DNA of 64,000 bases, from assembly GCF_900112025.1 (NCBI RefSeq), contig NZ_FOKL01000002.1:210339-274338 (forward strand), in the 5' to 3' direction. Below are positions 1-64,000 of the stretch, one piece after another (within the stretch, counting starts at the first letter, position 1; the number at the start of each line of letters is the position of its first letter). The notes beneath the pieces were generated by a model, which saw only the letters and a list, made by a program, of their open reading frames with translations, had not been told where the DNA came from and ran no database searches. This DNA is from Janthinobacterium sp. 344 (GTDB lineage Bacteria; Pseudomonadota; Gammaproteobacteria; Burkholderiales; Burkholderiaceae_D). The translations under genes were made by a program, and so were the position numbers.

Positions 1-1278
1 GTTCGCCGGCACGACGCTGTGGCCAGCGCTTTGCGTGAGAATGGCCGTCACGTCCTTGAATTCCGTGTAGGAATTTTTTGCGCCCGACGGCGTATATTCG
101 ACCACCGTGCCCGTCACGCGCACCAGTTCGCCCGGCTGCACCGTGGTGACGGTAGTGCCCGTGTAGACGAAGATGCCGTCCGAGGTCAACGGGTCGCCAT
201 CGCCGGCCGCATCCTGGATGAAGAAGCCGGTGCCCACTTTCAATGTCACCACGCCCTCCGTCGTCTGCACGGAATTGGCGTAGGGGCTGCTTGCGCCGCT
301 GCCCTGGATTTGCGGAATCGTGTGGCTGATGGCGGCCAGGCCTTGCACGGCGACATCGATCGTGCAGCTGGCGCTTTGCTGCTGGTCGTTGCTGAAATTC
401 ACAGTGACAGGATAATTGCCGACTGGCACACCGGCGGCCACCAGCAGGCTCACGCTGGCGCTGTCGCCGGCCACGCCGGCCGCGCTGAAATTGGCCAGGC
501 TGATGCCGGCCACGGCCGGCGAACCCAGGCTGGCGGCATTCACGACGCCATCCACGTCGGAGGCGCGCAGCACGGCATTGCCGCCATTGCCCACGGCCAG
601 GGCCAGGCTGGCGGGGCAGCTGGTGATGATCTGGTGCACCACGGGGCCGCCGCACACATGCAAGGCAGACGCCGTATTGCGCGGCGCCACGCTGCCAGCG
701 GCGAAATCGGCGCCGTTGTCGTCCGTGTCGCCGCAACCGCCATTCGCCCGCAGGATCGCCAGGGTATTCGATGGCGCCGGCGCCACGTTGCCCTCGAAGC
801 CGTTGGCCGTACCGAAACCGACCAGGTCGATGACGCTGCTCCCCGCGGGGTTGGCGCCCGTTTGCGCAGTCTTGCTATTGCTCAGCAAGACCTTGCCCGC
901 CGTGCCCGACATGGCGATGCTGCCGCTGGCGTCCGGTGTGGGCAGCGCCGCCGTGCCGCCCGCGCCCTTGGCTTGCTGCACCAGCAGGTACTGGCCCGGC
1001 TGCAGATCGATGGCCGGCAAGGCCGTCACGGCCCAGGTGACACCCGTGGCCGAGGCGTATTGCACGCTCCAGTTACTCACATTCACCGGGCTGGCGCCAC
1101 GGTTGAATACTTCGATGAAGTCATTGGTATACAAGGCGCCGCTATTGCCGCCACCGCCATACACCTGGCTGATGACGACATCGGAAGCGGCCAAGGCCGG
1201 CAAGGACAGGCTGGCCAGCATGGCGGCCATGACGGTCAGGCGCAAGGGGGTGCGCGGGGAAGAAAGCGAAGTGTGCAT
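1..1278 (-). CDS. Secreted lamin-tail-domain protein, probable ExeM/NucH-like extracellular nuclease (3' end outside window)
   Basis: The reading frame is open from an ATG at 1278 to the left edge of the window, so only the first 426 codons are present. Residues 1-30 form a signal peptide ending near ALAA. Next comes a lamin-tail-like domain (about residues 31-150: DVVISQVYGGGGNSGA, then NDFIEVFNRG), then a Cys-containing Ig-like stretch, then an OB-fold-like segment (GTGFFIQDAAGDGDP, LVRVTGTVVEY). This order is typical of the N-terminus of ExeM/NucH-type secreted endonucleases, whose catalytic endonuclease/exonuclease/phosphatase domain would lie off the window. The family call is therefore an inference; secretion and the lamin-tail domain are well supported. 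The next gene diverges from it. Confidence 0.7.
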   Translation of the reverse strand, partial: MHTSLSSPRTPLRLTVMAAMLASLSLPALAASDVVISQVYGGGGNSGALYTNDFIEVFNRGASPVNVSNWSVQYASATGVTWAVTALPAIDLQPGQYLLVQQAKGAGGTAALPTPDASGSIAMSGTAGKVLLSNSKTAQTGANPAGSSVIDLVGFGTANGFEGNVAPAPSNTLAILRANGGCGDTDDNGADFAAGSVAPRNTASALHVCGGPVVHQIITSCPASLALAVGNGGNAVLRASDVDGVVNAASLGSPAVAGISLANFSAAGVAGDSASVSLLVAAGVPVGNYPVTVNFSNDQQQSASCTIDVAVQGLAAISHTIPQIQGSGASSPYANSVQTTEGVVTLKVGTGFFIQDAAGDGDPLTSDGIFVYTGTTVTTVQPGELVRVTGTVVEYTPSGAKNSYTEFKDVTAILTQSAGHSVVPAN

Positions 1279-1740
1279 GGAGATCCCGGTCGATAGAAAA
1301 AATGGCACCAGCGCGCATCGGCAGGCCGGCGCGCCGCAATTAACAAAATGATTGCAGACTTGTTATTTGCATATTAACGAACCAGCATGACGACTTGATG
1401 ACATTTGATTAAGCCGAATGGAGTACTCGCCTGTGCGCGCAGCGCGCAATATCGCCAGGCAATAAAGTATCTAATCAGCAACAAAAATAAAATACCCGGC
1501 AGTTTTAACAGACGCGGAGGGTCGAAATATGATATATTTCCAACAAACAAGTTTAATTCCTTGCAATAGAATTATGCTTTCAGCTCACTTGCAACACCGT
1601 CAGATAACACAGGCCTCGTCCACGCCTGACCTTGAGATGCAGCTCCAGCTTGCCAAGCAGCGCTTCCGCGCTGTCGCGACAATCGCCAGCTGAGGGCGGG
1701 AACTCACTTAACGCGTTGCGCGCTTCTAAAGAGATCAGCC
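1279..1740. other. Intergenic region between divergent genes, with an inverted repeat
   Basis: No convincing gene is present. The middle of the region is AT-rich and should hold the promoters of both divergent genes, but no clear -35/-10 pair stands out. A perfect 7-3-7 inverted repeat (GAAATAT, GAT, ATATTTC) lies at 1524-1540 and could be a regulator site. A plus-strand open frame from 1632 runs out of frame into the PEP-CTERM gene and has no Shine-Dalgarno sequence or protein-like character. Confidence 0.5.
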
Positions 1741-2493
1741 ATGTTAAAACCAATTACACGATTTACCACGCCCCTGCTGCTGCTTGCTGCGGCACTGGCC
1801 ATGTCGCCGATGGCCGCATCGGCACAAGACAATACACAACGCAATCAAACCGACAACAGCAAGCGCTGCGAAGTTGCCGATGGCGGCGCGCCAGCGCAAC
1901 AAGGCAAGGCTGGTGACGCCGACATGGAAAGCACATACAGCTCTTGCCGGCTGCTCGATGGCTATGTCGGTTTCGGCGCACGTACGAACGACGGCACAGG
2001 CGAAACGCCAACGTATGGCGCGGATGATGCCATGCCTGATTTACGCAAGCCATACATGGCTGGTCGCACCCATTCACTCGGCCTGCTGGGCGAAGAAGAA
2101 GGCAGCGGTGCGGCAAACGCGCGAAGCGGGAAGGTGGGCGGCATGCATGCCAGCGACACGGGCACGTACCAGTTTGCACAAAATGAGAAATTCAACGACT
2201 GGGAGCCGGCACACCAGCCTGGCATGGTCCATTCGACCTTCCCAGGCGACGATACGCGCTTGCTGGCAAGCAGCGAACTCGGCGGCAACCTGCCGCCAAG
2301 CGCTGGCGGCGTCGGCGGTGGCGGCGCCACTGGCGGCCTGGACAGCGGCCGGAATACGCCCATCGTGCCAGTCACGCCACCAATTTCCCCGATTCCCGAA
2401 CCACAAACCTATTTGATGATGGTCGTCGGCCTGGGCTTGATTGCCGTTGCCACACGCCGAAAATACCGCCACGCGGCAAACGCCGCCGCATGA
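1741..2493 (+). CDS. PEP-CTERM sorting domain-containing secreted protein (Gly-rich)
   Basis: A 250-aa exported protein. Residues 1-28 are a signal peptide (hydrophobic LLLLAAALAM, cleavage after ASA). The mature part is hydrophilic with a Gly-rich stretch near residues 185-200. The C-terminus is a complete PEP-CTERM signal: a PEP motif (SPIPEPQTY), a hydrophobic segment (LMMVVGLGLIAVA) and a basic tail (TRRKYR). Such tails are recognised by exosortases, and the XrtB at 25173-26084 is the obvious candidate. The mature part matches no family I recognise. It is one of only two plus-strand genes in the window. Translation starts at an ATG 7 nt after a weak AGAG ribosome-binding site. Confidence 0.88.
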   Translation: MLKPITRFTTPLLLLAAALAMSPMAASAQDNTQRNQTDNSKRCEVADGGAPAQQGKAGDADMESTYSSCRLLDGYVGFGARTNDGTGETPTYGADDAMPDLRKPYMAGRTHSLGLLGEEEGSGAANARSGKVGGMHASDTGTYQFAQNEKFNDWEPAHQPGMVHSTFPGDDTRLLASSELGGNLPPSAGGVGGGGATGGLDSGRNTPIVPVTPPISPIPEPQTYLMMVVGLGLIAVATRRKYRHAANAAA

Positions 2494-2529
2494 CAACGGG
2501 GGACATAGCCGCCTGATGAGCATCGGGAA

Positions 2530-2549
2530 AGGGCCACGGCTCTTTTTTG
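2530..2549 (+). terminator. Weak rho-independent terminator
   Basis: AGGGC and GCTCT can pair across a CACG loop, followed by six T residues. It lies 37 bases after the plus-strand PEP-CTERM stop codon and 40 bases beyond the stop of the converging minus-strand gene, so it may serve both directions weakly. Confidence 0.4.
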
Positions 2550-2589
2550 ATGTTCGTTGTTTTCACTCAGGAACGTCAACAATCTTTCG

Positions 2590-3612
2590 TCAGCGCCGGT
2601 AACTTGCATAGGGCGCCGCCAGCGGATCACCGATAAACAATCCTTGCGCTGGCCAGGCAACGCTGCGCCAGTACGCTTCGAGCGCGGTCACGCCAGACAG
2701 ATAATGGCGCAGCAAGACGGTGGGATTGGGAAATTTCTGCCAATAATTGCAGGGCTCCGTCACGGTGCCATAGCTCGCCGTCGCGCCAGCTTCCAGCCAG
2801 CGCTGGCTGCTCATCTGTCCATTACCCCGCAAATCCCCCCCAAACGAGGTCAAATGGTCGGCCAGCGCGCCCGGCAAGAAGCGCAAGGTATCGAGCTTAT
2901 CTACCTTTGACATGCCGGTTTGATAGACCATCACATCCTGCGCGCCCTCGAGACTGTTGGCTTTGATGTTCTTGATCGTCAGTTTGCGCTGGTTTACCAC
3001 CCCATCCGGAGGAAAAAACGCGGCACGGCTATTGCGCGAGGCTTCCGTAGTGCGCAAATAATAAGCGCTGGCCTTGGGGACAGCGAAGCCGCTGGCCTTG
3101 CCGCGGTCCACCACGGCCTTGGCTTCCTCGACAAAATCCACCGGCAACAACATCGACAAGCGCAAGCCCAGCTGCGTGAACGGCTGGGTAACGGTCGAGT
3201 TGAAATAAGCGCTGGGCTTTCCAGGATCACAGGTCTTGACGCATTGCGCGGCATCAAAGCCCAGCGTAAATGCAGAGGTGATCGAATTGCACTCGACAGC
3301 ATATGGCGCGCTCCACACCATCAGCACAGCTTGGATACCGGGCTTCAACTGCTCATTGATGCGTCCCTTCAGTTGCGCGAACTGATCCGCACTGAGCTTG
3401 GCAGGACGATTCGGAATGGAGACATGCACAATATTTGCGGCAGGGATCGCATGTGACTGGCGATAATACTCACCCACTTCCACGCTATTTGGTTCCGCAT
3501 CATTGATAACGATCGCCAATTGCGAAGGCTGCAGACCTGTTGCCATCGGTGTCGTGTCGGCATGTGCGATGCCGACGGCAAACGCTAGTGAAAAGCAGAG
3601 AGAGGTACGCAA
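2590..3612 (-). CDS. TIGR03790 family protein (secreted, exosortase-locus associated)
   Basis: A 340-aa protein with a signal peptide (residues 1-18, ending HADT). The segment QLAIVINDAEPNSVEVGEYY followed by RQSHAIPAANIVHVSIP is the hallmark N-terminus of the TIGR03790 family, which is often found in PEP-CTERM-producing genomes and whose biochemical function is unknown. Later landmarks are LMVWSAPYAVECNSITSAF, a Cys pair in AAQCVKTCDPGK, and a C-terminal ASYGTVTEPCNYWQKFPNP. There is no PEP-CTERM tail. It converges on the plus-strand PEP-CTERM gene. Family membership is well supported; no activity is assigned. Confidence 0.82.
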   Translation of the reverse strand: MRTSLCFSLAFAVGIAHADTTPMATGLQPSQLAIVINDAEPNSVEVGEYYRQSHAIPAANIVHVSIPNRPAKLSADQFAQLKGRINEQLKPGIQAVLMVWSAPYAVECNSITSAFTLGFDAAQCVKTCDPGKPSAYFNSTVTQPFTQLGLRLSMLLPVDFVEEAKAVVDRGKASGFAVPKASAYYLRTTEASRNSRAAFFPPDGVVNQRKLTIKNIKANSLEGAQDVMVYQTGMSKVDKLDTLRFLPGALADHLTSFGGDLRGNGQMSSQRWLEAGATASYGTVTEPCNYWQKFPNPTVLLRHYLSGVTALEAYWRSVAWPAQGLFIGDPLAAPYASYRR

Positions 3613-3708
3613 TGGTCGATATGGTCACGGAAGAGAGTATCAAAGCAGCCATGCATCAGCTACCAACGGTTGCGAACAATTATAGCGCCATACGTACAAC
3701 AGAATAGA

Positions 3709-3740
3709 CAAAAAAAAACGGAGGCCGCAGCCTCCGTTTC
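3709..3740 (-). terminator. Rho-independent terminator after the tandem PEP-CTERM genes
   Basis: Read on the minus strand, an AAACGGAGGC / GCCTCCGTTT stem with a short loop is followed by an unbroken run of T residues. It begins 22 bases after the stop codon at 3762 and ends the two-gene FxDxF PEP-CTERM unit. Confidence 0.85.
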
Positions 3741-3761
3741 ATGTACAAGAATTATTTCTCT

Positions 3762-4340
3762 TCAGGCTTGCAGCTTGCGGCGGCGTGCCAGGAAACCCAG
3801 CAAACCCAGACCTGCCAGCAGCATGCCGTAGGTTTCCGGTTCCGGTACCGGCGTGACGGCCAGGATGCCGCTGTAGCTGCCGCCCGTTGGCGAGGCGACA
3901 TAACCGTCAATTTGCAGGAAGTAATTCCCAGCAGCCAGAGGCGTCAAACCGGACTGCAGGGACCAGGCCTGGTCTTGCGCCGTGAAATTGATCAGGTCAA
4001 GGGCACCGTGAAACAGAATGCCGCTGGCATTACCCAGGCTGAAGCCGGTCAGGGTCAGGCCGGAATTGGCGCTCGGCTTGAGCGATGTCGCCAGTGCGCT
4101 CAGGTCGTTAAAGCCCGTCACGCTGAAGGTGAATTTGTCGCTGAAAAAGTTGTTGCCCGCGCCGGCCAATTGGCCTTGCGCCAGCGAAAACGAACCCAGC
4201 AGTTCGCTGCTGGAATAGTCGAGCAAGTCTTGCGTCAGATCCACCGTGGCGTGGCTGATGTCAACCGGGGCCGCGTGGGCGGCCAGGCTGCTGCCGGCAA
4301 ACATGGCGGCCACAAACAGGGATTTCAGGAATTTTTTCAT
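3762..4340 (-). CDS. FxDxF-type PEP-CTERM protein (copy 1)
   Basis: A 192-aa exported protein starting at the ATG that gives MKKFLKSLFVAAMFAGS; the longer frame needs a TTG start 12 bases upstream and has no better ribosome site. Signal-peptide cleavage is expected after AHA. The mature N-terminus APVDIS is followed by the FxDxF motif (NFFSDKFTFSV, near residue 75). The C-terminus is a PEP-CTERM signal: TPVPEPETY, LLAGLGLLGFLA, then RRRK. This family is typical of Oxalobacteraceae and related betaproteobacteria, with unknown function. It lies 84 bases downstream of a paralogue of the same design, so the pair probably arose by tandem duplication and diverged. Confidence 0.87.
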   Translation of the reverse strand: MKKFLKSLFVAAMFAGSSLAAHAAPVDISHATVDLTQDLLDYSSSELLGSFSLAQGQLAGAGNNFFSDKFTFSVTGFNDLSALATSLKPSANSGLTLTGFSLGNASGILFHGALDLINFTAQDQAWSLQSGLTPLAAGNYFLQIDGYVASPTGGSYSGILAVTPVPEPETYGMLLAGLGLLGFLARRRKLQA

Positions 4341-4424
4341 ACTTTTCACCAAGATGACTGCAACTGGCTCAGGCCAGCTGCGGGATGGAAACGCAAACAG
4401 GGATACCTACCAGCCAGGCCGGAC

Positions 4425-4982
4425 TCAAGCCGCCTTCTGGCGACGGCGTGCCATGCAGCCCAGCAAACCCAGGCCTGCCAGCAACATCGCGTACGTACCT
4501 GGCTCAGGCACGGCCGATACCAGACTGCCGTTCGCACTGAAAGCCGCGCCCGTGTTCGACACTACGTTGCCGCTGACTTTCAAGTAATAGGAACCGGCGG
4601 CCAGATTGGCGTACGACAGGGTCCATTTGTCATCAATGCCGGTCAACAACTGGTCACCGCCCAGCAGCAAGGTATTGCCAACGCTGCTGTACAAGCCGAA
4701 ACCCGTCAGGTTCAAACCGTTCGTGGCGCTGCTGCTGCGCGAATTCAGGACCACGCTCAAATCACTGGCCTGTGCCACGTTGAACGTGAACAAGTCATTG
4801 AAAAAATTGTTTTTTTGGTTGTTCTTGAACTTGTCGCCGAACGTCAGCGAACCACCCGCTGCCAGATTCACAGCGCCAGGCGTGGAGCTGATGTCGACGG
4901 GCGCGGCCATGGCTGCCTGCGAGAATAAAGCTGAACCGGCAAAGGCCAGCGCAGCCAGCACCGAATACGTATTTTTCTTCAT
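4425..4982 (-). CDS. FxDxF-type PEP-CTERM protein (copy 2)
   Basis: A 185-aa exported protein. The start chosen is the ATG at 4982 (MKKNTYSVLAALAFAGSA), because upstream residues in the longer frame are Cys/Arg-rich and unlike a signal peptide. Cleavage is expected after AMA, giving the same mature start (APVDIS) as copy 1. The FxDxF motif is NFFNDLFTFNV. The C-terminus shows SAVPEPGTY, the hydrophobic LLAGLGLLGCMA and RRRQK. It is the first gene of a two-gene unit with copy 1 and probably an XrtB substrate (inference). AT-rich DNA upstream (about 5040-5140) should carry the promoter. Confidence 0.87.
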   Translation of the reverse strand: MKKNTYSVLAALAFAGSALFSQAAMAAPVDISSTPGAVNLAAGGSLTFGDKFKNNQKNNFFNDLFTFNVAQASDLSVVLNSRSSSATNGLNLTGFGLYSSVGNTLLLGGDQLLTGIDDKWTLSYANLAAGSYYLKVSGNVVSNTGAAFSANGSLVSAVPEPGTYAMLLAGLGLLGCMARRRQKAA

Positions 4983-5164
4983 GCGATTCCACCAAGCGTG
5001 AATGCGGATGCGCTTGCATCCACATGAGTTATCCAATCAAACCAGGCAGAATCATAGCATAAAGCAATTTTTTATGTTAACTATTTTCCAATGAAAAGTT
5101 ACTTTATAGCATCATTCCAATAACCAATAGTTTCCTAGCTCTTGGACGTGCCAACAGCCTGGCA

Positions 5165-6631
5165 TCAGACGCGCTGGTACACATCCTCCAGCCGCACAAT
5201 ATCGTCTTCGCCCAGATAGCTTCCCGACTGTACCTCAATCAGGTGCAAGGGCAGCTTGCCGGGATTTTCCAGCCGATGGGTCATGCCGATGGGAATGTAG
5301 GTCGATTCATTTTCCGTCAACAGGGTCACCTTGTCACCGCAAGTCACACTGGCCGTGCCGCTGACGACCACCCAGTGCTCGGCGCGGTGATGGTGCATCT
5401 GCAGGGACAGCTTGCCCCCCGGATTGACGGTGATGCGCTTGACCTGGAAGCGCTCGCCGATATCGATGCCTTCATAACTGCCCCAAGGGCGATATACCTT
5501 GCGGTGCTGCTGGTGCTCGCTGCGGCCGGCCTGTTTCAGATGGTCGACCACCTGCTTGACACGCTGGACCTGATCCTTGTGCGCGATCAGTACCGCGTCG
5601 TCCGTTTCCACCACCACCAGGTCTTGTACGCCCAGCACGGCAACCATGCGGCTTTCCGCGCGCACCAGGCAATTGCTGACGCCATCGAGATACACATCGC
5701 CGCGCACCACGTTGCCGCTGGCGCTGACATCGCCCTGCTTCTGCTGCACTTCCCACAGGGCCGACCACGAGCCGACATCGCTCCAGCCTATGGCAGCCGG
5801 CAACACCACGGCATGCGCCGTATGCTCCATGACCGCATAATCGATCGAGTCCGATGCGCAGGCGGCAAAGGCCTTTTCTTCCAGACGGCAAAAATCGAGG
5901 TCACGGTAGCCGTTACGCACGGCCGCCTCGCAGGCGGCCAGCATAGCTGGCTGGAATTGCCCCAGTTCGCTCAGATAACGCTCGGCGCGGAACAGGAACA
6001 TGCCGCTGTTCCAGAAGTAACTACCTGCGGCAAGGAACGATTGCGCCGTGGCCAGGTCCGGCTTTTCCACGAAACGTTCGACGTGGAAACCCGCCGCGCC
6101 CGGCGCCACCGGTGCGCCGCTGCGGATATAGCCATACCCTGTTTCCGGCGCCGTCGGCACGATGCCGAAGGTGGCCAGGGCGCCATCGCCGGCCAGGGCC
6201 GCCGCCTCGGCGATGGCCAGGTGAAACGCGGCGACATCGGTGATGACGTGATCGGCCGGCAAGACCAGCATCAAGGCCTGCGCATCGATCGCCAGCAGGT
6301 ACTGCGCTGCCACCGCCACGGCCGGCGCCGTATTGCGGCCCACCGGTTCGAGCAAAATGCCCAGCGGCGCCAGGCCGATCTCGCGCAACTGCTCGGCCAC
6401 CATGAAGCGATGCTCATTGCCACACACCACCAGCGGCGGCATGACTTCGACATCGGCAAGCGCGCCATCGCCGGCGCGGCGGTTGGGCAGACTCTGCACG
6501 CGCAGCGCCGTTTCCTGCAGCATGGTTTTGTCTGTTACCAGCGGCAACAGCTGCTTGGGCAAGACGGCGCGCGACAGCGGCCATAAACGGGTGCCCGAAC
6601 CGCCGGACAGAATCACTGGGTAAATTTTCAT
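5165..6631 (-). CDS. manC: Mannose-1-phosphate guanylyltransferase / mannose-6-phosphate isomerase
   Basis: At 488 aa this has the normal length of the bifunctional ManC/AlgA/CpsB family, which makes mannose-6-phosphate and GDP-mannose. The N-terminal nucleotidyltransferase shows [14 protein letters not shown] and PKQLLPL (residues 7-30), and FVEKPD near residue 190. The C-terminal cupin isomerase domain (about 375-488) shows [25 protein letters not shown] and [10 protein letters not shown]. It is the last gene of the exopolysaccharide locus, 20 bases after the preceding nucleotidyltransferase gene. Its product is the substrate of the AlgD-like dehydrogenase encoded nearby, so the pair can supply GDP-mannose and GDP-mannuronate. 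Confidence 0.93.
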
Positions 6632-6651
6632 GGTGTCACTTCACAAACAGT

Positions 6652-7806
6652 TTATTGGGTAGCGTACCGGGCCGGCGGCACTTCCGCGCGGCGCTGGCTG
6701 CGCCGGTCACGCGCATTGCCCCAAGCAATGGTCGCGTCATCGGAGACATGCCGCATCTCGCCGGCACGGTCGACGCTGAAATCCTTGAAGACGATCATTT
6801 CATCGAGCAGCACATCGGGCAAGACGCGCGTATATTCGAACAGCACGCTGCGCACCACTTCGGCGCCGCTGCAGACATGGCTGCCATGGCCGATCCAGGT
6901 GGGGCCGATGATGGTGGCGCCCGCCTCGATGCGGCATCCCGAACCGATGTAGACAGGGCCTTCGATGCGCGTGCCGCCACTCCAGTCGATGCTGGTGTTC
7001 AAACCGGTCCACACGCCCTCGGCGATTTCCGTGCCGGGCACGTGCAGCTGGGCCACCTCTCCCATCAAAACGCTTTGCAGCACCTCCCAGTAATCCTTCA
7101 CGCTGCCGATGTCGATCCAGTTGTACTGGCGCTTTTGCGCATAGAAGGGCAAACCCTGCTCGACCAGCAGGGGAAACAGTTCCGAACCGATATCGAAGGG
7201 CCGGTCGCTGGGAATCAGGTCCAGCACTTCGGGCTCGAACAGGTAGATGCCGGTGCTGACGCAATTCGACAGCGCCTCGGCCTGCGCCGGCTTTTCCTGG
7301 AATGCCCGGATGCGTCCGTCATCGTCGCTGACCACCACGCCATAGCTCGACACCTTGTCCCACGGCACTTCCAGCGTAATGACGGAGGCCAGCGCGCCCG
7401 AACGGCGGTGCTCGCGCAGGGCCGCCTCGAGGTCCAGGTCGATCAAGGCGTCGCCGCACAGCACGATCGTGGTGTCATCGAAGAAGCCGCCGAACTCCTG
7501 GATCTTCTTCATGCCGCCAGCCGAACCCAGCGGCTGTGGCACGACCTCGCCCGCATCATTCGTATACCCCTCGAAGGAATAGCCGATCTGCACGCCGAAC
7601 TGGTGGCCCTCGCCGAAATACTCCTCGATCTTGTCATGCAGATAGCTGACGTTGACCATGATCTCGGTCACGCCATGCTGCGCCAGGTGTTCCACCAGGT
7701 AGGCCATCACGGGTTTGCCCAGGATGGGGATCATGGGCTTGGGCAAATCGTAGGTCAGGGGACGCACGCGCGTGCCCTTGCCTGCTGCCAGTATCATTGC
7801 TTTCAT
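6652..7806 (-). CDS. Sugar nucleotidyltransferase with hexapeptide-repeat C-terminus (GMPP-like)
   Basis: A 384-aa protein. The N-terminal nucleotidyltransferase signature is MILAAGKGTRVRPL plus DLPKPMIPILGKP (residues 4-32), with the metal-site region LCGDALIDLD near residue 117 and FQEKPAQ near 170. The C-terminal third carries left-handed beta-helix hexapeptides (VYIGSGCRIEAGATIIGP, WIGHGSHVCSGA). This layout fits GDP-mannose pyrophosphorylase B-like enzymes and some glucose-1-phosphate thymidylyl- or uridylyltransferases, so the base and sugar cannot be fixed by eye. ManC follows immediately, so this enzyme may activate a second sugar or back up ManC. Confidence 0.8.
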   Translation of the reverse strand: MKAMILAAGKGTRVRPLTYDLPKPMIPILGKPVMAYLVEHLAQHGVTEIMVNVSYLHDKIEEYFGEGHQFGVQIGYSFEGYTNDAGEVVPQPLGSAGGMKKIQEFGGFFDDTTIVLCGDALIDLDLEAALREHRRSGALASVITLEVPWDKVSSYGVVVSDDDGRIRAFQEKPAQAEALSNCVSTGIYLFEPEVLDLIPSDRPFDIGSELFPLLVEQGLPFYAQKRQYNWIDIGSVKDYWEVLQSVLMGEVAQLHVPGTEIAEGVWTGLNTSIDWSGGTRIEGPVYIGSGCRIEAGATIIGPTWIGHGSHVCSGAEVVRSVLFEYTRVLPDVLLDEMIVFKDFSVDRAGEMRHVSDDATIAWGNARDRRSQRRAEVPPARYATQ

Positions 7807-7856
7807 CGTCGGGCTTGCTCCATCAGGGTTGGGGATGGCTGGTTGGGCGGCGCATG

Positions 7857-9119
7857 TCAGCGGCCATCCTTGCTCAAGGTCACGGAGGCGGCGGGCACGG
7901 CGCCGGGAAACAGGCGCGCATACGCGGCCAGCAGCTTCGGCGCCTCATACTCCCACTCCAGTTCGTTGATCACGCGGTGGCGGCCAAAGGCGCCCATCTG
8001 CTCGCGGCGGGCGGGGTCGTCGAGCAGTTCGACGATCTTGCGCGCCATGTCGATGGGATCGTTTTTCAGGGCATACAACGATGCCTGCTGCGCCGAGACC
8101 TTGCCCTCGACCAGGTCGAACTGCACGATCGGCTTGCCCAATGCCATGTATTCCATGATTTTGTTCATGGTCGACTTGTCGTTCATGTCGTTGGCCACGT
8201 CCGGGTTCACGCATACATCCGAGGTGTTGAGCATTTCCAGCAATTGCTGGTCCGGCACTCGTCCCGTGAAGGTCACATAGTCGGCGATGCCCATGTCCTG
8301 CGCCATCTGCTTCATCTGCTCGAGCGAGGTGCCGCCGCCGACCAGGCCGAACTGCACGTCCTGGCGGCCCAGGGTCTGCACGATGTATTGCGCCGCCTGC
8401 AGCAGCAGGTCGATGCCTTCCTGCGCGCCCATCACGCCCACGTAGCCGACCAGGTAAGTCCGGCCTTTCTTGAGTTCCGGCACGGGCGGCAGCACGCGCA
8501 GGCGGTCCAGCTTGGGACCGCTGCGCACCACATACACATCGTTCGGGTCCATGCCGCCCCGCTCGATGGCGATCTTCTTGTACGACTCGTTGGTGGCGAT
8601 CGACACGTCGGCGCTCTGGAACGACCAGCGCTCGAACAGCACCATCAGTTTATAAAAGAAATCGCGCCGGCCGAACTTGGCCTCGTACAGTTCCGGGTTG
8701 ATGTCGTGGTGGTCGAACAGGAAGCGCTTGCCCATCGTCAGCTTGAAGAAGCCGCCGATGAGGAACAGCAGATCGGGCGGATTGCAGGCGTGGATGACGT
8801 CGAAGCCGCGCGCGAAATGTACTTTCCACGCCAGGCGGAAGGTGTGGAACAGCGCCAGCGAATACTCGACCAGGTAGCCCTTCGCGCCCTCCGCTTCCAG
8901 CGGCAGGTTGTAGCGGTAGATATGGATGCCGTCGATGGCTTCGTAGCGCGACTCGTAACCCTTGCCCGTGGGACAGATGATCGATACTTCATAGCCGTTC
9001 GCATGCAAGGTGGTCGCCTCCTGCCACACGCGCCGGTCGAACGGCGAAGGCAGGTTTTCCACCAGGATCAGCACGCGGCGCGGCGCGCCTGCCACGTTCT
9101 TACCAGCAGATGCCGTCAT
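7857..9119 (-). CDS. Glycosyltransferase family 4
   Basis: A 420-aa GT-B glycosyltransferase. The ATG at 9119 is preferred over a GTG 12 bases upstream because GGAG lies at the right distance before it. The donor-independent N-terminal half holds LILVENLPSPFDRRVWQEA, and the C-terminal nucleotide-sugar domain holds LVGYVGVMGAQEGIDLLLQA and NKIMEYMALGKPIVQFDLVEG, the family-4 signature. N-terminal RRVWQEA resembles WbuB/WcaI-like enzymes. Its start overlaps the end of the AlgD-like gene by 20 bases, so the two are translationally close. It probably adds one sugar to the lipid-linked repeat unit at the inner membrane; donor and acceptor are unknown. Confidence 0.88.
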   Translation of the reverse strand: MTASAGKNVAGAPRRVLILVENLPSPFDRRVWQEATTLHANGYEVSIICPTGKGYESRYEAIDGIHIYRYNLPLEAEGAKGYLVEYSLALFHTFRLAWKVHFARGFDVIHACNPPDLLFLIGGFFKLTMGKRFLFDHHDINPELYEAKFGRRDFFYKLMVLFERWSFQSADVSIATNESYKKIAIERGGMDPNDVYVVRSGPKLDRLRVLPPVPELKKGRTYLVGYVGVMGAQEGIDLLLQAAQYIVQTLGRQDVQFGLVGGGTSLEQMKQMAQDMGIADYVTFTGRVPDQQLLEMLNTSDVCVNPDVANDMNDKSTMNKIMEYMALGKPIVQFDLVEGKVSAQQASLYALKNDPIDMARKIVELLDDPARREQMGAFGRHRVINELEWEYEAPKLLAAYARLFPGAVPAASVTLSKDGR

Positions 9120-10410
9120 ATTGCTCTCCACTTTGTTCCTTGCTGATACGCACGAGGTCGACGATATGCTGGTGCGGCTTCAGGCTGCCTGGCACGCTCT
9201 TGAATTCGGCCGCGCCGTTGCCGATGACGATGGTGTCGGCGAAGTCCAGCACGTCCTGCATATTGCTAACCATCAACTTGGAGATATGCGGAATGTGGTT
9301 CAGGATGTAATCCTGGTTGGCACCCGTCAAGGCTGCCAGGTTGACATTCTTGTCGTACAGCTTGAGTTCATAGCCCTTGCCCAGCAAGTGCTCGATGACA
9401 TCGACCAGCGGTGACTCGCGCAAGTCGTCCGTGCCGGCCTTGAACGAGAATCCCAGGATGCCCACCTTGCGCGCGCCCTTGTCGGCGATCATCTTGATGC
9501 CCTTTTCCACTTGCCGCTGGTTCGATGGCAGGATGGAGTTGAGCAATGGCAGGTCGAGGTCCAGGCTGCGCGCCTTGTAGGTCAGCGCGCGCACGTCCTT
9601 CGGCAGGCACGAGCCGCCGAAGGCGAAGCCGGGCTTCATGTAGTACGGCGACAGGTTCAGCTTGGTATCCTGGCAGAAGATTTCCATCACCTTGTGACCG
9701 TCGATGCCGACCGCCTTGCAGATATTACCGATCTCGTTGGCGAACGCCACTTTCACGGCGTGCCAGGTATTGTCCGTGTACTTGACCATCTCGGCCGTCT
9801 CGACGTCCGTGCGCACCAGCGGCGCGTCCATCTTTTCATACAGCTGCACCAGCAGCGCGCCGGCCTTCTCGTCCGATTCGCCGATCACCGTCTTCGGCGG
9901 ATTGTAGTAGTCGTAGACGGCCGTGCCCTCGCGCAGGAATTCCGGATTGTTGCAGACGCCGAAGTCGACCCCGGCCACCTTGCCCGAGGCCGCTTCCAGG
10001 GTCGGGATGACGAGCGCGCGCATGGAGCCGGGCAGCATGGTCGAGCGCGCCACGACGACGTGAAAAGTATCTTTCTCGGCAATCGCCGCGCCGATTTCCT
10101 GGCACACCTTGCGCACGTGGCTCAGGTCCAGGTTGCCATTCAGCTGCGACGGCGTGCCCACGCAAATGAGCGACATGTCCGAGCCGAAGACGGCGTCGCG
10201 CACGTCCGCCGTGGCGCGCAGATGCCCGCTCTTCACGGTGGCGGCGATCATCTCGCCGATGTCTTTCTCGATGATCGGCGTGGTGCCCTGGTTGATCAGG
10301 TCGACCTTGGTCTTGTTCGGATCGACGCCGATCACTTCATGGCCATCCGTTGCCAGGCAACCGGCCGAGACGGCACCCACGTAGCCGAGGCCAAAAATAC
10401 TGATTTTCAA
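9100..10410 (-). CDS. algD: GDP-mannose 6-dehydrogenase-like nucleotide sugar dehydrogenase
   Basis: At 436 aa this matches AlgD, which oxidises GDP-mannose twice to GDP-mannuronate. The Rossmann fold at the start reads FGLGYVGAVSAGCLA, with GVDPN following strand 2. The mid-protein segment VARSTMLPGSM and NPEFLREGTAVYDYYNPP are family signatures, and the catalytic cysteine sits in FAFGGSCLPKDVRAL (about residue 270). The start codon is TTG at 10410, placed 7 nt after a strong AAGGAG. A UDP-glucose dehydrogenase is the alternative, but the AlgD-like motifs and the nearby manC favour GDP-mannose. It implies a uronic-acid (mannuronate-type) polymer. Confidence 0.85.
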   Translation of the reverse strand: MKISIFGLGYVGAVSAGCLATDGHEVIGVDPNKTKVDLINQGTTPIIEKDIGEMIAATVKSGHLRATADVRDAVFGSDMSLICVGTPSQLNGNLDLSHVRKVCQEIGAAIAEKDTFHVVVARSTMLPGSMRALVIPTLEAASGKVAGVDFGVCNNPEFLREGTAVYDYYNPPKTVIGESDEKAGALLVQLYEKMDAPLVRTDVETAEMVKYTDNTWHAVKVAFANEIGNICKAVGIDGHKVMEIFCQDTKLNLSPYYMKPGFAFGGSCLPKDVRALTYKARSLDLDLPLLNSILPSNQRQVEKGIKMIADKGARKVGILGFSFKAGTDDLRESPLVDVIEHLLGKGYELKLYDKNVNLAALTGANQDYILNHIPHISKLMVSNMQDVLDFADTIVIGNGAAEFKSVPGSLKPHQHIVDLVRISKEQSGEQYDGICW

Positions 10411-10427
10411 AATATGCTCCTTAATGA

Positions 10428-12431
10428 TTAAGCTGGCGAATCAGCCGGCGATGCCAACGGCATCAGCTCGATGTGCGTCACGATTTCAGTTGTTCCCTGC
10501 ACTTGCGCGCGCCAGGCGGCACTGGCAATCGGCGCCTTCTCGTCGAAGCGGCGCGAGATCCAGCCGCCAGGCGGTGTATCGCTGCCGCGCAATATGTCCG
10601 GCGAGCCATGCGAACACCGCATGCGCAGGCCGGAGCGCTGTCCCTGTGCCAACAATTGCCCATCATCAACAGTCACCACACAGTGGTCGCCGAACTGCCA
10701 ATGCAGGGCAATATCATGTACATTTGTACATTGTAATATGTCTTTTACAACAATGCATTTATTATTAAGGTTGAACTCGATACTACGGCGGTGCAGCACG
10801 GGATCGGCCAGGCGGCCGTAGCCATCGTGCTGGCCCTCAAAAACTTGCACGGCAGAATTCGTTTCATGAACAATCATGCGCGCATTGGCCTTTTTCAGCC
10901 ACATGAAATTGCCGCCGATTTCAGACTGGTCCAGCCCATCGACGGAGACGGTGTTATGCGCTGGCGTGCTGCGGAAGTAGTCGCGCCATTTTTTTTGCGT
11001 GTGATAGGCATAGGTGCCGGGATCGGTCAGTAACTCTTCCCCGCCCACGGACAGCGTAAAGGCCAGCGCATCGGCATGCCCATGCGCGGCAATCGACAGA
11101 TAGCCGAGCGGCGCGCAGTCGACGACCATGCGCACTTCATCGGACGTGCCAAAGTCGCTGCCGAGCAGGAAATAGCCGCCTTCGGGAAACGCCATGACGG
11201 GCGCTTCTGCCCCGCTGGCGTCGAGCGCCTGCCACTGTTGCAAGCCCGCCACACCAAACAGCCAGCGGTTCTTGTCGTCAAAATGCCCGGCCTTGCGCTT
11301 GAAGTCGGCGCGACCAAACAACACGGCACAGCTGGCCAGCAGCGAGCGGTAGCGATGCCAGCCATCCTCGTGCGCCAGGCGCACCATCTGCGCATCGTCG
11401 GCATCGCCCGTCATCGGCACGTTGCCCGCCACGTCCATGAGAGCAGCGATAAAGTCGGCCAGGCGCTCCAGACGCTGCAGGTACGCCGCGGAAAAGCCCG
11501 CGCCGTTGGCCTGCGCTATCTGCTGGCACAGCAGCATCATGTCCATCACTTCATGCTGGTAATACACGGCTTGCTCGCGGTTCACGCCGTCGGGCGTATT
11601 CTGTTTGAGCGCCTCTTCTTCCAAGCCCTTGCGCGCCAGCGCCTGCCACTGCCTGCTGACGGGCCAGCACGGCCATACGCTACTGGCAACAAACAAGCCC
11701 ATGTACTCGCCAAACAGATGATTATTGGCGGACGAATGACGTGAAAAGTAGCCGGCGATAAAGTGGCAATGCTGGTAAATGGCTGCCAGCCACTGGCGCA
11801 GGAAGCGCTGGCCCGGCTCGCCCTGGAACAGCGGCGAGCCGAGGCCGCCGAGCAGTTCCCAGGCGCAGGCCCAGTTCAGCAGGCGCAGCGCCAGTTCAAG
11901 CGAACTGGTCCAATGCACGCCCAGCGGATACGGACATTGCTCGAACCACGACTGCAGCAAGGTGCGCGCACCGTCAGCGTAGCGCTGCTCGCCCGTCACC
12001 TTCCATGCCTGCGCCAGCGCCACCAGCTCCAGGTGACGGTTCGGCTCCCACAGATACTTGATATCGCCCACCACTTTTTCGCTGCGGTAATCGATCTGCT
12101 TACCCAAGGTCAACGGCGCCACGGTACCCGTCTTCGGATCGCGGTTCCATTGCGGCGGAAAACCCAGGTCCACGCCACGCAGCGCAAACACGTTCCAGCG
12201 GCCCGCCAGCACGGCGTCGGCGGCGGTGCGCAAGGCGGCGCTATCGGTATCGTGACCATCGCCGGCCAAGAACGGCTGGCCCATGCACGTCACATCCGGT
12301 GAGGGTACATCGCGTAGCAGGCCAATTCCAAACTTGCTGGCCTTTTTCTGCAGCAACTGTTGCACGCGCCAGGCAATTTCAGGCGCGCCCATCAGCTTAA
12401 GGCGGTTGATTTTCCAGGCAATCGAAGTCAT
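10428..12431 (-). CDS. Heparinase II/III family protein (EPS-locus type)
   Basis: A 667-aa protein starting at the ATG at 12431, whose ATGA overlaps the stop of the upstream glycosyltransferase gene. No signal peptide is evident, so a cytoplasmic or unusually exported enzyme is possible. The N-terminal two thirds look like an alpha/alpha toroid (WTSSLELALRLLNWACAWELL, HHEVMDM-like helices). The C-terminal beta-rich heparinase domain contains GYLSIAAHGHADALAFTLS, LTDPGTYAYH and RSTPAHNTVSVDGLDQSE. Such proteins recur in exopolysaccharide loci and are presumed uronate lyases, perhaps playing the trimming role of AlgL in alginate loci (inference). It lies 17 bases upstream of algD. Confidence 0.85.
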   Translation of the reverse strand: MTSIAWKINRLKLMGAPEIAWRVQQLLQKKASKFGIGLLRDVPSPDVTCMGQPFLAGDGHDTDSAALRTAADAVLAGRWNVFALRGVDLGFPPQWNRDPKTGTVAPLTLGKQIDYRSEKVVGDIKYLWEPNRHLELVALAQAWKVTGEQRYADGARTLLQSWFEQCPYPLGVHWTSSLELALRLLNWACAWELLGGLGSPLFQGEPGQRFLRQWLAAIYQHCHFIAGYFSRHSSANNHLFGEYMGLFVASSVWPCWPVSRQWQALARKGLEEEALKQNTPDGVNREQAVYYQHEVMDMMLLCQQIAQANGAGFSAAYLQRLERLADFIAALMDVAGNVPMTGDADDAQMVRLAHEDGWHRYRSLLASCAVLFGRADFKRKAGHFDDKNRWLFGVAGLQQWQALDASGAEAPVMAFPEGGYFLLGSDFGTSDEVRMVVDCAPLGYLSIAAHGHADALAFTLSVGGEELLTDPGTYAYHTQKKWRDYFRSTPAHNTVSVDGLDQSEIGGNFMWLKKANARMIVHETNSAVQVFEGQHDGYGRLADPVLHRRSIEFNLNNKCIVVKDILQCTNVHDIALHWQFGDHCVVTVDDGQLLAQGQRSGLRMRCSHGSPDILRGSDTPPGGWISRRFDEKAPIASAAWRAQVQGTTEIVTHIELMPLASPADSPA

Positions 12432-13498
12432 ACAGGTGCAAACCCCAATTCCTGGTACATGGTCTGAAGACGCGGCAAGACCGCTTGACTGGAAAAACAC
12501 TGTTCAACTTTGCGCCGTGCCGCTGTGCCCATTCGTGCGGCCAGCACATCGTCCTGCAGCAATTGCTGCAGGCGGTCCGCCAATGCGGCCACATCACCGG
12601 GCGGCACCAAAAATCCCTCCACCCCATCAGTAACTGCTTCAGGTATGCCGCCGACCGGGGTGCTCAGAATAGGCATGCCCGCCGCCATGGCCTCAAGCAC
12701 GCTCATCGGCAATCCTTCATTATAGGAAGGCAAGGCATAAATATAGGCGCTATTCAAGTATCGCTCGCGCTCTTGCGGGCCGACCCAGCCAAGCAGGGAC
12801 AGGCGCGCCTGCATGCCGACCGTATCGGCATGCAGGCGCGCCGCATCCGCATCCCCATCACCGCCATACAGCAGACGCAAGTCGCTGACCTTGTCGGCAA
12901 CGCGGGCGGCGGCATCGAGGAGGTCGAAGCTCCCTTTACGCTTGCCGATGCGTCCCAGCGAAAGAATATTCCCGCGCTGGCGCGCATGCCACGCAGCTAC
13001 ACTCGGCGGCAATATGACGGGATTGTAGATGACATCGATACGGCTATTACTACTAATGGTCTCGACCCAGTGCTTCCAGGCTTCGGACAACACGACCACG
13101 CGGCTTGCCCGGTTGAAAACAAAGCGAATCAGAGCGCGCTGTACAGGTCCGCATTCATCAGCATAAAACTGGCCGAATTCAGCGCCATGCAAATGCAAAA
13201 TTGTGGGAACGCGGCATAGGAAGGCCAGCAGAAAAAAAAAGGATTTGCGCCAGAAACTGGCGCGAGAGGCCACATGGACATGCAGCAGACCGAGGCGACC
13301 ACTGAACAGCAAGACTAGGAAGCGGGCATAGGCACGCAGCATGATACCGAGCTTGCGTCGCGCACCACCGTCACAATGCGTGGCCAGATATTCCATGTGG
13401 TACAGTTCAAACAAGCCAGCCGTCACATACACCTTGATTACCGAAGCGATCCCCCCCATGGTCTGGAGACTGGTCCCTATCATTACAATTTTCTTCAT
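12428..13498 (-). CDS. Glycosyltransferase family 4
   Basis: A 356-aa GT-B enzyme. The ATG at 13498 follows AAAGGAAAT, so the 24-residue N-terminal extension of the longer frame is not used. The start MKKIVMIGTSLQTMGGIASV is a typical GT4 N-terminus. The C-terminal domain has ILSLGRIGKRKGSFDLLDAA and the EX7E-like stretch NEGLPMSVLEAMAAGMPILS followed by VGGIPEAV. The stop overlaps the next start (ATGA). Its coding sequence contains an 18-bp perfect inverted repeat at 12802-12842, reported separately. Donor and acceptor are unknown; it acts on the repeat unit of the locus. Confidence 0.9.
   Translation of the reverse strand: MKKIVMIGTSLQTMGGIASVIKVYVTAGLFELYHMEYLATHCDGGARRKLGIMLRAYARFLVLLFSGRLGLLHVHVASRASFWRKSFFFLLAFLCRVPTILHLHGAEFGQFYADECGPVQRALIRFVFNRASRVVVLSEAWKHWVETISSNSRIDVIYNPVILPPSVAAWHARQRGNILSLGRIGKRKGSFDLLDAAARVADKVSDLRLLYGGDGDADAARLHADTVGMQARLSLLGWVGPQERERYLNSAYIYALPSYNEGLPMSVLEAMAAGMPILSTPVGGIPEAVTDGVEGFLVPPGDVAALADRLQQLLQDDVLAARMGTAARRKVEQCFSSQAVLPRLQTMYQELGFAPV
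12802..12842. repeat. 18-bp perfect inverted repeat inside a glycosyltransferase gene
   Basis: The arm GGCGCGCCTGCATGCCGA at 12802-12819 is repeated exactly in reverse complement at 12825-12842, across a five-base CCGTA spacer. It is wholly within coding sequence and translates into an ordinary segment (ARLHADTVGMQAR), so the symmetry is not forced by protein sequence. Confidence 0.95.
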
Positions 13499-13559
13499 AT
13501 TTCCTTTCACGCCATCGTCACGACTGACCAGCGTCGACTGTGTGCTAGCGTAGCTATCC

Positions 13560-14132
13560 TCAGTCCGCATTCAACTCGACGAGTACATTGGCATCATCGA
13601 CATCGCGCCAATGTCCATCCTCAAAGTACATCCACTTTCCGCGAAAGCTGTAAAAACGGTTATCTTGCCGACCTTCGCGGACAATTACCTTCTGCTGACC
13701 AGATAACACCACACTGTTGTCAGGTACATCGCTATAGACGACAGAATTGGCGCCTATGCGCACATTGTTGCCTACACGAACCTTACCCACGATCTTGGCA
13801 CCGGCACCGATATAGCAGCTGTCACCGATCTCGGGTGCCCCCATGCCTTTCGATCCCGGCATCATGTTCGAGCCTATGGTGACCTGCTGAAAAATAATAC
13901 AGTTACGGCCGATGCGTGCGCCACCTGAAATGAATACACTCTTGATACCGTGGGGAAAGCAAGGCTGGCCAAGAAAAGTCGAGTTCCAGGCGATCGAACT
14001 GCCGTTCTCATATTGATACGAGCCGTACAGTTTGATCAGCAAACGCTTCAGCGGAGCATATTGCACCTTGTTACAGAGCGCCTTGAGCTTCCAGTCAGAG
14101 CCAAAAACAGACACTATCGCTCGCATCAACAT
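13560..14132 (-). CDS. Hexapeptide-repeat acetyltransferase (serine acetyltransferase-like)
   Basis: A 190-aa left-handed beta-helix acyltransferase. Hexapeptide turns run from about residue 65 to 145: VFISGGARIGRNCIIFQQ, VTIGSNM, EIGDSCYIGAGAKIVG, VRVGNNVRIGANSVV. The N-terminal 60 residues are helical and basic. Relatives in capsule and exopolysaccharide loci O-acetylate sugars using acetyl-CoA; the sequence also resembles CysE-type serine acetyltransferases, but length and location favour polysaccharide modification (inference). It lies between a GT4 gene and the adenylating-enzyme gene with gaps of 61 and 98 bases, probably in one transcript. Confidence 0.82.
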   Translation of the reverse strand: MLMRAIVSVFGSDWKLKALCNKVQYAPLKRLLIKLYGSYQYENGSSIAWNSTFLGQPCFPHGIKSVFISGGARIGRNCIIFQQVTIGSNMMPGSKGMGAPEIGDSCYIGAGAKIVGKVRVGNNVRIGANSVVYSDVPDNSVVLSGQQKVIVREGRQDNRFYSFRGKWMYFEDGHWRDVDDANVLVELNAD

Positions 14133-14230
14133 GCCGTAATCCCATCTGAAAACAAAACGGCAATTATATAGAATATTGTAATAATGTATATATTTTAAAA
14201 CAATTTCTTACAATATAGGTGTCCATATGT

Positions 14231-15562
14231 TCATTTCCACTCATTGACTACCCAGCGGAACTTTCCTGCCTCCGTATTGGGCAGTGACTCGCGCAAGACG
14301 ATATCGACCTGCACACCAGGGTCGACGAGCGTGCGCACATTGTCGATTAACTTTCGTCCGTCCTCTTCACTGAAACCGGCACCAGGAACAAGTCGTATTT
14401 GCCACTGCTCGCGACCTACTTGCGCCACTTGCGACTTTTCGATATTGCTCACGCCTTTGAAGGCAAACGTCAGTACCGACGGGCTGACAACCGCGCCGCC
14501 GCTACCGGTCAGACTGTCTTCCAGTTTGCCCGTCACCGCTTCGATCATCGGGAAATGACGACCGCAACGGCAGCTGCCCGGCTTCCACCGGCTCTGGTCG
14601 CTCAACTGGTAACGCATGAGCGGCATCGCCAGATTGTGCAGCGTCGTGCCAACCACACGTCCATAGCCTGTAGTGGGCAAGCCATGCTCATCAATAATCT
14701 CGACGAAAGAATAATCGGGATTGATATGCATCTCGCCATATTCGCATTGGGTCGCAAACGCCACCCTTTCGGCCATGCCATACATATCCATTACCTGGCA
14801 TCCCAGACGCTCCATGATCAGTTTGCGCTGGTGCGGATAAAGCGGTTCAGAGGCTGAAAAAAGAAACGGAATGCGCAAGGTGCGGCCGCGGCGCTCCAGC
14901 AGCTGTGCCAGCGTGTACGCGGTCGATGGATAGGCTTGCAGCATGGCTGGAGCGAAACGTTCAAGCATATCGATCATCGGATCGGCACAGCGCTCCACCA
15001 GATGACGCGATGACAACAGCAGCTGTTGGTTGTAGCGATTGTAAAACCAGTATGGCGCCGTCGCCTGTTCCAAAGGAACAACCATGTCACCACGCAAGGT
15101 GGCGCGGCGCATGCCGTCGTGAAATCCACTCCAGCTCCAGTGGCGTTTGATAAAGGCGTTTTCCATCGCCACCGATATGGGGCTGCGCCAGATACTCAGC
15201 GGCGTTCCTGTCGTACCGCTGGTCTTGCCGATGGCTTCCCATGGACGACGTTTTCCCGCATGGGGATACAAAGTGCGGGGATTGGCCAGCAGAGTCTGCT
15301 TATCCATCAGCGGGAATGCTTCGCGTAAAACACACGCAGCTTCGCTTATGCCGAAATCGGCTGATATATGCTGGTAATAAGGAAGCGCGACCAACGCCTT
15401 TTGCATACTGGCGTGCAAAAGCTTTTGCTGCAAGGCCAACAGGGCTTCCGCTGTAAGCGTCTCATGGCTACGCAAACGGGCGAGCAAGCGGCGATTCCAT
15501 ATATTGTCACGTAATACCGCTCTTGAGCCGTAGAGCAGTTCTTTCTTCAAGGAACTTAGCAT
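14231..15562 (-). CDS. PaaK/CapK-like adenylate-forming enzyme
   Basis: A 443-aa member of the phenylacetate-CoA ligase-like superfamily. The AMP-binding loop is KTSGTTGTPLSIWRS (about residues 112-126), followed by YPSTAYTLAQLL, the adenylate motif MYGMAERVAFATQCE, and MPLMRYQLSDQS with a Cys-containing CRCGRHFPMIE. These are CapK-type features common in capsule and exopolysaccharide loci, where the enzyme is thought to activate an acyl or amino-acid group for attachment to sugar. No carrier protein is visible beside it. Substrate is unknown. It lies between a GT4 and an acetyltransferase gene, consistent with polymer decoration. Confidence 0.82.
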   Translation of the reverse strand: MLSSLKKELLYGSRAVLRDNIWNRRLLARLRSHETLTAEALLALQQKLLHASMQKALVALPYYQHISADFGISEAACVLREAFPLMDKQTLLANPRTLYPHAGKRRPWEAIGKTSGTTGTPLSIWRSPISVAMENAFIKRHWSWSGFHDGMRRATLRGDMVVPLEQATAPYWFYNRYNQQLLLSSRHLVERCADPMIDMLERFAPAMLQAYPSTAYTLAQLLERRGRTLRIPFLFSASEPLYPHQRKLIMERLGCQVMDMYGMAERVAFATQCEYGEMHINPDYSFVEIIDEHGLPTTGYGRVVGTTLHNLAMPLMRYQLSDQSRWKPGSCRCGRHFPMIEAVTGKLEDSLTGSGGAVVSPSVLTFAFKGVSNIEKSQVAQVGREQWQIRLVPGAGFSEEDGRKLIDNVRTLVDPGVQVDIVLRESLPNTEAGKFRWVVNEWK

Positions 15563-15708
15563 CGCGTTGGAAGTTAATTAAATCAGGCATGCCGGTCATA
15601 CTGTGCAGAGCTGCAACATTGCAATATACGCATGCCGGTTGACTCAGCGCCTTTGCGCTGCACTGCAACAATAACATGTCGTCAACAATGATGCAAATAT
15701 ATACAGAA

Positions 15709-16935
15709 TCAGCCTTTGCTTTGCCGTGAAAACAGCGCCAGATAACGCTGCGCCAGCGCCTCCCCCAATGCGCGATAGCTGCGCGATGCATGGATATATG
15801 AAGGACCCGCCTGCGCGCGCGCGCGCGCTGCCTGAGTATCTTGCAAGATCTCGACAAGTGCAGTCGCCATGGCCGTGGCGCTACTCTCGACCAGCCAGCC
15901 TGCCTGGCTCGCCGTCAAGACCTGCGCCTGATCGGGGATATCATTGCCAACGCAAGGCATGCCCAGCGCCAGATACTCGAGTATTTTGGTGGGAGAACTG
16001 ACGTCATATAGTTTGCCACGGGGAACATACGACACCGCAGCCTCGGCTCCCAATAAATATTCCCAAGCCTGACTCGACGGCATCCATCCGGTCACATGCA
16101 CGGCATCGGCCAAACCAAGGCGGGCTGCATACGCGAGCAGCTGCGGTACGTCCGAGGGGGTGGGCGAGTCACCGATCAGCAGCAGACGCGCCTCGGGCAC
16201 ACTCGCGCGCACCAGCAGAAAGGCATCCAACAAATGGTCCAGGCACCGCGCCTGGTCCAGCGTGCCCAGATAAGCAATTACCGGCAGCCCTTCCCAGCCA
16301 ACATGCGCACGCCCAAGTGCCTTGCCATCAACCACCTCCATATCGACTGCCATCGGCACTGCAGTAAGCCGCGCGGCATTGATCTTATGGTCCAGCAATA
16401 GCTGGAGCATCGCATCGCTCTGCACAAATACGTGCGCCGCGCGGGGTAAGAGTACGCGATACAGCAACTGCATTTCAACGATACCCTTCAGCAGCACCAG
16501 GCGCGCGCGCAACGATGGCCGCAGACGCAGCTGCGCGCGCGCGCGCTCGATGCGGCCCTCACTCATAAGGTAAGACATCCAGTAAGTCATTGGAATACCT
16601 TTGATACGCGCCAGCAGCATGGCAAGCAAGCCTATCGACACCATGTCGCGTACCTGGATCACGTCGCAATTATCCTTGCGAGCCCCCAGCAAGGCACGTG
16701 TGCACAAGGCCAAGAATGAACACTCCTTGCGCCAGCGCGAGGCCGTCGCCCGAGGGCGCCGCGATGAGGCAAACCCCTGCGCTGCATGGGAAGCGGGACT
16801 GGCTTTGCCAACAATATCGGTTTGCACACCATGACGCGGCAAGTATTTTCCAAACAATACGGAGACGTCCGCCCGGAACGTGGGCAACGCCTCAGGCACC
16901 AGTTGGAGAATTTTTAAGGTGGGCTCTTGATTCAA
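15709..16935 (-). CDS. Glycosyltransferase family 4, with GC-dinucleotide runs
   Basis: A 408-aa GT-B enzyme that starts with TTG (16935), preceded by a GGA at suitable spacing; no ATG is in frame there. N-terminal segment ILQLVPEALPTFRADVSVLFG; C-terminal nucleotide-sugar domain with VIAYLGTLDQARCLDHLLDA, LLLIGDSP and TKILEYLALGMPCVGNDIPDQ. Its coding sequence carries uninterrupted GC repeats at 15813-15828 (eight units), 16533-16546 (seven) and 16501-16510 (five), encoding Arg-Ala stretches, which could be slippage-prone. A terminator lies only about 40 bases upstream, so the gene needs a close promoter or read-through. Donor and acceptor are unknown. Confidence 0.88.
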   Translation of the reverse strand: MNQEPTLKILQLVPEALPTFRADVSVLFGKYLPRHGVQTDIVGKASPASHAAQGFASSRRPRATASRWRKECSFLALCTRALLGARKDNCDVIQVRDMVSIGLLAMLLARIKGIPMTYWMSYLMSEGRIERARAQLRLRPSLRARLVLLKGIVEMQLLYRVLLPRAAHVFVQSDAMLQLLLDHKINAARLTAVPMAVDMEVVDGKALGRAHVGWEGLPVIAYLGTLDQARCLDHLLDAFLLVRASVPEARLLLIGDSPTPSDVPQLLAYAARLGLADAVHVTGWMPSSQAWEYLLGAEAAVSYVPRGKLYDVSSPTKILEYLALGMPCVGNDIPDQAQVLTASQAGWLVESSATAMATALVEILQDTQAARARAQAGPSYIHASRSYRALGEALAQRYLALFSRQSKG

Positions 16936-16973
16936 TTGTCATTCCAACAATATTAACATGGCGATTGTAAACC

Positions 16974-17010
16974 AAAAAAAGGGGAAATACTAAAAGTATT
17001 CCCCCTTTTT
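16974..17010 (-). terminator. Rho-independent terminator between heparinase-like and GT4 genes
   Basis: GGGGAAATAC and GTATTCCCCC flank a four-base loop, with A-rich and T-rich tracts on both sides, so it can act in either direction. It sits 38 bases after the stop at 17049 and upstream of the TTG start at 16935. Confidence 0.85.
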
Positions 17011-17048
17011 GTTCGTTAAATTACCTGAGACATCTCAGGCGGCCATGC

Positions 17049-19286
17049 TTACTTGGGCAAAGTGATGACGCGCGAACCGATCGACAGACTACGGCCGGTG
17101 GCGGTATTGACCAAGGCGATTGCAGGGCGCTTGCAACCGACATCGAGTACTACCAGGAACTCGGCCGATGTGGCCGCGACATTCTTGACGAAAGCGGCAT
17201 GATCCTCGAACACCCCTGGTTTCGGCGGCGCACCGATACGCTTGAGAAAAGTTGAGTCCGAAGGATTCAATTGCGTGATACACACCGAACGGTCGATATT
17301 CGTAATGCTCGCCAGACCAGCGCCGCTCGAAACAATCGGTGCCGCTCCATGCATATTCCACTCAAACTGATGGGCAATCGGCGAGCTCAGCTTATCCAGC
17401 AAGACAACCGCATCTTGTCCACGCAGATACCATACCTTGCGCGAAGCCTGGCTCAAGTTGCCACCGTAGGCGGCCGTGGCATCACCTTCCGCATAGTCGA
17501 GTGTCGCAGTCGTCGAGAAAGCCACAATCTTGCCGTTATAGGCAAGATTTTCAACGTTCCCTTTGGTGAACTGACCGATACCACCATCATAAGTAATGCC
17601 GTTGTGCGACTTGGTCTGGCGATACCAATCAACGACCAGCGGCGACATATAGTAATCCTCATAGCCCGATTCAATCATCAGGCGCCGACCACCGCTATTG
17701 AGCACGAAAGTATTCTGGTCGCTGTGGCTGTGATTGTAGGAACCATACGGACTGGACTTGAAGTACAGCGAAGTGCGGCCACGATCCGCCAGGCTGCTAT
17801 GCATGGCAACCCAGCCAATGCTCGGGAACAGCGCCGCATCTGGTGGCGCCGCCAGCGTTGTGGCAGCCGCCTGCACGGGCAAGGGATACTTTGCCTGCAA
17901 TAACGTCAGCGCATACTCGTCACCAACCTGATTCTTGACATACCAGGCCGCCGCAGGGCTGCCGAACCGCGAGGCAAACGCCTTGGTCAGCGCAAAGTCA
18001 GGCTGCACCTCCCGCTGGTCGCCAAAGACATGGCCAGGTGTTCCCGGAGGAAGAAAATACATGAAATACTTGGCAAAACCGTCGGCCCATGGTTTCGAAT
18101 ACACATTGAAGCCAATCGCCTCGCTTAATGGCTGCCAGATCTGCATCGCCGCATCGGCCGTATAGGTCGCATATGCCGTACCTTGCGAAAACCCGCCTTC
18201 CGCGCCACTCCATGCAAAAACCGCATTAATGTATGCCCTGACCGAAAAATCGAACCAGGCCTGCGCAGCGGGTATATCACCCTGGCACAGCGTCGCGATC
18301 ATGGCCAGATAACCGAGGGTATTGCCGCCGTGCGAGTCATAGGGAAACTGGTCCAGTCGCCCATCACTACCGGAAAGATCCGCATAGATGACGGCAGTCC
18401 GCGTATTCACCGACGCCAGCCAGCGGTTGCGACGCGTCAGATCGATATAGTTCCACATCATATCCACGCCCTTGGCCAGCGACAGGGAAATTTGTCGGGT
18501 GGCCTGATCCTGATTGGCATAGCTTGTGGGACCATTTGGGTCGAGAGCCGCCAGTTGATCACCGCGGCGCAGTGCCTCGGCCAAAAACCTGGGGTCATTC
18601 GTCAGACGGAAGAGCAGCGCGGCCGACTCGAACTGGCGGGTCCCCGCTCCCACGCCGTTGCGGATAGCAGTATCAGCGGCTGACTTGGCCGCACTGGAAA
18701 CACTGGACAACATGGTTATCCACTCGGAGTCGAGCAGATTGGGAATAGTCGTCACTTTTAATAGCACGTCATTGCTCAAACGTGTCAGTGCAGGACCCCG
18801 GTCTGCCTGCATTTGCGGCGTCCATTTACTCACCGGCAGGAAATCCTTGGGCAATTGCGTGGAGCGACCATGCCGCAGTACGTTGGAACGCAAGACGTCG
18901 CTTTCAGGTACCTCGAATATCTTCGAGGTGGCACCAATCACGAAGGAGCGAGGCGTCGACCAGAGCTCGGTACCTGTCGGGGTCACGCGCCACGTGTACG
19001 TCCCCTCCGCCAGCGCCTTGGTCGGCAATAGGAAATTGCGCTTGCTGGTGTAAGTTGCCACGACCTTATCACCTGTTTTAATTTCGATCGTATAAGAAGC
19101 GGGCCGAGACACATGCCGCGACCAGCTGAACGACGGTGGATTTTGTGGCTGCATCTGACCAAAGTCAGGCATGGGTTTGACTGCTGCCATATCGACAGAC
19201 TGCGTCCAGTCAGCCCGGCTGACGACACAAGTCGACGCTAGCACGAGCCCAAGCACTAGAGCAAAGGTACTCTTGTCGAAAGTCAT
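17049..19286 (-). CDS. Secreted heparinase II/III-like polysaccharide lyase family protein with N-terminal Ig-like domain
   Basis: A 745-aa protein with a signal peptide (residues 1-25, ending SRA). Residues 40-120 form a fibronectin/Ig-like module (SFSWSRHVSRPASYTIEIK, TYTWRVTPTG). The middle is a helical toroid (WFDFSVRAYINAVFAWSGAEGG, QGTAYATYTADAAMQIW). The C-terminal beta domain contains LYFKSSPYGSYNHSHSDQNT, IESGYEDYYMSP and KSHNGITYDGG, which carry the His and Tyr expected in heparinase-type lyases. It is probably periplasmic and degrades or trims the locus polymer (inference). It is flanked by an AT-rich gap upstream and a terminator downstream, so it forms its own transcription unit. 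The start follows TGGAGATAAAA. Confidence 0.84.
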   Translation of the reverse strand: MTFDKSTFALVLGLVLASTCVVSRADWTQSVDMAAVKPMPDFGQMQPQNPPSFSWSRHVSRPASYTIEIKTGDKVVATYTSKRNFLLPTKALAEGTYTWRVTPTGTELWSTPRSFVIGATSKIFEVPESDVLRSNVLRHGRSTQLPKDFLPVSKWTPQMQADRGPALTRLSNDVLLKVTTIPNLLDSEWITMLSSVSSAAKSAADTAIRNGVGAGTRQFESAALLFRLTNDPRFLAEALRRGDQLAALDPNGPTSYANQDQATRQISLSLAKGVDMMWNYIDLTRRNRWLASVNTRTAVIYADLSGSDGRLDQFPYDSHGGNTLGYLAMIATLCQGDIPAAQAWFDFSVRAYINAVFAWSGAEGGFSQGTAYATYTADAAMQIWQPLSEAIGFNVYSKPWADGFAKYFMYFLPPGTPGHVFGDQREVQPDFALTKAFASRFGSPAAAWYVKNQVGDEYALTLLQAKYPLPVQAAATTLAAPPDAALFPSIGWVAMHSSLADRGRTSLYFKSSPYGSYNHSHSDQNTFVLNSGGRRLMIESGYEDYYMSPLVVDWYRQTKSHNGITYDGGIGQFTKGNVENLAYNGKIVAFSTTATLDYAEGDATAAYGGNLSQASRKVWYLRGQDAVVLLDKLSSPIAHQFEWNMHGAAPIVSSGAGLASITNIDRSVCITQLNPSDSTFLKRIGAPPKPGVFEDHAAFVKNVAATSAEFLVVLDVGCKRPAIALVNTATGRSLSIGSRVITLPK

Positions 19287-19695
19287 TTTTATCTCCAGAG
19301 ATTAAAAGACCGCATTGACCATGCGGTCATCATTGCGCATGTGCTTGTTTCGCCATTACCATTTTCACCATTCAACCAAAAAAATAGTTTCTATCGCAAC
19401 AGTAATTACCGAGCTACACGACATAATTGCAAACAAACTTAACTATACACCGCCGCAGCGTAAAATCTGTTGCCCAGTGACAACCGAAGGCTGTTTTTTT
19501 CCTTACCGCATTAGTAAAAAAACCTTAAAAAACAAAGAGTAAGGAAATTATCTAGATTAATGCATTAATAAATTTTTGCAATTATAGTTATTTTATAAAT
19601 ATTATCAAAATACCTTTAAATAACTACAAATATAACCTTTTTCCCACAATATACTGTCGCCTAATACGCTGCCGCAGCGCCGGCGACAGCATATA
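19287..19695. other. AT-rich intergenic region with leader hairpin
   Basis: No gene is visible in this 409-bp gap between the flippase stop and the secreted heparinase-like gene. It is far more AT-rich than its surroundings and holds a perfect palindrome ATTAATGCATTAAT at 19556-19569. Near the gene start, an 8-bp inverted repeat (GACCGCAT/ATGCGGTC, 19308-19328) followed on the minus strand by TTTT precedes the ribosome site. Promoter elements are not clear enough to place. Confidence 0.5.
19303..19328 (-). promoter_or_regulatory. Leader hairpin upstream of heparinase-like gene (possible attenuator or terminator)
   Basis: On the minus strand GACCGCAT, a five-base loop and ATGCGGTC are followed by TTTTAAT, and the TGGAG ribosome site begins a few bases later. 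It could end transcription from the upstream flippase unit or attenuate the gene it precedes. The T-tract is short, so strength is uncertain. Confidence 0.45.
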
Positions 19696-20988
19696 TCAAT
19701 CGGGTAACTTACGCGTCGACACTACCTGCCAGATATAATATAAAGCCTGTTTTTGCAACCGCGCCAAATCCCGATAGATGGGAAAGAGACGATAGAAGCA
19801 TATGATGGTCAGCACATATGCCAACAACGTCGCGAGCGCTGCCCCTAATGCGCCAAAGGAGGAGACCAGTACCAGATTGAGCATCGCATTTACGGTGAGC
19901 ATGAAGACGGACTTCCATATCATCTGACGTTGCCGATTGTGTGCCAGCAAAAATTGCGAGGTGGGCGCATCAAAGAAGACAAGCATGGCAATACAGATAT
20001 GCACGTACAACACAGGGAGTGCCGCCGCATACTCGGCGCCCAGCAACAAAGGAATCGCATACTTGCCGATAGCAACAATAAATATCACGGGCACCAGGCT
20101 GACAAGCAGCATGCAAGCCATGATCTTGGCGATATTCGCCTGGAGCTTGACCTCGTCGTCGACATTAAAAATATACTTGGGCGAGAGGGAGTTCATCACG
20201 ATGGGTGCAAAGGCCCACCAGAACTCAGAAAACCGCAAGGCCGCACTGTACATACCGACCTGGGAAAAATCGGCAAACCAGCCCAGCATCAATTGATCGA
20301 CTCTGGCGCTTAGCGAAGCCACCAGTGCGGCGATGGCAATCGGCGTACCTTGTCGCAGCATGTTGCGTATATTCGCCCAACGATAGACCCAGGAACTGAT
20401 TTTTCCGCCGCGATACAGGTACAGACCAAACAGCACGACGAAGATCGCCATCGATTCCAGCAAGACGGCGGCACCAAACCAGATAATCGAGCTGCCGCAC
20501 AGGATGAGGGCAATGCGTAGCCCAGCACTGGCAATGCGCACCACATTCTGCAGCAGAACAGGTAATGCGATATCGAGCTTGCTTTGAAAATAAAGAAAGA
20601 TACCGGCAGGTGTTTCGGCAAATGGTATTGCTAGGCTCATCAGCAGAACGAGCATCAGCAAATTGGCATCGGACTTGCCAAAACTCGCCATGGCGGCAAC
20701 TGCCAGTACCCCTGCAGTGATCGAACCGAGCAAACGAATGGCAAATGCCGAACCCAGCAGTTCGGCATCACTGTCTGGATTCTTGACCAGATTGCGGATG
20801 ACGTTCTCGCCGACGCCAAACCATGCGATGGCGTTAAACAGGCCAACCCAGGCAACGGCATACATATAGACGCCGTACTGCTCCGGCCCCAGAAAACGCG
20901 CCAGCCAGAGACCGACGAATACGCCGGTAAAAATCCGCAGCAGTTTCTCGCTGGCCAGCCAAAGGAAGCTAAGGATGCTCGACTTCAT
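19696..20988 (-). CDS. Wzx-like oligosaccharide flippase
   Basis: A 430-aa polytopic membrane protein. The start is the ATG at 20988, which overlaps the stop of the upstream GT2 gene (ATGA); the longer frame merely reads through that gene. The N-terminus FLWLASEKLLRIFTGVFVGLWLARFLGPEQYGVYMYA is the polysaccharide-transporter/MATE-like signature. About 12 hydrophobic segments follow, with RVDQLMLGWFADFSQVGMYSAA marking the repeat boundary near residue 220. The family flips undecaprenyl-diphosphate-linked repeat units across the inner membrane. It pairs with the Wzy-like polymerase at 22839-24410 and the EpsE/F/G export proteins, making this a Wzx/Wzy-dependent pathway. Confidence 0.88.
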   Translation of the reverse strand: MKSSILSFLWLASEKLLRIFTGVFVGLWLARFLGPEQYGVYMYAVAWVGLFNAIAWFGVGENVIRNLVKNPDSDAELLGSAFAIRLLGSITAGVLAVAAMASFGKSDANLLMLVLLMSLAIPFAETPAGIFLYFQSKLDIALPVLLQNVVRIASAGLRIALILCGSSIIWFGAAVLLESMAIFVVLFGLYLYRGGKISSWVYRWANIRNMLRQGTPIAIAALVASLSARVDQLMLGWFADFSQVGMYSAALRFSEFWWAFAPIVMNSLSPKYIFNVDDEVKLQANIAKIMACMLLVSLVPVIFIVAIGKYAIPLLLGAEYAAALPVLYVHICIAMLVFFDAPTSQFLLAHNRQRQMIWKSVFMLTVNAMLNLVLVSSFGALGAALATLLAYVLTIICFYRLFPIYRDLARLQKQALYYIWQVVSTRKLPD

Positions 20989-22013
20989 CTTGCCTTGCTT
21001 GCCCGCGACGGCTGTAAGGTATGCGCGAGCGACTTTAACAGCAATTTTCCATACGCTTTCATCCCAAGCACACCGCCGGCGGTAAGCGGGCCACACAGAT
21101 AAGTCGGCAGCACGGCGATACTGGCATTGGCGTAGCAAACAGAAAACCAACGCTCGGCAACTGCATGTCCCATGGCATGCGCGGGATAGACCTGCGCCTG
21201 GCGGTTTGCCGCCTCGATCTTCTGCAACCATGCACGGCTGCGTCTGAGCACATCGTGCGGCGGAACATCGAGCCGCTCAATATAGCGATGCAAGGCCATC
21301 TCGTCGGCACTGGGATCAAGACCTAAGGCACGCAGCAAGCGCAGTGAAATCTCCTGCATATTCCAGTCCAGCCTCTCGCGCTTGATCTTGCTGATATTGT
21401 TGGAGTGCACGCGATAAGCAATCAATGGCTGCTGAATATTTTCAAATTTGTATTGCGCCATGCCGCGATTGTATAAATCGTAATCCTCCGCCAGATCATG
21501 TGCCGCAGCAAAACGCAAGGTCTTGAGAACCTCGGCACGGGCAAAGAAGGCAGAAGTCGTGATGTAACAGCGGAAGAGAAACGTCGCCCTCAGGAAGTCA
21601 CTATCACCGGGATACTGCCACACATAAGGACGGTAGACCCCGTTCTGATCCATGGGTTGGGTCCAGCTTCCTACGGCGGCAATGTCCGGATGCGCTTGCA
21701 GGTAAGCAAGTTGGCAGGCCAGGCGCTCCGGAAAAGCGATATCATCGCTGTCGAGAAAAGCAATATAAGGCGCTTTCGCAACATCGATGCCCAGGTTACG
21801 CGAGTAAATCAGACCGCGATTGCCGGCATTGCTCAACAGTATTACACGCGGGTCCGCATAGCCCGACACAATGGCAGCGGTGGCATCGCAAGAGCCATCG
21901 TCAATGACGAGCAATTCGATGTCCCGAAAGGTTTGGCCCAGAATGCTATCGATGGCTGCGGTCAGGTATTTCTCCGCATTGTATGCGGGCATGATGACTG
22001 AAATGGTAGGCAT
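20985..22013 (-). CDS. Glycosyltransferase family 2
   Basis: A 342-aa GT-A enzyme. The N-terminal 110 residues carry the family-2 core: ISVIMPAYNAEKYLTAAIDS, IELLVIDDGSCDAT and the metal-binding APYIAFLDSDDIAFP. The region AVGSWTQPMDQNG and ARAEVLKTLRFAAAHDLAEDYDLY carries the ED(Y) catalytic stretch. The C-terminal third is helical and less conserved. It overlaps the flippase start by four bases. It is a cytoplasmic-face enzyme for one glycosidic bond in the repeat unit; specificity is unknown. Confidence 0.9.
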   Translation of the reverse strand: MPTISVIMPAYNAEKYLTAAIDSILGQTFRDIELLVIDDGSCDATAAIVSGYADPRVILLSNAGNRGLIYSRNLGIDVAKAPYIAFLDSDDIAFPERLACQLAYLQAHPDIAAVGSWTQPMDQNGVYRPYVWQYPGDSDFLRATFLFRCYITTSAFFARAEVLKTLRFAAAHDLAEDYDLYNRGMAQYKFENIQQPLIAYRVHSNNISKIKRERLDWNMQEISLRLLRALGLDPSADEMALHRYIERLDVPPHDVLRRSRAWLQKIEAANRQAQVYPAHAMGHAVAERWFSVCYANASIAVLPTYLCGPLTAGGVLGMKAYGKLLLKSLAHTLQPSRASKAR

Positions 22014-22081
22014 AGCGGACTATAAAGAATAGGCGAACGGAGGCAGACCGCAATGGCGCCGGAGGTAAAGAGATGCCTTGA

Positions 22082-22789
22082 TCACGCAAACGGTGTAAAA
22101 GAAACCCCCCAATGAGGCCGCATACCGAGCCGCGCTTGTACCTTGTGCAGCATCCGTTTCAGCCCCCTGTCCGTCCAGGAGGCAGTCAGTCCGTAGTGAT
22201 GCACCCCAAAGGTTGAGGCATCGACATCCGAGTACATGAACTGACGCGCATTGAGCGGATTGGCATGATCATAGGGGTTGAACGGATAAAACGATTTTTC
22301 CGTCAGCACTTCCCAGTGTCCAGCATCGATCCGTTCCAGTGCGCGCACGGCCACGATAGGCGACGACGTAAAGAGCTTGCGTGGTGCCAAATCTTGAAGA
22401 AACAGCTCACGAGCCATGCCAAGAACGGGATTTCCTGCCGGACTGGCAATAAAGGCAGTTGCCACCGAAGCAGCACTTTCGCGCGCCAGTATGCAACGGC
22501 TGCTGGATATCAAGGGATCAAGCGAGCGAATCAACTCCAAATCCGTATCGAGATAGATCCCGCCATGGCGATACAGCACGTCAAAGCGAACCCAGTCGGA
22601 CACAAAAGCCCATTTTTTGCGTGCAATGGCCGCCCTGCAATAATCATTGTCAAGGTCAGAGTTTTCCTCATTCCACAATTTCAATTCATAATCTGGGCAG
22701 TATTTCTTCCATGACTCAATACAACGACGGTGCAAGACGCTCATCTCACCCTTGCCGAACCAGCAAAAATGTATAACTTTAGGTATCAT
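22082..22789 (-). CDS. Glycosyltransferase family 32 (OCH1-like, DXD-containing)
   Basis: A 235-aa protein beginning MIPKVIHFCWFGKGEMS, the standard start of GT32/TcdA-TcdB-like glycosyltransferases. KKYCPDYELKLWNEEN and SDWVRFDVLYRHGGIYLDTD (about residues 85-105) form the sugar-binding region with the DXD metal motif, followed by a His-rich HHYGLTASW near the end. Bacterial relatives add hexoses in capsule and exopolysaccharide loci. It sits 49 bases after the polymerase gene and 68 before the GT2 gene. Donor sugar is unknown. Confidence 0.88.
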   Translation of the reverse strand: MIPKVIHFCWFGKGEMSVLHRRCIESWKKYCPDYELKLWNEENSDLDNDYCRAAIARKKWAFVSDWVRFDVLYRHGGIYLDTDLELIRSLDPLISSSRCILARESAASVATAFIASPAGNPVLGMARELFLQDLAPRKLFTSSPIVAVRALERIDAGHWEVLTEKSFYPFNPYDHANPLNARQFMYSDVDASTFGVHHYGLTASWTDRGLKRMLHKVQARLGMRPHWGVSFTPFA

Positions 22790-22838
22790 AAAATTTCTTA
22801 TTTATTTGACACGCCTAATCATTGAATTGGAAACTGCT

Positions 22839-24410
22839 TCATCCCAGAGCAGCCTGTGCCGAAGACTGCGATGCTTTGCTATGGACCGGCGTATCATCGC
22901 CAAAGCGGCAGTACTGCACGATGCATCCCAGGGAAAAGAAAAATAGGAGCTGCATGGTCGGCTCATCGAGAATGCTTCGATTGTAAATTAGCATGGTTGA
23001 AAATATTATCAACATACCGGTACAGGTATCAACAATCGCCAGTGTGGACGCGCTGGCATGGGCAGTGGCCACATAACGCACACCGGCCCGAAAGCCAAAC
23101 AGTATCAGTAGCACGAATGAAATTGTCCCCAGGATGCCCACATCCCACAGCAATTGAGCCAGCGCGGTGGCATTGATGCTCAGGCCACCATAGCGTTTGG
23201 CCACAATACCCTTACCCGTGCTGACAGAACTCTGGCTCGCTCCTGGGCCATACCCCACCAGGCGCTCCAGGGCGGAGGGCAATGGATCGCGGTACCACAA
23301 ATACAGCGATGCTCCCCGGCTGATTTCACCCGTACGGTAGTTGATTACCTTGGTATCGAAAAAATACCCGCCTGTTTTTTCCAGTTTCTCCTCAATCGTA
23401 TTGCCGGCGGCTCCCTGCTCGCCCCAATACATCGCTTTATAGGCCAAAAACGTCCCGCTGACAAAAACCAGGACAAACATGCCGAAAAGAAAGAACCCAA
23501 CGACATTTTTCATGATGCGTCGACGTAAAATGAAGAATATGCCTATCGGTATCCAGAACACCACGGCTTTGACCTCACCAAGCAGCATCACGGCTAAACC
23601 GGTGAGGCAGATCCATATCGCAAAATTGGCCTTCGATGCGCCATGATGCCAGCGCGCCAACGCATATAACATCGCTGCCAAGGTCACGATAATAAGCGAG
23701 GGACTCATACCTGTACCGAACGTGCCAACCACCGCATCCCAGTCAGTGGCCTTGGCCGGCCCAAAATGCTGGTAAATGGTGACCGGCAGTTGAAAGACAA
23801 CGATCGCCACCAACAGCCACCACATCATCTGCACGCGCGCTACCGGCCATTTGAACCAATAAAAAGCAAATAGAATGCCAAACATTGGCACGCCAAAACG
23901 CAATGCTGAAATACGCTGGGGGATGCTCGCATGCCCCAGCAACAGACTGAAAAAGAAAAAGGCCAGATAGACAAGGGCCACGACATACACCATATCTGCT
24001 GAGACACTACGCTGCTTCATATGATCAGTGGGCCGGCGCTGCAACGCCACAAATTCCAGCATCGCACGCAACATGAACAGGGACGCAACCCCGCTCGCAA
24101 ACCAGGTACCGAGACGCATCTTGAAAAATGTCTGCGTTGCGCCTTGCACGAGAAAAACCACGATGAACAATACCGGCAGCAAATTGCGGGTACTGAGTAA
24201 AAACATGATGGGAATACCCGCCAGCACCCCTGCCAAGACCACTGTCAGTTGTACAGAGTCGAGCGCAACGACCGCACCAAGCAATATGGCCAGCAGGAGC
24301 AGTGCCCCGCCAATAACAATACCAAGAGCACCAGGGCCTGTGCCGCGCGGCGTCGCCAGCGCGCCGCGCCGCGGCACAACGCCTGCCACCCTGGTTGGAA
24401 AAAATTTCAT
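22839..24410 (-). CDS. O-antigen ligase/polymerase (Wzy)-like membrane protein
   Basis: A 523-aa protein with about 10-12 hydrophobic segments (for example LGIVIGGALLLLAILLGAVVAL, MVYVVALVYLAFFFFSLLLG, LAVMLLGEVKAVVFWIPIGIFFIL). A large periplasmic loop between residues about 330 and 430 contains YRDPLPSALERLVGYGPGA, resembling the loop of Wzy/WaaL-type proteins. Sequence similarity in this class is always low, so topology and location are the main evidence. It is placed between epsI and the glycosyltransferases, where the polymerase of a Wzx/Wzy-dependent locus is expected. The basic N-terminus (MKFFPTRVAGVVPRRG) is cytoplasmic. Confidence 0.8.
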   Translation of the reverse strand: MKFFPTRVAGVVPRRGALATPRGTGPGALGIVIGGALLLLAILLGAVVALDSVQLTVVLAGVLAGIPIMFLLSTRNLLPVLFIVVFLVQGATQTFFKMRLGTWFASGVASLFMLRAMLEFVALQRRPTDHMKQRSVSADMVYVVALVYLAFFFFSLLLGHASIPQRISALRFGVPMFGILFAFYWFKWPVARVQMMWWLLVAIVVFQLPVTIYQHFGPAKATDWDAVVGTFGTGMSPSLIIVTLAAMLYALARWHHGASKANFAIWICLTGLAVMLLGEVKAVVFWIPIGIFFILRRRIMKNVVGFFLFGMFVLVFVSGTFLAYKAMYWGEQGAAGNTIEEKLEKTGGYFFDTKVINYRTGEISRGASLYLWYRDPLPSALERLVGYGPGASQSSVSTGKGIVAKRYGGLSINATALAQLLWDVGILGTISFVLLILFGFRAGVRYVATAHASASTLAIVDTCTGMLIIFSTMLIYNRSILDEPTMQLLFFFSLGCIVQYCRFGDDTPVHSKASQSSAQAALG

Positions 24411-24492
24411 TTCTAATCCGTCACCAGTAAAAACTCATTTGATAATGGCAGCCCAATCCGGAGCGCGTCCGCTTGGGTTGCGAGAGCGAGGC

Positions 24493-25176
24493 TTACTTCT
24501 TCTGCCCTGAAAAATGATAACGCGCATCAGGCTTCATGGACGCCAGCATGGCGCTGACAAACTGTTGCTGTAGTCGATATCCATGTTCCACATCGCCGGT
24601 GATATTGGAAACCCGCATCAAGGTGGCATCCGGGATTTCGCCGCGCAAGGCATACTTCAGCTTGACCTTCTTCATCTCCCATGAACTATCCACGGCCTTG
24701 TCGCCTACCACCACCCAATACGTAATGGGTTCATTGCGGCTGTTCATGCTTGCTACCAGTCGCGCAACAGGCACTTTGCCCACCGACGTATCGAGGCCGC
24801 CGCGCGTGGTCGCGCCAATGGCAAAACCCTGCCCGACATAACAACCTTCCGGGAAATGGACAGAAAGATTATCGCTCTGATCGGTGCCATACGCGATCGA
24901 CAGCATGATCCGCTCGCCGTCCTTATTGACATAGGTCCGCGATAAGGTCTGTGCATAAATACGGGCAATCTCGGCAGCCGCAGTGGGATTGACAACTGCC
25001 GATACCTGCTCCCTATCTTCCTCCCAGTCGCCAAATTTGCTGGGGATTGCCTCTGCTAATACCATTGGCGGCCGACTGTCGGACAATTTGGTCGTCGGCG
25101 TCACCATTTTCGCCAAACCGCCCGACAACAACATGGCACCGCCCAGAATGCAACTTTGTAGCCAAGAGGTATTCAT
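24493..25176 (-). CDS. epsI: Exosortase-associated protein EpsI, B-type
   Basis: A 227-aa protein whose ATG (25176) overlaps the exosortase stop codon (ATGA); the longer frame is unlikely. A single N-terminal hydrophobic segment (SWLQSCILGGAMLLSGGLA) is followed by the EpsI domain: IPSKFGDWEED, ARIYAQTLSRTYVNKDGERIMLSIAYG, HFPEGCYVGQGF and EPITYWVVVGD. EpsI proteins accompany or are fused to exosortases and are needed for exopolysaccharide production in some methylotrophs; their molecular role is unsettled. The Cys in PEGCY is typical of the family. It is probably anchored in the inner membrane facing the periplasm. Confidence 0.92.
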   Translation of the reverse strand: MNTSWLQSCILGGAMLLSGGLAKMVTPTTKLSDSRPPMVLAEAIPSKFGDWEEDREQVSAVVNPTAAAEIARIYAQTLSRTYVNKDGERIMLSIAYGTDQSDNLSVHFPEGCYVGQGFAIGATTRGGLDTSVGKVPVARLVASMNSRNEPITYWVVVGDKAVDSSWEMKKVKLKYALRGEIPDATLMRVSNITGDVEHGYRLQQQFVSAMLASMKPDARYHFSGQKK

Positions 25177-26084
25177 GCCGCTTCTCCGGTGGCGCCGCCA
25201 TGGCGCGCAGCGCGCCATTTGACAAAACTCTGCAACAGCGAGTCGACCGCGATGATCAATATCAAGGCACTAATGAACAGCACCATTCCGGCAAAACCGT
25301 GCAAGAAACCTTGTCCTGCCGCGTCACCAAAATAATACGTAATCAACGTCAATGTCACGACCCGCGTCACGTTGGCAGTAAAAGAAATAGGAATAATGAG
25401 CAACGCCAGCATTGTGTTCCGGAAAACGGAAGTATGGCGCACGACGTTCAGGTAAAACAGGCCCAATGCCTCCAAGGTCAGCAGTGTTTGCAGTCCGGCA
25501 CACGCATCGGCAACCAGTAATTGATATTGGCCAATTTGCAGGATGACGCCACTACGTGCGATCGGATAGCCAAGCATGAATAACAGACTTTCCGTTACAT
25601 ATGAAACTGCCATTTTCATCGGCATGGTCAGCGCCGCCACTATTGCACTGGGCAAGGGAATCATGAACAACATGAAGAAGAATGGGAACCACAACACGCG
25701 CACGGCGGCGCCTCCCGCCTTGACCAGCAAAATGGAAAGGCCCATCAAGACAAAGGAGCCAATTTCGAATGCGAGAATTTGTTGCGAACGACCGGCAATA
25801 TAGAGCAGCAGCGCCAAGACGAACAATCCCCAGCCGACCTTGGAATTGCCAGCATGGGCTGCAGCCATGAATTCAGACCATTTGCGCGTAATGAGCCACA
25901 GCGACAGCACCAGAATAATCGGCCCGTGCGCCTGCTCTTCGGTAGACCAGATGCCGGTAAACAGATTGTAAAACGATGGCACCACAAGAAAGCCAAAGCC
26001 GATGACAATGGGCAGCAAATTGCGCAAGTTTGACGGTGTCATCAAACCACCAAAGCGCAAACCGCGCGGCGCTGAGCTACTCAT
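25173..26084 (-). CDS. xrtB: Exosortase B (XrtB)
   Basis: A 303-aa integral membrane cysteine protease-transpeptidase that cleaves PEP-CTERM signals. About eight membrane segments are visible. The three catalytic residues are all present: Cys in VADACAGLQTLLTLEALGL (near residue 193), Arg in SFTANVTRVVTLTLITYYFG (near 237) and His in GQGFLHGFAGMVLF (near 262). Other family marks are HGPIILVLSLWLITRKW and FMLFMIPLPSAI. Its start overlaps the epsG stop (TAATG) and its stop overlaps epsI. Four PEP-CTERM substrates are encoded within this window. Confidence 0.95.
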   Translation of the reverse strand: MSSSAPRGLRFGGLMTPSNLRNLLPIVIGFGFLVVPSFYNLFTGIWSTEEQAHGPIILVLSLWLITRKWSEFMAAAHAGNSKVGWGLFVLALLLYIAGRSQQILAFEIGSFVLMGLSILLVKAGGAAVRVLWFPFFFMLFMIPLPSAIVAALTMPMKMAVSYVTESLLFMLGYPIARSGVILQIGQYQLLVADACAGLQTLLTLEALGLFYLNVVRHTSVFRNTMLALLIIPISFTANVTRVVTLTLITYYFGDAAGQGFLHGFAGMVLFISALILIIAVDSLLQSFVKWRAARHGGATGEAA

Positions 26085-26962
26085 TAGAAATCAACCACGA
26101 CAGAACCGACCACCTGCGCGCCGCTTTGCGTCAGTTGTTCATTCATCACATCGATATCATTCAAGTGCGTATGGTTTTTGCGGACAACAAGCAATACGCC
26201 ACCAGTGCGTGCCGCCAGCGCAAGGGCATCGGAACCGATCGAGAAGGCTGAGGCGTCGTACAGAACAACGTCATAGCTGCTTTCCAGTTGCGCATTAAGG
26301 CTGGCGAAAGCCGGCCGGCTCAGCATTTCCTGAGGATTCGGCGGCAAAGTGCCCGCGCCCAGGACCGACAGATCGACAAAGGACTCCACTTTTGTCACGC
26401 TATCCAGACCACCGCGTCCAGCCAGCACATCTGAGAGCCCCTGGCGGCCAGGAAGACTGAATATCTCATGCTGACGAGGAGTGCGCAGGTTGGCATCGAC
26501 CAACAAGGTATGTTCACCCAACTGTGAAAAAACAATCGCCAGATTCGCGGCAAACAAGCTGGCACCATCCCCGGGATTTACGCCCAGTATCACCAGAGAT
26601 TTACGTCCACGGGCAAACCAGCGCAGCATCAACTGGCTGCGAACGGCGCGTAATTTTTCAACTTGCGGGCTAAATGGCTGATATGCGGCGACAAGCTCGC
26701 TGGCATAGTTTGCCTCGCCCACTTGCAGATATGGATAGTCAAACTGGCGCGCCAGCACTTGCTGGATGTCGGCATCGGTAATCAAACCCAGACGTTGCGC
26801 TGCTTCGCCAAATCGGATTCCCAATTCCTTTTGCATGCGTAGGACACGTTCGGCATTTTCTGGCGTGATCTTGCCCGATTCCAGCAGCAAGCCCCCTATG
26901 CTGGAGTCGCGGCCAGGAGATACCGGGGTCGGCGCGGAAATCAAGTCAGCGGGATGATTCAT
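26084..26962 (-). CDS. epsG: Chain-length determinant protein tyrosine kinase-like EpsG
   Basis: A 292-aa protein. The ATG at 26962 is favoured over one 12 bases upstream because GGAAG precedes it at proper spacing. Residues about 20-85 form the MshEN/GspE-N-like module typical of EpsG (SGKITPENAERVLRMQKELG, LITDADIQQVLARQF). The BY-kinase/ParA-like ATPase domain follows: GVNPGDGASLFAANLAIVFS, TLLVDANLRTPRQHEIF and VVLYDASAFSIGSDAL. The Walker A loop here reads GDGAS, without the usual lysine, and no C-terminal tyrosine cluster is seen. It works with EpsF to control polymer length and export. Confidence 0.9.
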   Translation of the reverse strand: MNHPADLISAPTPVSPGRDSSIGGLLLESGKITPENAERVLRMQKELGIRFGEAAQRLGLITDADIQQVLARQFDYPYLQVGEANYASELVAAYQPFSPQVEKLRAVRSQLMLRWFARGRKSLVILGVNPGDGASLFAANLAIVFSQLGEHTLLVDANLRTPRQHEIFSLPGRQGLSDVLAGRGGLDSVTKVESFVDLSVLGAGTLPPNPQEMLSRPAFASLNAQLESSYDVVLYDASAFSIGSDALALAARTGGVLLVVRKNHTHLNDIDVMNEQLTQSGAQVVGSVVVDF

Positions 26963-26980
26963 ATTATCTTCCATTTCAGT

Positions 26981-28384
26981 TCAGGCGCGGCGTCGTGAAA
27001 AAAAAGCATTGAGCAGACGGGGACGCCTTTTGGGCTGCGCCTTCCACTCAATCAGACCCAGTACGGGAATACCAAGAATGCCGGCCAGGTCGTTCTCGGA
27101 GCGCACGCGGCGGTCAAACATTTCAGCCAGCATGCAAAAACCCAGGCCTAACAGCGTTCCCAGGAAAATCGACAGGACGGTATTGAGCATGATGCGGGGA
27201 CCTGATGGGGAAATAGGTGGGACCGCCGGATTGAGGACGGAAATATCCGATTGATCCGATTGTCCTTCAATCTTGGTCTGGGCGAAGCGCTGCGAGGTGG
27301 TATCGAAAGCCCGTTGTGCGTTCTCCACATCCTTGGCCAATACATTCATCTCATCGCGTGTCCGATTCAGTTCCAATACCTTGTCTTTCTGTGCTTGTAA
27401 TGCTGCCCGAATTGCGGCTTCGCGCTGCTGAAATATCTGCGCATTATTACCCACACTGTTCGACGTCACCTGCAGCTGATCGCGCAAATCTGCACGCAAT
27501 TTTTGCACTTCGGCCTGGGCACTTTGATATTGCGGATGATTTTGTCCGAGGCGCTGACCAACTTCCGCCAGCTTCGACTCGGCATTGCCAAGGCCGATCT
27601 TCAGATTCTGGATCAGTGGATTAGTCGACACATCAGGTGACTCGGCCGAACGCTGACCCTGTGCCATCTGCTGACGCGACGACGCCTCCATCGATTGGCC
27701 CTGGGCCGCAACCAGCTGTGCCGAAAGATCGTTAAGGCGATTCGACTCCACATCCAGGCGGTTGTCGACGCTGACAATGCCGTTTTCCTGCTGATACTTC
27801 GACAAGCGGCTTTGCGCTACTTCGACGTTATCTCGGAGCAATTTGGTTTGTTCGTTGAAATAGCTCGACGCTTTTTGCAGAGGCTCAACTTTCAACTTGA
27901 TACTGGCGCGCTGATATTCGTCGGCAAATGCATTAGCCACAGCTGCAACGAATTGCGGGTCACTGCCCTTAAAACTGATTTCCACGACGCTGCTTTCACG
28001 CGATGGCACGATCTCGAGTTTCATCAGCAGCAAATCAGCCAGCCAATCGCGCACATTGCCGCGCCCTTGAGTTGCCTCGTTGAACTGAGCCACAACAGCC
28101 GGACTCTCTGCAAGCTTCAACTGATCAACTACGCGCAACGCAACATTTTTACTCGAGATGATATCGATTTGTGTCGCCATGTAACCAGGCAACAGCTGAC
28201 CAGGCAAAGTCAGTCCGGTCAAAGGATCGACACCCTTATAGTTAAGCAACAAGGCACTTGAGGCTTTATAAGTTTTCGGCAACAGGAAGCTCACCACAAT
28301 GGTGGTGCACACAACCACTATCAGAGTCGCCAGAAAAATTGTCTTGCGTGCACGCAAGATCAATAGAAATTGGTTGAAATTCAT
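26981..28384 (-). CDS. epsF: Chain length determinant protein EpsF (Wzz/PCP-2a type)
   Basis: A 467-aa polysaccharide co-polymerase. The N-terminal membrane segment is ARKTIFLATLIVVVCTTIVVSFLLPKTY (residues 12-39), beginning a Wzz domain. A long periplasmic coiled coil covers about residues 150-370 (EQTKLLRDNVEVAQSRLSKY and downstream heptads). The second membrane segment, RIMLNTVLSIFLGTLLGLGF, is preceded by the Pro-rich PAVPPISPSGP signature, and the protein ends with the basic RRRPRLLNAFFSRRRA. It has no kinase domain; EpsG, 18 bases downstream, supplies it. It spans the inner membrane and contacts the EpsE export channel. Confidence 0.93.
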   Translation of the reverse strand: MNFNQFLLILRARKTIFLATLIVVVCTTIVVSFLLPKTYKASSALLLNYKGVDPLTGLTLPGQLLPGYMATQIDIISSKNVALRVVDQLKLAESPAVVAQFNEATQGRGNVRDWLADLLLMKLEIVPSRESSVVEISFKGSDPQFVAAVANAFADEYQRASIKLKVEPLQKASSYFNEQTKLLRDNVEVAQSRLSKYQQENGIVSVDNRLDVESNRLNDLSAQLVAAQGQSMEASSRQQMAQGQRSAESPDVSTNPLIQNLKIGLGNAESKLAEVGQRLGQNHPQYQSAQAEVQKLRADLRDQLQVTSNSVGNNAQIFQQREAAIRAALQAQKDKVLELNRTRDEMNVLAKDVENAQRAFDTTSQRFAQTKIEGQSDQSDISVLNPAVPPISPSGPRIMLNTVLSIFLGTLLGLGFCMLAEMFDRRVRSENDLAGILGIPVLGLIEWKAQPKRRPRLLNAFFSRRRA

Positions 28385-28449
28385 GCTAAAACTTTCATCA
28401 AGTAAAAGAAACCAGACAGCCGACCGTCAGACAGCCGGCAGCAGTTCAA

Positions 28450-29238
28450 TTAGAACAAACTTTCTTTTACGTACACCACGTCGTCGACTTGCAACAAATC
28501 ATCATGCTTGGCATCAATGATCTGCAGTTTGCCGGTCTCATCACGTCGTTTGATACGCGTGCCACGTTCCGTACCACGTTGCGTCAGTCCGCCGCCAACC
28601 GACAAAGCCTGCAATACTGTCATGGAGCGTTCCAGACGAAACGCGCCGGGGCGCTGAACTTCACCATAAATATAAAAGCGTGGCGCACGCTCGACATAAA
28701 TCACGTCATTGCCCATCACATCCAGATCACGGGTGAAGTTGCCGATACGTACCATCTCCACTACATCCACCAGCTCCTTGGTGGTGGTGCCGCCGCGCTT
28801 GCGGATCAGGCTGATGGTGTCACCACCATCAGCGGCAATTCCGCCAGCCATCGCCAGCAGATCCATGACGCTACGTTTGCCTTCCACGGGATAGCGACCA
28901 GGGCGATTGACCTGCCCCAGCACTGAAACCTGCTGACTCTGCAACATGGTAACGATGATATTGACTTGTGCCTTGCGGAGAAAGCCCCCCCCTTCCAACA
29001 GGCCGCCGAGTTTTTTTTCAGCCGCAGACACGGACAGGCCACCCAGCGCCACATTACCGACCAAGGGGAAGGTAATTTCACCGGCTTCGCTCACGCGCGT
29101 TTCCAGCGCCAGGTCCGGGCTACCATATACCGAAATTTTCAGCACATCTCCGGCACCAAGCAGCACATCGGCAGCGCCAGCGAAACCAGCACTCAGAGCC
29201 ATCAAGGCTGCCATTACCCACATCGCAAGTCGTTTCAT
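28450..29238 (-). CDS. epsE: Polysaccharide export protein EpsE (Wza-like)
   Basis: A 262-aa exported protein with a signal peptide (residues 1-22, ending GAA). The polysaccharide-export domain follows: VLLGAGDVLKISVYGSPDLALE and VSEAGEITFPLVGNVALGG (about 25-80), then SLBB-like repeats (VSVLGQVNRPGRYPVEG, IYVERAPRFYIYGEVQRPGA). No lipobox cysteine is seen at the signal-peptide end, unlike Wza. The family forms the periplasm-to-outer-membrane channel for the polymer. It lies 46 bases after epsD and 65 before epsF. Confidence 0.92.
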   Translation of the reverse strand: MKRLAMWVMAALMALSAGFAGAADVLLGAGDVLKISVYGSPDLALETRVSEAGEITFPLVGNVALGGLSVSAAEKKLGGLLEGGGFLRKAQVNIIVTMLQSQQVSVLGQVNRPGRYPVEGKRSVMDLLAMAGGIAADGGDTISLIRKRGGTTTKELVDVVEMVRIGNFTRDLDVMGNDVIYVERAPRFYIYGEVQRPGAFRLERSMTVLQALSVGGGLTQRGTERGTRIKRRDETGKLQIIDAKHDDLLQVDDVVYVKESLF

Positions 29239-29284
29239 GATTCGTTAATTTCCATAGTAAGTTGCAGGACAAGAATGCTACCGA

Positions 29285-30271
29285 TTACTTCAAACCGGCA
29301 ACGCCACGGTCATTCGCCTCGCTCGAACTCGTCGTTGGTGCTGGTGCTGGCGGCGCGACCGCCGGCGTTGACGCGCCCGGGGCCGACGCAGCGGAAGAAG
29401 CCGCAGCCTTGCTTCCTTGGCTCAGATATTCAATCTTTGCCGTCGACCTCAAACGCTTCAGCTCGGCATCACCTGCATCCTTGCTTTTCTTATTAAAAAG
29501 AAATTGTTCAATTTGTGGTGCCGCCTGCGCCAGCGTGGCCGGAACATCTTTGACATCGGCCAATGCGATGAGCAGGGTACGATCGCCTTCACGGATAATA
29601 AAAAGCTGGCCTTTTGGCATGGACAACAACTTGCCGCTCAACTCTGGCGCCAGATCGGCGCTGGTACGCGATAACTGAGTGCGAACGTACTTCACACTGT
29701 TGGCGTCGAGCCAACTGGCCACGTCTTCCAAAGACTTGGCGCCATCCATCTCCGCCTTCAGCTTTTCATTCATGTCGGAAGTGGCAATGACCAATTCCCG
29801 CATATCAAATTGCTTGCGCTGCGAAAAAAACTGCGGATTTTTATTAAAATAGTCTTCGATCTCTTCCTTGCTAGGGCGGGGAATGGTGCCTATTTTCTTT
29901 TGCATGTAAGCTTGCGCCACGATCAGAGCTTTTGCCCTCTCAATTGCCTGCATAACCTTCGGATCACGATCCGTCTTGTCCTTGGCCGCCTCGGCTGCCA
30001 GCAATTGCCGGTCAATCAACGCCTCCAGTAATTGCTTGGTGGCCGCCTCTTGCTGCGCAGCAGACACATTAGCGCGCTGCAACTCCTCATTTAGTTGCAA
30101 CACCGTAATCTCCTCACCATTGACGCTAGCTAAAGCTTGACCAGCCTTTTTTTCCTTGTTACCACAGGCCGACAATCCGGCAACGGCCAGCAGCACGATG
30201 GCAGCACACACCAAGCGGGAACGAACAACCGAATTGATGGTGGTGAAATGAGAGGTATGGAATTGGTTCAA
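29285..30271 (-). CDS. epsD: EpsD family peptidyl-prolyl cis-trans isomerase (lipoprotein)
   Basis: A 328-aa protein with a TTG start preceded by GGAG. A signal peptide ends in a lipobox (LAVAGLSAC, about residue 36), so it should be a lipoprotein. A SurA/PrsA-like N-domain follows (ASVNGEEITVLQLNEELQRA, KQLLEALIDRQLLAAEAAKD), then a parvulin-like region (FDMRELVI, ELSGKLLSMPKGQLFIIREG). The end is rich in Ala, Pro and Ser. EpsD proteins belong to XrtB-type exopolysaccharide operons and are presumed to help assemble the export machinery. It is the first gene after a well-formed promoter at 30378-30406. Confidence 0.9.
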   Translation of the reverse strand: MNQFHTSHFTTINSVVRSRLVCAAIVLLAVAGLSACGNKEKKAGQALASVNGEEITVLQLNEELQRANVSAAQQEAATKQLLEALIDRQLLAAEAAKDKTDRDPKVMQAIERAKALIVAQAYMQKKIGTIPRPSKEEIEDYFNKNPQFFSQRKQFDMRELVIATSDMNEKLKAEMDGAKSLEDVASWLDANSVKYVRTQLSRTSADLAPELSGKLLSMPKGQLFIIREGDRTLLIALADVKDVPATLAQAAPQIEQFLFNKKSKDAGDAELKRLRSTAKIEYLSQGSKAAASSAASAPGASTPAVAPPAPAPTTSSSEANDRGVAGLK

Positions 30272-30885
30272 GGGTACTCCTTCGGTTTCATAGAGGAAAT
30301 CACTGTGTCCATGTCAGACCAATATCATGCATATCAAAAAAACCACAATATTGTCAAAAACAGTAGATTCCAGCGAAATTATGGGGCCTAGTCAAATGCT
30401 TGTCAATATTATAAATATGATACACAAAATGAAAGAGGACAAGGGAAATATTTGCTTAAAAATCTATTAAGAAGGATTAAATACAACTATTTCCATACGA
30501 TTGGTGATGAAAAATACAACTTTTCGTCACTTTCCTCATTGATCAACTTCGCTATCGCACATGCAGTTATCACACAGCATCTGATTCCCGCTACTGACTA
30601 TTACGGACCTTTGATGCCATTAAAAATGACGTGATATCACGATATAAAAACGCAAGTTAAAGGGCATTGGACAACAGCCGAGATGCTTCGCCAGGCGATA
30701 CTACCAGCGATGGGGCTCAAGCATCAGCAAAACGTGTCCTTGCCTGCGGTGCGACCCTGCTGCCAGCTGCCAGCTGCCTGAGGCGTACTTGCCGTCATCC
30801 CACGTGTAGAGACCGGACATCTTCATTTTATCGCGGATTGTTTGAATAAAAGTAAACTCATGCAATCTACCGGGCATCGCGTGCG
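30272..30885. other. Non-coding gap inside the EPS locus, containing the epsD promoter
   Basis: No gene can be supported in these 614 bases. The half near epsD (about 30280-30660) is AT-rich and includes the promoter. The half near the priming transferase stop is GC-richer, with a short direct repeat (CTGCCAG units around 30760-30780), and contains no recognisable terminator. Short frames such as 30701-30961 overlap the end of the priming transferase gene and have no protein-like pattern. Confidence 0.55.
30378..30406 (-). promoter_or_regulatory. Sigma-70 type promoter of the epsD operon
   Basis: On the minus strand a perfect -35 box TTGACA (30401-30406) and a -10 box CATAAT (30378-30383) are separated by exactly 17 bases. 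Transcription would begin near 30371, giving a leader of about 100 nt before the TTG start of epsD at 30271. Confidence 0.7.
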
Positions 30886-32268
30886 TCAATGCGCATTGTC
30901 GCGTTTCAAGACCACTTTCACCGTTCGCATGATGATCCACAAATCCAACCATAACGACCAATTACGCAGATAGTCGAGGTCAAAATGGATGCGTGCCTCC
31001 ATTTTGTCCAACGTTTCCGTCTCGCCACGCAGACCGTTCACCTGTGCCCATCCCGTGATACCAGGTTTGACCTTATGGCGCAGCATGTAGCCCTTGATCA
31101 ACTTACGATACTGTTCGTTATGCGCCACCGCATGGGGACGCGGGCCAACGATACTCATGCGCCCCTGCAGTACATTAATAAATTGTGGCAATTCGTCAAG
31201 CGAACTCCTACGTAAAAAACCACCGATGCGCGTGACCCGCTGATCATTCTTGGTCGCTTGGGTCACCGTCGCCCCATCCTCGCTAACCGTCATGGAACGG
31301 AATTTATACACAATGATCTCCTCGCCATACAACCCGTAGCGGCGCTGGCGGAAAATCACGGGGCCCTTCGACGTCATCTTGACGGCGATGGCAATGACCA
31401 GCATCACTGGCAACAACATGATCTGTATCAGCAGGCCCAGCACGATATCGCTGCCGCGCTTGACCATGCTGTTAAAACCCGTGAACGGCGATTCACGGAT
31501 GGCGATGACCGGCATGCCGCCCACGTTGTCGAAACGCGCCTGCATCAGGTCGAAGATATAGATATCTGGCAGGAAATACACGGACGCTGTCGTATCCTGC
31601 AATTCATCGAGCATCTTGCGGATGCGCGGCTGGGCAGAAATGGGCTGGCTGATGAATATCATCTTGATATTGTGCTCGCGCACGTATGCAGCGATATCTG
31701 CCATCTTGCCCAGCATCGGTTCGCGCATTTTCTCGGGCCAGCGGTCATCGGTACGGTCATCAAAGAATCCCCGCACGCTCATGAACAGATTCGGATTGCG
31801 CTCCACGGTCCCGGCAAACTTCAGGCTCGCATCATTGGCGCCAATGATAACGACCGAACGCACTTCACTATCGCGGCCGGGATCGGCTACCATGCGCCGC
31901 GCGGCGAGGTGGCTGAGCAGCAATATAAATGGCGTGAGCAAGAACCACGCCAGCACCAGCTCGCGGTCAAAATGAAACGTCAATCCTGTCGCCGAGCCAA
32001 GAAAGATCAGGATCAGGGCCGTGATGGTCCAGCTGACAAAGACATCGCGGGCATAGGCCAGCATGCGGCCGCTGCGCCACGTACGGTAGGGGTCGACATA
32101 CTGGAATACCGACGATGAAATAAAAAACGCCAGGATCATCAGCACCAGCGAATATCCGGTGAAAGGCGAACCCGACAAAACCGACAGCAGGTACAGCGTA
32201 CCCATGATGATCAATGGGTCGAGTATGCGTTGGAAAAACGAAATCAGGGGTATATCATTAACCGTCAT
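30886..32268 (-). CDS. Undecaprenyl-phosphate sugar phosphotransferase (WcaJ-type initiating enzyme)
   Basis: A 460-aa membrane enzyme that starts repeat-unit synthesis by moving a hexose-1-phosphate (usually glucose) to undecaprenyl phosphate. Four to five N-terminal membrane segments are followed by a CoA-binding-like Rossmann region (EVRSVVIIGANDASLKFAG) and another membrane segment near 280-300. The C-terminal sugar-transferase domain shows KMTSKGPVIFRQRRYG, VYKFRSMTV, RRSSLDELPQFINVLQGRMS, VGPRPH and KPGITGWAQVNGLRGE. All family signatures are intact. It lies 8 bases downstream of epsL and shares its transcript. Glucose is the default guess for the sugar; galactose is possible. Confidence 0.92.
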   Translation of the reverse strand: MTVNDIPLISFFQRILDPLIIMGTLYLLSVLSGSPFTGYSLVLMILAFFISSSVFQYVDPYRTWRSGRMLAYARDVFVSWTITALILIFLGSATGLTFHFDRELVLAWFLLTPFILLLSHLAARRMVADPGRDSEVRSVVIIGANDASLKFAGTVERNPNLFMSVRGFFDDRTDDRWPEKMREPMLGKMADIAAYVREHNIKMIFISQPISAQPRIRKMLDELQDTTASVYFLPDIYIFDLMQARFDNVGGMPVIAIRESPFTGFNSMVKRGSDIVLGLLIQIMLLPVMLVIAIAVKMTSKGPVIFRQRRYGLYGEEIIVYKFRSMTVSEDGATVTQATKNDQRVTRIGGFLRRSSLDELPQFINVLQGRMSIVGPRPHAVAHNEQYRKLIKGYMLRHKVKPGITGWAQVNGLRGETETLDKMEARIHFDLDYLRNWSLWLDLWIIMRTVKVVLKRDNAH

Positions 32269-32276
32269 GATGCTCT

Positions 32277-33554
32277 TCAGAACTGTGCACTTGCACTAAA
32301 GGAAAGGCCTTTAGCCCGGTAACTACCTGTGTTGATAATGGGGGCGCCATTACGCGAGTTGTGAAAAGCATTGACGCCAAGCTGTATGTTGGGACGCGGC
32401 GCATAAGTCACACCTAAAGAGGCTGAACGCGTCGTGTCGTTGACGTCGCGTGGCAGCACCAAGCCATGGGCTGCGGAAAAGTCGCGTTTTTCATGGCGCA
32501 GCTGCGCATCCACACGCACCTTGGCTGAAACATCCCAGGCCGTCGCAATGCTGGCGCCGTTATTCAGGCTGCTCGAAATCAGGGAATTCTCTACCGAGGC
32601 GAACTCGTGCCACAGACTACCCGTAAACCGCACTTTCCCCAGCGGCGCCCAATACACAATCAGGCGTCCATTGGCCCCGCTGGCATCGCGACCAGAAAAC
32701 AATTCATTCTTGCGCTTGACCCAGCCAGCCAGCAATTGCGCCTGCGTGATGCCACTGAAGCGCCAATAAATATTGGCCTTGATCTCGTCCTGCTCATAAC
32801 CTTGCTCGATGCCAAATGCCGCCAGGTTGGCGCGGTTTGGATAGCGCCCTTTCACATGACGCAACTGTACGCCGATACGACTCTCACTGGCCGGCAAGTA
32901 ATCGAGGCCGAGTTCTGTCGCATCTTCTTGGCGATTGGAAATGCTTTGAGCAATGGAGTCATAAGAATAGCGTTCCCGTGAGTAGCCGCCCCGCACCCGC
33001 CAGCTGGGATGAAAGCGCCATCCGCCATTCGCATATTCACGCCGGACCACGCGCAAATTCCGATCCGTCGTCTGCAAATCGCTAAACGGTGTCAAAGTCT
33101 GCCCATAACTGACACCCACATGGCCGTCCAGGTGATTGGCGATATGCCATTCCAGATCCGCCAAAAAATCCTTGCCATTGTAATCGAGCTGGTCAAAATG
33201 GTCGAAGTACACGCGCGACCATTTTGCCTGCCCTGTCAGCACCTGCCGTCCAATCGGACGATTGAACAGGAAGCCAGCCTGCACTTGGCGCGAAGTATCC
33301 GAACGCTGACCATTAAAACCGGGAGAATTATCGTCAAGCCTGAACAAGTTGTCATCATACGAGTACGAGGTCGAAACAAACGGCGATATCGTATCGCTGA
33401 ACGCTGCGGCTGCAGGCAGACTCAATGTCGCACCGCCAGCGAACAGCATGGACACCGGCAAGGAGCGAACCACTGCCTGCGCCAGGCGAGCCGGCTTAAG
33501 GACAGATCCCGACCGCGGGTGAAAGTGTTTACGCAGGGAATTCAACATGGGCAT
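32277..33554 (-). CDS. epsL: XrtB/PEP-CTERM-associated outer membrane beta-barrel protein EpsL
   Basis: A 425-aa exported protein. A long signal peptide covers about the first 52 residues (LPVSMLFAGGATLSLPAAAA). The rest is made of alternating beta-strands typical of a barrel: FVSTSYSYDDNLFRLDD at the mature start, TGQAKWSRVYFDHFDQLDY, HVGVSYGQTL, WRFHPSWRVRGGYSRERYSY, and a C-terminal GLSFSASAQF ending in Phe as barrel proteins do. The family is found only beside XrtB-type exopolysaccharide genes and is thought to act at the outer membrane in export. It is co-transcribed with the priming transferase. Two Met codons (1 and 3) compete as start. Confidence 0.9.
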   Translation of the reverse strand: MPMLNSLRKHFHPRSGSVLKPARLAQAVVRSLPVSMLFAGGATLSLPAAAAFSDTISPFVSTSYSYDDNLFRLDDNSPGFNGQRSDTSRQVQAGFLFNRPIGRQVLTGQAKWSRVYFDHFDQLDYNGKDFLADLEWHIANHLDGHVGVSYGQTLTPFSDLQTTDRNLRVVRREYANGGWRFHPSWRVRGGYSRERYSYDSIAQSISNRQEDATELGLDYLPASESRIGVQLRHVKGRYPNRANLAAFGIEQGYEQDEIKANIYWRFSGITQAQLLAGWVKRKNELFSGRDASGANGRLIVYWAPLGKVRFTGSLWHEFASVENSLISSSLNNGASIATAWDVSAKVRVDAQLRHEKRDFSAAHGLVLPRDVNDTTRSASLGVTYAPRPNIQLGVNAFHNSRNGAPIINTGSYRAKGLSFSASAQF

Positions 33555-33588
33555 TGTCTTTGAAAGAGCAAACAGTTAGTTGGCAATA

Positions 33589-34320
33589 TTACCAGTAAGT
33601 CCAGTGTCCTCCGGAAACAATCCAGAGGCCCAGCACGCCATTTGTCACGCCATGCGCCAGGATGGCCGACCACAAGTTCTGGCTGCGCATGTACAGCAGG
33701 CTGTACGCGGCGCCGGCAACGATGCCTGCCAGCCACAAGTTGTGTTCAAAACCAAACAATACCACGCTGACAACAAAAGCCTTGGCACTGACCAGGCGCG
33801 GATTGAATCTCAGGAAATCTTGAGCGTCGATCCAGCGCAGCAGAAAGGAGCGCCAGAACAGCTCTTCCATCACGGGCACCACCAGGGCCGCGCCGGCGAT
33901 GCGCAGCACCACCAGGCTCCATTCGATCCGGCCGTCATTGCGCGGGTCGAAGCCGTCTGCGCTGCCGATCGTCATCCAGCTGGCACCGAGGTTGATCCAC
34001 AGCAGAAAAACAACAAGCCCGGCAGCCAGCGCCTCGGCCATGGCGCGCGCACCGAGCGGCGTCCACGCCAGTTCCGTGTAAGTGCGGCGCCAGTACCACA
34101 GCATGCCCAGCACGACGCCGATCTTGACGGCATACAGCCAGCGCAGCTCCTGCGCGGCAAAGCCCGCACGGCCCAGCATGTCGGCGACGAAGATAAAGGA
34201 GAGATAGGCCAGGAATGGCGCTACCCGGGGCAAGGCGGCACGGTCAAACATCGTGCGCCACACCCAGGATGGACTGGCGCGCCGGACGCCTTGGCCCGGA
34301 TCGCGTGTTTTTGATAACAA
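33589..34320 (-). CDS. CAAX-protease-related (CPBP/Abi family) membrane protein of exosortase loci
   Basis: A 243-aa polytopic membrane protein. The CPBP metalloprotease motifs are present: EELFWRSFLLRWI (glutamate pair, near residue 155), FGFEHNLWLAGIVAGAAYSLLY (His, near 195) and AHGVTNGVLGLWIV (His-x-x-x-Asn, near 225). It matches the pattern of the CAAX-protease-related group found beside exosortases; its target is unknown. The frame begins with TTG at 34320 after GGGAG; an internal ATG at 34251 (MFDRAALPRVAPF) is a credible alternative start. It is the first gene of the unit containing epsL and the priming transferase. Confidence 0.82.
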   Translation of the reverse strand: MLSKTRDPGQGVRRASPSWVWRTMFDRAALPRVAPFLAYLSFIFVADMLGRAGFAAQELRWLYAVKIGVVLGMLWYWRRTYTELAWTPLGARAMAEALAAGLVVFLLWINLGASWMTIGSADGFDPRNDGRIEWSLVVLRIAGAALVVPVMEELFWRSFLLRWIDAQDFLRFNPRLVSAKAFVVSVVLFGFEHNLWLAGIVAGAAYSLLYMRSQNLWSAILAHGVTNGVLGLWIVSGGHWTYW

Positions 34321-34343
34321 ACATGCATCTCCCGATGTAAAAA

Positions 34344-34363
34344 ATATAATTATATAATTATAT
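34344..34363. promoter_or_regulatory. AT-only palindrome upstream of the EPS locus
   Basis: A perfect 20-bp palindrome, ATATAATTAT followed by its reverse complement, lies 24 bases before the TTG start of the CAAX-protease-like gene. It includes two TATAAT-like hexamers and probably overlaps the promoter of the locus. A candidate -35 (TTGCCA) lies 19 bases upstream of one of them. Confidence 0.5.
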
Positions 34364-34427
34364 CAAGCCGAACCGTTGCCGTGGCAAGTAATCCTAACTT
34401 AATTACAACAGGAGATGGGGAAAACAA

Positions 34428-36320
34428 TCAACCGTTGGCGCGCGCCTCGATCTGTTCCCACTTTTCCAACGCTTCCAGCAGTTCGCTTTCGATCTCTGCC
34501 ACGCGGGCGTTCAGGCGCTTGCCTTCGGCTGGCGTCTTCTTGTAGAAGTCCGGGTGCGACAGCTCGGCCGCCAGCACCGATTGCTCGTCTTCCAGCTTGG
34601 CGATCAGCTTCGGCAACTCTTCCAGCTCGCGCTGCTCCTTGTAGCTGAGCTTTTTCTGCTTGGCGGCCGGCGCGGCCACTTCGACCTTGACGGCGGGCTT
34701 GCTGGCCGGTGCCGTGGCGATCGGCAAGGTGCGTACGCGTTCCCAGTCCGTGTAGCCGCCGACGAATTCGCGCCACTTGCCCTCGCCTTCGGCAACGATC
34801 ACCTGCGTGACGACGTTGTCGAGGAAGGTGCGGTCATGGCTGACCAGGAACACGGTGCCGGTGTATTCTTCCAGCAACTCTTCCAGCAATTCCAGGGTAT
34901 CGATATCCAAGTCATTCGTCGGCTCATCGAGCACCAGCACGTTGGCCGGCTTGGCGAACAGACGCGCCAGCAGCAAACGGTTGCGCTCGCCGCCGGACAG
35001 CGACTTGACGGGCGAACGGGCGCGTTCCGGCGCGAACAGGAAGTCGTTCAGATACGTCATCACGTGGCGGCGCTGGCCGTTGATTTCGACCCAGTCGCTG
35101 CCCGGCGCGATGGTTTCCATCAGGTTCGCCTCTTCATTCAGCTGCGTGCGCATCTGGTCGAAGTACGCCACCTGCAGCTTGGTGCCCAGGCGGATGGTGC
35201 CCGTGTCCGACTGCTCTTCGCCGAGGATCATCTTCAGCAAGGTGGTCTTGCCGGCGCCGTTGGCGCCGATCAGGCCGACCTTGTCGCCGCGCAGGATGGT
35301 GGCGCTGAAGTCCTTGACGATGACCTTGTCGCCGTAGATCTTCGAGACGTTTTCCAGGTCCGCCACGATCTTGCCCGAGCGTTCGCCAGCCGACACGTCC
35401 AGTTTCACTTGGCCCTGCTGTTCGCGGCGCGCATTGCGCGTCAGGCGCAGCGCTTCCAGGCGGCGCACGCGGCCTTCGTCGCGCACGCGGCGCGCCTTGA
35501 CGCCCTTGCGTATCCACACTTCTTCCTGCGCCAGGAACTTGTCGAACTTGGCGTTTTCCACTTCCTCGATTTCCAGCTGCTCCGCCTTGCGCACCTGATA
35601 GGCCGTGAAGTTGCCCGGATACGACAGCAAGCGGCCGCGGTCCAGTTCGATGATGCGCGTGGCAACGTTGTCGAGGAAGGAGCGGTCATGGGTAATGAAC
35701 AGCACGCTACCCTTGAAGTCGCGCAGCAAGCCTTCCAGCCACAGGATGGAGCTGAAATCCAGATGGTTGGTCGGTTCATCGAGCAGCAGCACGTCGGGTG
35801 CCGACACCAGCGCGCGCGCCAGCGCCACGCGCTTCTGCATCCCGCCGGACAGGGTTTTCATGGCCATATCGCCCGTCAGGTTCAAACGGTCGAGCACGGT
35901 TTCCACCTTGTTCGGCAAGCTCCACGCATCGGCCGCATCGAGTTTGACCTGGATGTCGTGCATGCGTTCCATCAGCTCGTCGTCATTGCCCTGGCCAAAC
36001 TGGCCCGTCAGCGCATCGTATTCCTTCAGCCACGCCTGCGATTCGCCCATGCCGGAGGCGACGGCATCGAACACGGACATCTCCGGATCGAATTGCGGTT
36101 CCTGTTCCACGTAGGCGATCTTGATGCCTTGCTGCATGACCAGCAAGCCGTCATCGAGCTTGAACTTGCCCGAAATAACCTTCAACAGCGACGATTTACC
36201 CGTGCCGTTGCGGCCGATCAAGCCGACCCGTTCCGAGGTTTCCAGTGAAAATTCCGCGTGATCGAGCAGCGCGACGTGACCGAACGCAAGTTGCGCCGAT
36301 GAAAGAGAAATGACAGCCAT
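34428..36320 (-). CDS. uup: ABC-F family ATP-binding protein (Uup-like)
   Basis: A 630-aa soluble protein with two ABC ATPase domains and no membrane segments. The start is the ATG at 36320 (MAVISLSSAQLAF); upstream codons of the longer frame look unlike protein. Domain 1: Walker A GLIGRNGTGKSSLLK, signature LSGGMQKRVALARALV, Walker B VLLLDEPTNHLD. The linker (about 240-310) is charged. Domain 2: GLIGANGAGKTTLLKM, LSGGERNRLLLARLF, VLVLDEPTNDLD. The C-terminal 90 residues form a coiled coil (LPKLIAKLEDEQSVLAAEL), as in Uup. ABC-F proteins act on the ribosome; Uup also affects transposon excision in E. coli. Confidence 0.9.
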   Translation of the reverse strand: MAVISLSSAQLAFGHVALLDHAEFSLETSERVGLIGRNGTGKSSLLKVISGKFKLDDGLLVMQQGIKIAYVEQEPQFDPEMSVFDAVASGMGESQAWLKEYDALTGQFGQGNDDELMERMHDIQVKLDAADAWSLPNKVETVLDRLNLTGDMAMKTLSGGMQKRVALARALVSAPDVLLLDEPTNHLDFSSILWLEGLLRDFKGSVLFITHDRSFLDNVATRIIELDRGRLLSYPGNFTAYQVRKAEQLEIEEVENAKFDKFLAQEEVWIRKGVKARRVRDEGRVRRLEALRLTRNARREQQGQVKLDVSAGERSGKIVADLENVSKIYGDKVIVKDFSATILRGDKVGLIGANGAGKTTLLKMILGEEQSDTGTIRLGTKLQVAYFDQMRTQLNEEANLMETIAPGSDWVEINGQRRHVMTYLNDFLFAPERARSPVKSLSGGERNRLLLARLFAKPANVLVLDEPTNDLDIDTLELLEELLEEYTGTVFLVSHDRTFLDNVVTQVIVAEGEGKWREFVGGYTDWERVRTLPIATAPASKPAVKVEVAAPAAKQKKLSYKEQRELEELPKLIAKLEDEQSVLAAELSHPDFYKKTPAEGKRLNARVAEIESELLEALEKWEQIEARANG

Positions 36321-36492
36321 AATGAGTAAGAGTGCTCGGGCGCCGTCTCGCGCACACCGCGTGGTGTGCAAAACAGCCGCCGATTGGATGAATGAAGCAC
36401 GCATTGTACCGATAACTCGGACTTCAATCGCCATCGACCGGTAACTACCGCCTGGATGATCACAGGCTGCCGACGCGCGTTGCGTGGAAACG

Positions 36493-36567
36493 TGGTGTCG
36501 CCAGCAGGAATCGAACCTGCATTTAAGTCTTAGGAGGACCTTGTACTATCCATTGTACGATGGCGAC
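36493..36567 (-). tRNA. tRNA-Arg (anticodon CCT)
   Basis: A 75-nt cloverleaf including an encoded CCA. The acceptor stem GTCGCCA pairs with TGGCGAC, the D arm is GTAC...GTAC, the anticodon stem AGGTC/GACTT encloses the loop CTCCTAA (anticodon CCT, codon AGG), and the T stem GCAGG/CCTGC encloses TTCGATT. All stems close apart from one G-U pair. Confidence 0.95.
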
Positions 36568-36579
36568 ACGCGCAGCGGC

Positions 36580-36608
36580 ATTATACAGGCTGGCGCCCGC
36601 CATGGACA
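36580..36608 (-). promoter_or_regulatory. Promoter of tRNA-Arg
   Basis: A perfect TATAAT on the minus strand (36580-36585) lies 13 bases before the tRNA, with a weak -35 TGTCCA (36603-36608) at 17-bp spacing. Confidence 0.6.
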
Positions 36609-36636
36609 GTCTGGCAGGTGGCACTGTTATGACAGC

Positions 36637-37374
36637 TCAGGCCAGAGTGGCGCGACGCTTGTACAGGCGCGAAGCGGCCAGCATACACAGTCCGGCTAGC
36701 AAGAGCGCATAGGTCGCAGGTTCGGGCACGACGCCGATCGTGAAAATCTGCAGCGCACCATAAGTGACGTCGGGCTTGCTGTACTGCGAGCCATCGAGCA
36801 GGCTTTCACCGAAGCCCCCCTTGACGGGATCAATGTAAGAATACATATTCGAGTAGCCAGCAGAGCTGAGATTGCCCGAAACGAACAGGTCATGTCCATA
36901 ACCAAAAACCGGACCATACTCGGCGCCATTATAAGTTTGGTAAGCACCTACCATATCGATCGCATAGCCACGCGGTGTCTGCGGTCGGATCACCCCACTA
37001 GTGAGATTAAAGATGAACGCCGTGCGCTGACTGTTATCAGATGACATGTTGTAGCTGCCGCTTGAATTCCAGCTTTGCGGATTGTAGCCACCAACAATCC
37101 AAGTTTGCCCCGAGGCATTCGTGGCTTCCATGATGGAAAACGTGCGCCCCTTGCCATCGGAGGCCTTGTGGAAATCGAGCGAGGTGTCGCCCGCCGCCTT
37201 GCTGTAGATATTCGTCAGCGCCAGACGGCCTTCGCCAAGCCAGCTTTCCAGTTGCGTTTGATAGCCGGGAGAGAGTAGCGACGTGCCGGTTCCGGCCTGC
37301 GCGCCCAGGCAAACACCCATACCGGCCACGGCCAGCACCACACTTCTTACCGCCTTTAAATTATTGTGCATCAT
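36637..37374 (-). CDS. PEP-CTERM sorting domain-containing protein
   Basis: A 245-aa exported protein with a signal peptide (residues 1-28, ending AQA). The mature part shows LLSPGYQTQLESWLGEGRLALTN followed by YSKAAGDTSLDFHKASDGKG and GQTWIVGGYNPQSW, a pattern reminiscent of TLDc/PEP_CTERM-type adhesin-like proteins, though I do not assign a function. The C-terminus is a full sorting signal: GVVPEPATY, the hydrophobic LLLAGLCMLAAS, then RLYKRR. It is the only PEP-CTERM gene of the window on the epsL side of the locus, and is presumably another XrtB client. A GAGGCAG ribosome site precedes the first ATG. Confidence 0.87.
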   Translation of the reverse strand: MMHNNLKAVRSVVLAVAGMGVCLGAQAGTGTSLLSPGYQTQLESWLGEGRLALTNIYSKAAGDTSLDFHKASDGKGRTFSIMEATNASGQTWIVGGYNPQSWNSSGSYNMSSDNSQRTAFIFNLTSGVIRPQTPRGYAIDMVGAYQTYNGAEYGPVFGYGHDLFVSGNLSSAGYSNMYSYIDPVKGGFGESLLDGSQYSKPDVTYGALQIFTIGVVPEPATYALLLAGLCMLAASRLYKRRATLA

Positions 37375-37494
37375 CTGCCTCGACTGTCAGTATTTGAAGC
37401 CGGCGTATTTTCCGGTTGCCAAATATAACATAGCAGATATTGTTTTTATATTTTTTATTTTAGCGCAAAAAAATATAATTTCGACAAAAATAAT

Positions 37495-37887
37495 TCATTC
37501 AGGCAACACAGCGGTCACTTCAATCTCCACCCTCGCCCTGTCCTCGATCAGCCCCGCCACCTGCACCGCCGTCATGGCCGGGAAATGCTTGCCGATGATG
37601 TCCCGATAGGCCACGCCGATGTGTGGATATGCCGCCACATATTCCTTCTTGTCCAGCACATACCAGTTCATGCGCACGATGTGTTCGGGCAAGGCGCCCG
37701 CCTCGGCCAGTACGGCGACGATGTTTTGCAGCGCCTGGCGCGCCTGGCCGGCGAAATCGTCCGTGTGGAATTGTCCCTGCGCGTCCCAGCCGATCATGCC
37801 GCTGACGAATACCGTGCGTCCGCTGGCGGCGATGCCATTCGCGTAGCCGCGCGGCCGGGCCCATCCTGCTGGTTGCAGCACTTGCAT
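37495..37887 (-). CDS. Rid family (YjgF/YER057c/UK114) protein
   Basis: A 130-aa trimer-forming Rid-like protein. The ATG at 37887 has a strong GAGGAGAA before it and gives the usual family length; an ATG at 37926 overlapping the acyl-CoA dehydrogenase stop (ATGA) is the alternative. Family landmarks are ANGIAASGRTVFVSGMIGWD, QARQALQNIVAVLAEAG, and PAMTAVQVAGLIEDRARVEI. The Arg of classical RidA (in VARL) is Gly here (VAGL), so 2-aminoacrylate deaminase activity is doubtful and a Rid4-7-like subfamily is more likely. As last gene of the aromatic-CoA operon it may handle an enamine/imine intermediate (inference). Confidence 0.85.
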   Translation of the reverse strand: MQVLQPAGWARPRGYANGIAASGRTVFVSGMIGWDAQGQFHTDDFAGQARQALQNIVAVLAEAGALPEHIVRMNWYVLDKKEYVAAYPHIGVAYRDIIGKHFPAMTAVQVAGLIEDRARVEIEVTAVLPE

Positions 37888-37922
37888 CGTGTTCTCCTCG
37901 TTGTTCATGTGGTTCATGCCGT

Positions 37923-39074
37923 TCATGCGCTGCCCGCCTCGCGCAGCAGTTCGCGCGCGATGATCAGCTGCTGTACTTCGCTGGCGCCCTCATAAATGCG
38001 CAGCGCGCGGATTTCGCGGTACAGGCGCTCGACCGGGTGGTCGCTGACGACGCCCAGGCCGCCAAACATCTGCACGGCCGCGTCGATCACCTGCTGCGCC
38101 GTTTCCGTCGCCGTCAGCTTGGCCATGGCCGCTTCCTTCGTCACCTTGCGGCCCTGGTCGCGCTGCCAGGCGGCGCGGTAGGTCAGCAGCGCGGCCGCGT
38201 CAATGCCGGTGGCCATCTGCGCCAATTTTGCCTGCGTCAGCTGGAAGTCCGCCAGCGTCTGGCCGAACATCTGGCGCGCCATGGCGTGGCGCAGCGCCTC
38301 GTCGTAGGCACGGCGCGCAAAGCCCAGGGCGGCGGCCGCCACCGAGGTGCGAAAGACGTCCAGCGTGGCCATCGCCACCTTGAAACCCTGCCCCGCTACG
38401 CCCAGGCGCTGCGAGACCGGGACGCGGCACTGATTGAAACGCAGGCGCGCCAGCGGATGCGGGGCGATGACGGCGATGCGCTCGGCGATTTCGAGACCCG
38501 GATTGTCCGCGTCGACGATGAAGGCGCTGAGGCCGCGCGCGCCCGGCGCCTCGCCCGTACGCGCGAACACCACGTAAAAGTCGGCGATGCCGCCGTTCGA
38601 GATCCACGTCTTTTCACCGTCGAGCACATAGTCGTCGCCATCGCGGCGCGCGGCGCACTGCATCGCCGCCACGTCGGACCCCGCCTGTGGCTCGGACAGG
38701 GCAAACGCGGCGATGCGCTTGCCGCTGGCCACGTCCGGCAGGTAGCGCGCCTTGTTGTCCGCGCTGCCGAACAGGCCGATGGCGCCCGAGCCCAGGCCCT
38801 GCATGGCAAAGGCGAAATCGGCCAGGCCCTCGTGGCGCGCCAGCGTTTCGCGGATCAGGCAAATGGCCCGCGTGTCGACGTGGCCATCGGCGCTCGTGGC
38901 GTGCGCCAGCCAGCCGCCCTGCCCCAATTGCGCCACCAGCGCGCGGCATGCCGCGTCGACATCGCCGCCGTGCGCGGCGCCCAGGTACCGCGTGGCCCAC
39001 GCATCAAGCTCGCCCTCAAGTTCCCCATGGCGCGCCTCGAAAAACGGCCAGTCCAGATAGCTGGTATCACGCAT
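37923..39074 (-). CDS. Acyl-CoA dehydrogenase
   Basis: A 383-aa flavoenzyme starting at 39074 ([16 protein letters not shown]), one base after the enoyl-CoA hydratase stop. FAD-binding and substrate signatures: [17 protein letters not shown] (about residue 125), [20 protein letters not shown], and [18 protein letters not shown]. The C-terminus has [20 protein letters not shown] and [19 protein letters not shown], whose Glu is the usual catalytic base position. It oxidises an acyl-CoA to the enoyl-CoA; within this operon it probably acts on an alicyclic or ring-opened intermediate of 2-aminobenzoyl-CoA breakdown. Specificity is inferred from context only. Confidence 0.9.
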
Positions 39075-39075
39075 C

Positions 39076-39930
<855 letters not shown>

Positions 39931-39940
39931 GGTGCTTCCT

Positions 39941-40462
39941 TTATTTATCGATGGTGTCACGATCGTGTTCATTCAAGTGCTGCTTCATCTGCGACAGCAG
40001 ATCGATCAACTGGGTTTTCTCTTCCGGTGCCACGCCTTGCAGCAGTTCCGTGATCCAGCCTTCGTGCACCTTGGCCATCTCGTCAAACGCGCGCCGGCCG
40101 GCCGGCGTCAGCTTGACGCTGTACGAGCGTCGGTCCTTCGGGTCGACCACGCGCGCCACCAGTTTTTCCTGCTCCAGCTGGTCGGTGATGCCCGTGATAT
40201 TGCCGCCCGTGACCATCATGCGCTTGGACAGTTCGCCCATGCGCAAGCCGTCGGGAAATCGTTCAAGCTGCGCCATCAAGTCGAAGCGCGGCAAGGTGAT
40301 GCCAAAGGTGGCGCGCAAGCGCGTGCGCACCTCGTTCTCGATTTTCACCGTGCACGACAGCATGCGCAGCCACAGCTTGAGCGACTGGTGATGGTCTTGC
40401 GTGAGCCGGCTGGCCAGGTCCAGCACCGGCTGTTCTTGCGCATCAGCGCTGTCTTTATCCAT
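39941..40462 (-). CDS. MarR family transcriptional regulator
   Basis: A 173-aa winged-helix regulator. Helices [25 protein letters not shown] and [22 protein letters not shown] lead to the recognition helix [21 protein letters not shown] and the wing [19 protein letters not shown], all classic MarR. It is encoded inside the operon it probably controls, 10 bases before the enoyl-CoA hydratase start. The likely operator is the perfect palindrome at 45328-45347 in the operon promoter. By analogy with other regulators of CoA-thioester aromatic pathways, the inducer may be an aromatic acyl-CoA (inference). Confidence 0.9.
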
Positions 40463-40487
40463 GATCTTCCGTAGTTGCTTCAGTCAG

Positions 40488-41288
40488 TTACATCACTTCG
40501 CCGCCGGCGACGGCGATCGATTGTCCATTCATGGCCGACGACGCGGGCAGGCATAGCCACGCCACCGCATCGGCCACCTCTTGCGCCTGCACCAGGCGCT
40601 GCTGCGGATTGGCCGCCGCCAGTTCCGCGCGCGCCGCGTCTTCGCTGCGGCCCGTCTTGCGCACGATATTCTGCACGGCCTGCGCCACCATCTGCGTTTC
40701 CGTGTAGCCGGGGCAGACGGCGTTGACGGTCACGCCGCGCGGCGCCACTTCCAGCGCCAGTGCCCGCGTCAGGCCGATCACGCCATGCTTGGCGGCGACA
40801 TAGGCGCTGACATAACGATAGCCTTTCAAGCCCGCCGTCGACGCCACGTTGACGATGCGCCCCCAGCCCGCTTCCAGCATGCCCGGCATGGCCGCCTGGC
40901 AGCAGTGGAACACGCCTGTCAGGTTCACGGCCAGCATCTGCTGCCAGATGGCCGCATCCGTCTTGCAAAATGGCGCCGCATGCGCCTGGCCCGCGTTATT
41001 GACGAGGATATCGATGCGGCCGAAATGCGCGGCCGCCTGCGCGAAGCCCGCCTGCACGGACGCTTCCACGCTCACGTCGAGCACGCAGATGGCGACCCTG
41101 CCCGCGTGGCCCTGTTCTTCCAGCTGCAGCCGCGCGCGGGCCAGGCGCGCGCCATCGCGCCCGGCCAGGGTGACTCTGGCGCCCGCGTCCAGCAAGGCGC
41201 CCGCACAGGCGAGCCCGATGCCGCTGCCGGCCCCCGTCACCAGCGCATGTTTTGCTGCTGATGCGTCCATCAATGCTTCCTTGTTCAT
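40488..41288 (-). CDS. Short-chain dehydrogenase/reductase (3-hydroxyacyl-CoA dehydrogenase-like)
   Basis: A 266-aa classical SDR. NAD-binding VTGAGSGIGLACAGALLDAG (about residues 16-35), NNAGQAHAAPF, the catalytic Ser in VNVASTAGLKG, and Tyr/Lys in SAYVAAKHGVIGL; VCPGYTETQMV follows. Two start codons are possible (M1, one base after the monooxygenase stop, or M7, with AAGGAAG before it). It is placed directly after the monooxygenase/reductase gene, matching the beta-hydroxyacyl-CoA dehydrogenase role in the 2-aminobenzoyl-CoA pathway. D-3-hydroxybutyrate dehydrogenases are the closest general family by eye. Confidence 0.87.
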   Translation of the reverse strand: MNKEALMDASAAKHALVTGAGSGIGLACAGALLDAGARVTLAGRDGARLARARLQLEEQGHAGRVAICVLDVSVEASVQAGFAQAAAHFGRIDILVNNAGQAHAAPFCKTDAAIWQQMLAVNLTGVFHCCQAAMPGMLEAGWGRIVNVASTAGLKGYRYVSAYVAAKHGVIGLTRALALEVAPRGVTVNAVCPGYTETQMVAQAVQNIVRKTGRSEDAARAELAAANPQQRLVQAQEVADAVAWLCLPASSAMNGQSIAVAGGEVM

Positions 41289-41289
41289 G

Positions 41290-43665
41290 TCATCCTTCCA
41301 GCAGCCGGGCGGCCACCTGTTGCGGGGTGAGGCCCGTGCTGGCGGCGGCCAGCTGGCGTTCGCGCTGCAAATTGCGTTCCAGCTGCTGCTGGCCCGGCCG
41401 GTACTGTTTCGGCCAGCTTGAAGCGGCGCCGCTGTAGCCGATGCGCGCCGTTTCCGTCAACGTCCAGGCCGGGTTGGCCAGGTGCGGGCGGCCCACGGCG
41501 CACAGGTCGGCGCGCCCGGCGGCGATGATGCTGTTGGCGTGGTCGGCCTCGAAAATGGAACCGACAGCCATGCTGGCGATGCCCGCCTCGTTGCGCACGC
41601 GGTCGGCGAACGGCGCCTGGAACATGCGGCCATACACGGGCTGTTCCAGCTTGCTGACCTGGCCCGAGGAGCAGTCGATCAGGTCGGCGCCGGCCTGCTT
41701 GAACAGGCGCGCGATGCGCACCGCGTCGTCGGGCGTGATGCCGCCCTCGACCCAGTCATGCGCCGAGATGCGCACGCTCATGGGTTTATCCTGCGGCCAG
41801 GCCGCGCGCATGGCGCGAAACACGCGCAGCGGATAGCGGCAGCGGTTTTCCAGGCTGCCGCCGTAATCGTCGGTGCGGCGGTTGGTCAGCGGCGAGATAA
41901 AACTCGACAACAGATAACCGTGTGCGCAATGCAGTTCCAGCCAATCGAAACCGGCGACGGCTGCCGCCAGGGTGGCGCGCACGAAGTCCTGCTCGATGCG
42001 CGCCAGGTCGCCCTCCGTGGCCGCGCGCGCCACCTGCGACACGCCGGCCAGATACTGCTGCTCCGAGGCCGAGAGCAGCGGCCAGTTGCCCTCCCTGAGC
42101 GGCAGGTCGATGCCGTCCCACATGGGGCGCGTCGAACCTTTCGCGCCCGCGTGTCCGAGTTGCAGGGCGATCTTCGCGTCGCTGCTGGCATGCACGAAAT
42201 CGACGATGCGCCGCCAGGCCTGCGTGTGCGCTTCGCTGTACATGCCGGGACAGGCGGGCGTGATGCGCGCATCGGCCGACACGCACGTCATCTCGGCAAA
42301 CACCAGGCCCGCGCCGCCCATGGCGCGCGCGCCCAGGTGCATCAGGTGGTAGTCGCCGGCCACGCCGTCGACGGCGCTGTACTGCGCCATCGGCGAGACG
42401 GCGATGCGGTTTTTCAGCAGCACGCCGCGCAATTTGAATGGCGTCAGCATGGGCGGCACGGGGTGCTCCGGCAAGTCCACGCCGGCCTGCCCGGCGGCGC
42501 GCCGCGCCAGCCACTGTTCATAATCGGCCACGTAGGCGGGGTCGCGCAGGCGCAGGTTTTCATGCGAGATGCGCTGGCTGCGCGTGAGCATGGAATAGGC
42601 GAACTGCGGCGCTTCCATGGCGCTGTAGCGCTCGACGTTTTCAAACCATTCCATGGAATTGCGCGCCGCGCTCTGGATCTTCAGCACTTCGACGGCGCGC
42701 GCCTGCTGGTAGGCGGCCAGCGCCTCGCTGGTGCTGGCCTGCTGGCCAAAGCAGCGCGCCAGTTCGATCGCGTCTTCCAGCGCCAGCTTGGTGCCGGAGC
42801 CGATCGAGTAATGCGCCGTGTGCGCCGCGTCGCCCATCAGCACCACGGGCACGCCGTCCTGCACATGCAGCCACTGGCGGCAGACGATGCGCGGGAAAGT
42901 GATCCACTGCGCCGAGCCGCGCAAGTGCGGCGAGTTGCTCATCAGGCCATGGCCATCGAGTTGCGCGGCAAACAGCGCCTCGCAAAAGGCGATGCCTTCT
43001 TCCTGGCTCATGCCGTCCAGTCCCGCCGCGCGCCACACGTGTTCGGGCGTCTCGACGATGAAGGTCGAGGTCTCGCCGTCATACTGGTAGATATGCGCCT
43101 GGAACCAGCCGAATGGCGTCTGGCGGAAGGCAAACGTGAAAGCCTCGAATTTCTTGCGCGTGCCCAGCCAGACGAAGCGGCAATGGCGCTGCTCGATGTC
43201 GGGCTGGTAGCTGGCCGCGTAGCGCGTGCGGATGCGGCTGTTCAAGCCATCGCTGGCGATCACCAGGTCGGCGCCGTACTCGCGCGCGATGGCCTGGTCG
43301 TCCTGCACTTCCGTCTCGAACACCAGCTGCACACCGAGTTCCTCGCAGCGCGCCTGCAGGATATTGAGCAGGCGCTTGCGGCCGATGCCGCAAAAGCCAT
43401 GGCCGCCCGAGCGCACGGTCGCCCCCTTGAAATGGATCTCGATATCGTCCCAGTGGTTGAACGCCTGCAGGATGGCGCGCGCCGTCGGCTCGTCGGCATT
43501 GGCCAGGTTGCCCAGCGTCTGGTCGGAAAACACGACGCCCCAGCCAAACGTGTCGTATGGCCGGTTGCGCTCGATGACGGTGATGCGGTGGCCCGGATGC
43601 TGCTTTTTCATGAGCAGGCTGAAATACAGGCCGGCGGGGCCGCCGCCGATGCAGACGATATTCAT
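41290..43665 (-). CDS. Fused FAD monooxygenase / NADH:flavin oxidoreductase (2-aminobenzoyl-CoA monooxygenase/reductase or salicylyl-CoA 5-hydroxylase type)
   Basis: A 791-aa fusion. The ATG at 43665 ([20 protein letters not shown]) overlaps the ligase stop; the 76-codon extension of the longer frame is Arg-rich shadow. Residues 1-390 are a single-component flavin hydroxylase: [30 protein letters not shown], and [20 protein letters not shown]. Residues about 415-791 are an Old Yellow Enzyme: [31 protein letters not shown], the [21 protein letters not shown] active-site loop, and a Gly-rich FMN site before [10 protein letters not shown]. This architecture matches the Azoarcus evansii enzyme that hydroxylates and reduces 2-aminobenzoyl-CoA; related fusions are annotated as salicylyl-CoA 5-hydroxylases. 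Confidence 0.88.
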
Positions 43666-45287
43666 GGGATGTCCGTGCGAAGTTTGAAGCGCTGCAGCTT
43701 GCCCGTCTCCGTGCGCGGCAGCGCGGGCAGGAAGCGGATGGCGCGCGGATATTTGTAGGGGGCGATCTGCTGGCGCACGAAGTCCTGCAGCTCGGCCGCC
43801 AGCGCGTCGCCGGCCTGGTAGCCGCCTTTCAGCACCACGTGCGCCTCGACGATCTGGCCACGCTCGGCATCGGCGCGCCCGACCACGCCGCATTCGGCCA
43901 CGGCCGGATGGCGCAGCAGCGCCTCTTCCACTTCCGGGCCGGCGATGTTGTAGCCGGCCGAGACGATCATGTCGTCGCTGCGCGCGCGGTAATAGAAATA
44001 GCCGTCGGCATCCATCTCGAAGGTGTCGCCCGTCAGGTTCCAGCCATGCTGCACATATTCACGCTGGCGCATGTCGGCCAGGTAGCGGCAGCCGGTGGGG
44101 CCTTTCACGGCCAGGCGTCCCGTCACGCCCGGAGGCTGCGCCACGCCGTCGTCATCGACGATGCAGGCCTGGTAGCCGGGAATGGCCTTGCCGATGGCGC
44201 CGCGGCGGATGCCGTCGCCGGTGGCGGAAATGAAGATATGCAGCATCTCGGTGGCGCCGATGCCGTCCGTCATGGCCAGGCCCGACGCCGCCTGCCAGGC
44301 GTCGCGCGTGGCCAGCGGCAGCGCTTCGCCGGCCGATACCGACAGGCGCAGGCTGCGCAGATCGTGCTGGCCGGCCAACGGCGCCATCTGGCGGTAAAAG
44401 GTGGGCGCCGTAAAGCAGATGGTCGCAGCGTAGGTGCCGATGGCGCGCAGCAGGGTTTCCGGCGTGAGCTTTTCCAGCAGCACGGTGGCCGCGCCGAAGC
44501 GCAGGGGGAACAGCAGCAGGCCACCGAGGCCAAACGTAAACGCCAGCGGCGGCGTGCCGATGAAGATATCGTCGGCGCTCACCTGCAGCATGGAGCGGGG
44601 AAAGCAGTCGCAGATGGCCAGCACGTCGCGGTGCATGTGCATGGTGCCCTTGGGCACGCCCGTCGTGCCCGAGGTAAAGCTGATCAGGCAGACATCGTCG
44701 GCTGCCGTATCGTGCGCGGCAAAAGGACCGGCGTGCGCCGCCATGTGCCGTTCCAGCTGCGCGTCATCGGCGCCAAAGCACAGCATCGCCGGCAAGCCCG
44801 CCAAGCCATCGAGTTCCGCGCGCAAGCCTTGCGCGCACAGCACGGCGTTGACTTCGGCCTTGGCGAGAATGGTCGACAGTTCGCGCGCGCGCAGCAGCGG
44901 CATGGTGGGCACGGCGATGCAGCCGGCCTTCAGCACGGCCAGCAGGCACGCCGCCATCATCGACGTATTCGCGCCGCGCAGCAGCACGCGGTTGCCGGGG
45001 ATCAGTCGCAGATCGCTGCGCAGCACATGGGCGATGCGGTCGACTTGCCGCAGCAGCTGGGCATAGCTCCAGCGCTGGCCGTCGGCATGGATGGCGATGC
45101 GTTCGCCGCCACCGCTGGCGACGGCCGCATCGAGCAGCGCGGCGACGCAGTTCAGGCGTGCCGGATACTGCAGTTCCGGCAAGTCAAAGCACAGTTCTGG
45201 CCACAGTGCGCGCGGCGGCAGGTGCGCGCGCGCGAAGTCATCCTGGGGAGTGGCGCTGGTAGGCGAAGGGTCGCGGCTCATGCTCAT
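43662..45287 (-). CDS. Aromatic acid-CoA ligase (2-aminobenzoate-CoA ligase / benzoate-CoA ligase family)
   Basis: A 541-aa AMP-forming ligase. The A3 loop is [21 protein letters not shown] (about residues 208-228), the A5 motif is [16 protein letters not shown], and A7/A8 are [24 protein letters not shown] followed by [19 protein letters not shown]. The C-terminal catalytic Lys is in [13 protein letters not shown]. The pattern [11 protein letters not shown] is typical of benzoate/2-aminobenzoate ligases. It is the first gene of the seven-gene operon, 41 bases after the palindromic operator. An ATG six bases downstream has better Shine-Dalgarno spacing (AGGA). Anthranilate is the favoured substrate by context; benzoate or salicylate are alternatives. 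Confidence 0.87.
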
Positions 45288-45327
45288 CCTGGCTGGTGGC
45301 GGGCCACTACAACCGGCCCGGAAGCAG

Positions 45328-45358
45328 ATACTTTAAACCTAAAGTATTTTTCCGGCAA
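45328..45358 (-). promoter_or_regulatory. Promoter with overlapping MarR-type palindromic operator
   Basis: The perfect inverted repeat ATACTTTAAACCTAAAGTAT (45328-45347) is an 8-4-8 palindrome. A minus-strand -35 TTGCCG (45353-45358) and -10 TAAAGT (45330-45335) are 17 bases apart, so the palindrome covers the spacer and the -10 box. Repressor binding there would block the operon starting at 45287. The MarR gene inside the operon is the obvious candidate; that link is inferred. Confidence 0.7.
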
Positions 45359-45374
45359 GCGGAAAACAGCGGCG

Positions 45375-46085
45375 TCAGTCAGCGCCGTCCTGCTCGCCGA
45401 GCAGGCGCATTTGCTGCGCCACGCTGCGCGCCAGCGCGCCCAGCGCCGTGTGCATCTGGCCGCCATCGAGGACCGGCGCCTGCAACAGGGCCAGCATGCC
45501 AGCCTGCGCCCCATGCAGCCCCAAAGTGCGGCAGCCCAGGTGCAGGCGCTCCAGCTGCTGGCGCGCCAGCGCCGGCTCGCCGCGCGCCAGCAAGGTTTCG
45601 ACCTGTTCTTCTGCGGCGCCGACCTGTCCCTGGAAACCCGTCAGATAGGCCAGGAGGCGCTCGCCGTCGATACCCAGGCGCTGCGCCGTCGCCAGCGGCG
45701 CCTCGGCGGGCAATGGCGCCACGTCGAAACAGGCATCGATATGCTGGCGCACCTGCTCCTGCTGGAACGGCTTGACGATGTAGCCGGCCGCGCCGGCCTG
45801 CACGGCGTCCCGCACCGTCTCGTGGTCATTCGCCGACGACACCAGCACCAGCGGCATGGCGTCGAGGGCGCTGTCGGAGCGGATTTTTTGCAGCAGTTCC
45901 ATGCCTGACAGGCGCGGCATGCGCAAGTCGCAGAAGCACAGCGCCGGGCGCAAGCCGCGTTCGAGCTGCTCCCACGCGGCCGCGCCATCCTCGGCCTCCA
46001 CGATATCGTGCACGCCACAGCTGTCGATCAGGTGCATCAGCACCATGCGCGAAACGACATCATCGTCAACCACCAGTACTTTCAT
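45375..46085 (-). CDS. Response regulator with receiver domain and helical C-terminus
   Basis: A 236-aa protein starting at the ATG at 46085, after GGAGACTGGA. The receiver domain covers residues 1-120: VLVVDDDVVSRMVLMHLI (acidic pocket), phospho-acceptor Asp in CFCDLRMPRLSGME, the conserved Ser/Thr in LVLVSSANDHE, and Lys in YIVKPFQQEQV. The remaining 115 residues are helical with many Gln and Leu, and contain no DNA-binding or enzymatic motif I recognise. It follows the large hybrid kinase by 86 bases and is the likely phosphorelay partner; the output is unknown. A CheY-like, protein-binding output is the simplest reading. Confidence 0.83.
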   Translation of the reverse strand: MKVLVVDDDVVSRMVLMHLIDSCGVHDIVEAEDGAAAWEQLERGLRPALCFCDLRMPRLSGMELLQKIRSDSALDAMPLVLVSSANDHETVRDAVQAGAAGYIVKPFQQEQVRQHIDACFDVAPLPAEAPLATAQRLGIDGERLLAYLTGFQGQVGAAEEQVETLLARGEPALARQQLERLHLGCRTLGLHGAQAGMLALLQAPVLDGGQMHTALGALARSVAQQMRLLGEQDGAD

Positions 46086-46171
46086 TCCAGTCTCCATTGC
46101 CGGCACTATCGGCTGCCTGCCGCGTATTCTACCCAGTTTCCGGCCATTTCCCATGGCTGAACTTGCCTATT

Positions 46172-49100
46172 TTACATTTCCTTGCCGGGAATGGCGATTT
46201 GCGCCAGCAGTGCGCGCAGGCGCGGCAAGTGCAAGGCCACCTGCGTCCAGCGCCCGGCGTCCGCCGCCTCCTCCATTTCCGTGCACAGCATGTGCAGCTC
46301 CGTTTCGTCGAGATACGCGGCGCTGCCCTTCAAGCCGTGCAGCAGGCGCCCGGCCCCATCCTGGTCCTGCGCGGCCAGGGCGGCGTCGAGTTCGAGCAGG
46401 CGTCCTTCCAGATCGGCGACGAAGGCGACGCGGATGCGCCGCTGCAGGTCGCCGCCGCGGCTGGCCTGGGCTGGCGGCGATGGCAGCGGCATGGCGCCCG
46501 TCTTCGGCGCGACGCCAAACAGCGCATCGAGTTCGGCCTGGCCGCGCGCCACGTTGCGCGGCACGCTGGACGGCATGCGCGGCAACATGAAGCCGCGCTG
46601 CAACTGGCGCTCGATGGCGCGCGCCAGCAAGCCGTGCAGCGCCGCCTCGTCCACCGGCTTGCTGAGAAAATCATCCATGCCCACGCCCAGGTAGCGGCTG
46701 CGGTCCTCGTCGCTGGCGTTCGCCGTCAGGGCCACGATCATCAGTTCCTGGTCGCGCACCGGCTGGTCCGGCCAGCCGCCCACGCGGATCAGGCGCGTGG
46801 CCGTGGCGCCATCCATCTCCGGCATGCGCCCGTCCATCAGGATCAGGTCATAGCGCGTATGCACGCAGGCCGCCACGGCCAGCACGCCGTTGGCCACCAC
46901 GTCGACGCGGTGGCCCAGTTCTTCCAGCATGACGCGGATGATGATCTGGTTGGTGGGGAAGTCTTCCGCGCACAGCACGCGCAGCTGGTGGCTGTGCGGC
47001 GCCAGCGCCACCTGCGGCACCAGTGGCGGCGCCACGCCATCGGCCAGCGGCAGGGTGAAAGTGAACGTGCTGCCCTGCCCCGGCGTGCTGGCCACCTCGA
47101 TCTCGCCCTCCATCAGTTCGACCAGCTGGCGGCAGATCGCCAGGCCCAGCCCCGTGCCGCCGTAGCGCCGCGTGGTGCTGGCATCGGCCTGCTCGAACTT
47201 CTGGAACAGGCGCAGCATCGCATCGGGGTCGATGCCGATGCCGCTGTCGCTGACAGTAAAGCGGATCAGGTTCACCTGGCGCCCGCCCTGGCTGGTACCC
47301 AGGCCCGCGCGCTCGACGCAGACGCTGACGGCGCCGCGCTGGGTGAATTTGAAGGCATTGCCGACCAGGTTGACCAGCACCTGGCGCAGGCGCGTCGGGT
47401 CGCCCACCACGAAGGGCGGCAGGTCGGGCGCGAAGTCGATGGCGAAACCGATGCTGCGCGCGGCCGCCTGTTCCTCGAACAGGCTGACCACATTTTCGAT
47501 CGCCGCGCCAAGCGCGAAGTCGATGTTTTAAATACTCAGCTTGCCCGCCTCGATCTTGGAAAAATCGAGCAAGTCGTTGATGATCACCAGCAGCGACTGG
47601 GCATTGGCCTGGCCGCGCAGGATCTGCTCGCGCGTGGCGTCGTGCAGCTGCTCGTCGCGCAGGGCAAAGCCCAGCATGCCGATCACGCCGGCCAGCGGGG
47701 TGCGCATTTCATGGCTCATGTTGGCGAGGAATTCCGATTTCTGCCGCGTCGCATCCTCCGCCTTGCGCTTGGCCTGGCGCAGGCTTTCCTCGTTTTTCTT
47801 CAGGCTGCTGTTGGCTTGCGCCAGCTCGTCCGACTGCGCCAGCACCTCGATTTCCTTGATCTGCAACTCGGCGTTCTTTTGCGACACCTCGGCGGTCCGT
47901 TCGCTCACCTGCTTTTCCAGCTCATTTTGCTGCTGCCGCACGGCGCGCATGCGCTGGCGGTAGATGCCATAGCCGGCGCCCAGCAGCAGCGCCGCCACCA
48001 GGGTGCGGAACCACCAGGTTTTCCAGAACGGCGGCAGGATGGTGATGGCCAGGGTGGCGCCGCTCTCGTTCCATACGCCATCCTTGTTGGCGGCCTTCAC
48101 GCGAAATACGTAATTGCCGGGATCGAGATTGGTGTAGGTGGCGAAGCGCCGCCCCGCATTCGTCATGACCCAGTCCTGGTCGAAGCCTTCGAGCCGGTAG
48201 GCGAACACATTGCGCTGCGGCGCGGCGAAATGCAGGGCCGCGAACTCCAGCGAAAAGACGCTCTCGCGGCTGGTCAGGCTCAAGGTGTTCGTATGGTCGA
48301 TGGCCGTCTTGAGCACCTGCGCGAATTCGCCGCGGCCGATGGCCACGGGCTTGTTGAAGATCTGCAGCTCCGTGATGGCCACCAGCGGCGGCACGCGGTT
48401 GTCGTGGATATCCTGCGGCACGAACGCGGTCATGCCGTTGAAGCCGCCGAAATACATGGTGCCGTCGGCCGCGCGCAGGGCCGCGCCATCGAAGTACGAG
48501 CCTTCCACCGTGCCATCGGCGCTGTCGTAATTGCGAAACAGGCCGCTGCGCGTGTCGAGGCGCGTAATGCCGCTGTTGGTGCTCAGCCACAGCTGCTCGT
48601 TGTCGTCGCCAAGGATGCTGGCGACGGCATCGTCGGCCATGCCATCCTTGCGCAGGTAGCGGCGAAAGCGGATCTCGCCCTTCGCCCCCACGTCCATGCG
48701 GTTCAAGCCATTGGCCGTGCCTACCCACAGCACGCCGTGCTTGTCCTCGTGCAGGAAATGCACCTCGTCGTGGCTCAGGCTCTGCGGGTTTTGCGGGTCG
48801 TGGCGGAAATGGCGGAACTGGCCGGTGGCGCGGTCCAGCAAGTCGAGGCCGTGGAAGGAGCCGATCCACAACTGTCCCTTGCGGTCTTCCAGCACGGGAC
48901 GCACCATGTTGTCGGACAGGCTGTTCGGATTGGCCGGATCATGGCGGTAGGTGGTAAAGCGCTTGCTCACGGGGTCGTAGCGGTGCACGCCGCCGCGCGT
49001 CGATACCCACAGCATGCCGCTGCGGTCACTGACGACATTGCGGATGGTGTCGCTGTTCGGGTCGCCGGCGGCGAAACGCGTGGTGAAGAAGCGTCCCTGT

Positions 49101-50434
49101 GCCGGATCGAAGCGGTGCAGGCCCGTCGAGCCGCCCACCCACAAGGTGCCGTCCGGCGCCTTGTACAGGGTCGTCACCTGCTCGTCGCGCGACATGCCGG
49201 GCGCGCTGCCCAGGTCGAACAGCTGCGAGCTGCCGTCGCGCGTGTCGTACAGTTTCAAGCCGCCTTTGGTGGCCAGCCACAGCTTGCCGTTGCCCGCATC
49301 GGCCACCGCCCGCACCTTCTTGTCCGCCAGCGCCCCCACGTCGCCCGGCGCGCGCGCCATGCGCGCAAAGCCGCCGCTGCCCAGGTCGACCCGGCTCACG
49401 CCGTTGTACCAGGAGCCGACCCAGAAGGTGCCCGCGCGGTCGCGGTACAAGGACGACAGCTGGTTGTCGGCGACGCTGAACTTGTCGCCCGTCTGGTGGC
49501 GGTACTGCAGGAAGGTGTCACTTTCGGGCAGCCAGCGGAACAGGCCATCGGCATTGCTGCCCACCCAGACGGTGGCATCGACATCCTGGTACAGGCTGGC
49601 CACGCGGATGGCGGAAAATCCGTGTTTTTCACTCAGGCGCACGCGCGCCTGGGGCGCCTGTCCGGCTCCGCCAAGACGCCAGCGCTCGACGCCGGCCATG
49701 GTGCCGATCCACAGATTCTGCTGGCGGTCGACCAGCAGCGACTGGATCACGTTGTATTTGGAAGCGGCGTCCGCGTCGATGGCAAAATGCTCGAAGCGCT
49801 CGCTGCCCGGCGCCAGCATGTCCAGGCCCGTGACGGTACCGATCCACAGGCGATTTTGCGCATCCATGGCCAGGGCCTTGATTTCATTGTCGCCCAGGCT
49901 GTGCGGATTGCCCTCTTCATGGTGCCAGGTGCGAAAGCGGCCCGTGGCCGGATCAAAATGCTGCAAGCCATCCGCCGTGGCGATCCAGAAGCCGCGCGCG
50001 CCATCGTCGAGGATGGCGCGGATATGCCGGTTGCCGTTGCCGCGCCGGCTCTTTTCCGCCAGCCCATAATGGATGAAGGTCTGGCTGGCCGCGTCGAAGC
50101 GGTCCAGGCCATTGTCCGTGCCGATCCACAGCTGGCCCTGCTTATCGACATGCAGCTGGCCCACCCAGTTGTCGGCCAGGCTGGTCTTGTCGCCCTCGAT
50201 ATTCTTGTAGACCACCATGCGGTAGCCATCGAAACGGCTGAGGCCAGACTGGCTGCCGAACCACATGAAGCCTTGCCGGTCCTGCGCGATGGCCAGCACG
50301 GATTCCTGCGCCAGGCCCTGTTCGACGCTGAGCTGGTCGAAACGCAGGGTGGGCGCAGGCGCGGCCCTGGCCCAGCCACTCAACAGTAGACTGAATAACA
50401 ACACCACATCGCAAGCACGTCGGAATACCAGCAC
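46172..50434 (-). pseudogene. Propeller-type hybrid sensor histidine kinase interrupted by an in-frame TAA
   Basis: The gene would encode about 1,420 aa but has a TAA at 47528-47530, after residue 968. The two parts lie in the same frame. Starting at GTG 50434: signal peptide (1-24), about a dozen two-component propeller repeats ([32 protein letters not shown] and similar), a Y_Y_Y domain ([14 protein letters not shown]), a membrane helix ([15 protein letters not shown]), a coiled coil and HisKA with His908 ([11 protein letters not shown]). Beyond the stop: HATPase (VNLVGNAFKFT, GGTGLGLAICRQL), a receiver (LILMDGRMPEMDG) and an HPt domain (LLHGLKGSAAYL). The family usually senses carbohydrates. 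A GAA-to-TAA change at the GKLSI/NIDFALG junction would explain it; a sequence error is possible. Confidence 0.85.
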
Positions 50435-50446
50435 AGTCGCCCTGTC

Positions 50447-50480
50447 AAAAAAACGCGAAAACTCCGGGAACGCTTCCCGG
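50447..50480 (-). terminator. Rho-independent terminator of the patatin-like gene
   Basis: On the minus strand CCGGGAA, a three-base loop and TTCCCGG are followed by AGTTTTCGCG and seven T residues. It begins 8 bases after the stop codon at 50489 and separates that gene from the kinase. Confidence 0.75.
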
Positions 50481-50488
50481 GGGCCGTC

Positions 50489-51658
50489 TCAAGAACCAAA
50501 AAACGCCAGTACATCGTCCTTGCGGGCCTGCGTATCGCGCTGTCCAAGACGGATCAGCTCGTTAGTATACGTCGATTCGAACAATAAATACGATGCCAGT
50601 GCCGCACCGCGGGCCTCGGCCGCGCCGATACCCGACAACATGGTGCGGATGGGACGGGGCAAACTGCCGATATGCCGGCTGGCGATGGCATCGAGCCGCT
50701 CGGACGGCGCGATCACCAGCAGCTCCACGGGCCGCAAGGCCGTCTTGCCCAGCAATTCGGGCGGCAGCATCGACAGGGTCAGGTTGATGCGGTTCAGGCG
50801 CTCGATGTCGACGGCCAGGCCATCGAGGAAGATCGACGACAGCGCATGGCCGGCGATCTGCGCCAGGCTGGGATAGCGCGCCGATTCGGCCGCGCCCGGA
50901 GCCGGTTCCGTCATGCGCCCCGCGCCCACCACCAGCACCTTGTTGGCGCCCAGGTGGATGGCCGGCGAGATCGGCGCCAGCTGGCGCATCGAACCGTCGC
51001 CGCAGTATTCGCGCTGGCCGCCCACATACAGGGGCACGGCGGGAAAAATGAAGGGAATGGCGGCCGAGGCCAGCAAGTGCTCCACGCCGATCTGGTCCGG
51101 CAAGGCCAGGCGCTGCGTGCGCACCCAGGGCGCGATATCCTCGGCCGTCTGGTAAAACGTCATGTGGCGGCTGCCCGAATACGACGACGCCGTGACGGCC
51201 AGCGCATGCAGCAGGCCATCGGCCAGCGCGGCGTCCAGGCGCGGCAGGTCGAGCATGCGGTGCAGCAGGCTGACCAGCGGTGTATTGTCGAGCAGGGAAT
51301 TGGGCGGCGAGGCGTGCCACTGGCGCAGCAGCCAGCCAAACGACAGCAAGGACAGCCAGCGCGCCCCCGAGCGCAGCACGCCCAGCGAATCGGCACGGTA
51401 CACCTGCTCCACCTCGATATGCTGCCACACGTCGAGCAGCTTTTGCACGCCCTCGCCGAAATTGTCGGCGCGGCAGGCCAGCGCCGTGGCGTTGATGGCG
51501 CCGGCCGAGGTGCCGCAGATGATGTCGAACGGGTTGCGCGCCGGCGCCCAGCCCGCTTCCCACAGAATCGCCGAAATCGCCTGCAGCACCCCCACCTGGT
51601 AGGCGGCACGGGCGCCCCCTCCCGTAAGTATCAAGCCGGTTTTATTTTGCATTCCCAT
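50489..51658 (-). CDS. Patatin-like phospholipase family protein
   Basis: A 389-aa serine hydrolase. The N-terminal oxyanion motif is GLILTGGGARAAYQVGVLQ (residues 8-26), the nucleophile is in ICGTSAGAINATAL (GxSxG, near residue 50), and the Asp of the dyad is in YCGDGSMRQLAPISPAIHLG (near 220). No signal peptide is present, so it is probably cytoplasmic or a surface-associated lipase exported by another route. The C-terminal 100 residues carry basic and hydrophobic helices and may contact membranes. Patatin-like enzymes hydrolyse acyl-lipids; the substrate is unknown. It lies upstream of the kinase gene but is separated by a terminator, so it is probably a single-gene unit. Confidence 0.88.
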   Translation of the reverse strand: MGMQNKTGLILTGGGARAAYQVGVLQAISAILWEAGWAPARNPFDIICGTSAGAINATALACRADNFGEGVQKLLDVWQHIEVEQVYRADSLGVLRSGARWLSLLSFGWLLRQWHASPPNSLLDNTPLVSLLHRMLDLPRLDAALADGLLHALAVTASSYSGSRHMTFYQTAEDIAPWVRTQRLALPDQIGVEHLLASAAIPFIFPAVPLYVGGQREYCGDGSMRQLAPISPAIHLGANKVLVVGAGRMTEPAPGAAESARYPSLAQIAGHALSSIFLDGLAVDIERLNRINLTLSMLPPELLGKTALRPVELLVIAPSERLDAIASRHIGSLPRPIRTMLSGIGAAEARGAALASYLLFESTYTNELIRLGQRDTQARKDDVLAFFGS

Positions 51659-51743
51659 GCCGGCAGATTAGCAGGGTCTTGATACTTTGTGGAAAAGTTT
51701 GGAAGGCAGGCGCCAGTTCCTGCAGGTATATTGTTTGCATCAC

Positions 51744-51876
51744 GGCGCCGGACAAAACCGTAGCGAGCGGAAGGGAGAGGCGGCTAAGAAGCGCCCCCGT
51801 ACTAAGTACGGGGGCGCCGAGGCGGTGAGCATCGCAGGCCGCCTATACCGACGCGCAGCAGGTTTGGTCCGGTGCC
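51744..51876. repeat. Nested inverted-repeat element (candidate structured RNA or dispersed repeat)
   Basis: Three nested pairings share one axis: 51744-51759 with 51861-51876 (14 of 16 Watson-Crick, plus one G-U), 51778-51784 with 51838-51844 (seven perfect), and a central hairpin at 51791-51817 with a perfect 12-bp stem (GCGCCCCCGTAC) and a TAA loop. The element starts one base after the ggt stop codon and lies upstream of the patatin-like gene. No T-tract follows, so it is not a plain terminator. Confidence 0.65.
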
Positions 51877-51877
51877 C

Positions 51878-53653
51878 CTAATCGCCCCGGACCATGCCTT
51901 CACGGCGCGGGTCGGCGCCGCCAAACCAGAAATCCTTGCCATGCGCATTCAGGCGCATGATGCCCTGCAAGCCCGAGTTCTGCTCGATGACGCGCACCTC
52001 ATGGCCCATGGCCTGCAGCGCCTCGACCTGGGCGGCCGGCGCGCGGCCTTTTTCCAGCTCCGTCGGACCGTTGCGGCTGCCGAAGTTCGGCAGGCTGATG
52101 GCTTGCTGCACGTTCAGGCCCCAGTCCATGGTGCCGACCAGGACCTTGGCGACATAGTTGATGATGGACGAGCCGCCCGGCGAGCCGGTGGCCAGCACCA
52201 GCTTGTGCGTGCCCTTTTCAAACACCAACGTGGGCGACATGGCGCTGCGCGGGCGCTTGCCGGCCTCGACCCGGTTGGCGATGGGACCATCGGCATCGCG
52301 CGAATCGAACGAGAAATCCGTCAGCTGGTTATTCAGCAAAAAGCCGTCGACCATCTGGCGCGAGCCGAAGGCGTCTTCCACGCTGGTGGTCATCGACAGG
52401 CCGCCGCCGAAAGCGTCGACGGCCACCAGGTGCGAGGTCGATGGGCGCTGCAGCGCGTTGTCCATGCCCCACGCCACCTGCATGCCGGGCGGCGTGCCGG
52501 GCAAGGCCTTGCCCATGGATTTGTCGCCGATCAGCGAGGCGCGCTGCGCCAGATAGGTTTGATCGAGCATCGAGGCGATGCCCTTGCCCGGCAGCGGCAC
52601 GAAGTCCGTATCGGCCACGTAGCGGTTGCGGTCCGCGTAGGCCAGGCGTCCCGCTTCCGAGAACAAATGGATCGCCTGCGCGTCGAGCACGCCGTCGACA
52701 GGCGGATACGGACGGATATCCTTCACTTCCAGGATGCCCAGCATTTGCGCGATGGCGATGCCGCCCGACGATGGCGGCGGCATGCCGCACACGGTCCAGG
52801 CCTTGTAGTCGCTGCAGACGGGTTCGCGCACCTTGGCGCGATAGCCGGCGATGTCAAGCGCCGTCAGCTTGCCCGGGTTGCTCGGGTGCGATGCCACCTT
52901 GGCGGCGATGTCGCGCGCGATGCGGCCCTGGTAAAAGGCGTCGGCGCCGCCGCGGGCGATCTCGCGCAGGGTGCGCGCCAGCTGCGGGTTCTTCAGCACA
53001 TGGCCGACGGGCCAGGCCTTGCCATCCTGGTCGTAGAAATACGCGGCGGCGACGGGGTCGCGCTTCAGGGCCTGGTCCCAGTTCAGCAAACCATTGAGAC
53101 GCTGGCTGACGGGAAAACCGCCGTGCGCCAGGCGGATGGCGGGGCCGAACAGGGTCGCCCACGGCAGCTTGCCGTGCTCCTTGTGCGCCAGTTCCAGCAT
53201 GCGCAGCACGCCCGGCGCGCCCACGGAGCGCCCGCCCACCACGCCCGTGGCGCGCGAAACGGGACTGCCGTCCGGATTCTGGAACAGGTGTTCATCGGCG
53301 GCGGCGGGCGCCGTTTCGCGTCCGTCGAACGCTTGCACGCCCTTGGCGGTGGAGTACAGCAGGAAGGCGCCGCCGCCGATGCCCGACGATTGCGGCTCGA
53401 CCAACGTGAGCACCAGCTGCGTGGCGATGGCCGCGTCGATGGCGCTGCCGCCCTTTTTCAGCATCTGGTAGCCGGCATCGGCGGCCAGCGGATTGGCGGC
53501 GGCCACCATGAATTTCTGCGCCGCCCAGCCACTTTTTTCCGCGTAGGCAGTGGCGATTTCCGGCGCCTTTTGCGGCACCTCGGCAAATGCGGGACTGGCG
53601 GCCAGGGTCCCCAGCAAGGTCAGGCTCAGCGCCAGCGGCTTCAATGTGATCAT
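51878..53653 (-). CDS. ggt: Gamma-glutamyltransferase
   Basis: A 591-aa periplasmic enzyme that cleaves glutathione and other gamma-glutamyl compounds. The ATG at 53653 follows CGGAGAA and gives a signal peptide (MITLKPLALSLTLLGTLA, ending AFA). The large subunit contains QSSGIGGGAFLLYS and the RETAPAAAD substrate-binding Arg. Autoprocessing should occur before the Thr of RPSTSHLVAVDAFGGGLSM (near residue 410), which becomes the catalytic residue of the small subunit; GSPGGSSIINYVAKV and the C-terminal GADPRREGMVRGD complete the signatures. A terminator-like hairpin occupies the leader just before the ribosome site. Confidence 0.93.
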   Translation of the reverse strand: MITLKPLALSLTLLGTLAASPAFAEVPQKAPEIATAYAEKSGWAAQKFMVAAANPLAADAGYQMLKKGGSAIDAAIATQLVLTLVEPQSSGIGGGAFLLYSTAKGVQAFDGRETAPAAADEHLFQNPDGSPVSRATGVVGGRSVGAPGVLRMLELAHKEHGKLPWATLFGPAIRLAHGGFPVSQRLNGLLNWDQALKRDPVAAAYFYDQDGKAWPVGHVLKNPQLARTLREIARGGADAFYQGRIARDIAAKVASHPSNPGKLTALDIAGYRAKVREPVCSDYKAWTVCGMPPPSSGGIAIAQMLGILEVKDIRPYPPVDGVLDAQAIHLFSEAGRLAYADRNRYVADTDFVPLPGKGIASMLDQTYLAQRASLIGDKSMGKALPGTPPGMQVAWGMDNALQRPSTSHLVAVDAFGGGLSMTTSVEDAFGSRQMVDGFLLNNQLTDFSFDSRDADGPIANRVEAGKRPRSAMSPTLVFEKGTHKLVLATGSPGGSSIINYVAKVLVGTMDWGLNVQQAISLPNFGSRNGPTELEKGRAPAAQVEALQAMGHEVRVIEQNSGLQGIMRLNAHGKDFWFGGADPRREGMVRGD

Positions 53654-53665
53654 GGATTCTCCGAT

Positions 53666-53702
53666 AAAAAAAGGGCGCACAGCCGAGCAAGGCTGTACGC
53701 CC
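53666..53702 (-). terminator. Strong terminator hairpin directly in the ggt leader
   Basis: On the minus strand a 12-bp stem (GGGCGTACAGCC with GGCTGTGCGCCC, one G-U pair) and a six-base loop are followed by seven T residues, and the ggt ribosome site CGGAGAA starts about three bases later. It may end the upstream dehydrogenase transcript (stop at 53864) or attenuate ggt. Confidence 0.75.
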
Positions 53703-53863
53703 CATACGGGGGTATCCTACATCAAATGCCCATGAGGGCGCTGCCTGCGTGAGAGTGCCTGGCGATGTCCCGGGCCAGGCGCGTGACCGAAGACAGTACG
53801 AATAGTACAAAGCATGACAAACCCGGGCCATGCAACAACGCCCTGGGCATTGTCCAGGTGCTC

Positions 53864-54622
53864 TTATTTCGGTTGCATGCGGATCGCACCGTCCAGACGG
53901 ATGGACTCGCCATTGAGCATGACGTTTTCCACGATGGCCTTCACCAGCTGCGCGTATTCGCCGGGCTTGCCCAGGCGCGACGGGAACGGCACCATCTTGC
54001 CCAGCGCATCCTGCACTTCGGCCGGCATGCCCAGCAACATCGGCGTTTCGAAGATGCCGGGCGCCACCGTCATGACGCGGATGCCGTTGCGCGACAGGTC
54101 GCGCGCCATCGGCAGGGTCAGGCCCACCACGGCCGCCTTCGACGACGCATAGGCCGCCTGGCCGATCTGGCCGTCATACGCCGCCACGGACGCCGTGTTG
54201 ATGATGACGCCGCGCTCGCCTTCCGCCGTGGCCTCCTGTTTCGCCATGGCGTCGGCCGCCAGGCGGCACATATTGAAGGTGCCCACCAGGTTGATGTTGA
54301 CGACTTTCTGGAACAGGGCCAGCGGGTGCGGTCCATCCTTGCCCACGGTTTTCACGGCCGGCGCCACGCCGGCGCAGTTGACCAGGCCGCGCAAGGTACC
54401 CAGCTTGCCCGCCGCCGCCACCACCGCCATGCCGTCTTCCTCGGACGTCACGTCGCATTGCACGAACACGCCATGCAGCTCGGCGGCCAGCGCCTGGCCC
54501 GCCTCGGTCTGCACGTCGGCCAGCACGACCTTGCCGCCCGCCGCCGTCAGCATGCGCGCCGTCGCCGCGCCCAGGCCCGACGCGCCGCCCGTGATGATGA
54601 ATACATTGTCCTGAATCTGCAT
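53864..54622 (-). CDS. 3-hydroxyacyl-CoA dehydrogenase, SDR type (HSD17B10-like)
   Basis: A 252-aa SDR. NAD-binding IITGGASGLGAATARMLTAAG (residues 9-29), LVNCAGVAPAVKTVGKDG, Ser in IINTASVAAYDGQIG, Tyr/Lys in YASSKAAVVGLTLPMARDL, and VAPGIFETPMLLGMP. The NCAGVAPA/GKDGPHPL stretch and the C-terminal MLNGESIRLDGAIRM are typical of type-2 3-hydroxyacyl-CoA dehydrogenases used in fatty-acid and branched-chain amino-acid breakdown. A perfect palindrome at 54701-54720 upstream resembles LiuR-type operators. It appears to be a single-gene unit ending at the terminator-like hairpin at 53666-53702. Confidence 0.9.
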   Translation of the reverse strand: MQIQDNVFIITGGASGLGAATARMLTAAGGKVVLADVQTEAGQALAAELHGVFVQCDVTSEEDGMAVVAAAGKLGTLRGLVNCAGVAPAVKTVGKDGPHPLALFQKVVNINLVGTFNMCRLAADAMAKQEATAEGERGVIINTASVAAYDGQIGQAAYASSKAAVVGLTLPMARDLSRNGIRVMTVAPGIFETPMLLGMPAEVQDALGKMVPFPSRLGKPGEYAQLVKAIVENVMLNGESIRLDGAIRMQPK

Positions 54623-54700
54623 GAAGTCTCCTGAAGGGTGATGGCCGTGTGCCCGGCCCGAATAATTGGATGTCGCATGATGCCACGGTGACGCCCGCCA

Positions 54701-54720
54701 TTACGTTTACGTAAACGTAA
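54701..54720. promoter_or_regulatory. Perfect palindromic operator, LiuR-like
   Basis: TTACGTTTAC is followed directly by its reverse complement GTAAACGTAA, 78 bases before the dehydrogenase start. The CGTTTACG core recalls LiuR (MerR-family) sites that control branched-chain amino-acid catabolism in proteobacteria. The regulator gene is not in the window. Confidence 0.6.
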
Positions 54721-54788
54721 CATCGGCAACCATTGTAGCCACTTTGGGACTGTTCAGCAAAAAACGGGGTCCTGCGTCACGCAAGCGC

Positions 54789-55229
54789 TCAAAAACACTG
54801 CACGAAGGCGCCGTTGCGATGGCAGATGCGGCCATTGGCGTCGAGCGTGGCATTGCCCGCGCCGTTGTAGCGCGCGCCGGAGGTGTCGCGGCAGCCGCCC
54901 GCGTCGCAGGAACCTACCGGGCGCGGCAGGCTGGGCATGGGAACGGCGGGCGTGGGCGGCAATGGCGGCATGGCGACGACGGGCGGCGCCATGCGCTGTG
55001 CCGGCATGCGGCCGATCACCTGCTCCACGGCACGGCGCGGCTGCACGGGGGGCGCAGGACGGCACGGTTCGACGGCCAGCTTGCTGCTGTCGTGCGGATC
55101 GAGGCGGCACACGGGCAAGTCTTCCGCCGCTGCAGGCTCCACGGCACCGGCATGGTTGCTGGCAAGCACGACCATGGCAAGTACCAGCGCGGCGCTGGCC
55201 CGTAACGTTGCTGCTGGCGCGGTTTGCAT
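54789..55229 (-). CDS. Small secreted protein of unknown function (Cys-containing)
   Basis: A 146-aa protein starting at the ATG at 55229 after a strong AGGAGGG. Residues 1-30 are a signal peptide (AALVLAMVVLASNHAGA). The middle is Pro-rich (MPPLPPTPAVPMPSLPRP). The C-terminal 40 residues hold four cysteines and a compact pattern: GSCDAGGCRDTSGARYNG, then DANGRICHRNGAFVQCF. Similar short C-terminal modules occur in other small secreted proteins of this family of bacteria, to my recollection, but I assign no function. It stands alone, pointing away from the TonB receptor gene. Confidence 0.75.
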   Translation of the reverse strand: MQTAPAATLRASAALVLAMVVLASNHAGAVEPAAAEDLPVCRLDPHDSSKLAVEPCRPAPPVQPRRAVEQVIGRMPAQRMAPPVVAMPPLPPTPAVPMPSLPRPVGSCDAGGCRDTSGARYNGAGNATLDANGRICHRNGAFVQCF

Positions 55230-55401
55230 GTTGCCCTCCTCCTCGTCAAAGACGCCCGCTTCATTATTGGCACAGACGGCCAAGGATACCAGCGCGCGTA
55301 ACAATTTCTCACGCTTCCACGCGCCCCGGACGGGACGTGCGCAACGGGTAACGGTGTTTTATTTCCAGCTAGCACTTTCCTTCTTGCCAGGATGGCATTA
55401 C

Positions 55402-55420
55402 AATAAGAACGATTCTTATT
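55402..55420 (+). promoter_or_regulatory. Fur box
   Basis: AATAAGAA, CGA, TTCTTATT is a perfect 8-3-8 inverted repeat with the AT-rich GAANNNTTC-type pattern of Fur sites, extended by TCTCATT. It lies 90 bases upstream of the TonB-dependent receptor start. Confidence 0.75.
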
Positions 55421-55509
55421 CTCATTCACGAGATAAGACTGCCTCATCACTTCATACCCAAGCCACCCGAAAGGCAGCCAGGAAATAACAATATTCGGGA
55501 AAGCACACC

Positions 55510-57570
55510 ATGTTCAACCGCAGTCCAGTCTTCGCCACACCGCCCGCCATCCGCCCCACTCTCCCCTCGCGCGCCACCTTGCTCCTGCCCTGCCTGCTCT
55601 CGCTGGCCGTCGGCAGCGCCTGGGCCGAAGGCAATAGCGCCGCCGAGGCCACCCTGAACACGGTGGTCGTCACCGCCTCGGGCACGGCCATCGACATCAA
55701 GGATGCGCCGGCCAGCATCAGCGTCATCACGCGCGAGGAAATCGAGCGCCAGCCCGTGTACGACCTGAACACCCTGCTGCGCCGCATCCCCGGCGTGACG
55801 GGCGGCACCAGCCCCGTGGGCGAAGAGTCAAAAATCAAATTGCGCGGCCTGCCCGACAAATACACGCTGATCCTCGTCGACGGCAAGCGCGTGGGCAGCT
55901 CGGCCGACACGGCCTACCGTCCCGACCTGGGCCGCCAGGACTTGAACTGGATCTCGCCCGACATGATCGAGCGCATCGAAGTGGTGCGCGGCCCCATGTC
56001 CTCGCTGTACGGCTCGGACGCCATGGGCGGCGTGATCAATATCATCACGCGCAAGGTGCCGGGCAAGTGGAACGGTTCGGCCACGGCCAACTACACGCAG
56101 CCGCAGGACAGCGGCCGCGGCACGGCGCACCAGCTGGGCGTGAACCTGGCCGGTCCCCTGTCGGACACGGTGGGCATGCGCCTGGGCGTGGGCCAGACGC
56201 GGCAGAACGCCGATGAAAAAGTCATCGGCAAATCGGGCGGCATCGGTGGCGAGCGCAACCAGACTGTCACGGGCCAGTTGAACTGGGCGGTGGGCAAGAA
56301 ACAGAACCTGTCGCTGGACGCCAGCTACGGCAAGCAGGAAGCCACGGATTCGAGCACGCTAGATGAGGACGGCTACCCCGTGTTCGGCGCCTGGGGTGCG
56401 AGCAAGCTGGTGCGCAAGAGCGTCAGCCTTGGCTATGAAGGCCGCTGGGACTTCGGCAAGGCCATGGTCAACCTGTACCACAACGATTTCGACAACGAAG
56501 TGGTCGGCACGGTGGCCAAGACCAAGGACAGCACGCTCGACGCCAGTCTGGAAAAACGCATCGGCTGGGGCGGCATCGAGCAGATGCTGGTGATGGGCGG
56601 CCAGTGGAAGCACCAGGAGCTGACGAACACGGACACCATCGGCACCATCCCCACCGACTACCTGGGCAACCCCGTCAGCGGCGCCACCCTGTCGGGCACC
56701 ACCTCGGCCCTGTTCGCGGAAGATCAATTGTTCCTGCGTGAAGACTTGACGGCCACGGCCGGCCTGCGCCTCGATCACCACAGCAAGTTCGGCAACCACT
56801 ACAGCCCGCGCCTGTACCTGGTGTACCACCCGCTTCCTGCCTGGACCGTCAAGGGCGGCATCTCGCAAGGCTTCCGCGCGCCCAGCCTGAAGGAAAACTC
56901 GCCGGCGGCGGCCACGCAGTCGGGCGGACGCGGTTGCGGCAGCCTGAAACCGCTGGGCTACATCACGGGCGGCTGCTACATGGCCGGCAATGCGGACCTG
57001 AAGCCGGAAACCAGCACGGCCGGCGAGATCGGCGTGGCGTGGGAACAGCATGGTTGGGATGTGGGCGTGACGTACTTCCACACGGATTTCAAGAACAAGA
57101 TCGACTACGCGCCGCTGGGCTTTTTCCAGAAGCAGTGGTGGACCAAGATGACGAATATCCAGAAAGCGCGCACCAGCGGCGTGGAAGCGACGGCCACCAT
57201 TCCTTTCACGAAAAACCTGAACTGGCGTAACAACGTCACGTATATGTCGGAAGCGAAAAACCTGACGACGGGCGCCAACCTGCTGTCGACGCCGAAGCTG
57301 TCGTGGTACTCGGCCCTGGGCTGGCAAGTGAACGACCAGCTGTTCGGCGAAGTCGCCGCCCAGTACACGGGCAAGGAACTCGACGCGGGCCAGGCGGCCA
57401 ACAAGGCCTACACCATCGTCGACACGGTCGTGTCATACAAGGTCACGCCCCAGTGGACGGTGCGCGGCGGCGTGCAAAACCTGTTCAAGAAAGGCCCGCT
57501 GGCCGATGGCCTGGTCGACTACTACGTGCCGGGACGGCGCATGTTTGTCGGCCTGACCTCGCGGTTCTAA
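55510..57570 (+). CDS. TonB-dependent receptor (ferric siderophore type, FepA/CirA-like)
   Basis: A 686-aa outer-membrane receptor. Signal peptide at residues 1-37 (LLPCLLSLAVGSAWA). A TonB box-like TLNTVVVTASG follows, then the plug domain: DAPASISVITREEIERQPVYDL, GVTGGTSPVGEESKIKLRGL, IEVVRGPMSSLYGSDAMGGVINIITRK. The barrel has about 22 strands and ends in PGRRMFVGLTSRF with the C-terminal Phe. An extracellular Cys pair occurs in GCGSLKPLGYITGGCY. The Fur box upstream shows iron-controlled expression, so ferric-siderophore or haem uptake is expected; the plug pattern favours catecholate siderophores (inference). Its stop overlaps the converging lipoprotein gene by four bases. Confidence 0.9.
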   Translation: MFNRSPVFATPPAIRPTLPSRATLLLPCLLSLAVGSAWAEGNSAAEATLNTVVVTASGTAIDIKDAPASISVITREEIERQPVYDLNTLLRRIPGVTGGTSPVGEESKIKLRGLPDKYTLILVDGKRVGSSADTAYRPDLGRQDLNWISPDMIERIEVVRGPMSSLYGSDAMGGVINIITRKVPGKWNGSATANYTQPQDSGRGTAHQLGVNLAGPLSDTVGMRLGVGQTRQNADEKVIGKSGGIGGERNQTVTGQLNWAVGKKQNLSLDASYGKQEATDSSTLDEDGYPVFGAWGASKLVRKSVSLGYEGRWDFGKAMVNLYHNDFDNEVVGTVAKTKDSTLDASLEKRIGWGGIEQMLVMGGQWKHQELTNTDTIGTIPTDYLGNPVSGATLSGTTSALFAEDQLFLREDLTATAGLRLDHHSKFGNHYSPRLYLVYHPLPAWTVKGGISQGFRAPSLKENSPAAATQSGGRGCGSLKPLGYITGGCYMAGNADLKPETSTAGEIGVAWEQHGWDVGVTYFHTDFKNKIDYAPLGFFQKQWWTKMTNIQKARTSGVEATATIPFTKNLNWRNNVTYMSEAKNLTTGANLLSTPKLSWYSALGWQVNDQLFGEVAAQYTGKELDAGQAANKAYTIVDTVVSYKVTPQWTVRGGVQNLFKKGPLADGLVDYYVPGRRMFVGLTSRF

Positions 57571-58067
57571 TAACGGGGCGGCGGCGTATCGGGCGGCGGC
57601 GTGGCGGCATTCGCCGGCACGCTGCCCAGCATCTGCCCGGCGACGGGCACCTTGTGGCCGCTCGCATACATGCATTGCTGGTAGGCGTTGTCGTAGCGGC
57701 GCTGCATGCCGTACGACGACGTGTCCGCCGCGCCCGTGCCCGCCAGGGCGCCGAACAGCAGGCCCGTGCCAGCGCCCACACCGGCGCCATGGCCGCCATC
57801 GATGGCGGCGCCGGCCGCCGCGCCGAGTACCGTGCCCAGGGCCGCGCTGCGCACGCCGCTGTCGACGCCGGCCTGCTGCGCGGAAGCACCGCCCAGTTGC
57901 CCTTGCGCATAGCCGCGGCATTGCAGGTCGTCGCTGCGGAACTGTTCGAAACTCTTGCCCGTGCCGGGCAAGACCATGGCAGACGGCCCGTCCGGCAGCA
58001 CCGTGCAGGCGGCCAGCAGCAGGGGCGCCAGCAGGCCGGCACGCCGGGATAACGCTGTCGTGTTCAT
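57567..58067 (-). CDS. Glycine-zipper lipoprotein
   Basis: A 166-aa protein starting at 58067 after GGGAGGCGAAG. A lipoprotein signal ends in LLAACTVLPDG (lipobox Cys near residue 21). The region AALGTVLGAAAGAAIDGG with GAGTGLLFGALAGTGAA is a glycine zipper as in Rick_17kDa/SlyB-like proteins, and it is followed by RRYDNAYQQCMYASGHKVP and a Pro-rich end. Two Cys outside the lipobox flank the zipper. Such proteins sit in the outer membrane or periplasm and their function is usually unknown. It is 11 bases downstream of the His/Gly-rich gene and probably co-transcribed with it. Confidence 0.85.
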   Translation of the reverse strand: MNTTALSRRAGLLAPLLLAACTVLPDGPSAMVLPGTGKSFEQFRSDDLQCRGYAQGQLGGASAQQAGVDSGVRSAALGTVLGAAAGAAIDGGHGAGVGAGTGLLFGALAGTGAADTSSYGMQRRYDNAYQQCMYASGHKVPVAGQMLGSVPANAATPPPDTPPPRY

Positions 58068-58078
58068 CTTCGCCTCCC

Positions 58079-58513
58079 TCAGCGCACGCTGTTCGGCGGC
58101 ACGGCACGCCATGCCGTGCTGCAATTCTTCACGTACGGGTAATAGCCCTGCGGCCGCGCGCAGTAGTACCACATCTGCGCCGTCGGCACGCCGCCCTGCT
58201 CGATATACACGGGCGGCGGCTGCACGATGACAGTGCGCCCGTACGGATAGCCGTAGGGATAGCCATACCACGGGTCGCCATACCAGCCCGGTCCGTAGCC
58301 GTAGCCCCATCCCGAGCCCAGCCAGACACCCACGTGCGGCCGTCCATGGAAGTGCCCGTGTCCACCGTGAAAACCGCCATGCCCGCCATGGAAGCCGCCG
58401 TGGCCGCCATGCCCGCCCGGCGCGGCCCCGGCCACACCACCGGCGCCACCCAGTGCCAGCCCCATTAGCAGCAGCGCCAGCCGTGCGCCGCGTCCCGTGC
58501 GATTGCCGTCCAT
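58079..58513 (-). CDS. Small exported His/Gly/Tyr-rich protein
   Basis: A 144-aa protein; the ATG at 58513 is chosen because AGGAGG lies six bases before it. A signal peptide covers about residues 1-31 (LALLLMGLALGGAGGVAG). A tandem HGGHGGFHGG-type repeat follows (about 33-57), then Tyr/Gly/Trp-rich sequence (GSGWGYGYGPGWYGDPWYG) and a conserved-looking C-terminus with two Cys (WYYCARPQGYYPYVKNCSTAW). The C-terminal pattern occurs widely in small proteobacterial envelope proteins of unknown role. The His repeats could bind metal ions, which may be relevant next to a Fur-controlled receptor, but this is speculation. Confidence 0.82.
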   Translation of the reverse strand: MDGNRTGRGARLALLLMGLALGGAGGVAGAAPGGHGGHGGFHGGHGGFHGGHGHFHGRPHVGVWLGSGWGYGYGPGWYGDPWYGYPYGYPYGRTVIVQPPPVYIEQGGVPTAQMWYYCARPQGYYPYVKNCSTAWRAVPPNSVR

Positions 58514-58645
58514 GACATCCTCCTGCGCCACATCCACCATGATGCTCGCTTCATTATTGGCAGGCCGGCGGCACAATCCTAGCCGCCGTAACAATTGCTC
58601 ACCTTTGATACGCCGGGGATATGGACGGCAGGAAAGTTTCACAAG

Positions 58646-58685
58646 CGTAAAAACAAACAGCCCCATGGCGCGGGCCACGGGGCTG
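58646..58685 (-). terminator. Rho-independent terminator of the proton pyrophosphatase gene
   Basis: CAGCCCCATGGC and GCCACGGGGCTG pair with one mismatch around a four-base loop, followed on the minus strand by TTTGTTTTTA. It begins 20 bases after the hppA stop codon. Confidence 0.8.
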
Positions 58686-58705
58686 CGGCAACGGGGTGTG
58701 CCGGA

Positions 58706-60829
58706 CTACTGGCCAGGCAGGGATTGCACGGGCGTGGCCGGCGCCAGGATAGGCGGCAGCGGCGCGTGGATGGGCGCCGGGGCCGCCACCGCCAGCCAGC
58801 CCGTGGCGGGCAGCAGCGGCACCAGCAGCAGGGCGACGATATTGATGATCTTGATCAAGGGATTCACGGCCGGCCCCGCCGTATCCTTGTACGGGTCGCC
58901 CACGGTATCGCCCGTGACGGCCGCCTTGTGCGCGTCGGAACCCTTGCCGCCGAAATGCCCGTCCTCGATGTATTTCTTGGCATTGTCCCAGGCGCCGCCG
59001 CCCGTGGTCATGGAAATGGCCACGAACAGGCCGGTCACAATCGTTCCCATCAAGAGGCCGCCCAGCGCCGCAGGCCCCAGCAGCATGCCGACGACGATGG
59101 GCACCACCACGGGCAGCAGCGAGGGCACGATCATTTCGCGGATGGCGGACGCCGTCAGCATGTCGACGGCCTTGTCGTATTCCGGCTTCGCCGTGCCTTC
59201 CATGATGCCCTTGATGTCGCGGAACTGCCGACGCACTTCCACCACCACGGCGCCGGCTGCGCGGCCCACGGCTTCCATCGCCATGGCGCCGAACAGGTAC
59301 GGGATCAGGCCGCCGATGAAGAGGCCGACGATGACCATGGGGTTCGACAAATCAAACGTGATGTGCTGGCCCACGGATTCGAGCGCATGCGTGTAGTCGG
59401 CGAACAGCACCAGCGCGGCCAGGCCCGCCGAGCCGATGGCATAGCCCTTGGTGACGGCCTTGGTGGTGTTGCCGACGGCGTCGAGCGGGTCGGTGATGGC
59501 GCGCACCGAGTCGGGCAGGCCCGACATTTCCGCGATGCCGCCCGCGTTGTCCGTGATGGGGCCGTAGGCGTCGAGGGCGACGATGATGCCCGCCATCGAC
59601 AGCATGGACGTGGCGGCGATGGCGATGCCGTACAGGCCGGCCAGCTGGTACGACACGAGGATGGCCACGCAGACGGCCAGCACCGGGTACGCGGTGGACT
59701 TCATCGACACGCCCAGGCCGGCGATGATGTTGGTGCCGTGGCCCGTCGTCGACGCTTCGGCGATATGGCGCACGGGCTTGAAATCCGTGCCCGTGTAGTA
59801 CTCGGTGATGTAGACCATCAGGCCCGTGAGGACGATGCCGACGACGGTGGCGCCCAGCATCTTGTAGCGCATGGCGTCGTCGGGCCACAGCAGCCACGTG
59901 ACCACCGCGAAGCCCACCAGCGACAGGCCGGCCGCCCACCACAGGCCCGTGTACAAGGCCGACATGATCTTCTTGCCGGGCGCCGTCCTGACCATGGAAC
60001 AGCCGACGATGGAGGCGAGGATGGAGACGGCGCCCAGCAGCAGCGGGTAGATGATGGCCACGCTGCTGGCCTCGGCCATCAGCAAGGCGCCCAGCAGCAT
60101 GGTGGCGATCAGGGTCACGACATAGGTTTCGAACAGATCGGCGGCCATGCCGGCGCAGTCGCCCACGTTGTCGCCCACGTTGTCGGCGATGACGGCCGGG
60201 TTGCGCGGATCGTCCTCGGGAATGCCCGCCTCGACCTTGCCCACCAGGTCCGCGCCCACGTCGGCGCCCTTGGTGAAGATGCCGCCGCCGAGCCGCGCGA
60301 AGATGGAAATGAGCGAGGCGCCGAAGGCCAGGCCGATCAGGGGCTTGATCAAGTCATGCTGCGTCAGGCCCGGCGCGCCCGTCCGCACCAGCAGCCAGTA
60401 AAACAGGGTCACGCCCAGCAGGCCCAGGCCGACCACCAGCATGCCCGTGATCGCCCCGCCCTTGAAGGCGACGTTCAGCGCCTGGTTGATGCCGTGGGTG
60501 GCCGCCTGCGCCGTGCGCACATTGGCCCGCACGGAGACATTCATGCCGATGAAGCCGCAGGCGCCGGACAGCACGGCGCCGATCAGGAAGCCCAGCGCCG
60601 TGTGCAGGCCGAGCAAGGCATAGATGGCGATCAGCAGCACCACGCCGACGATGGCGATGGTGCGGTACTGGCGCGCCAGGTAGGCGGCCGCGCCCTGCTG
60701 GATGGCCAGGGCGATTTCCTGCATGCGCGCGTTGCCGGGATCCTGGCGCAGGATCCAGCTACGCGACACCAAACCATATACCACGGCGATTACGCCGCAG
60801 GCTACCGCAAACCACAGACTGGCTGCCAT
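58706..60829 (-). CDS. hppA: Membrane-bound proton-translocating pyrophosphatase, K+-independent type
   Basis: A 707-aa protein with about 16 membrane segments that couples PPi hydrolysis to proton pumping across the inner membrane. Signatures: [20 protein letters not shown]; the catalytic Asp-rich loops [20 protein letters not shown] and [20 protein letters not shown]; and the C-terminal [20 protein letters not shown]. The motif [10 protein letters not shown] has Lys where K+-dependent enzymes have Ala, so a K+-independent enzyme is predicted from family knowledge. It ends with a Pro/Ala-rich tail. It is separated from adk by a terminator and its own ribosome site AAGGGGACG. Confidence 0.95.
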
Positions 60830-60970
60830 ATCGTCCCCTTCTGTTTTTATCCGACGTCATTGCCAACAGCCGCAGACCGCACCGGGTAGGCACGCGCAGC
60901 CAGGAAAACACGACCTGCAAAAAAACCGAACCACGAAAACGACACGGCGCCGCTGGCGAAAAGCGGGCAC

Positions 60971-60999
60971 AAAAAAAGCGGACACTCAGGTCCGCTTTT
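60971..60999 (-). terminator. Rho-independent terminator of adk
   Basis: AAAGCGGAC and GTCCGCTTT flank a six-base loop, and the minus-strand copy runs into seven T residues. It begins 10 bases after the adk stop codon. Confidence 0.88.
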
Positions 61000-61008
61000 C
61001 AATACTGC

Positions 61009-61728
<720 letters not shown>

Positions 61729-61860
61729 CTATGGCTATCTTTCCCTACGAAACTTACCACAAAAAATCCCCGAAACGCCAGTTTGCTGTCGATTTGCCAT
61801 GCCCTGATTGATCAAAGCCAGCAATTATCGAAGCGGACGTTTCAAAATGTGGTTTTTGCT

Positions 61861-61891
61861 GCAGGCATACAAATTATATTTGCATGCCTGC
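61861..61891. repeat. Imperfect hairpin after kdsB
   Basis: GCAGGCAT and ATGCCTGC are the outer arms; after one mismatch, CAAAT and ATTTG pair around a TAT loop (13 of 14 pairs). It lies 18 bases beyond the kdsB stop codon. No T-tract follows on the minus strand, so it may stabilise or terminate the kdsB transcript weakly. Confidence 0.5.
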
Positions 61892-61908
61892 CGTTTTGCG
61901 GGTAGCGC

Positions 61909-62664
61909 TTACAGGTCGCGGTAGTGCGCCTGGACGCGTTGTAAATCTTCCGGCGTGTCCACGCCGGCGGCCGGAGCCGAGTCCGTGACATGCACGGCGA
62001 TGGCATGGCCATGCCACAAGACGCGCAACTGCTCCAGCGCCTCGATGGCTTCCAGCGGCGAGGCGGACAGGCCAGGATACGCTTGCAGGAACGCATTGCT
62101 GTAGGCATACAGGCCGATATGCCGCAGCGGCACATAGCCTGCCGGCAGGCTGTCCTTCGACTGCGCAAAGCCGTCGCGGTGCCACGGGATGGTGGCGCGC
62201 GAAAAATATAGCGCGCGGCCGTTTTTGTCCAGCACCACCTTGACGACGTTCGGGTTGAACGCATCGGCCACGTCATGCAGCGGATGGGCGCACGTGGCCA
62301 TGGGGACGGCCGCGCTGATCTGCGCGGCGCAGGCGGCCAGCAAGGCCGGATCGATCAGCGGCTCGTCGCCCTGCAGGTTGACGACGACGGCGTCGGGCGG
62401 CAAGTCCAGCGTGCGCGCCACTTCGGCGATGCGGTCCGTGCCCGACGGATGGTCGGCGCGCGTCATGCACACTTCCACGTTGTGCGCGGCGCAGGCGGCG
62501 CGGATGTCGTCGTGGTCGGTGGCGACGATGACGCGGGCGGCGCCCGACAAGGCCGCCTGCTCGGCCACGCGCACCACCATGGGCTTGCCGCCCAGGTCAG
62601 CCAGCGGCTTGTTGGGCAGGCGCGTCGAGGCCAGGCGGGCCGGGATGATGACGATGAACGCCAT
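61909..62664 (-). CDS. kdsB: 3-deoxy-manno-octulosonate cytidylyltransferase
   Basis: A 251-aa enzyme that makes CMP-Kdo for lipopolysaccharide. The ATG at 62664 ([21 protein letters not shown]) gives the exact family N-terminus; the longer frame overlaps the Trm112 gene. Other signatures: [47 protein letters not shown] and [11 protein letters not shown], and AHYRDL at the end. It begins two bases after the Trm112-family stop, forming the lpxK-Trm112-kdsB operon common in betaproteobacteria. Confidence 0.96.
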
Positions 62665-62666
62665 CC

Positions 62667-62843
62667 TTATTCCACTGCGTCGAGCAGGGTGCGCGCCTCG
62701 TCCGCCCACATGATGGGGATGCCATCGCGGATCGGGTAGGCCAGGCGGTCGGCGCGGCAAATCAGTTCCTGCGCCTTCTTATCGTGTTCAAGCGGACCCT
62801 TGCAAACAGGGCAGACCAGGATATCAAGCAGTCGAGCGTCCAC
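62667..62843 (-). CDS. Trm112 family zinc-ribbon-like protein
   Basis: A 58-aa protein with a GTG start at 62843, placed after GGAGAAATGTC; the upstream frame reads through lpxK. Its sequence begins [20 protein letters not shown] (single CxxC) and continues [20 protein letters not shown], a very short YcaR/Trm112-like pattern. Members are thought to assist methyltransferases or partner enzymes; the role here is unknown. It overlaps the end of lpxK by 20 bases and lies two bases before kdsB. Confidence 0.9.
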
Positions 62844-63879
62844 GACATTTCTCCACAATTTGTTGGGCCAGCGCGCGATCGATGCGCGCACTGACGGGGA
62901 CGACCCACAGTCTCGGGTCATCTTTGAGATATTCAATTTGCGCACATTTTACTGCATCCTTCTCGGTGATCAAGATCACATCCGTGTCGAGCGCGGCAAA
63001 TGGCTGGTCGAGGAAGTCATGATGGTCGGGCAGGGGCAGCTCCGTAAAATGCAATCCGGCGCCGCGCAGCATGCTGAAAAACCGCTGCGGATTGCCGATG
63101 CCGGCCGCCGCCACGATGCGCCGGCCGCTGGCCGCCAGGCTCGCCAGCGGCAGTTGTTCGCTACGGTCGGCCAGGCGCTCGGCCACGCCACCCGCCAGCA
63201 GCATCTGCACCACCAGGGTGGCGGGCGGCGCCACCTGCGCCACCAGCGCCGGAGTCAACTCGGGCACATTGATCACCGTCACGTCGCGCCGGCGGCGCGG
63301 CGATTCGCGCAGGGGCCCGGCCGGCAGCAGCCAGCCATTGCCGGCGCCGCGGCCGTCGAACAGCACGATTTCCACGTCGCGCTGCAAGGCGTAGTGCTGC
63401 AAGCCGTCGTCCGTGACCAGCACGTCGACCTCCGGGTGCGCGGCCAGCAGCGCCCTGCCCGCTTGCGCGCGGTCGCGCCCCACCATCACGGGACAGCCGC
63501 CATGCTGGAAGATCAGCAGCGGCTCGTCGCCCACCTGCCGCGGCGTGGAACTGGCGCTGACGGCGCGCGGCGCGCGGTCGGCGCTGCCATGGCCGCGCGA
63601 AATGACGCCCGGACGCATGCCTGCGTCGCGCAAGGCTTGCACCAGCCAGATCGTCAGCGGCGTCTTGCCCGTGCCGCCAATAAAGATGTTGCCGACGACG
63701 ACGACGGGCACAGGCAGGCGCGCCGATTTCAGGATATTGGCACGGTACAGGCCGCGCCGCACGGCGCTCAGGGCGCCGAACAGCAGGGACACGGGCCACA
63801 GCGCGCACGCCAGCGGCCCGCGACGCAGCCAGGCGCGGGTGAGAGTGGATTCAAGCTTGGCGGGGGAGGATGTGGGCAT
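62824..63879 (-). CDS. lpxK: Tetraacyldisaccharide 4'-kinase
   Basis: A 351-aa inner-membrane-associated kinase that phosphorylates the 4' position of the lipid A precursor. An N-terminal hydrophobic helix ([20 protein letters not shown]) is followed by [22 protein letters not shown], the LpxK P-loop (about residues 60-80). Other signatures: [40 protein letters not shown] and the C-terminal [12 protein letters not shown]. It heads the lpxK-Trm112-kdsB unit. Confidence 0.95.
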
Positions 63880-63899
63880 GCGGTGAGGAGTAAAGGGCT

Positions 63900-63965
63900 G
63901 GGGTCTGACTTGGCGGGTCAGACCCCAATTTAAAATCCGGGGTCAGACCCGGCGGGTCTGACCCC
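63900..63965. repeat. Tandem pair of inverted repeats built on GGGGTCTGACC
   Basis: The first hairpin pairs GGGGTCTGAC (63900-63909) with GTCAGACCCC (63917-63926). The second, at 63939-63965, has a perfect 12-bp stem, GGGGTCAGACCC with GGGTCTGACCCC, around a GGC loop. The two units are near copies in opposite order. They look like a REP-type intergenic repeat upstream of lpxK. Confidence 0.85.
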
Positions 63966-64000
63966 AGCACTGCGATTGGGGTTGAACAAGCGCTTACTTG
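63966..64000. other. Window end, no gene supported
   Basis: The last 35 bases contain a possible minus-strand stop codon (TAA at 63994-63996) that could end the gene upstream of lpxK, often exbD or msbA in related genomes, but there is too little sequence to assign it. Confidence 0.25.

Follow-up and report, generated by a model that had tools for sequence, protein, structure and literature searches.

A dispersed element at the 3' end of ggt in Janthinobacterium: a probable IS5-type MITE with an old folded core, oriented at stop codons

Analysis of a 64,000-nucleotide stretch of DNA from Janthinobacterium sp. 344 (the window) revealed that the inverted-repeat element abutting the 3' end of ggt belongs to a dispersed family, for which a MITE is the best reading. 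The element is repeated in the genome, is present or absent at orthologous sites among relatives, carries arms resembling the ends of IS elements and folds into a structure that covaries across its copies; in its relatives outside the genus, target duplications are found. It is quite probable that the family is a MITE moved by IS5-type elements, with an old folded core, and that its Janthinobacterium copies have been retained in one orientation at stop codons. An initial annotation, made from the letters of the sequence, had proposed a dispersed repeat, a structured RNA or a small non-autonomous element; its interpretation is supported overall, and the last of these three readings fits best.

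The ggt element, its fold and its copies

The nested inverted-repeat structure that the annotation had placed at 51744-51876 was confirmed by refolding, in its coordinates as well as its pairings. The outer arm (51744-51759) pairs with 51861-51876 through 14 Watson-Crick pairs and one G-U pair, with one mismatch, over 16 positions; the middle arm joins 51778-51784 to 51838-51844, and the perfect 12-bp apical hairpin (51791-51802 with 51806-51817) closes on the loop TAA. The minimum free energy of this fold is -84.8 kcal/mol; 200 dinucleotide shuffles gave -60.85 +/- 4.23 (z -5.66), and not one of them reached an energy as low. The covariance-model match at ggt is full-length (51739-51884, 160 bits), and the only ORF spanning the element is of 64 amino acids; the element has no transposase gene of its own. 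Beyond the earlier description, we found that the ggt stop codon, which reads CTA on the + strand (51878-51880), starts one base beyond the outer arm. The features of the locus are as follows:

51743..51877, + (the orientation of the family core): whole element, terminal repeat to terminal repeat (51744-51876 paired), from the fold and the model match
51743..51759, +: left outer arm and terminal inverted repeat, family consensus C[GA]ACGCCT[GA]ACAAAACC
51861..51877, -: right outer arm and terminal inverted repeat, from pairing and covariation
51760..51770, +: conserved 5' core motif GTAGCGAGCGG, from alignments
51778..51784, +: middle stem, 5' side (helix 6; both sides have changed in 4 of its 7 pairs)
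51791..51817, +: apical 12-bp hairpin, long form, from the fold
51825..51835, +: conserved core motif GTGAGCATCGC, from alignments
51838..51844, +: middle stem, 3' side, from fold and covariation
51849..51862, +: conserved 3' core motif CGACGCGCAGCAGG, from alignments
51878..51880, -: ggt stop codon (TAG), one base away from the right arm and at the site expected for a TNA target duplication
51740..51742, +: TCA at the left mirror position, a candidate decayed target duplication that differs from the right CTA
51701..51742, no strand: left spacer, borders +/- 3 nt, from the comparison of relatives
51878..53680, -: ggt, its 3' end abutted by the element (ORF call; name from the initial annotation)
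50489..51658, -: gene downstream of ggt in the same direction (ORF call), whose product, named from sequence, is presumably patatin-like

Like an intrinsic terminator, the element is a GC-rich hairpin at a gene end; unlike one, it has no T-tract, as the annotation had pointed out, and a consensus terminator scan over 51600-52000 returned 0 sites. An intrinsic terminator was rejected on this lack of a T-run after the stem. A consensus scan of the same interval, the one method applied, gave 0 sigma-70 promoter-like sites. Rfam covariance models run over 50000-54000 produced seven weak matches, none at the gathering cut-off and the best of them to MicL (21.8 bits against a threshold of 56), so that membership of a known RNA family was rejected.

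That the structure might be a dispersed repeat proved correct. A first covariance model, built from 41 copies (alignment A1), found 111 matches in the genome at E <= 1e-3, and for 107 the E value was below 1e-7. Among the 60 relatives searched, 34 of the 36 same-genus genomes also had matches, many with at least 51. Two same-genus genomes, G013 and G034, each below 90% complete, had zero matches in this search, and four (G001, G021, G022 and G027) had one match each where most others carry dozens. By blastn, the own genome holds at least 44 matches (40 of 110 candidates scored), two of which are the apical hairpin on the reverse strand. The exact core pattern by which loci were drawn from the named GTDB collection gave at least 80 loci, all of them Janthinobacterium among the matches listed, and no blastn match to the ggt copy at E 1e-5 was found in plasmid and phage collections. 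Family members are 133-160 bp long. At one site (L028:4904-5381, that is G000:C13:70903-71380), three copies lie head to tail about 172 bp apart, the first two having lost their 3' half and their pairing.

Comparison of relatives showed that occupancy of individual sites is polymorphic. At ggt, the element is present in the own genome and in G014, G009 and G006 and absent from 16 of the 19 relatives compared; ggt ends at the same place in the relatives without it (16 of 19 aligned). The left spacer (51701..51742) is missing along with the element in the empty relatives, and in G006 it is replaced by unrelated sequence. Since the four carriers do not form one clade in a tree of ggt plus its neighbour, which requires 4 changes, loss or recombination has also acted at this site. 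When 11 own copies were mapped on 400 kb of G019, 7 were absent (with ambiguous borders in 2 of these 7 'empty' comparisons), 3 were shared, and 1 site held another repeat; the clearest layout is that of L121, filled as TTA[element]TTA against an empty TTA in G019. The G019 counterpart of L014:4985 carries a different repeat-rich insertion, GTAGGTCGGGTTAGCGCG-like, in the element's place.

The apical hairpin varies as well. The ggt copies of G014, G009 and G006 (L054, L056, L057) have a shorter one, so the 12-bp form is not fixed; the short form looks like the product of a deletion between CGG repeats, and the same long/short alternation separates L015 from its G019 counterpart. Directly past the ggt stop, G022 and G015 (L071 and L069) have hairpins other than this element (a long GGGGACAGACCACG.. 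palindrome; a short GC-rich stem), and the ggt site therefore seems to collect hairpins of different kinds.

Terminal repeats, partner elements and a shared core

The arms tie the family to IS5-type elements. Searching for DUF4096 (IS5-type) turned up elements in 15 of 37 genomes; among these elements, L342, L345, L346, L352 and L367 are IS5-type elements of 879-897 bp with terminal repeats GA[AG]CGCCTAACAAAAC; the left arm at 51743..51759 resembles their terminal inverted repeat GA[AG]CGCCTAACAAAACC, and a TTA/TTA duplication flanks the IS copies L342 and L367. Averaged over 179 copies, 13.0 of the 17 arm positions agree with the IS termini, compared with 6.2 for a shuffled arm; this gap is somewhat flattered, since the observed figure is the best of six windows and the control was taken over one. 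Several marks by which a MITE is recognized are found here, with terminal inverted repeats common to the element and an autonomous IS, presence or absence at orthologous sites, and no transposase of its own. The own genome carries degenerate or partial copies of the partner-IS ends (L361, L347), and the search gave 0 DUF4096 matches in several copy-rich genomes, among them G005 and G014, each with at least 51 copies. Near L347:864-2133 (G000:C26), two outward-facing partner-IS ends flank another DUF4096 element.

In the IS5 family, target classes include the TNA of IS1031-like and the YTAR of IS5-like members (ISfinder). The transposase moving the element in trans would be of IS5 type (DUF4096), with short TNA- or YTAR-like sites as its targets. 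In support of this notion, the loci examined in G056, a genome of the same order from another family, hold 48 complete copies, and in 38 of these the same TNA triplet flanks the copy left and right (TAA 19, TTA 16, TCA 3). The same genome contains a 791-bp element with the same ends as these copies, a TTA duplication and a disrupted transposase; the longest open stretch of the latter has a DUF4096 match with E 2.2e-17. IS5-type transposition with TNA duplications is accordingly taken as the mechanism for the superfamily. For Janthinobacterium, the resemblance of the arms suggests that an IS of the L367 type may have moved the element; four tests for target duplications in this genus gave 0 significant results (11 of 89 copies vs 11.7 permuted, 4 of 89 vs 2.8, 11 of 179 vs 7.1 with p 0.08, and 7 of 59 vs 6.5), and TNA stands at the mirror position at 34% of both ends.

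A second model, built from 26 copies from Janthinobacterium, G055, G056 and G059, revealed that the core extends well beyond the genus: of 274 genomes drawn from the class, 39 have matches at E <= 1e-6, the own one included (38 of 273 others). Among 23 distant copies, the ends vary between genomes and the motifs CGTcgCGAG, GgaGCGCAG, CGAGCAcCGC and cgCGCAG.AG recur; the first of these, in the 5' core, is conserved in the 23, and the G C. A G C G of the 5' core motif GTAGCGAGCGG is invariant across the 41 copies of A1. The distant copies, aligned by fitting to the model structure, show covariation at 30 of 37 pairs and pairing in 94.7% of cells, with 0 of 500 shuffles as high. A 4-nt direct repeat (TTAG, CTAG, CTAA and others) stands at the ends of 15 of the 23; permutation gives 4.6 on average and 11 at most. 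One widespread subfamily (L151, L154, L157, L161, L379, L375 and L377) has CAGGCTGTTGAAAAAC-like ends and 4-bp TTAG/CTAA/CTAG direct repeats, and is found in several families of the class. The picture would be that of an old superfamily whose members combine one folded core of about 100 nt with terminal repeats that differ among them.

MITEs of IS5-type elements are an already known kind, and the present family shares with them its short length, the lack of a credible gene, IS5-like terminal inverted repeats, many copies and, in its relatives outside Janthinobacterium, 3- or 4-bp duplications. It differs from them in that the whole ggt-type element, not its ends alone, is a covarying rod, in that the core occurs with different ends in many genera, and in that the Janthinobacterium copies are oriented at stops and have undetectable duplications. 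As far as our searches of open-licence papers reach, a covarying interior that spans genera with changed ends, combined with oriented placement at stops, is undescribed; these papers gave no description of the family, short sequence strings being a weak probe. A covarying core with changing ends would offer a natural case in which to ask what the interior of a MITE is selected for.

Compensatory changes and placement at stop codons

Compensatory changes were found across the copies. The main covariation test was based on A1, a plain MAFFT alignment of 41 of 43 rows (two partial tandem copies were excluded), and the alignments A2-A5 were fitted to the model structure. In A1, 22 of 37 pairs show changes on both sides, with 0 of 500 shuffles as high, standard pairs make up 93.4% of cells, and none of the 500 shuffles reaches the alignment on any of five covariation measures. 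The outer ten pairs are all variable and covarying (10/10), and the signal vanishes when the partner column is slid by 1-3. Covariation counts, like the G.U and A.C counts below, do not represent independent events, because the copies share ancestry.

The annotation had also read the single G-U pair of the outer arm as a hint of selection for RNA pairing. The hint generalizes, since on the + strand the 89 own copies have 279 G.U against 56 A.C cells (69 against 28 in the outer ten pairs) and the 91 named-genome copies 316 against 52 (64 against 25 in the outer ten); the favoured strand, on the other hand, is antisense to ggt, and in general it differs from the strand that carries the mRNA sense of the gene next to the element. 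In 167 of 180 copies the + strand gives a better fold than the minus strand, an advantage for which composition accounts in part, because shuffled elements show it in 135 of 180. Taken from sequence comparison, these biases suggest that the element may act as RNA.

The placement analysis covered 89 of the 107 strong own copies, those with surroundings retrieved, and 87 of the 91 named-genome copies, four at the edge of a contig piece having been dropped, with genes defined by ORF and codon-model calls and not by curation. After merging of orthologous loci, a convergent stop (of an ORF of at least 100 codons) is found no more than 3 nt from the 3' end at 84 of 137 distinct Janthinobacterium loci and from the 5' end at 11 of 137, against a null of 8.9% (800 of 8998; every non-coding TNA site in both orientations). 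The 5' end thus fits the target-site null, whereas the 3' end is about sevenfold above it. In a wider window (-20 to +13), 75 of 89 own and 67 of 87 named-genome copies have the stop of an ORF of at least 100 codons at their 3' end; the same test gave 20 of 89 and 24 of 87 at the 5' end and 539 of 5000 for random intergenic points, and stops are met at both ends in 17 of 89 own and 18 of 87 named-genome copies. The stop offsets cluster at +1, -1, -2 and 0. In 6 own and 8 named copies the offset is -9, and a TGA inside the arm serves as the stop codon, so that the element itself supplies the gene's stop.

The neighbouring genes show the same asymmetry. Of the 89 own copies, 85 do not overlap called genes, and for 73 of them the right-hand gene runs on the minus strand, the left-hand gene pointing either way (40 minus-minus, 33 plus-minus, 8 plus-plus and 4 minus-plus). 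Oriented placement is not a general property of the superfamily, because the young-looking G056 family, with stops at 7 and 6 of 48 copies at the two ends, has no orientation or strong stop preference; for the 23 distant copies, the counts at the two ends are 13 and 7 in a similar window.

The transposon ends are alike and give no evident reason for an orientation, and the family with intact duplications is unoriented; from this we infer that the Janthinobacterium copies may be retained for a function at gene ends. Copies would be kept where the rod, beginning at the stop codon, helps the gene's 3' end. Starting where the last ribosome leaves, the rod could cap the mRNA against 3'-5' decay; alternatively, a rod in an antisense transcript could stop or process RNA arriving from downstream. 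The antisense option agrees better with the strand that tolerates G.U pairs. Tentatively, we also entertain the broader possibility that the family is a portable RNA-like core that swaps IS5-type ends class-wide and that, in Janthinobacterium, it has become an oriented 3'-end module of about 100 genes per genome, acting on RNA; within this portable-module reading, the RNA acted on would most likely be the antisense-strand transcript, and otherwise the mRNA. If the placement is functional, a transposon relic gives a uniform 3'-end module to about 100 unrelated genes per genome, and the presence/absence differences among close relatives make its effect testable gene by gene. Either way, annotation of gene ends and antisense RNAs in Janthinobacterium should consider the family.

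Alternative explanations and known repeats

The same placement would arise if the mobilizing machinery (a transposase, for example, or a reverse transcriptase working from an RNA copy) recognized stops or gene ends in one orientation, with no need for a function at the gene. We regard such oriented insertion as unlikely. It retains some weight because 6 of the 7 own copies absent from G019 lie at a 3'-end stop (the window copy, L036, L011, L018, L109 and L121, with L036 counted via a 64-codon ORF and L114 the only exception), and the tight clustering of the stop offsets is also in its favour. Against this, both ends carry the same terminal repeat, so that a DDE transposase should insert either way, the G056 copies with intact duplications meet stops about equally at the two ends, and only one of five IS copies (L367) ends at a stop, that of a 75-codon ORF, the others meeting none of at least 60 codons. 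As for the route through RNA, left spacers are hardly shared between paralogous copies: 54 left-flank matches were found, 6 of them without a right-flank match (two being ggt spacers and two belonging to the tandem array), and a retro-copy with an RNA leader was rejected because the left flanks of paralogues are hardly shared. Were the placement nevertheless due to insertion, the family would be a bacterial element that recognizes stop codons in one orientation, which would be mechanistically new.

The paired changes, for their part, could have arisen unselected, if replication switched templates from one arm of an imperfect palindrome to the other, the element being inert debris. Long rods are prone to such arm correction, and the long and short apical forms interchange at one locus, as this explanation would have it; yet template switching would neither favour G.U over A.C on one strand (69:28 and 64:25 in the outer ten pairs), nor preserve unpaired motifs, nor orient copies at stop codons, and we judge it improbable. 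More improbable still is a structured non-coding or regulatory RNA gene spread by duplication, its mobility incidental. The covariation, the G.U preference and a core conserved across many genera while the ends change would suit such a gene, but a consensus scan found no promoter-like site in 51600-52000, no Rfam model matched above threshold in 50000-54000, and the terminal repeats are of transposon type, with duplications in relatives.

Correia/NEMIS and ERIC elements, which by their consensus are probably a different sequence family from the ggt-type element, are comparable to it in kind. Correia/NEMIS and ERIC are hairpin-forming MITE-like repeats that alter mRNA processing, and ERIC at gene 3' ends can alter transcript levels by unmasking an RNase E site, according to a review (PMC10969869). 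A comparable stop-codon orientation was not seen in that review, where 'stop codon' and 'orientation' have 0 occurrences.

A REP/BIME-type repeat mobilized by a RAYT (Y1 transposase) is a highly improbable identity. REPs share with the present family a high copy number, a palindromic structure and a location mostly downstream of genes, and their GTAG ends often supply a TAG stop codon, as stated in PMC3733652; GTAG is also present in the core of the element, and the own genome has Y1_Tnp proteins. The REPs described there are, by contrast, 20-40 bp long with conserved GTAG or CGTC tags, whereas the ggt-type element measures 133-160 bp, has other ends, of IS5 type, and has no RAYT neighbour. 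GTAG is not conserved in the family (GTCG, GTTG and CTTAG variants occur among the 41 copies), and no element copy was found within 6.5-7 kb around each of the three own Y1_Tnp loci examined, the best match there having E 0.003 over 36 bases. REP/RAYT membership was rejected, as the family lacks an association with RAYT genes at these three loci, the GTAG/CGTC tag at the hairpin foot and the 20-40 bp size. The own Y1_Tnp (RAYT-like) genes lie at L173:3047-3787, L174:2873-3574 and L175, and each of the 22 same-genus relatives searched carries between 1 and at least 3 such genes.
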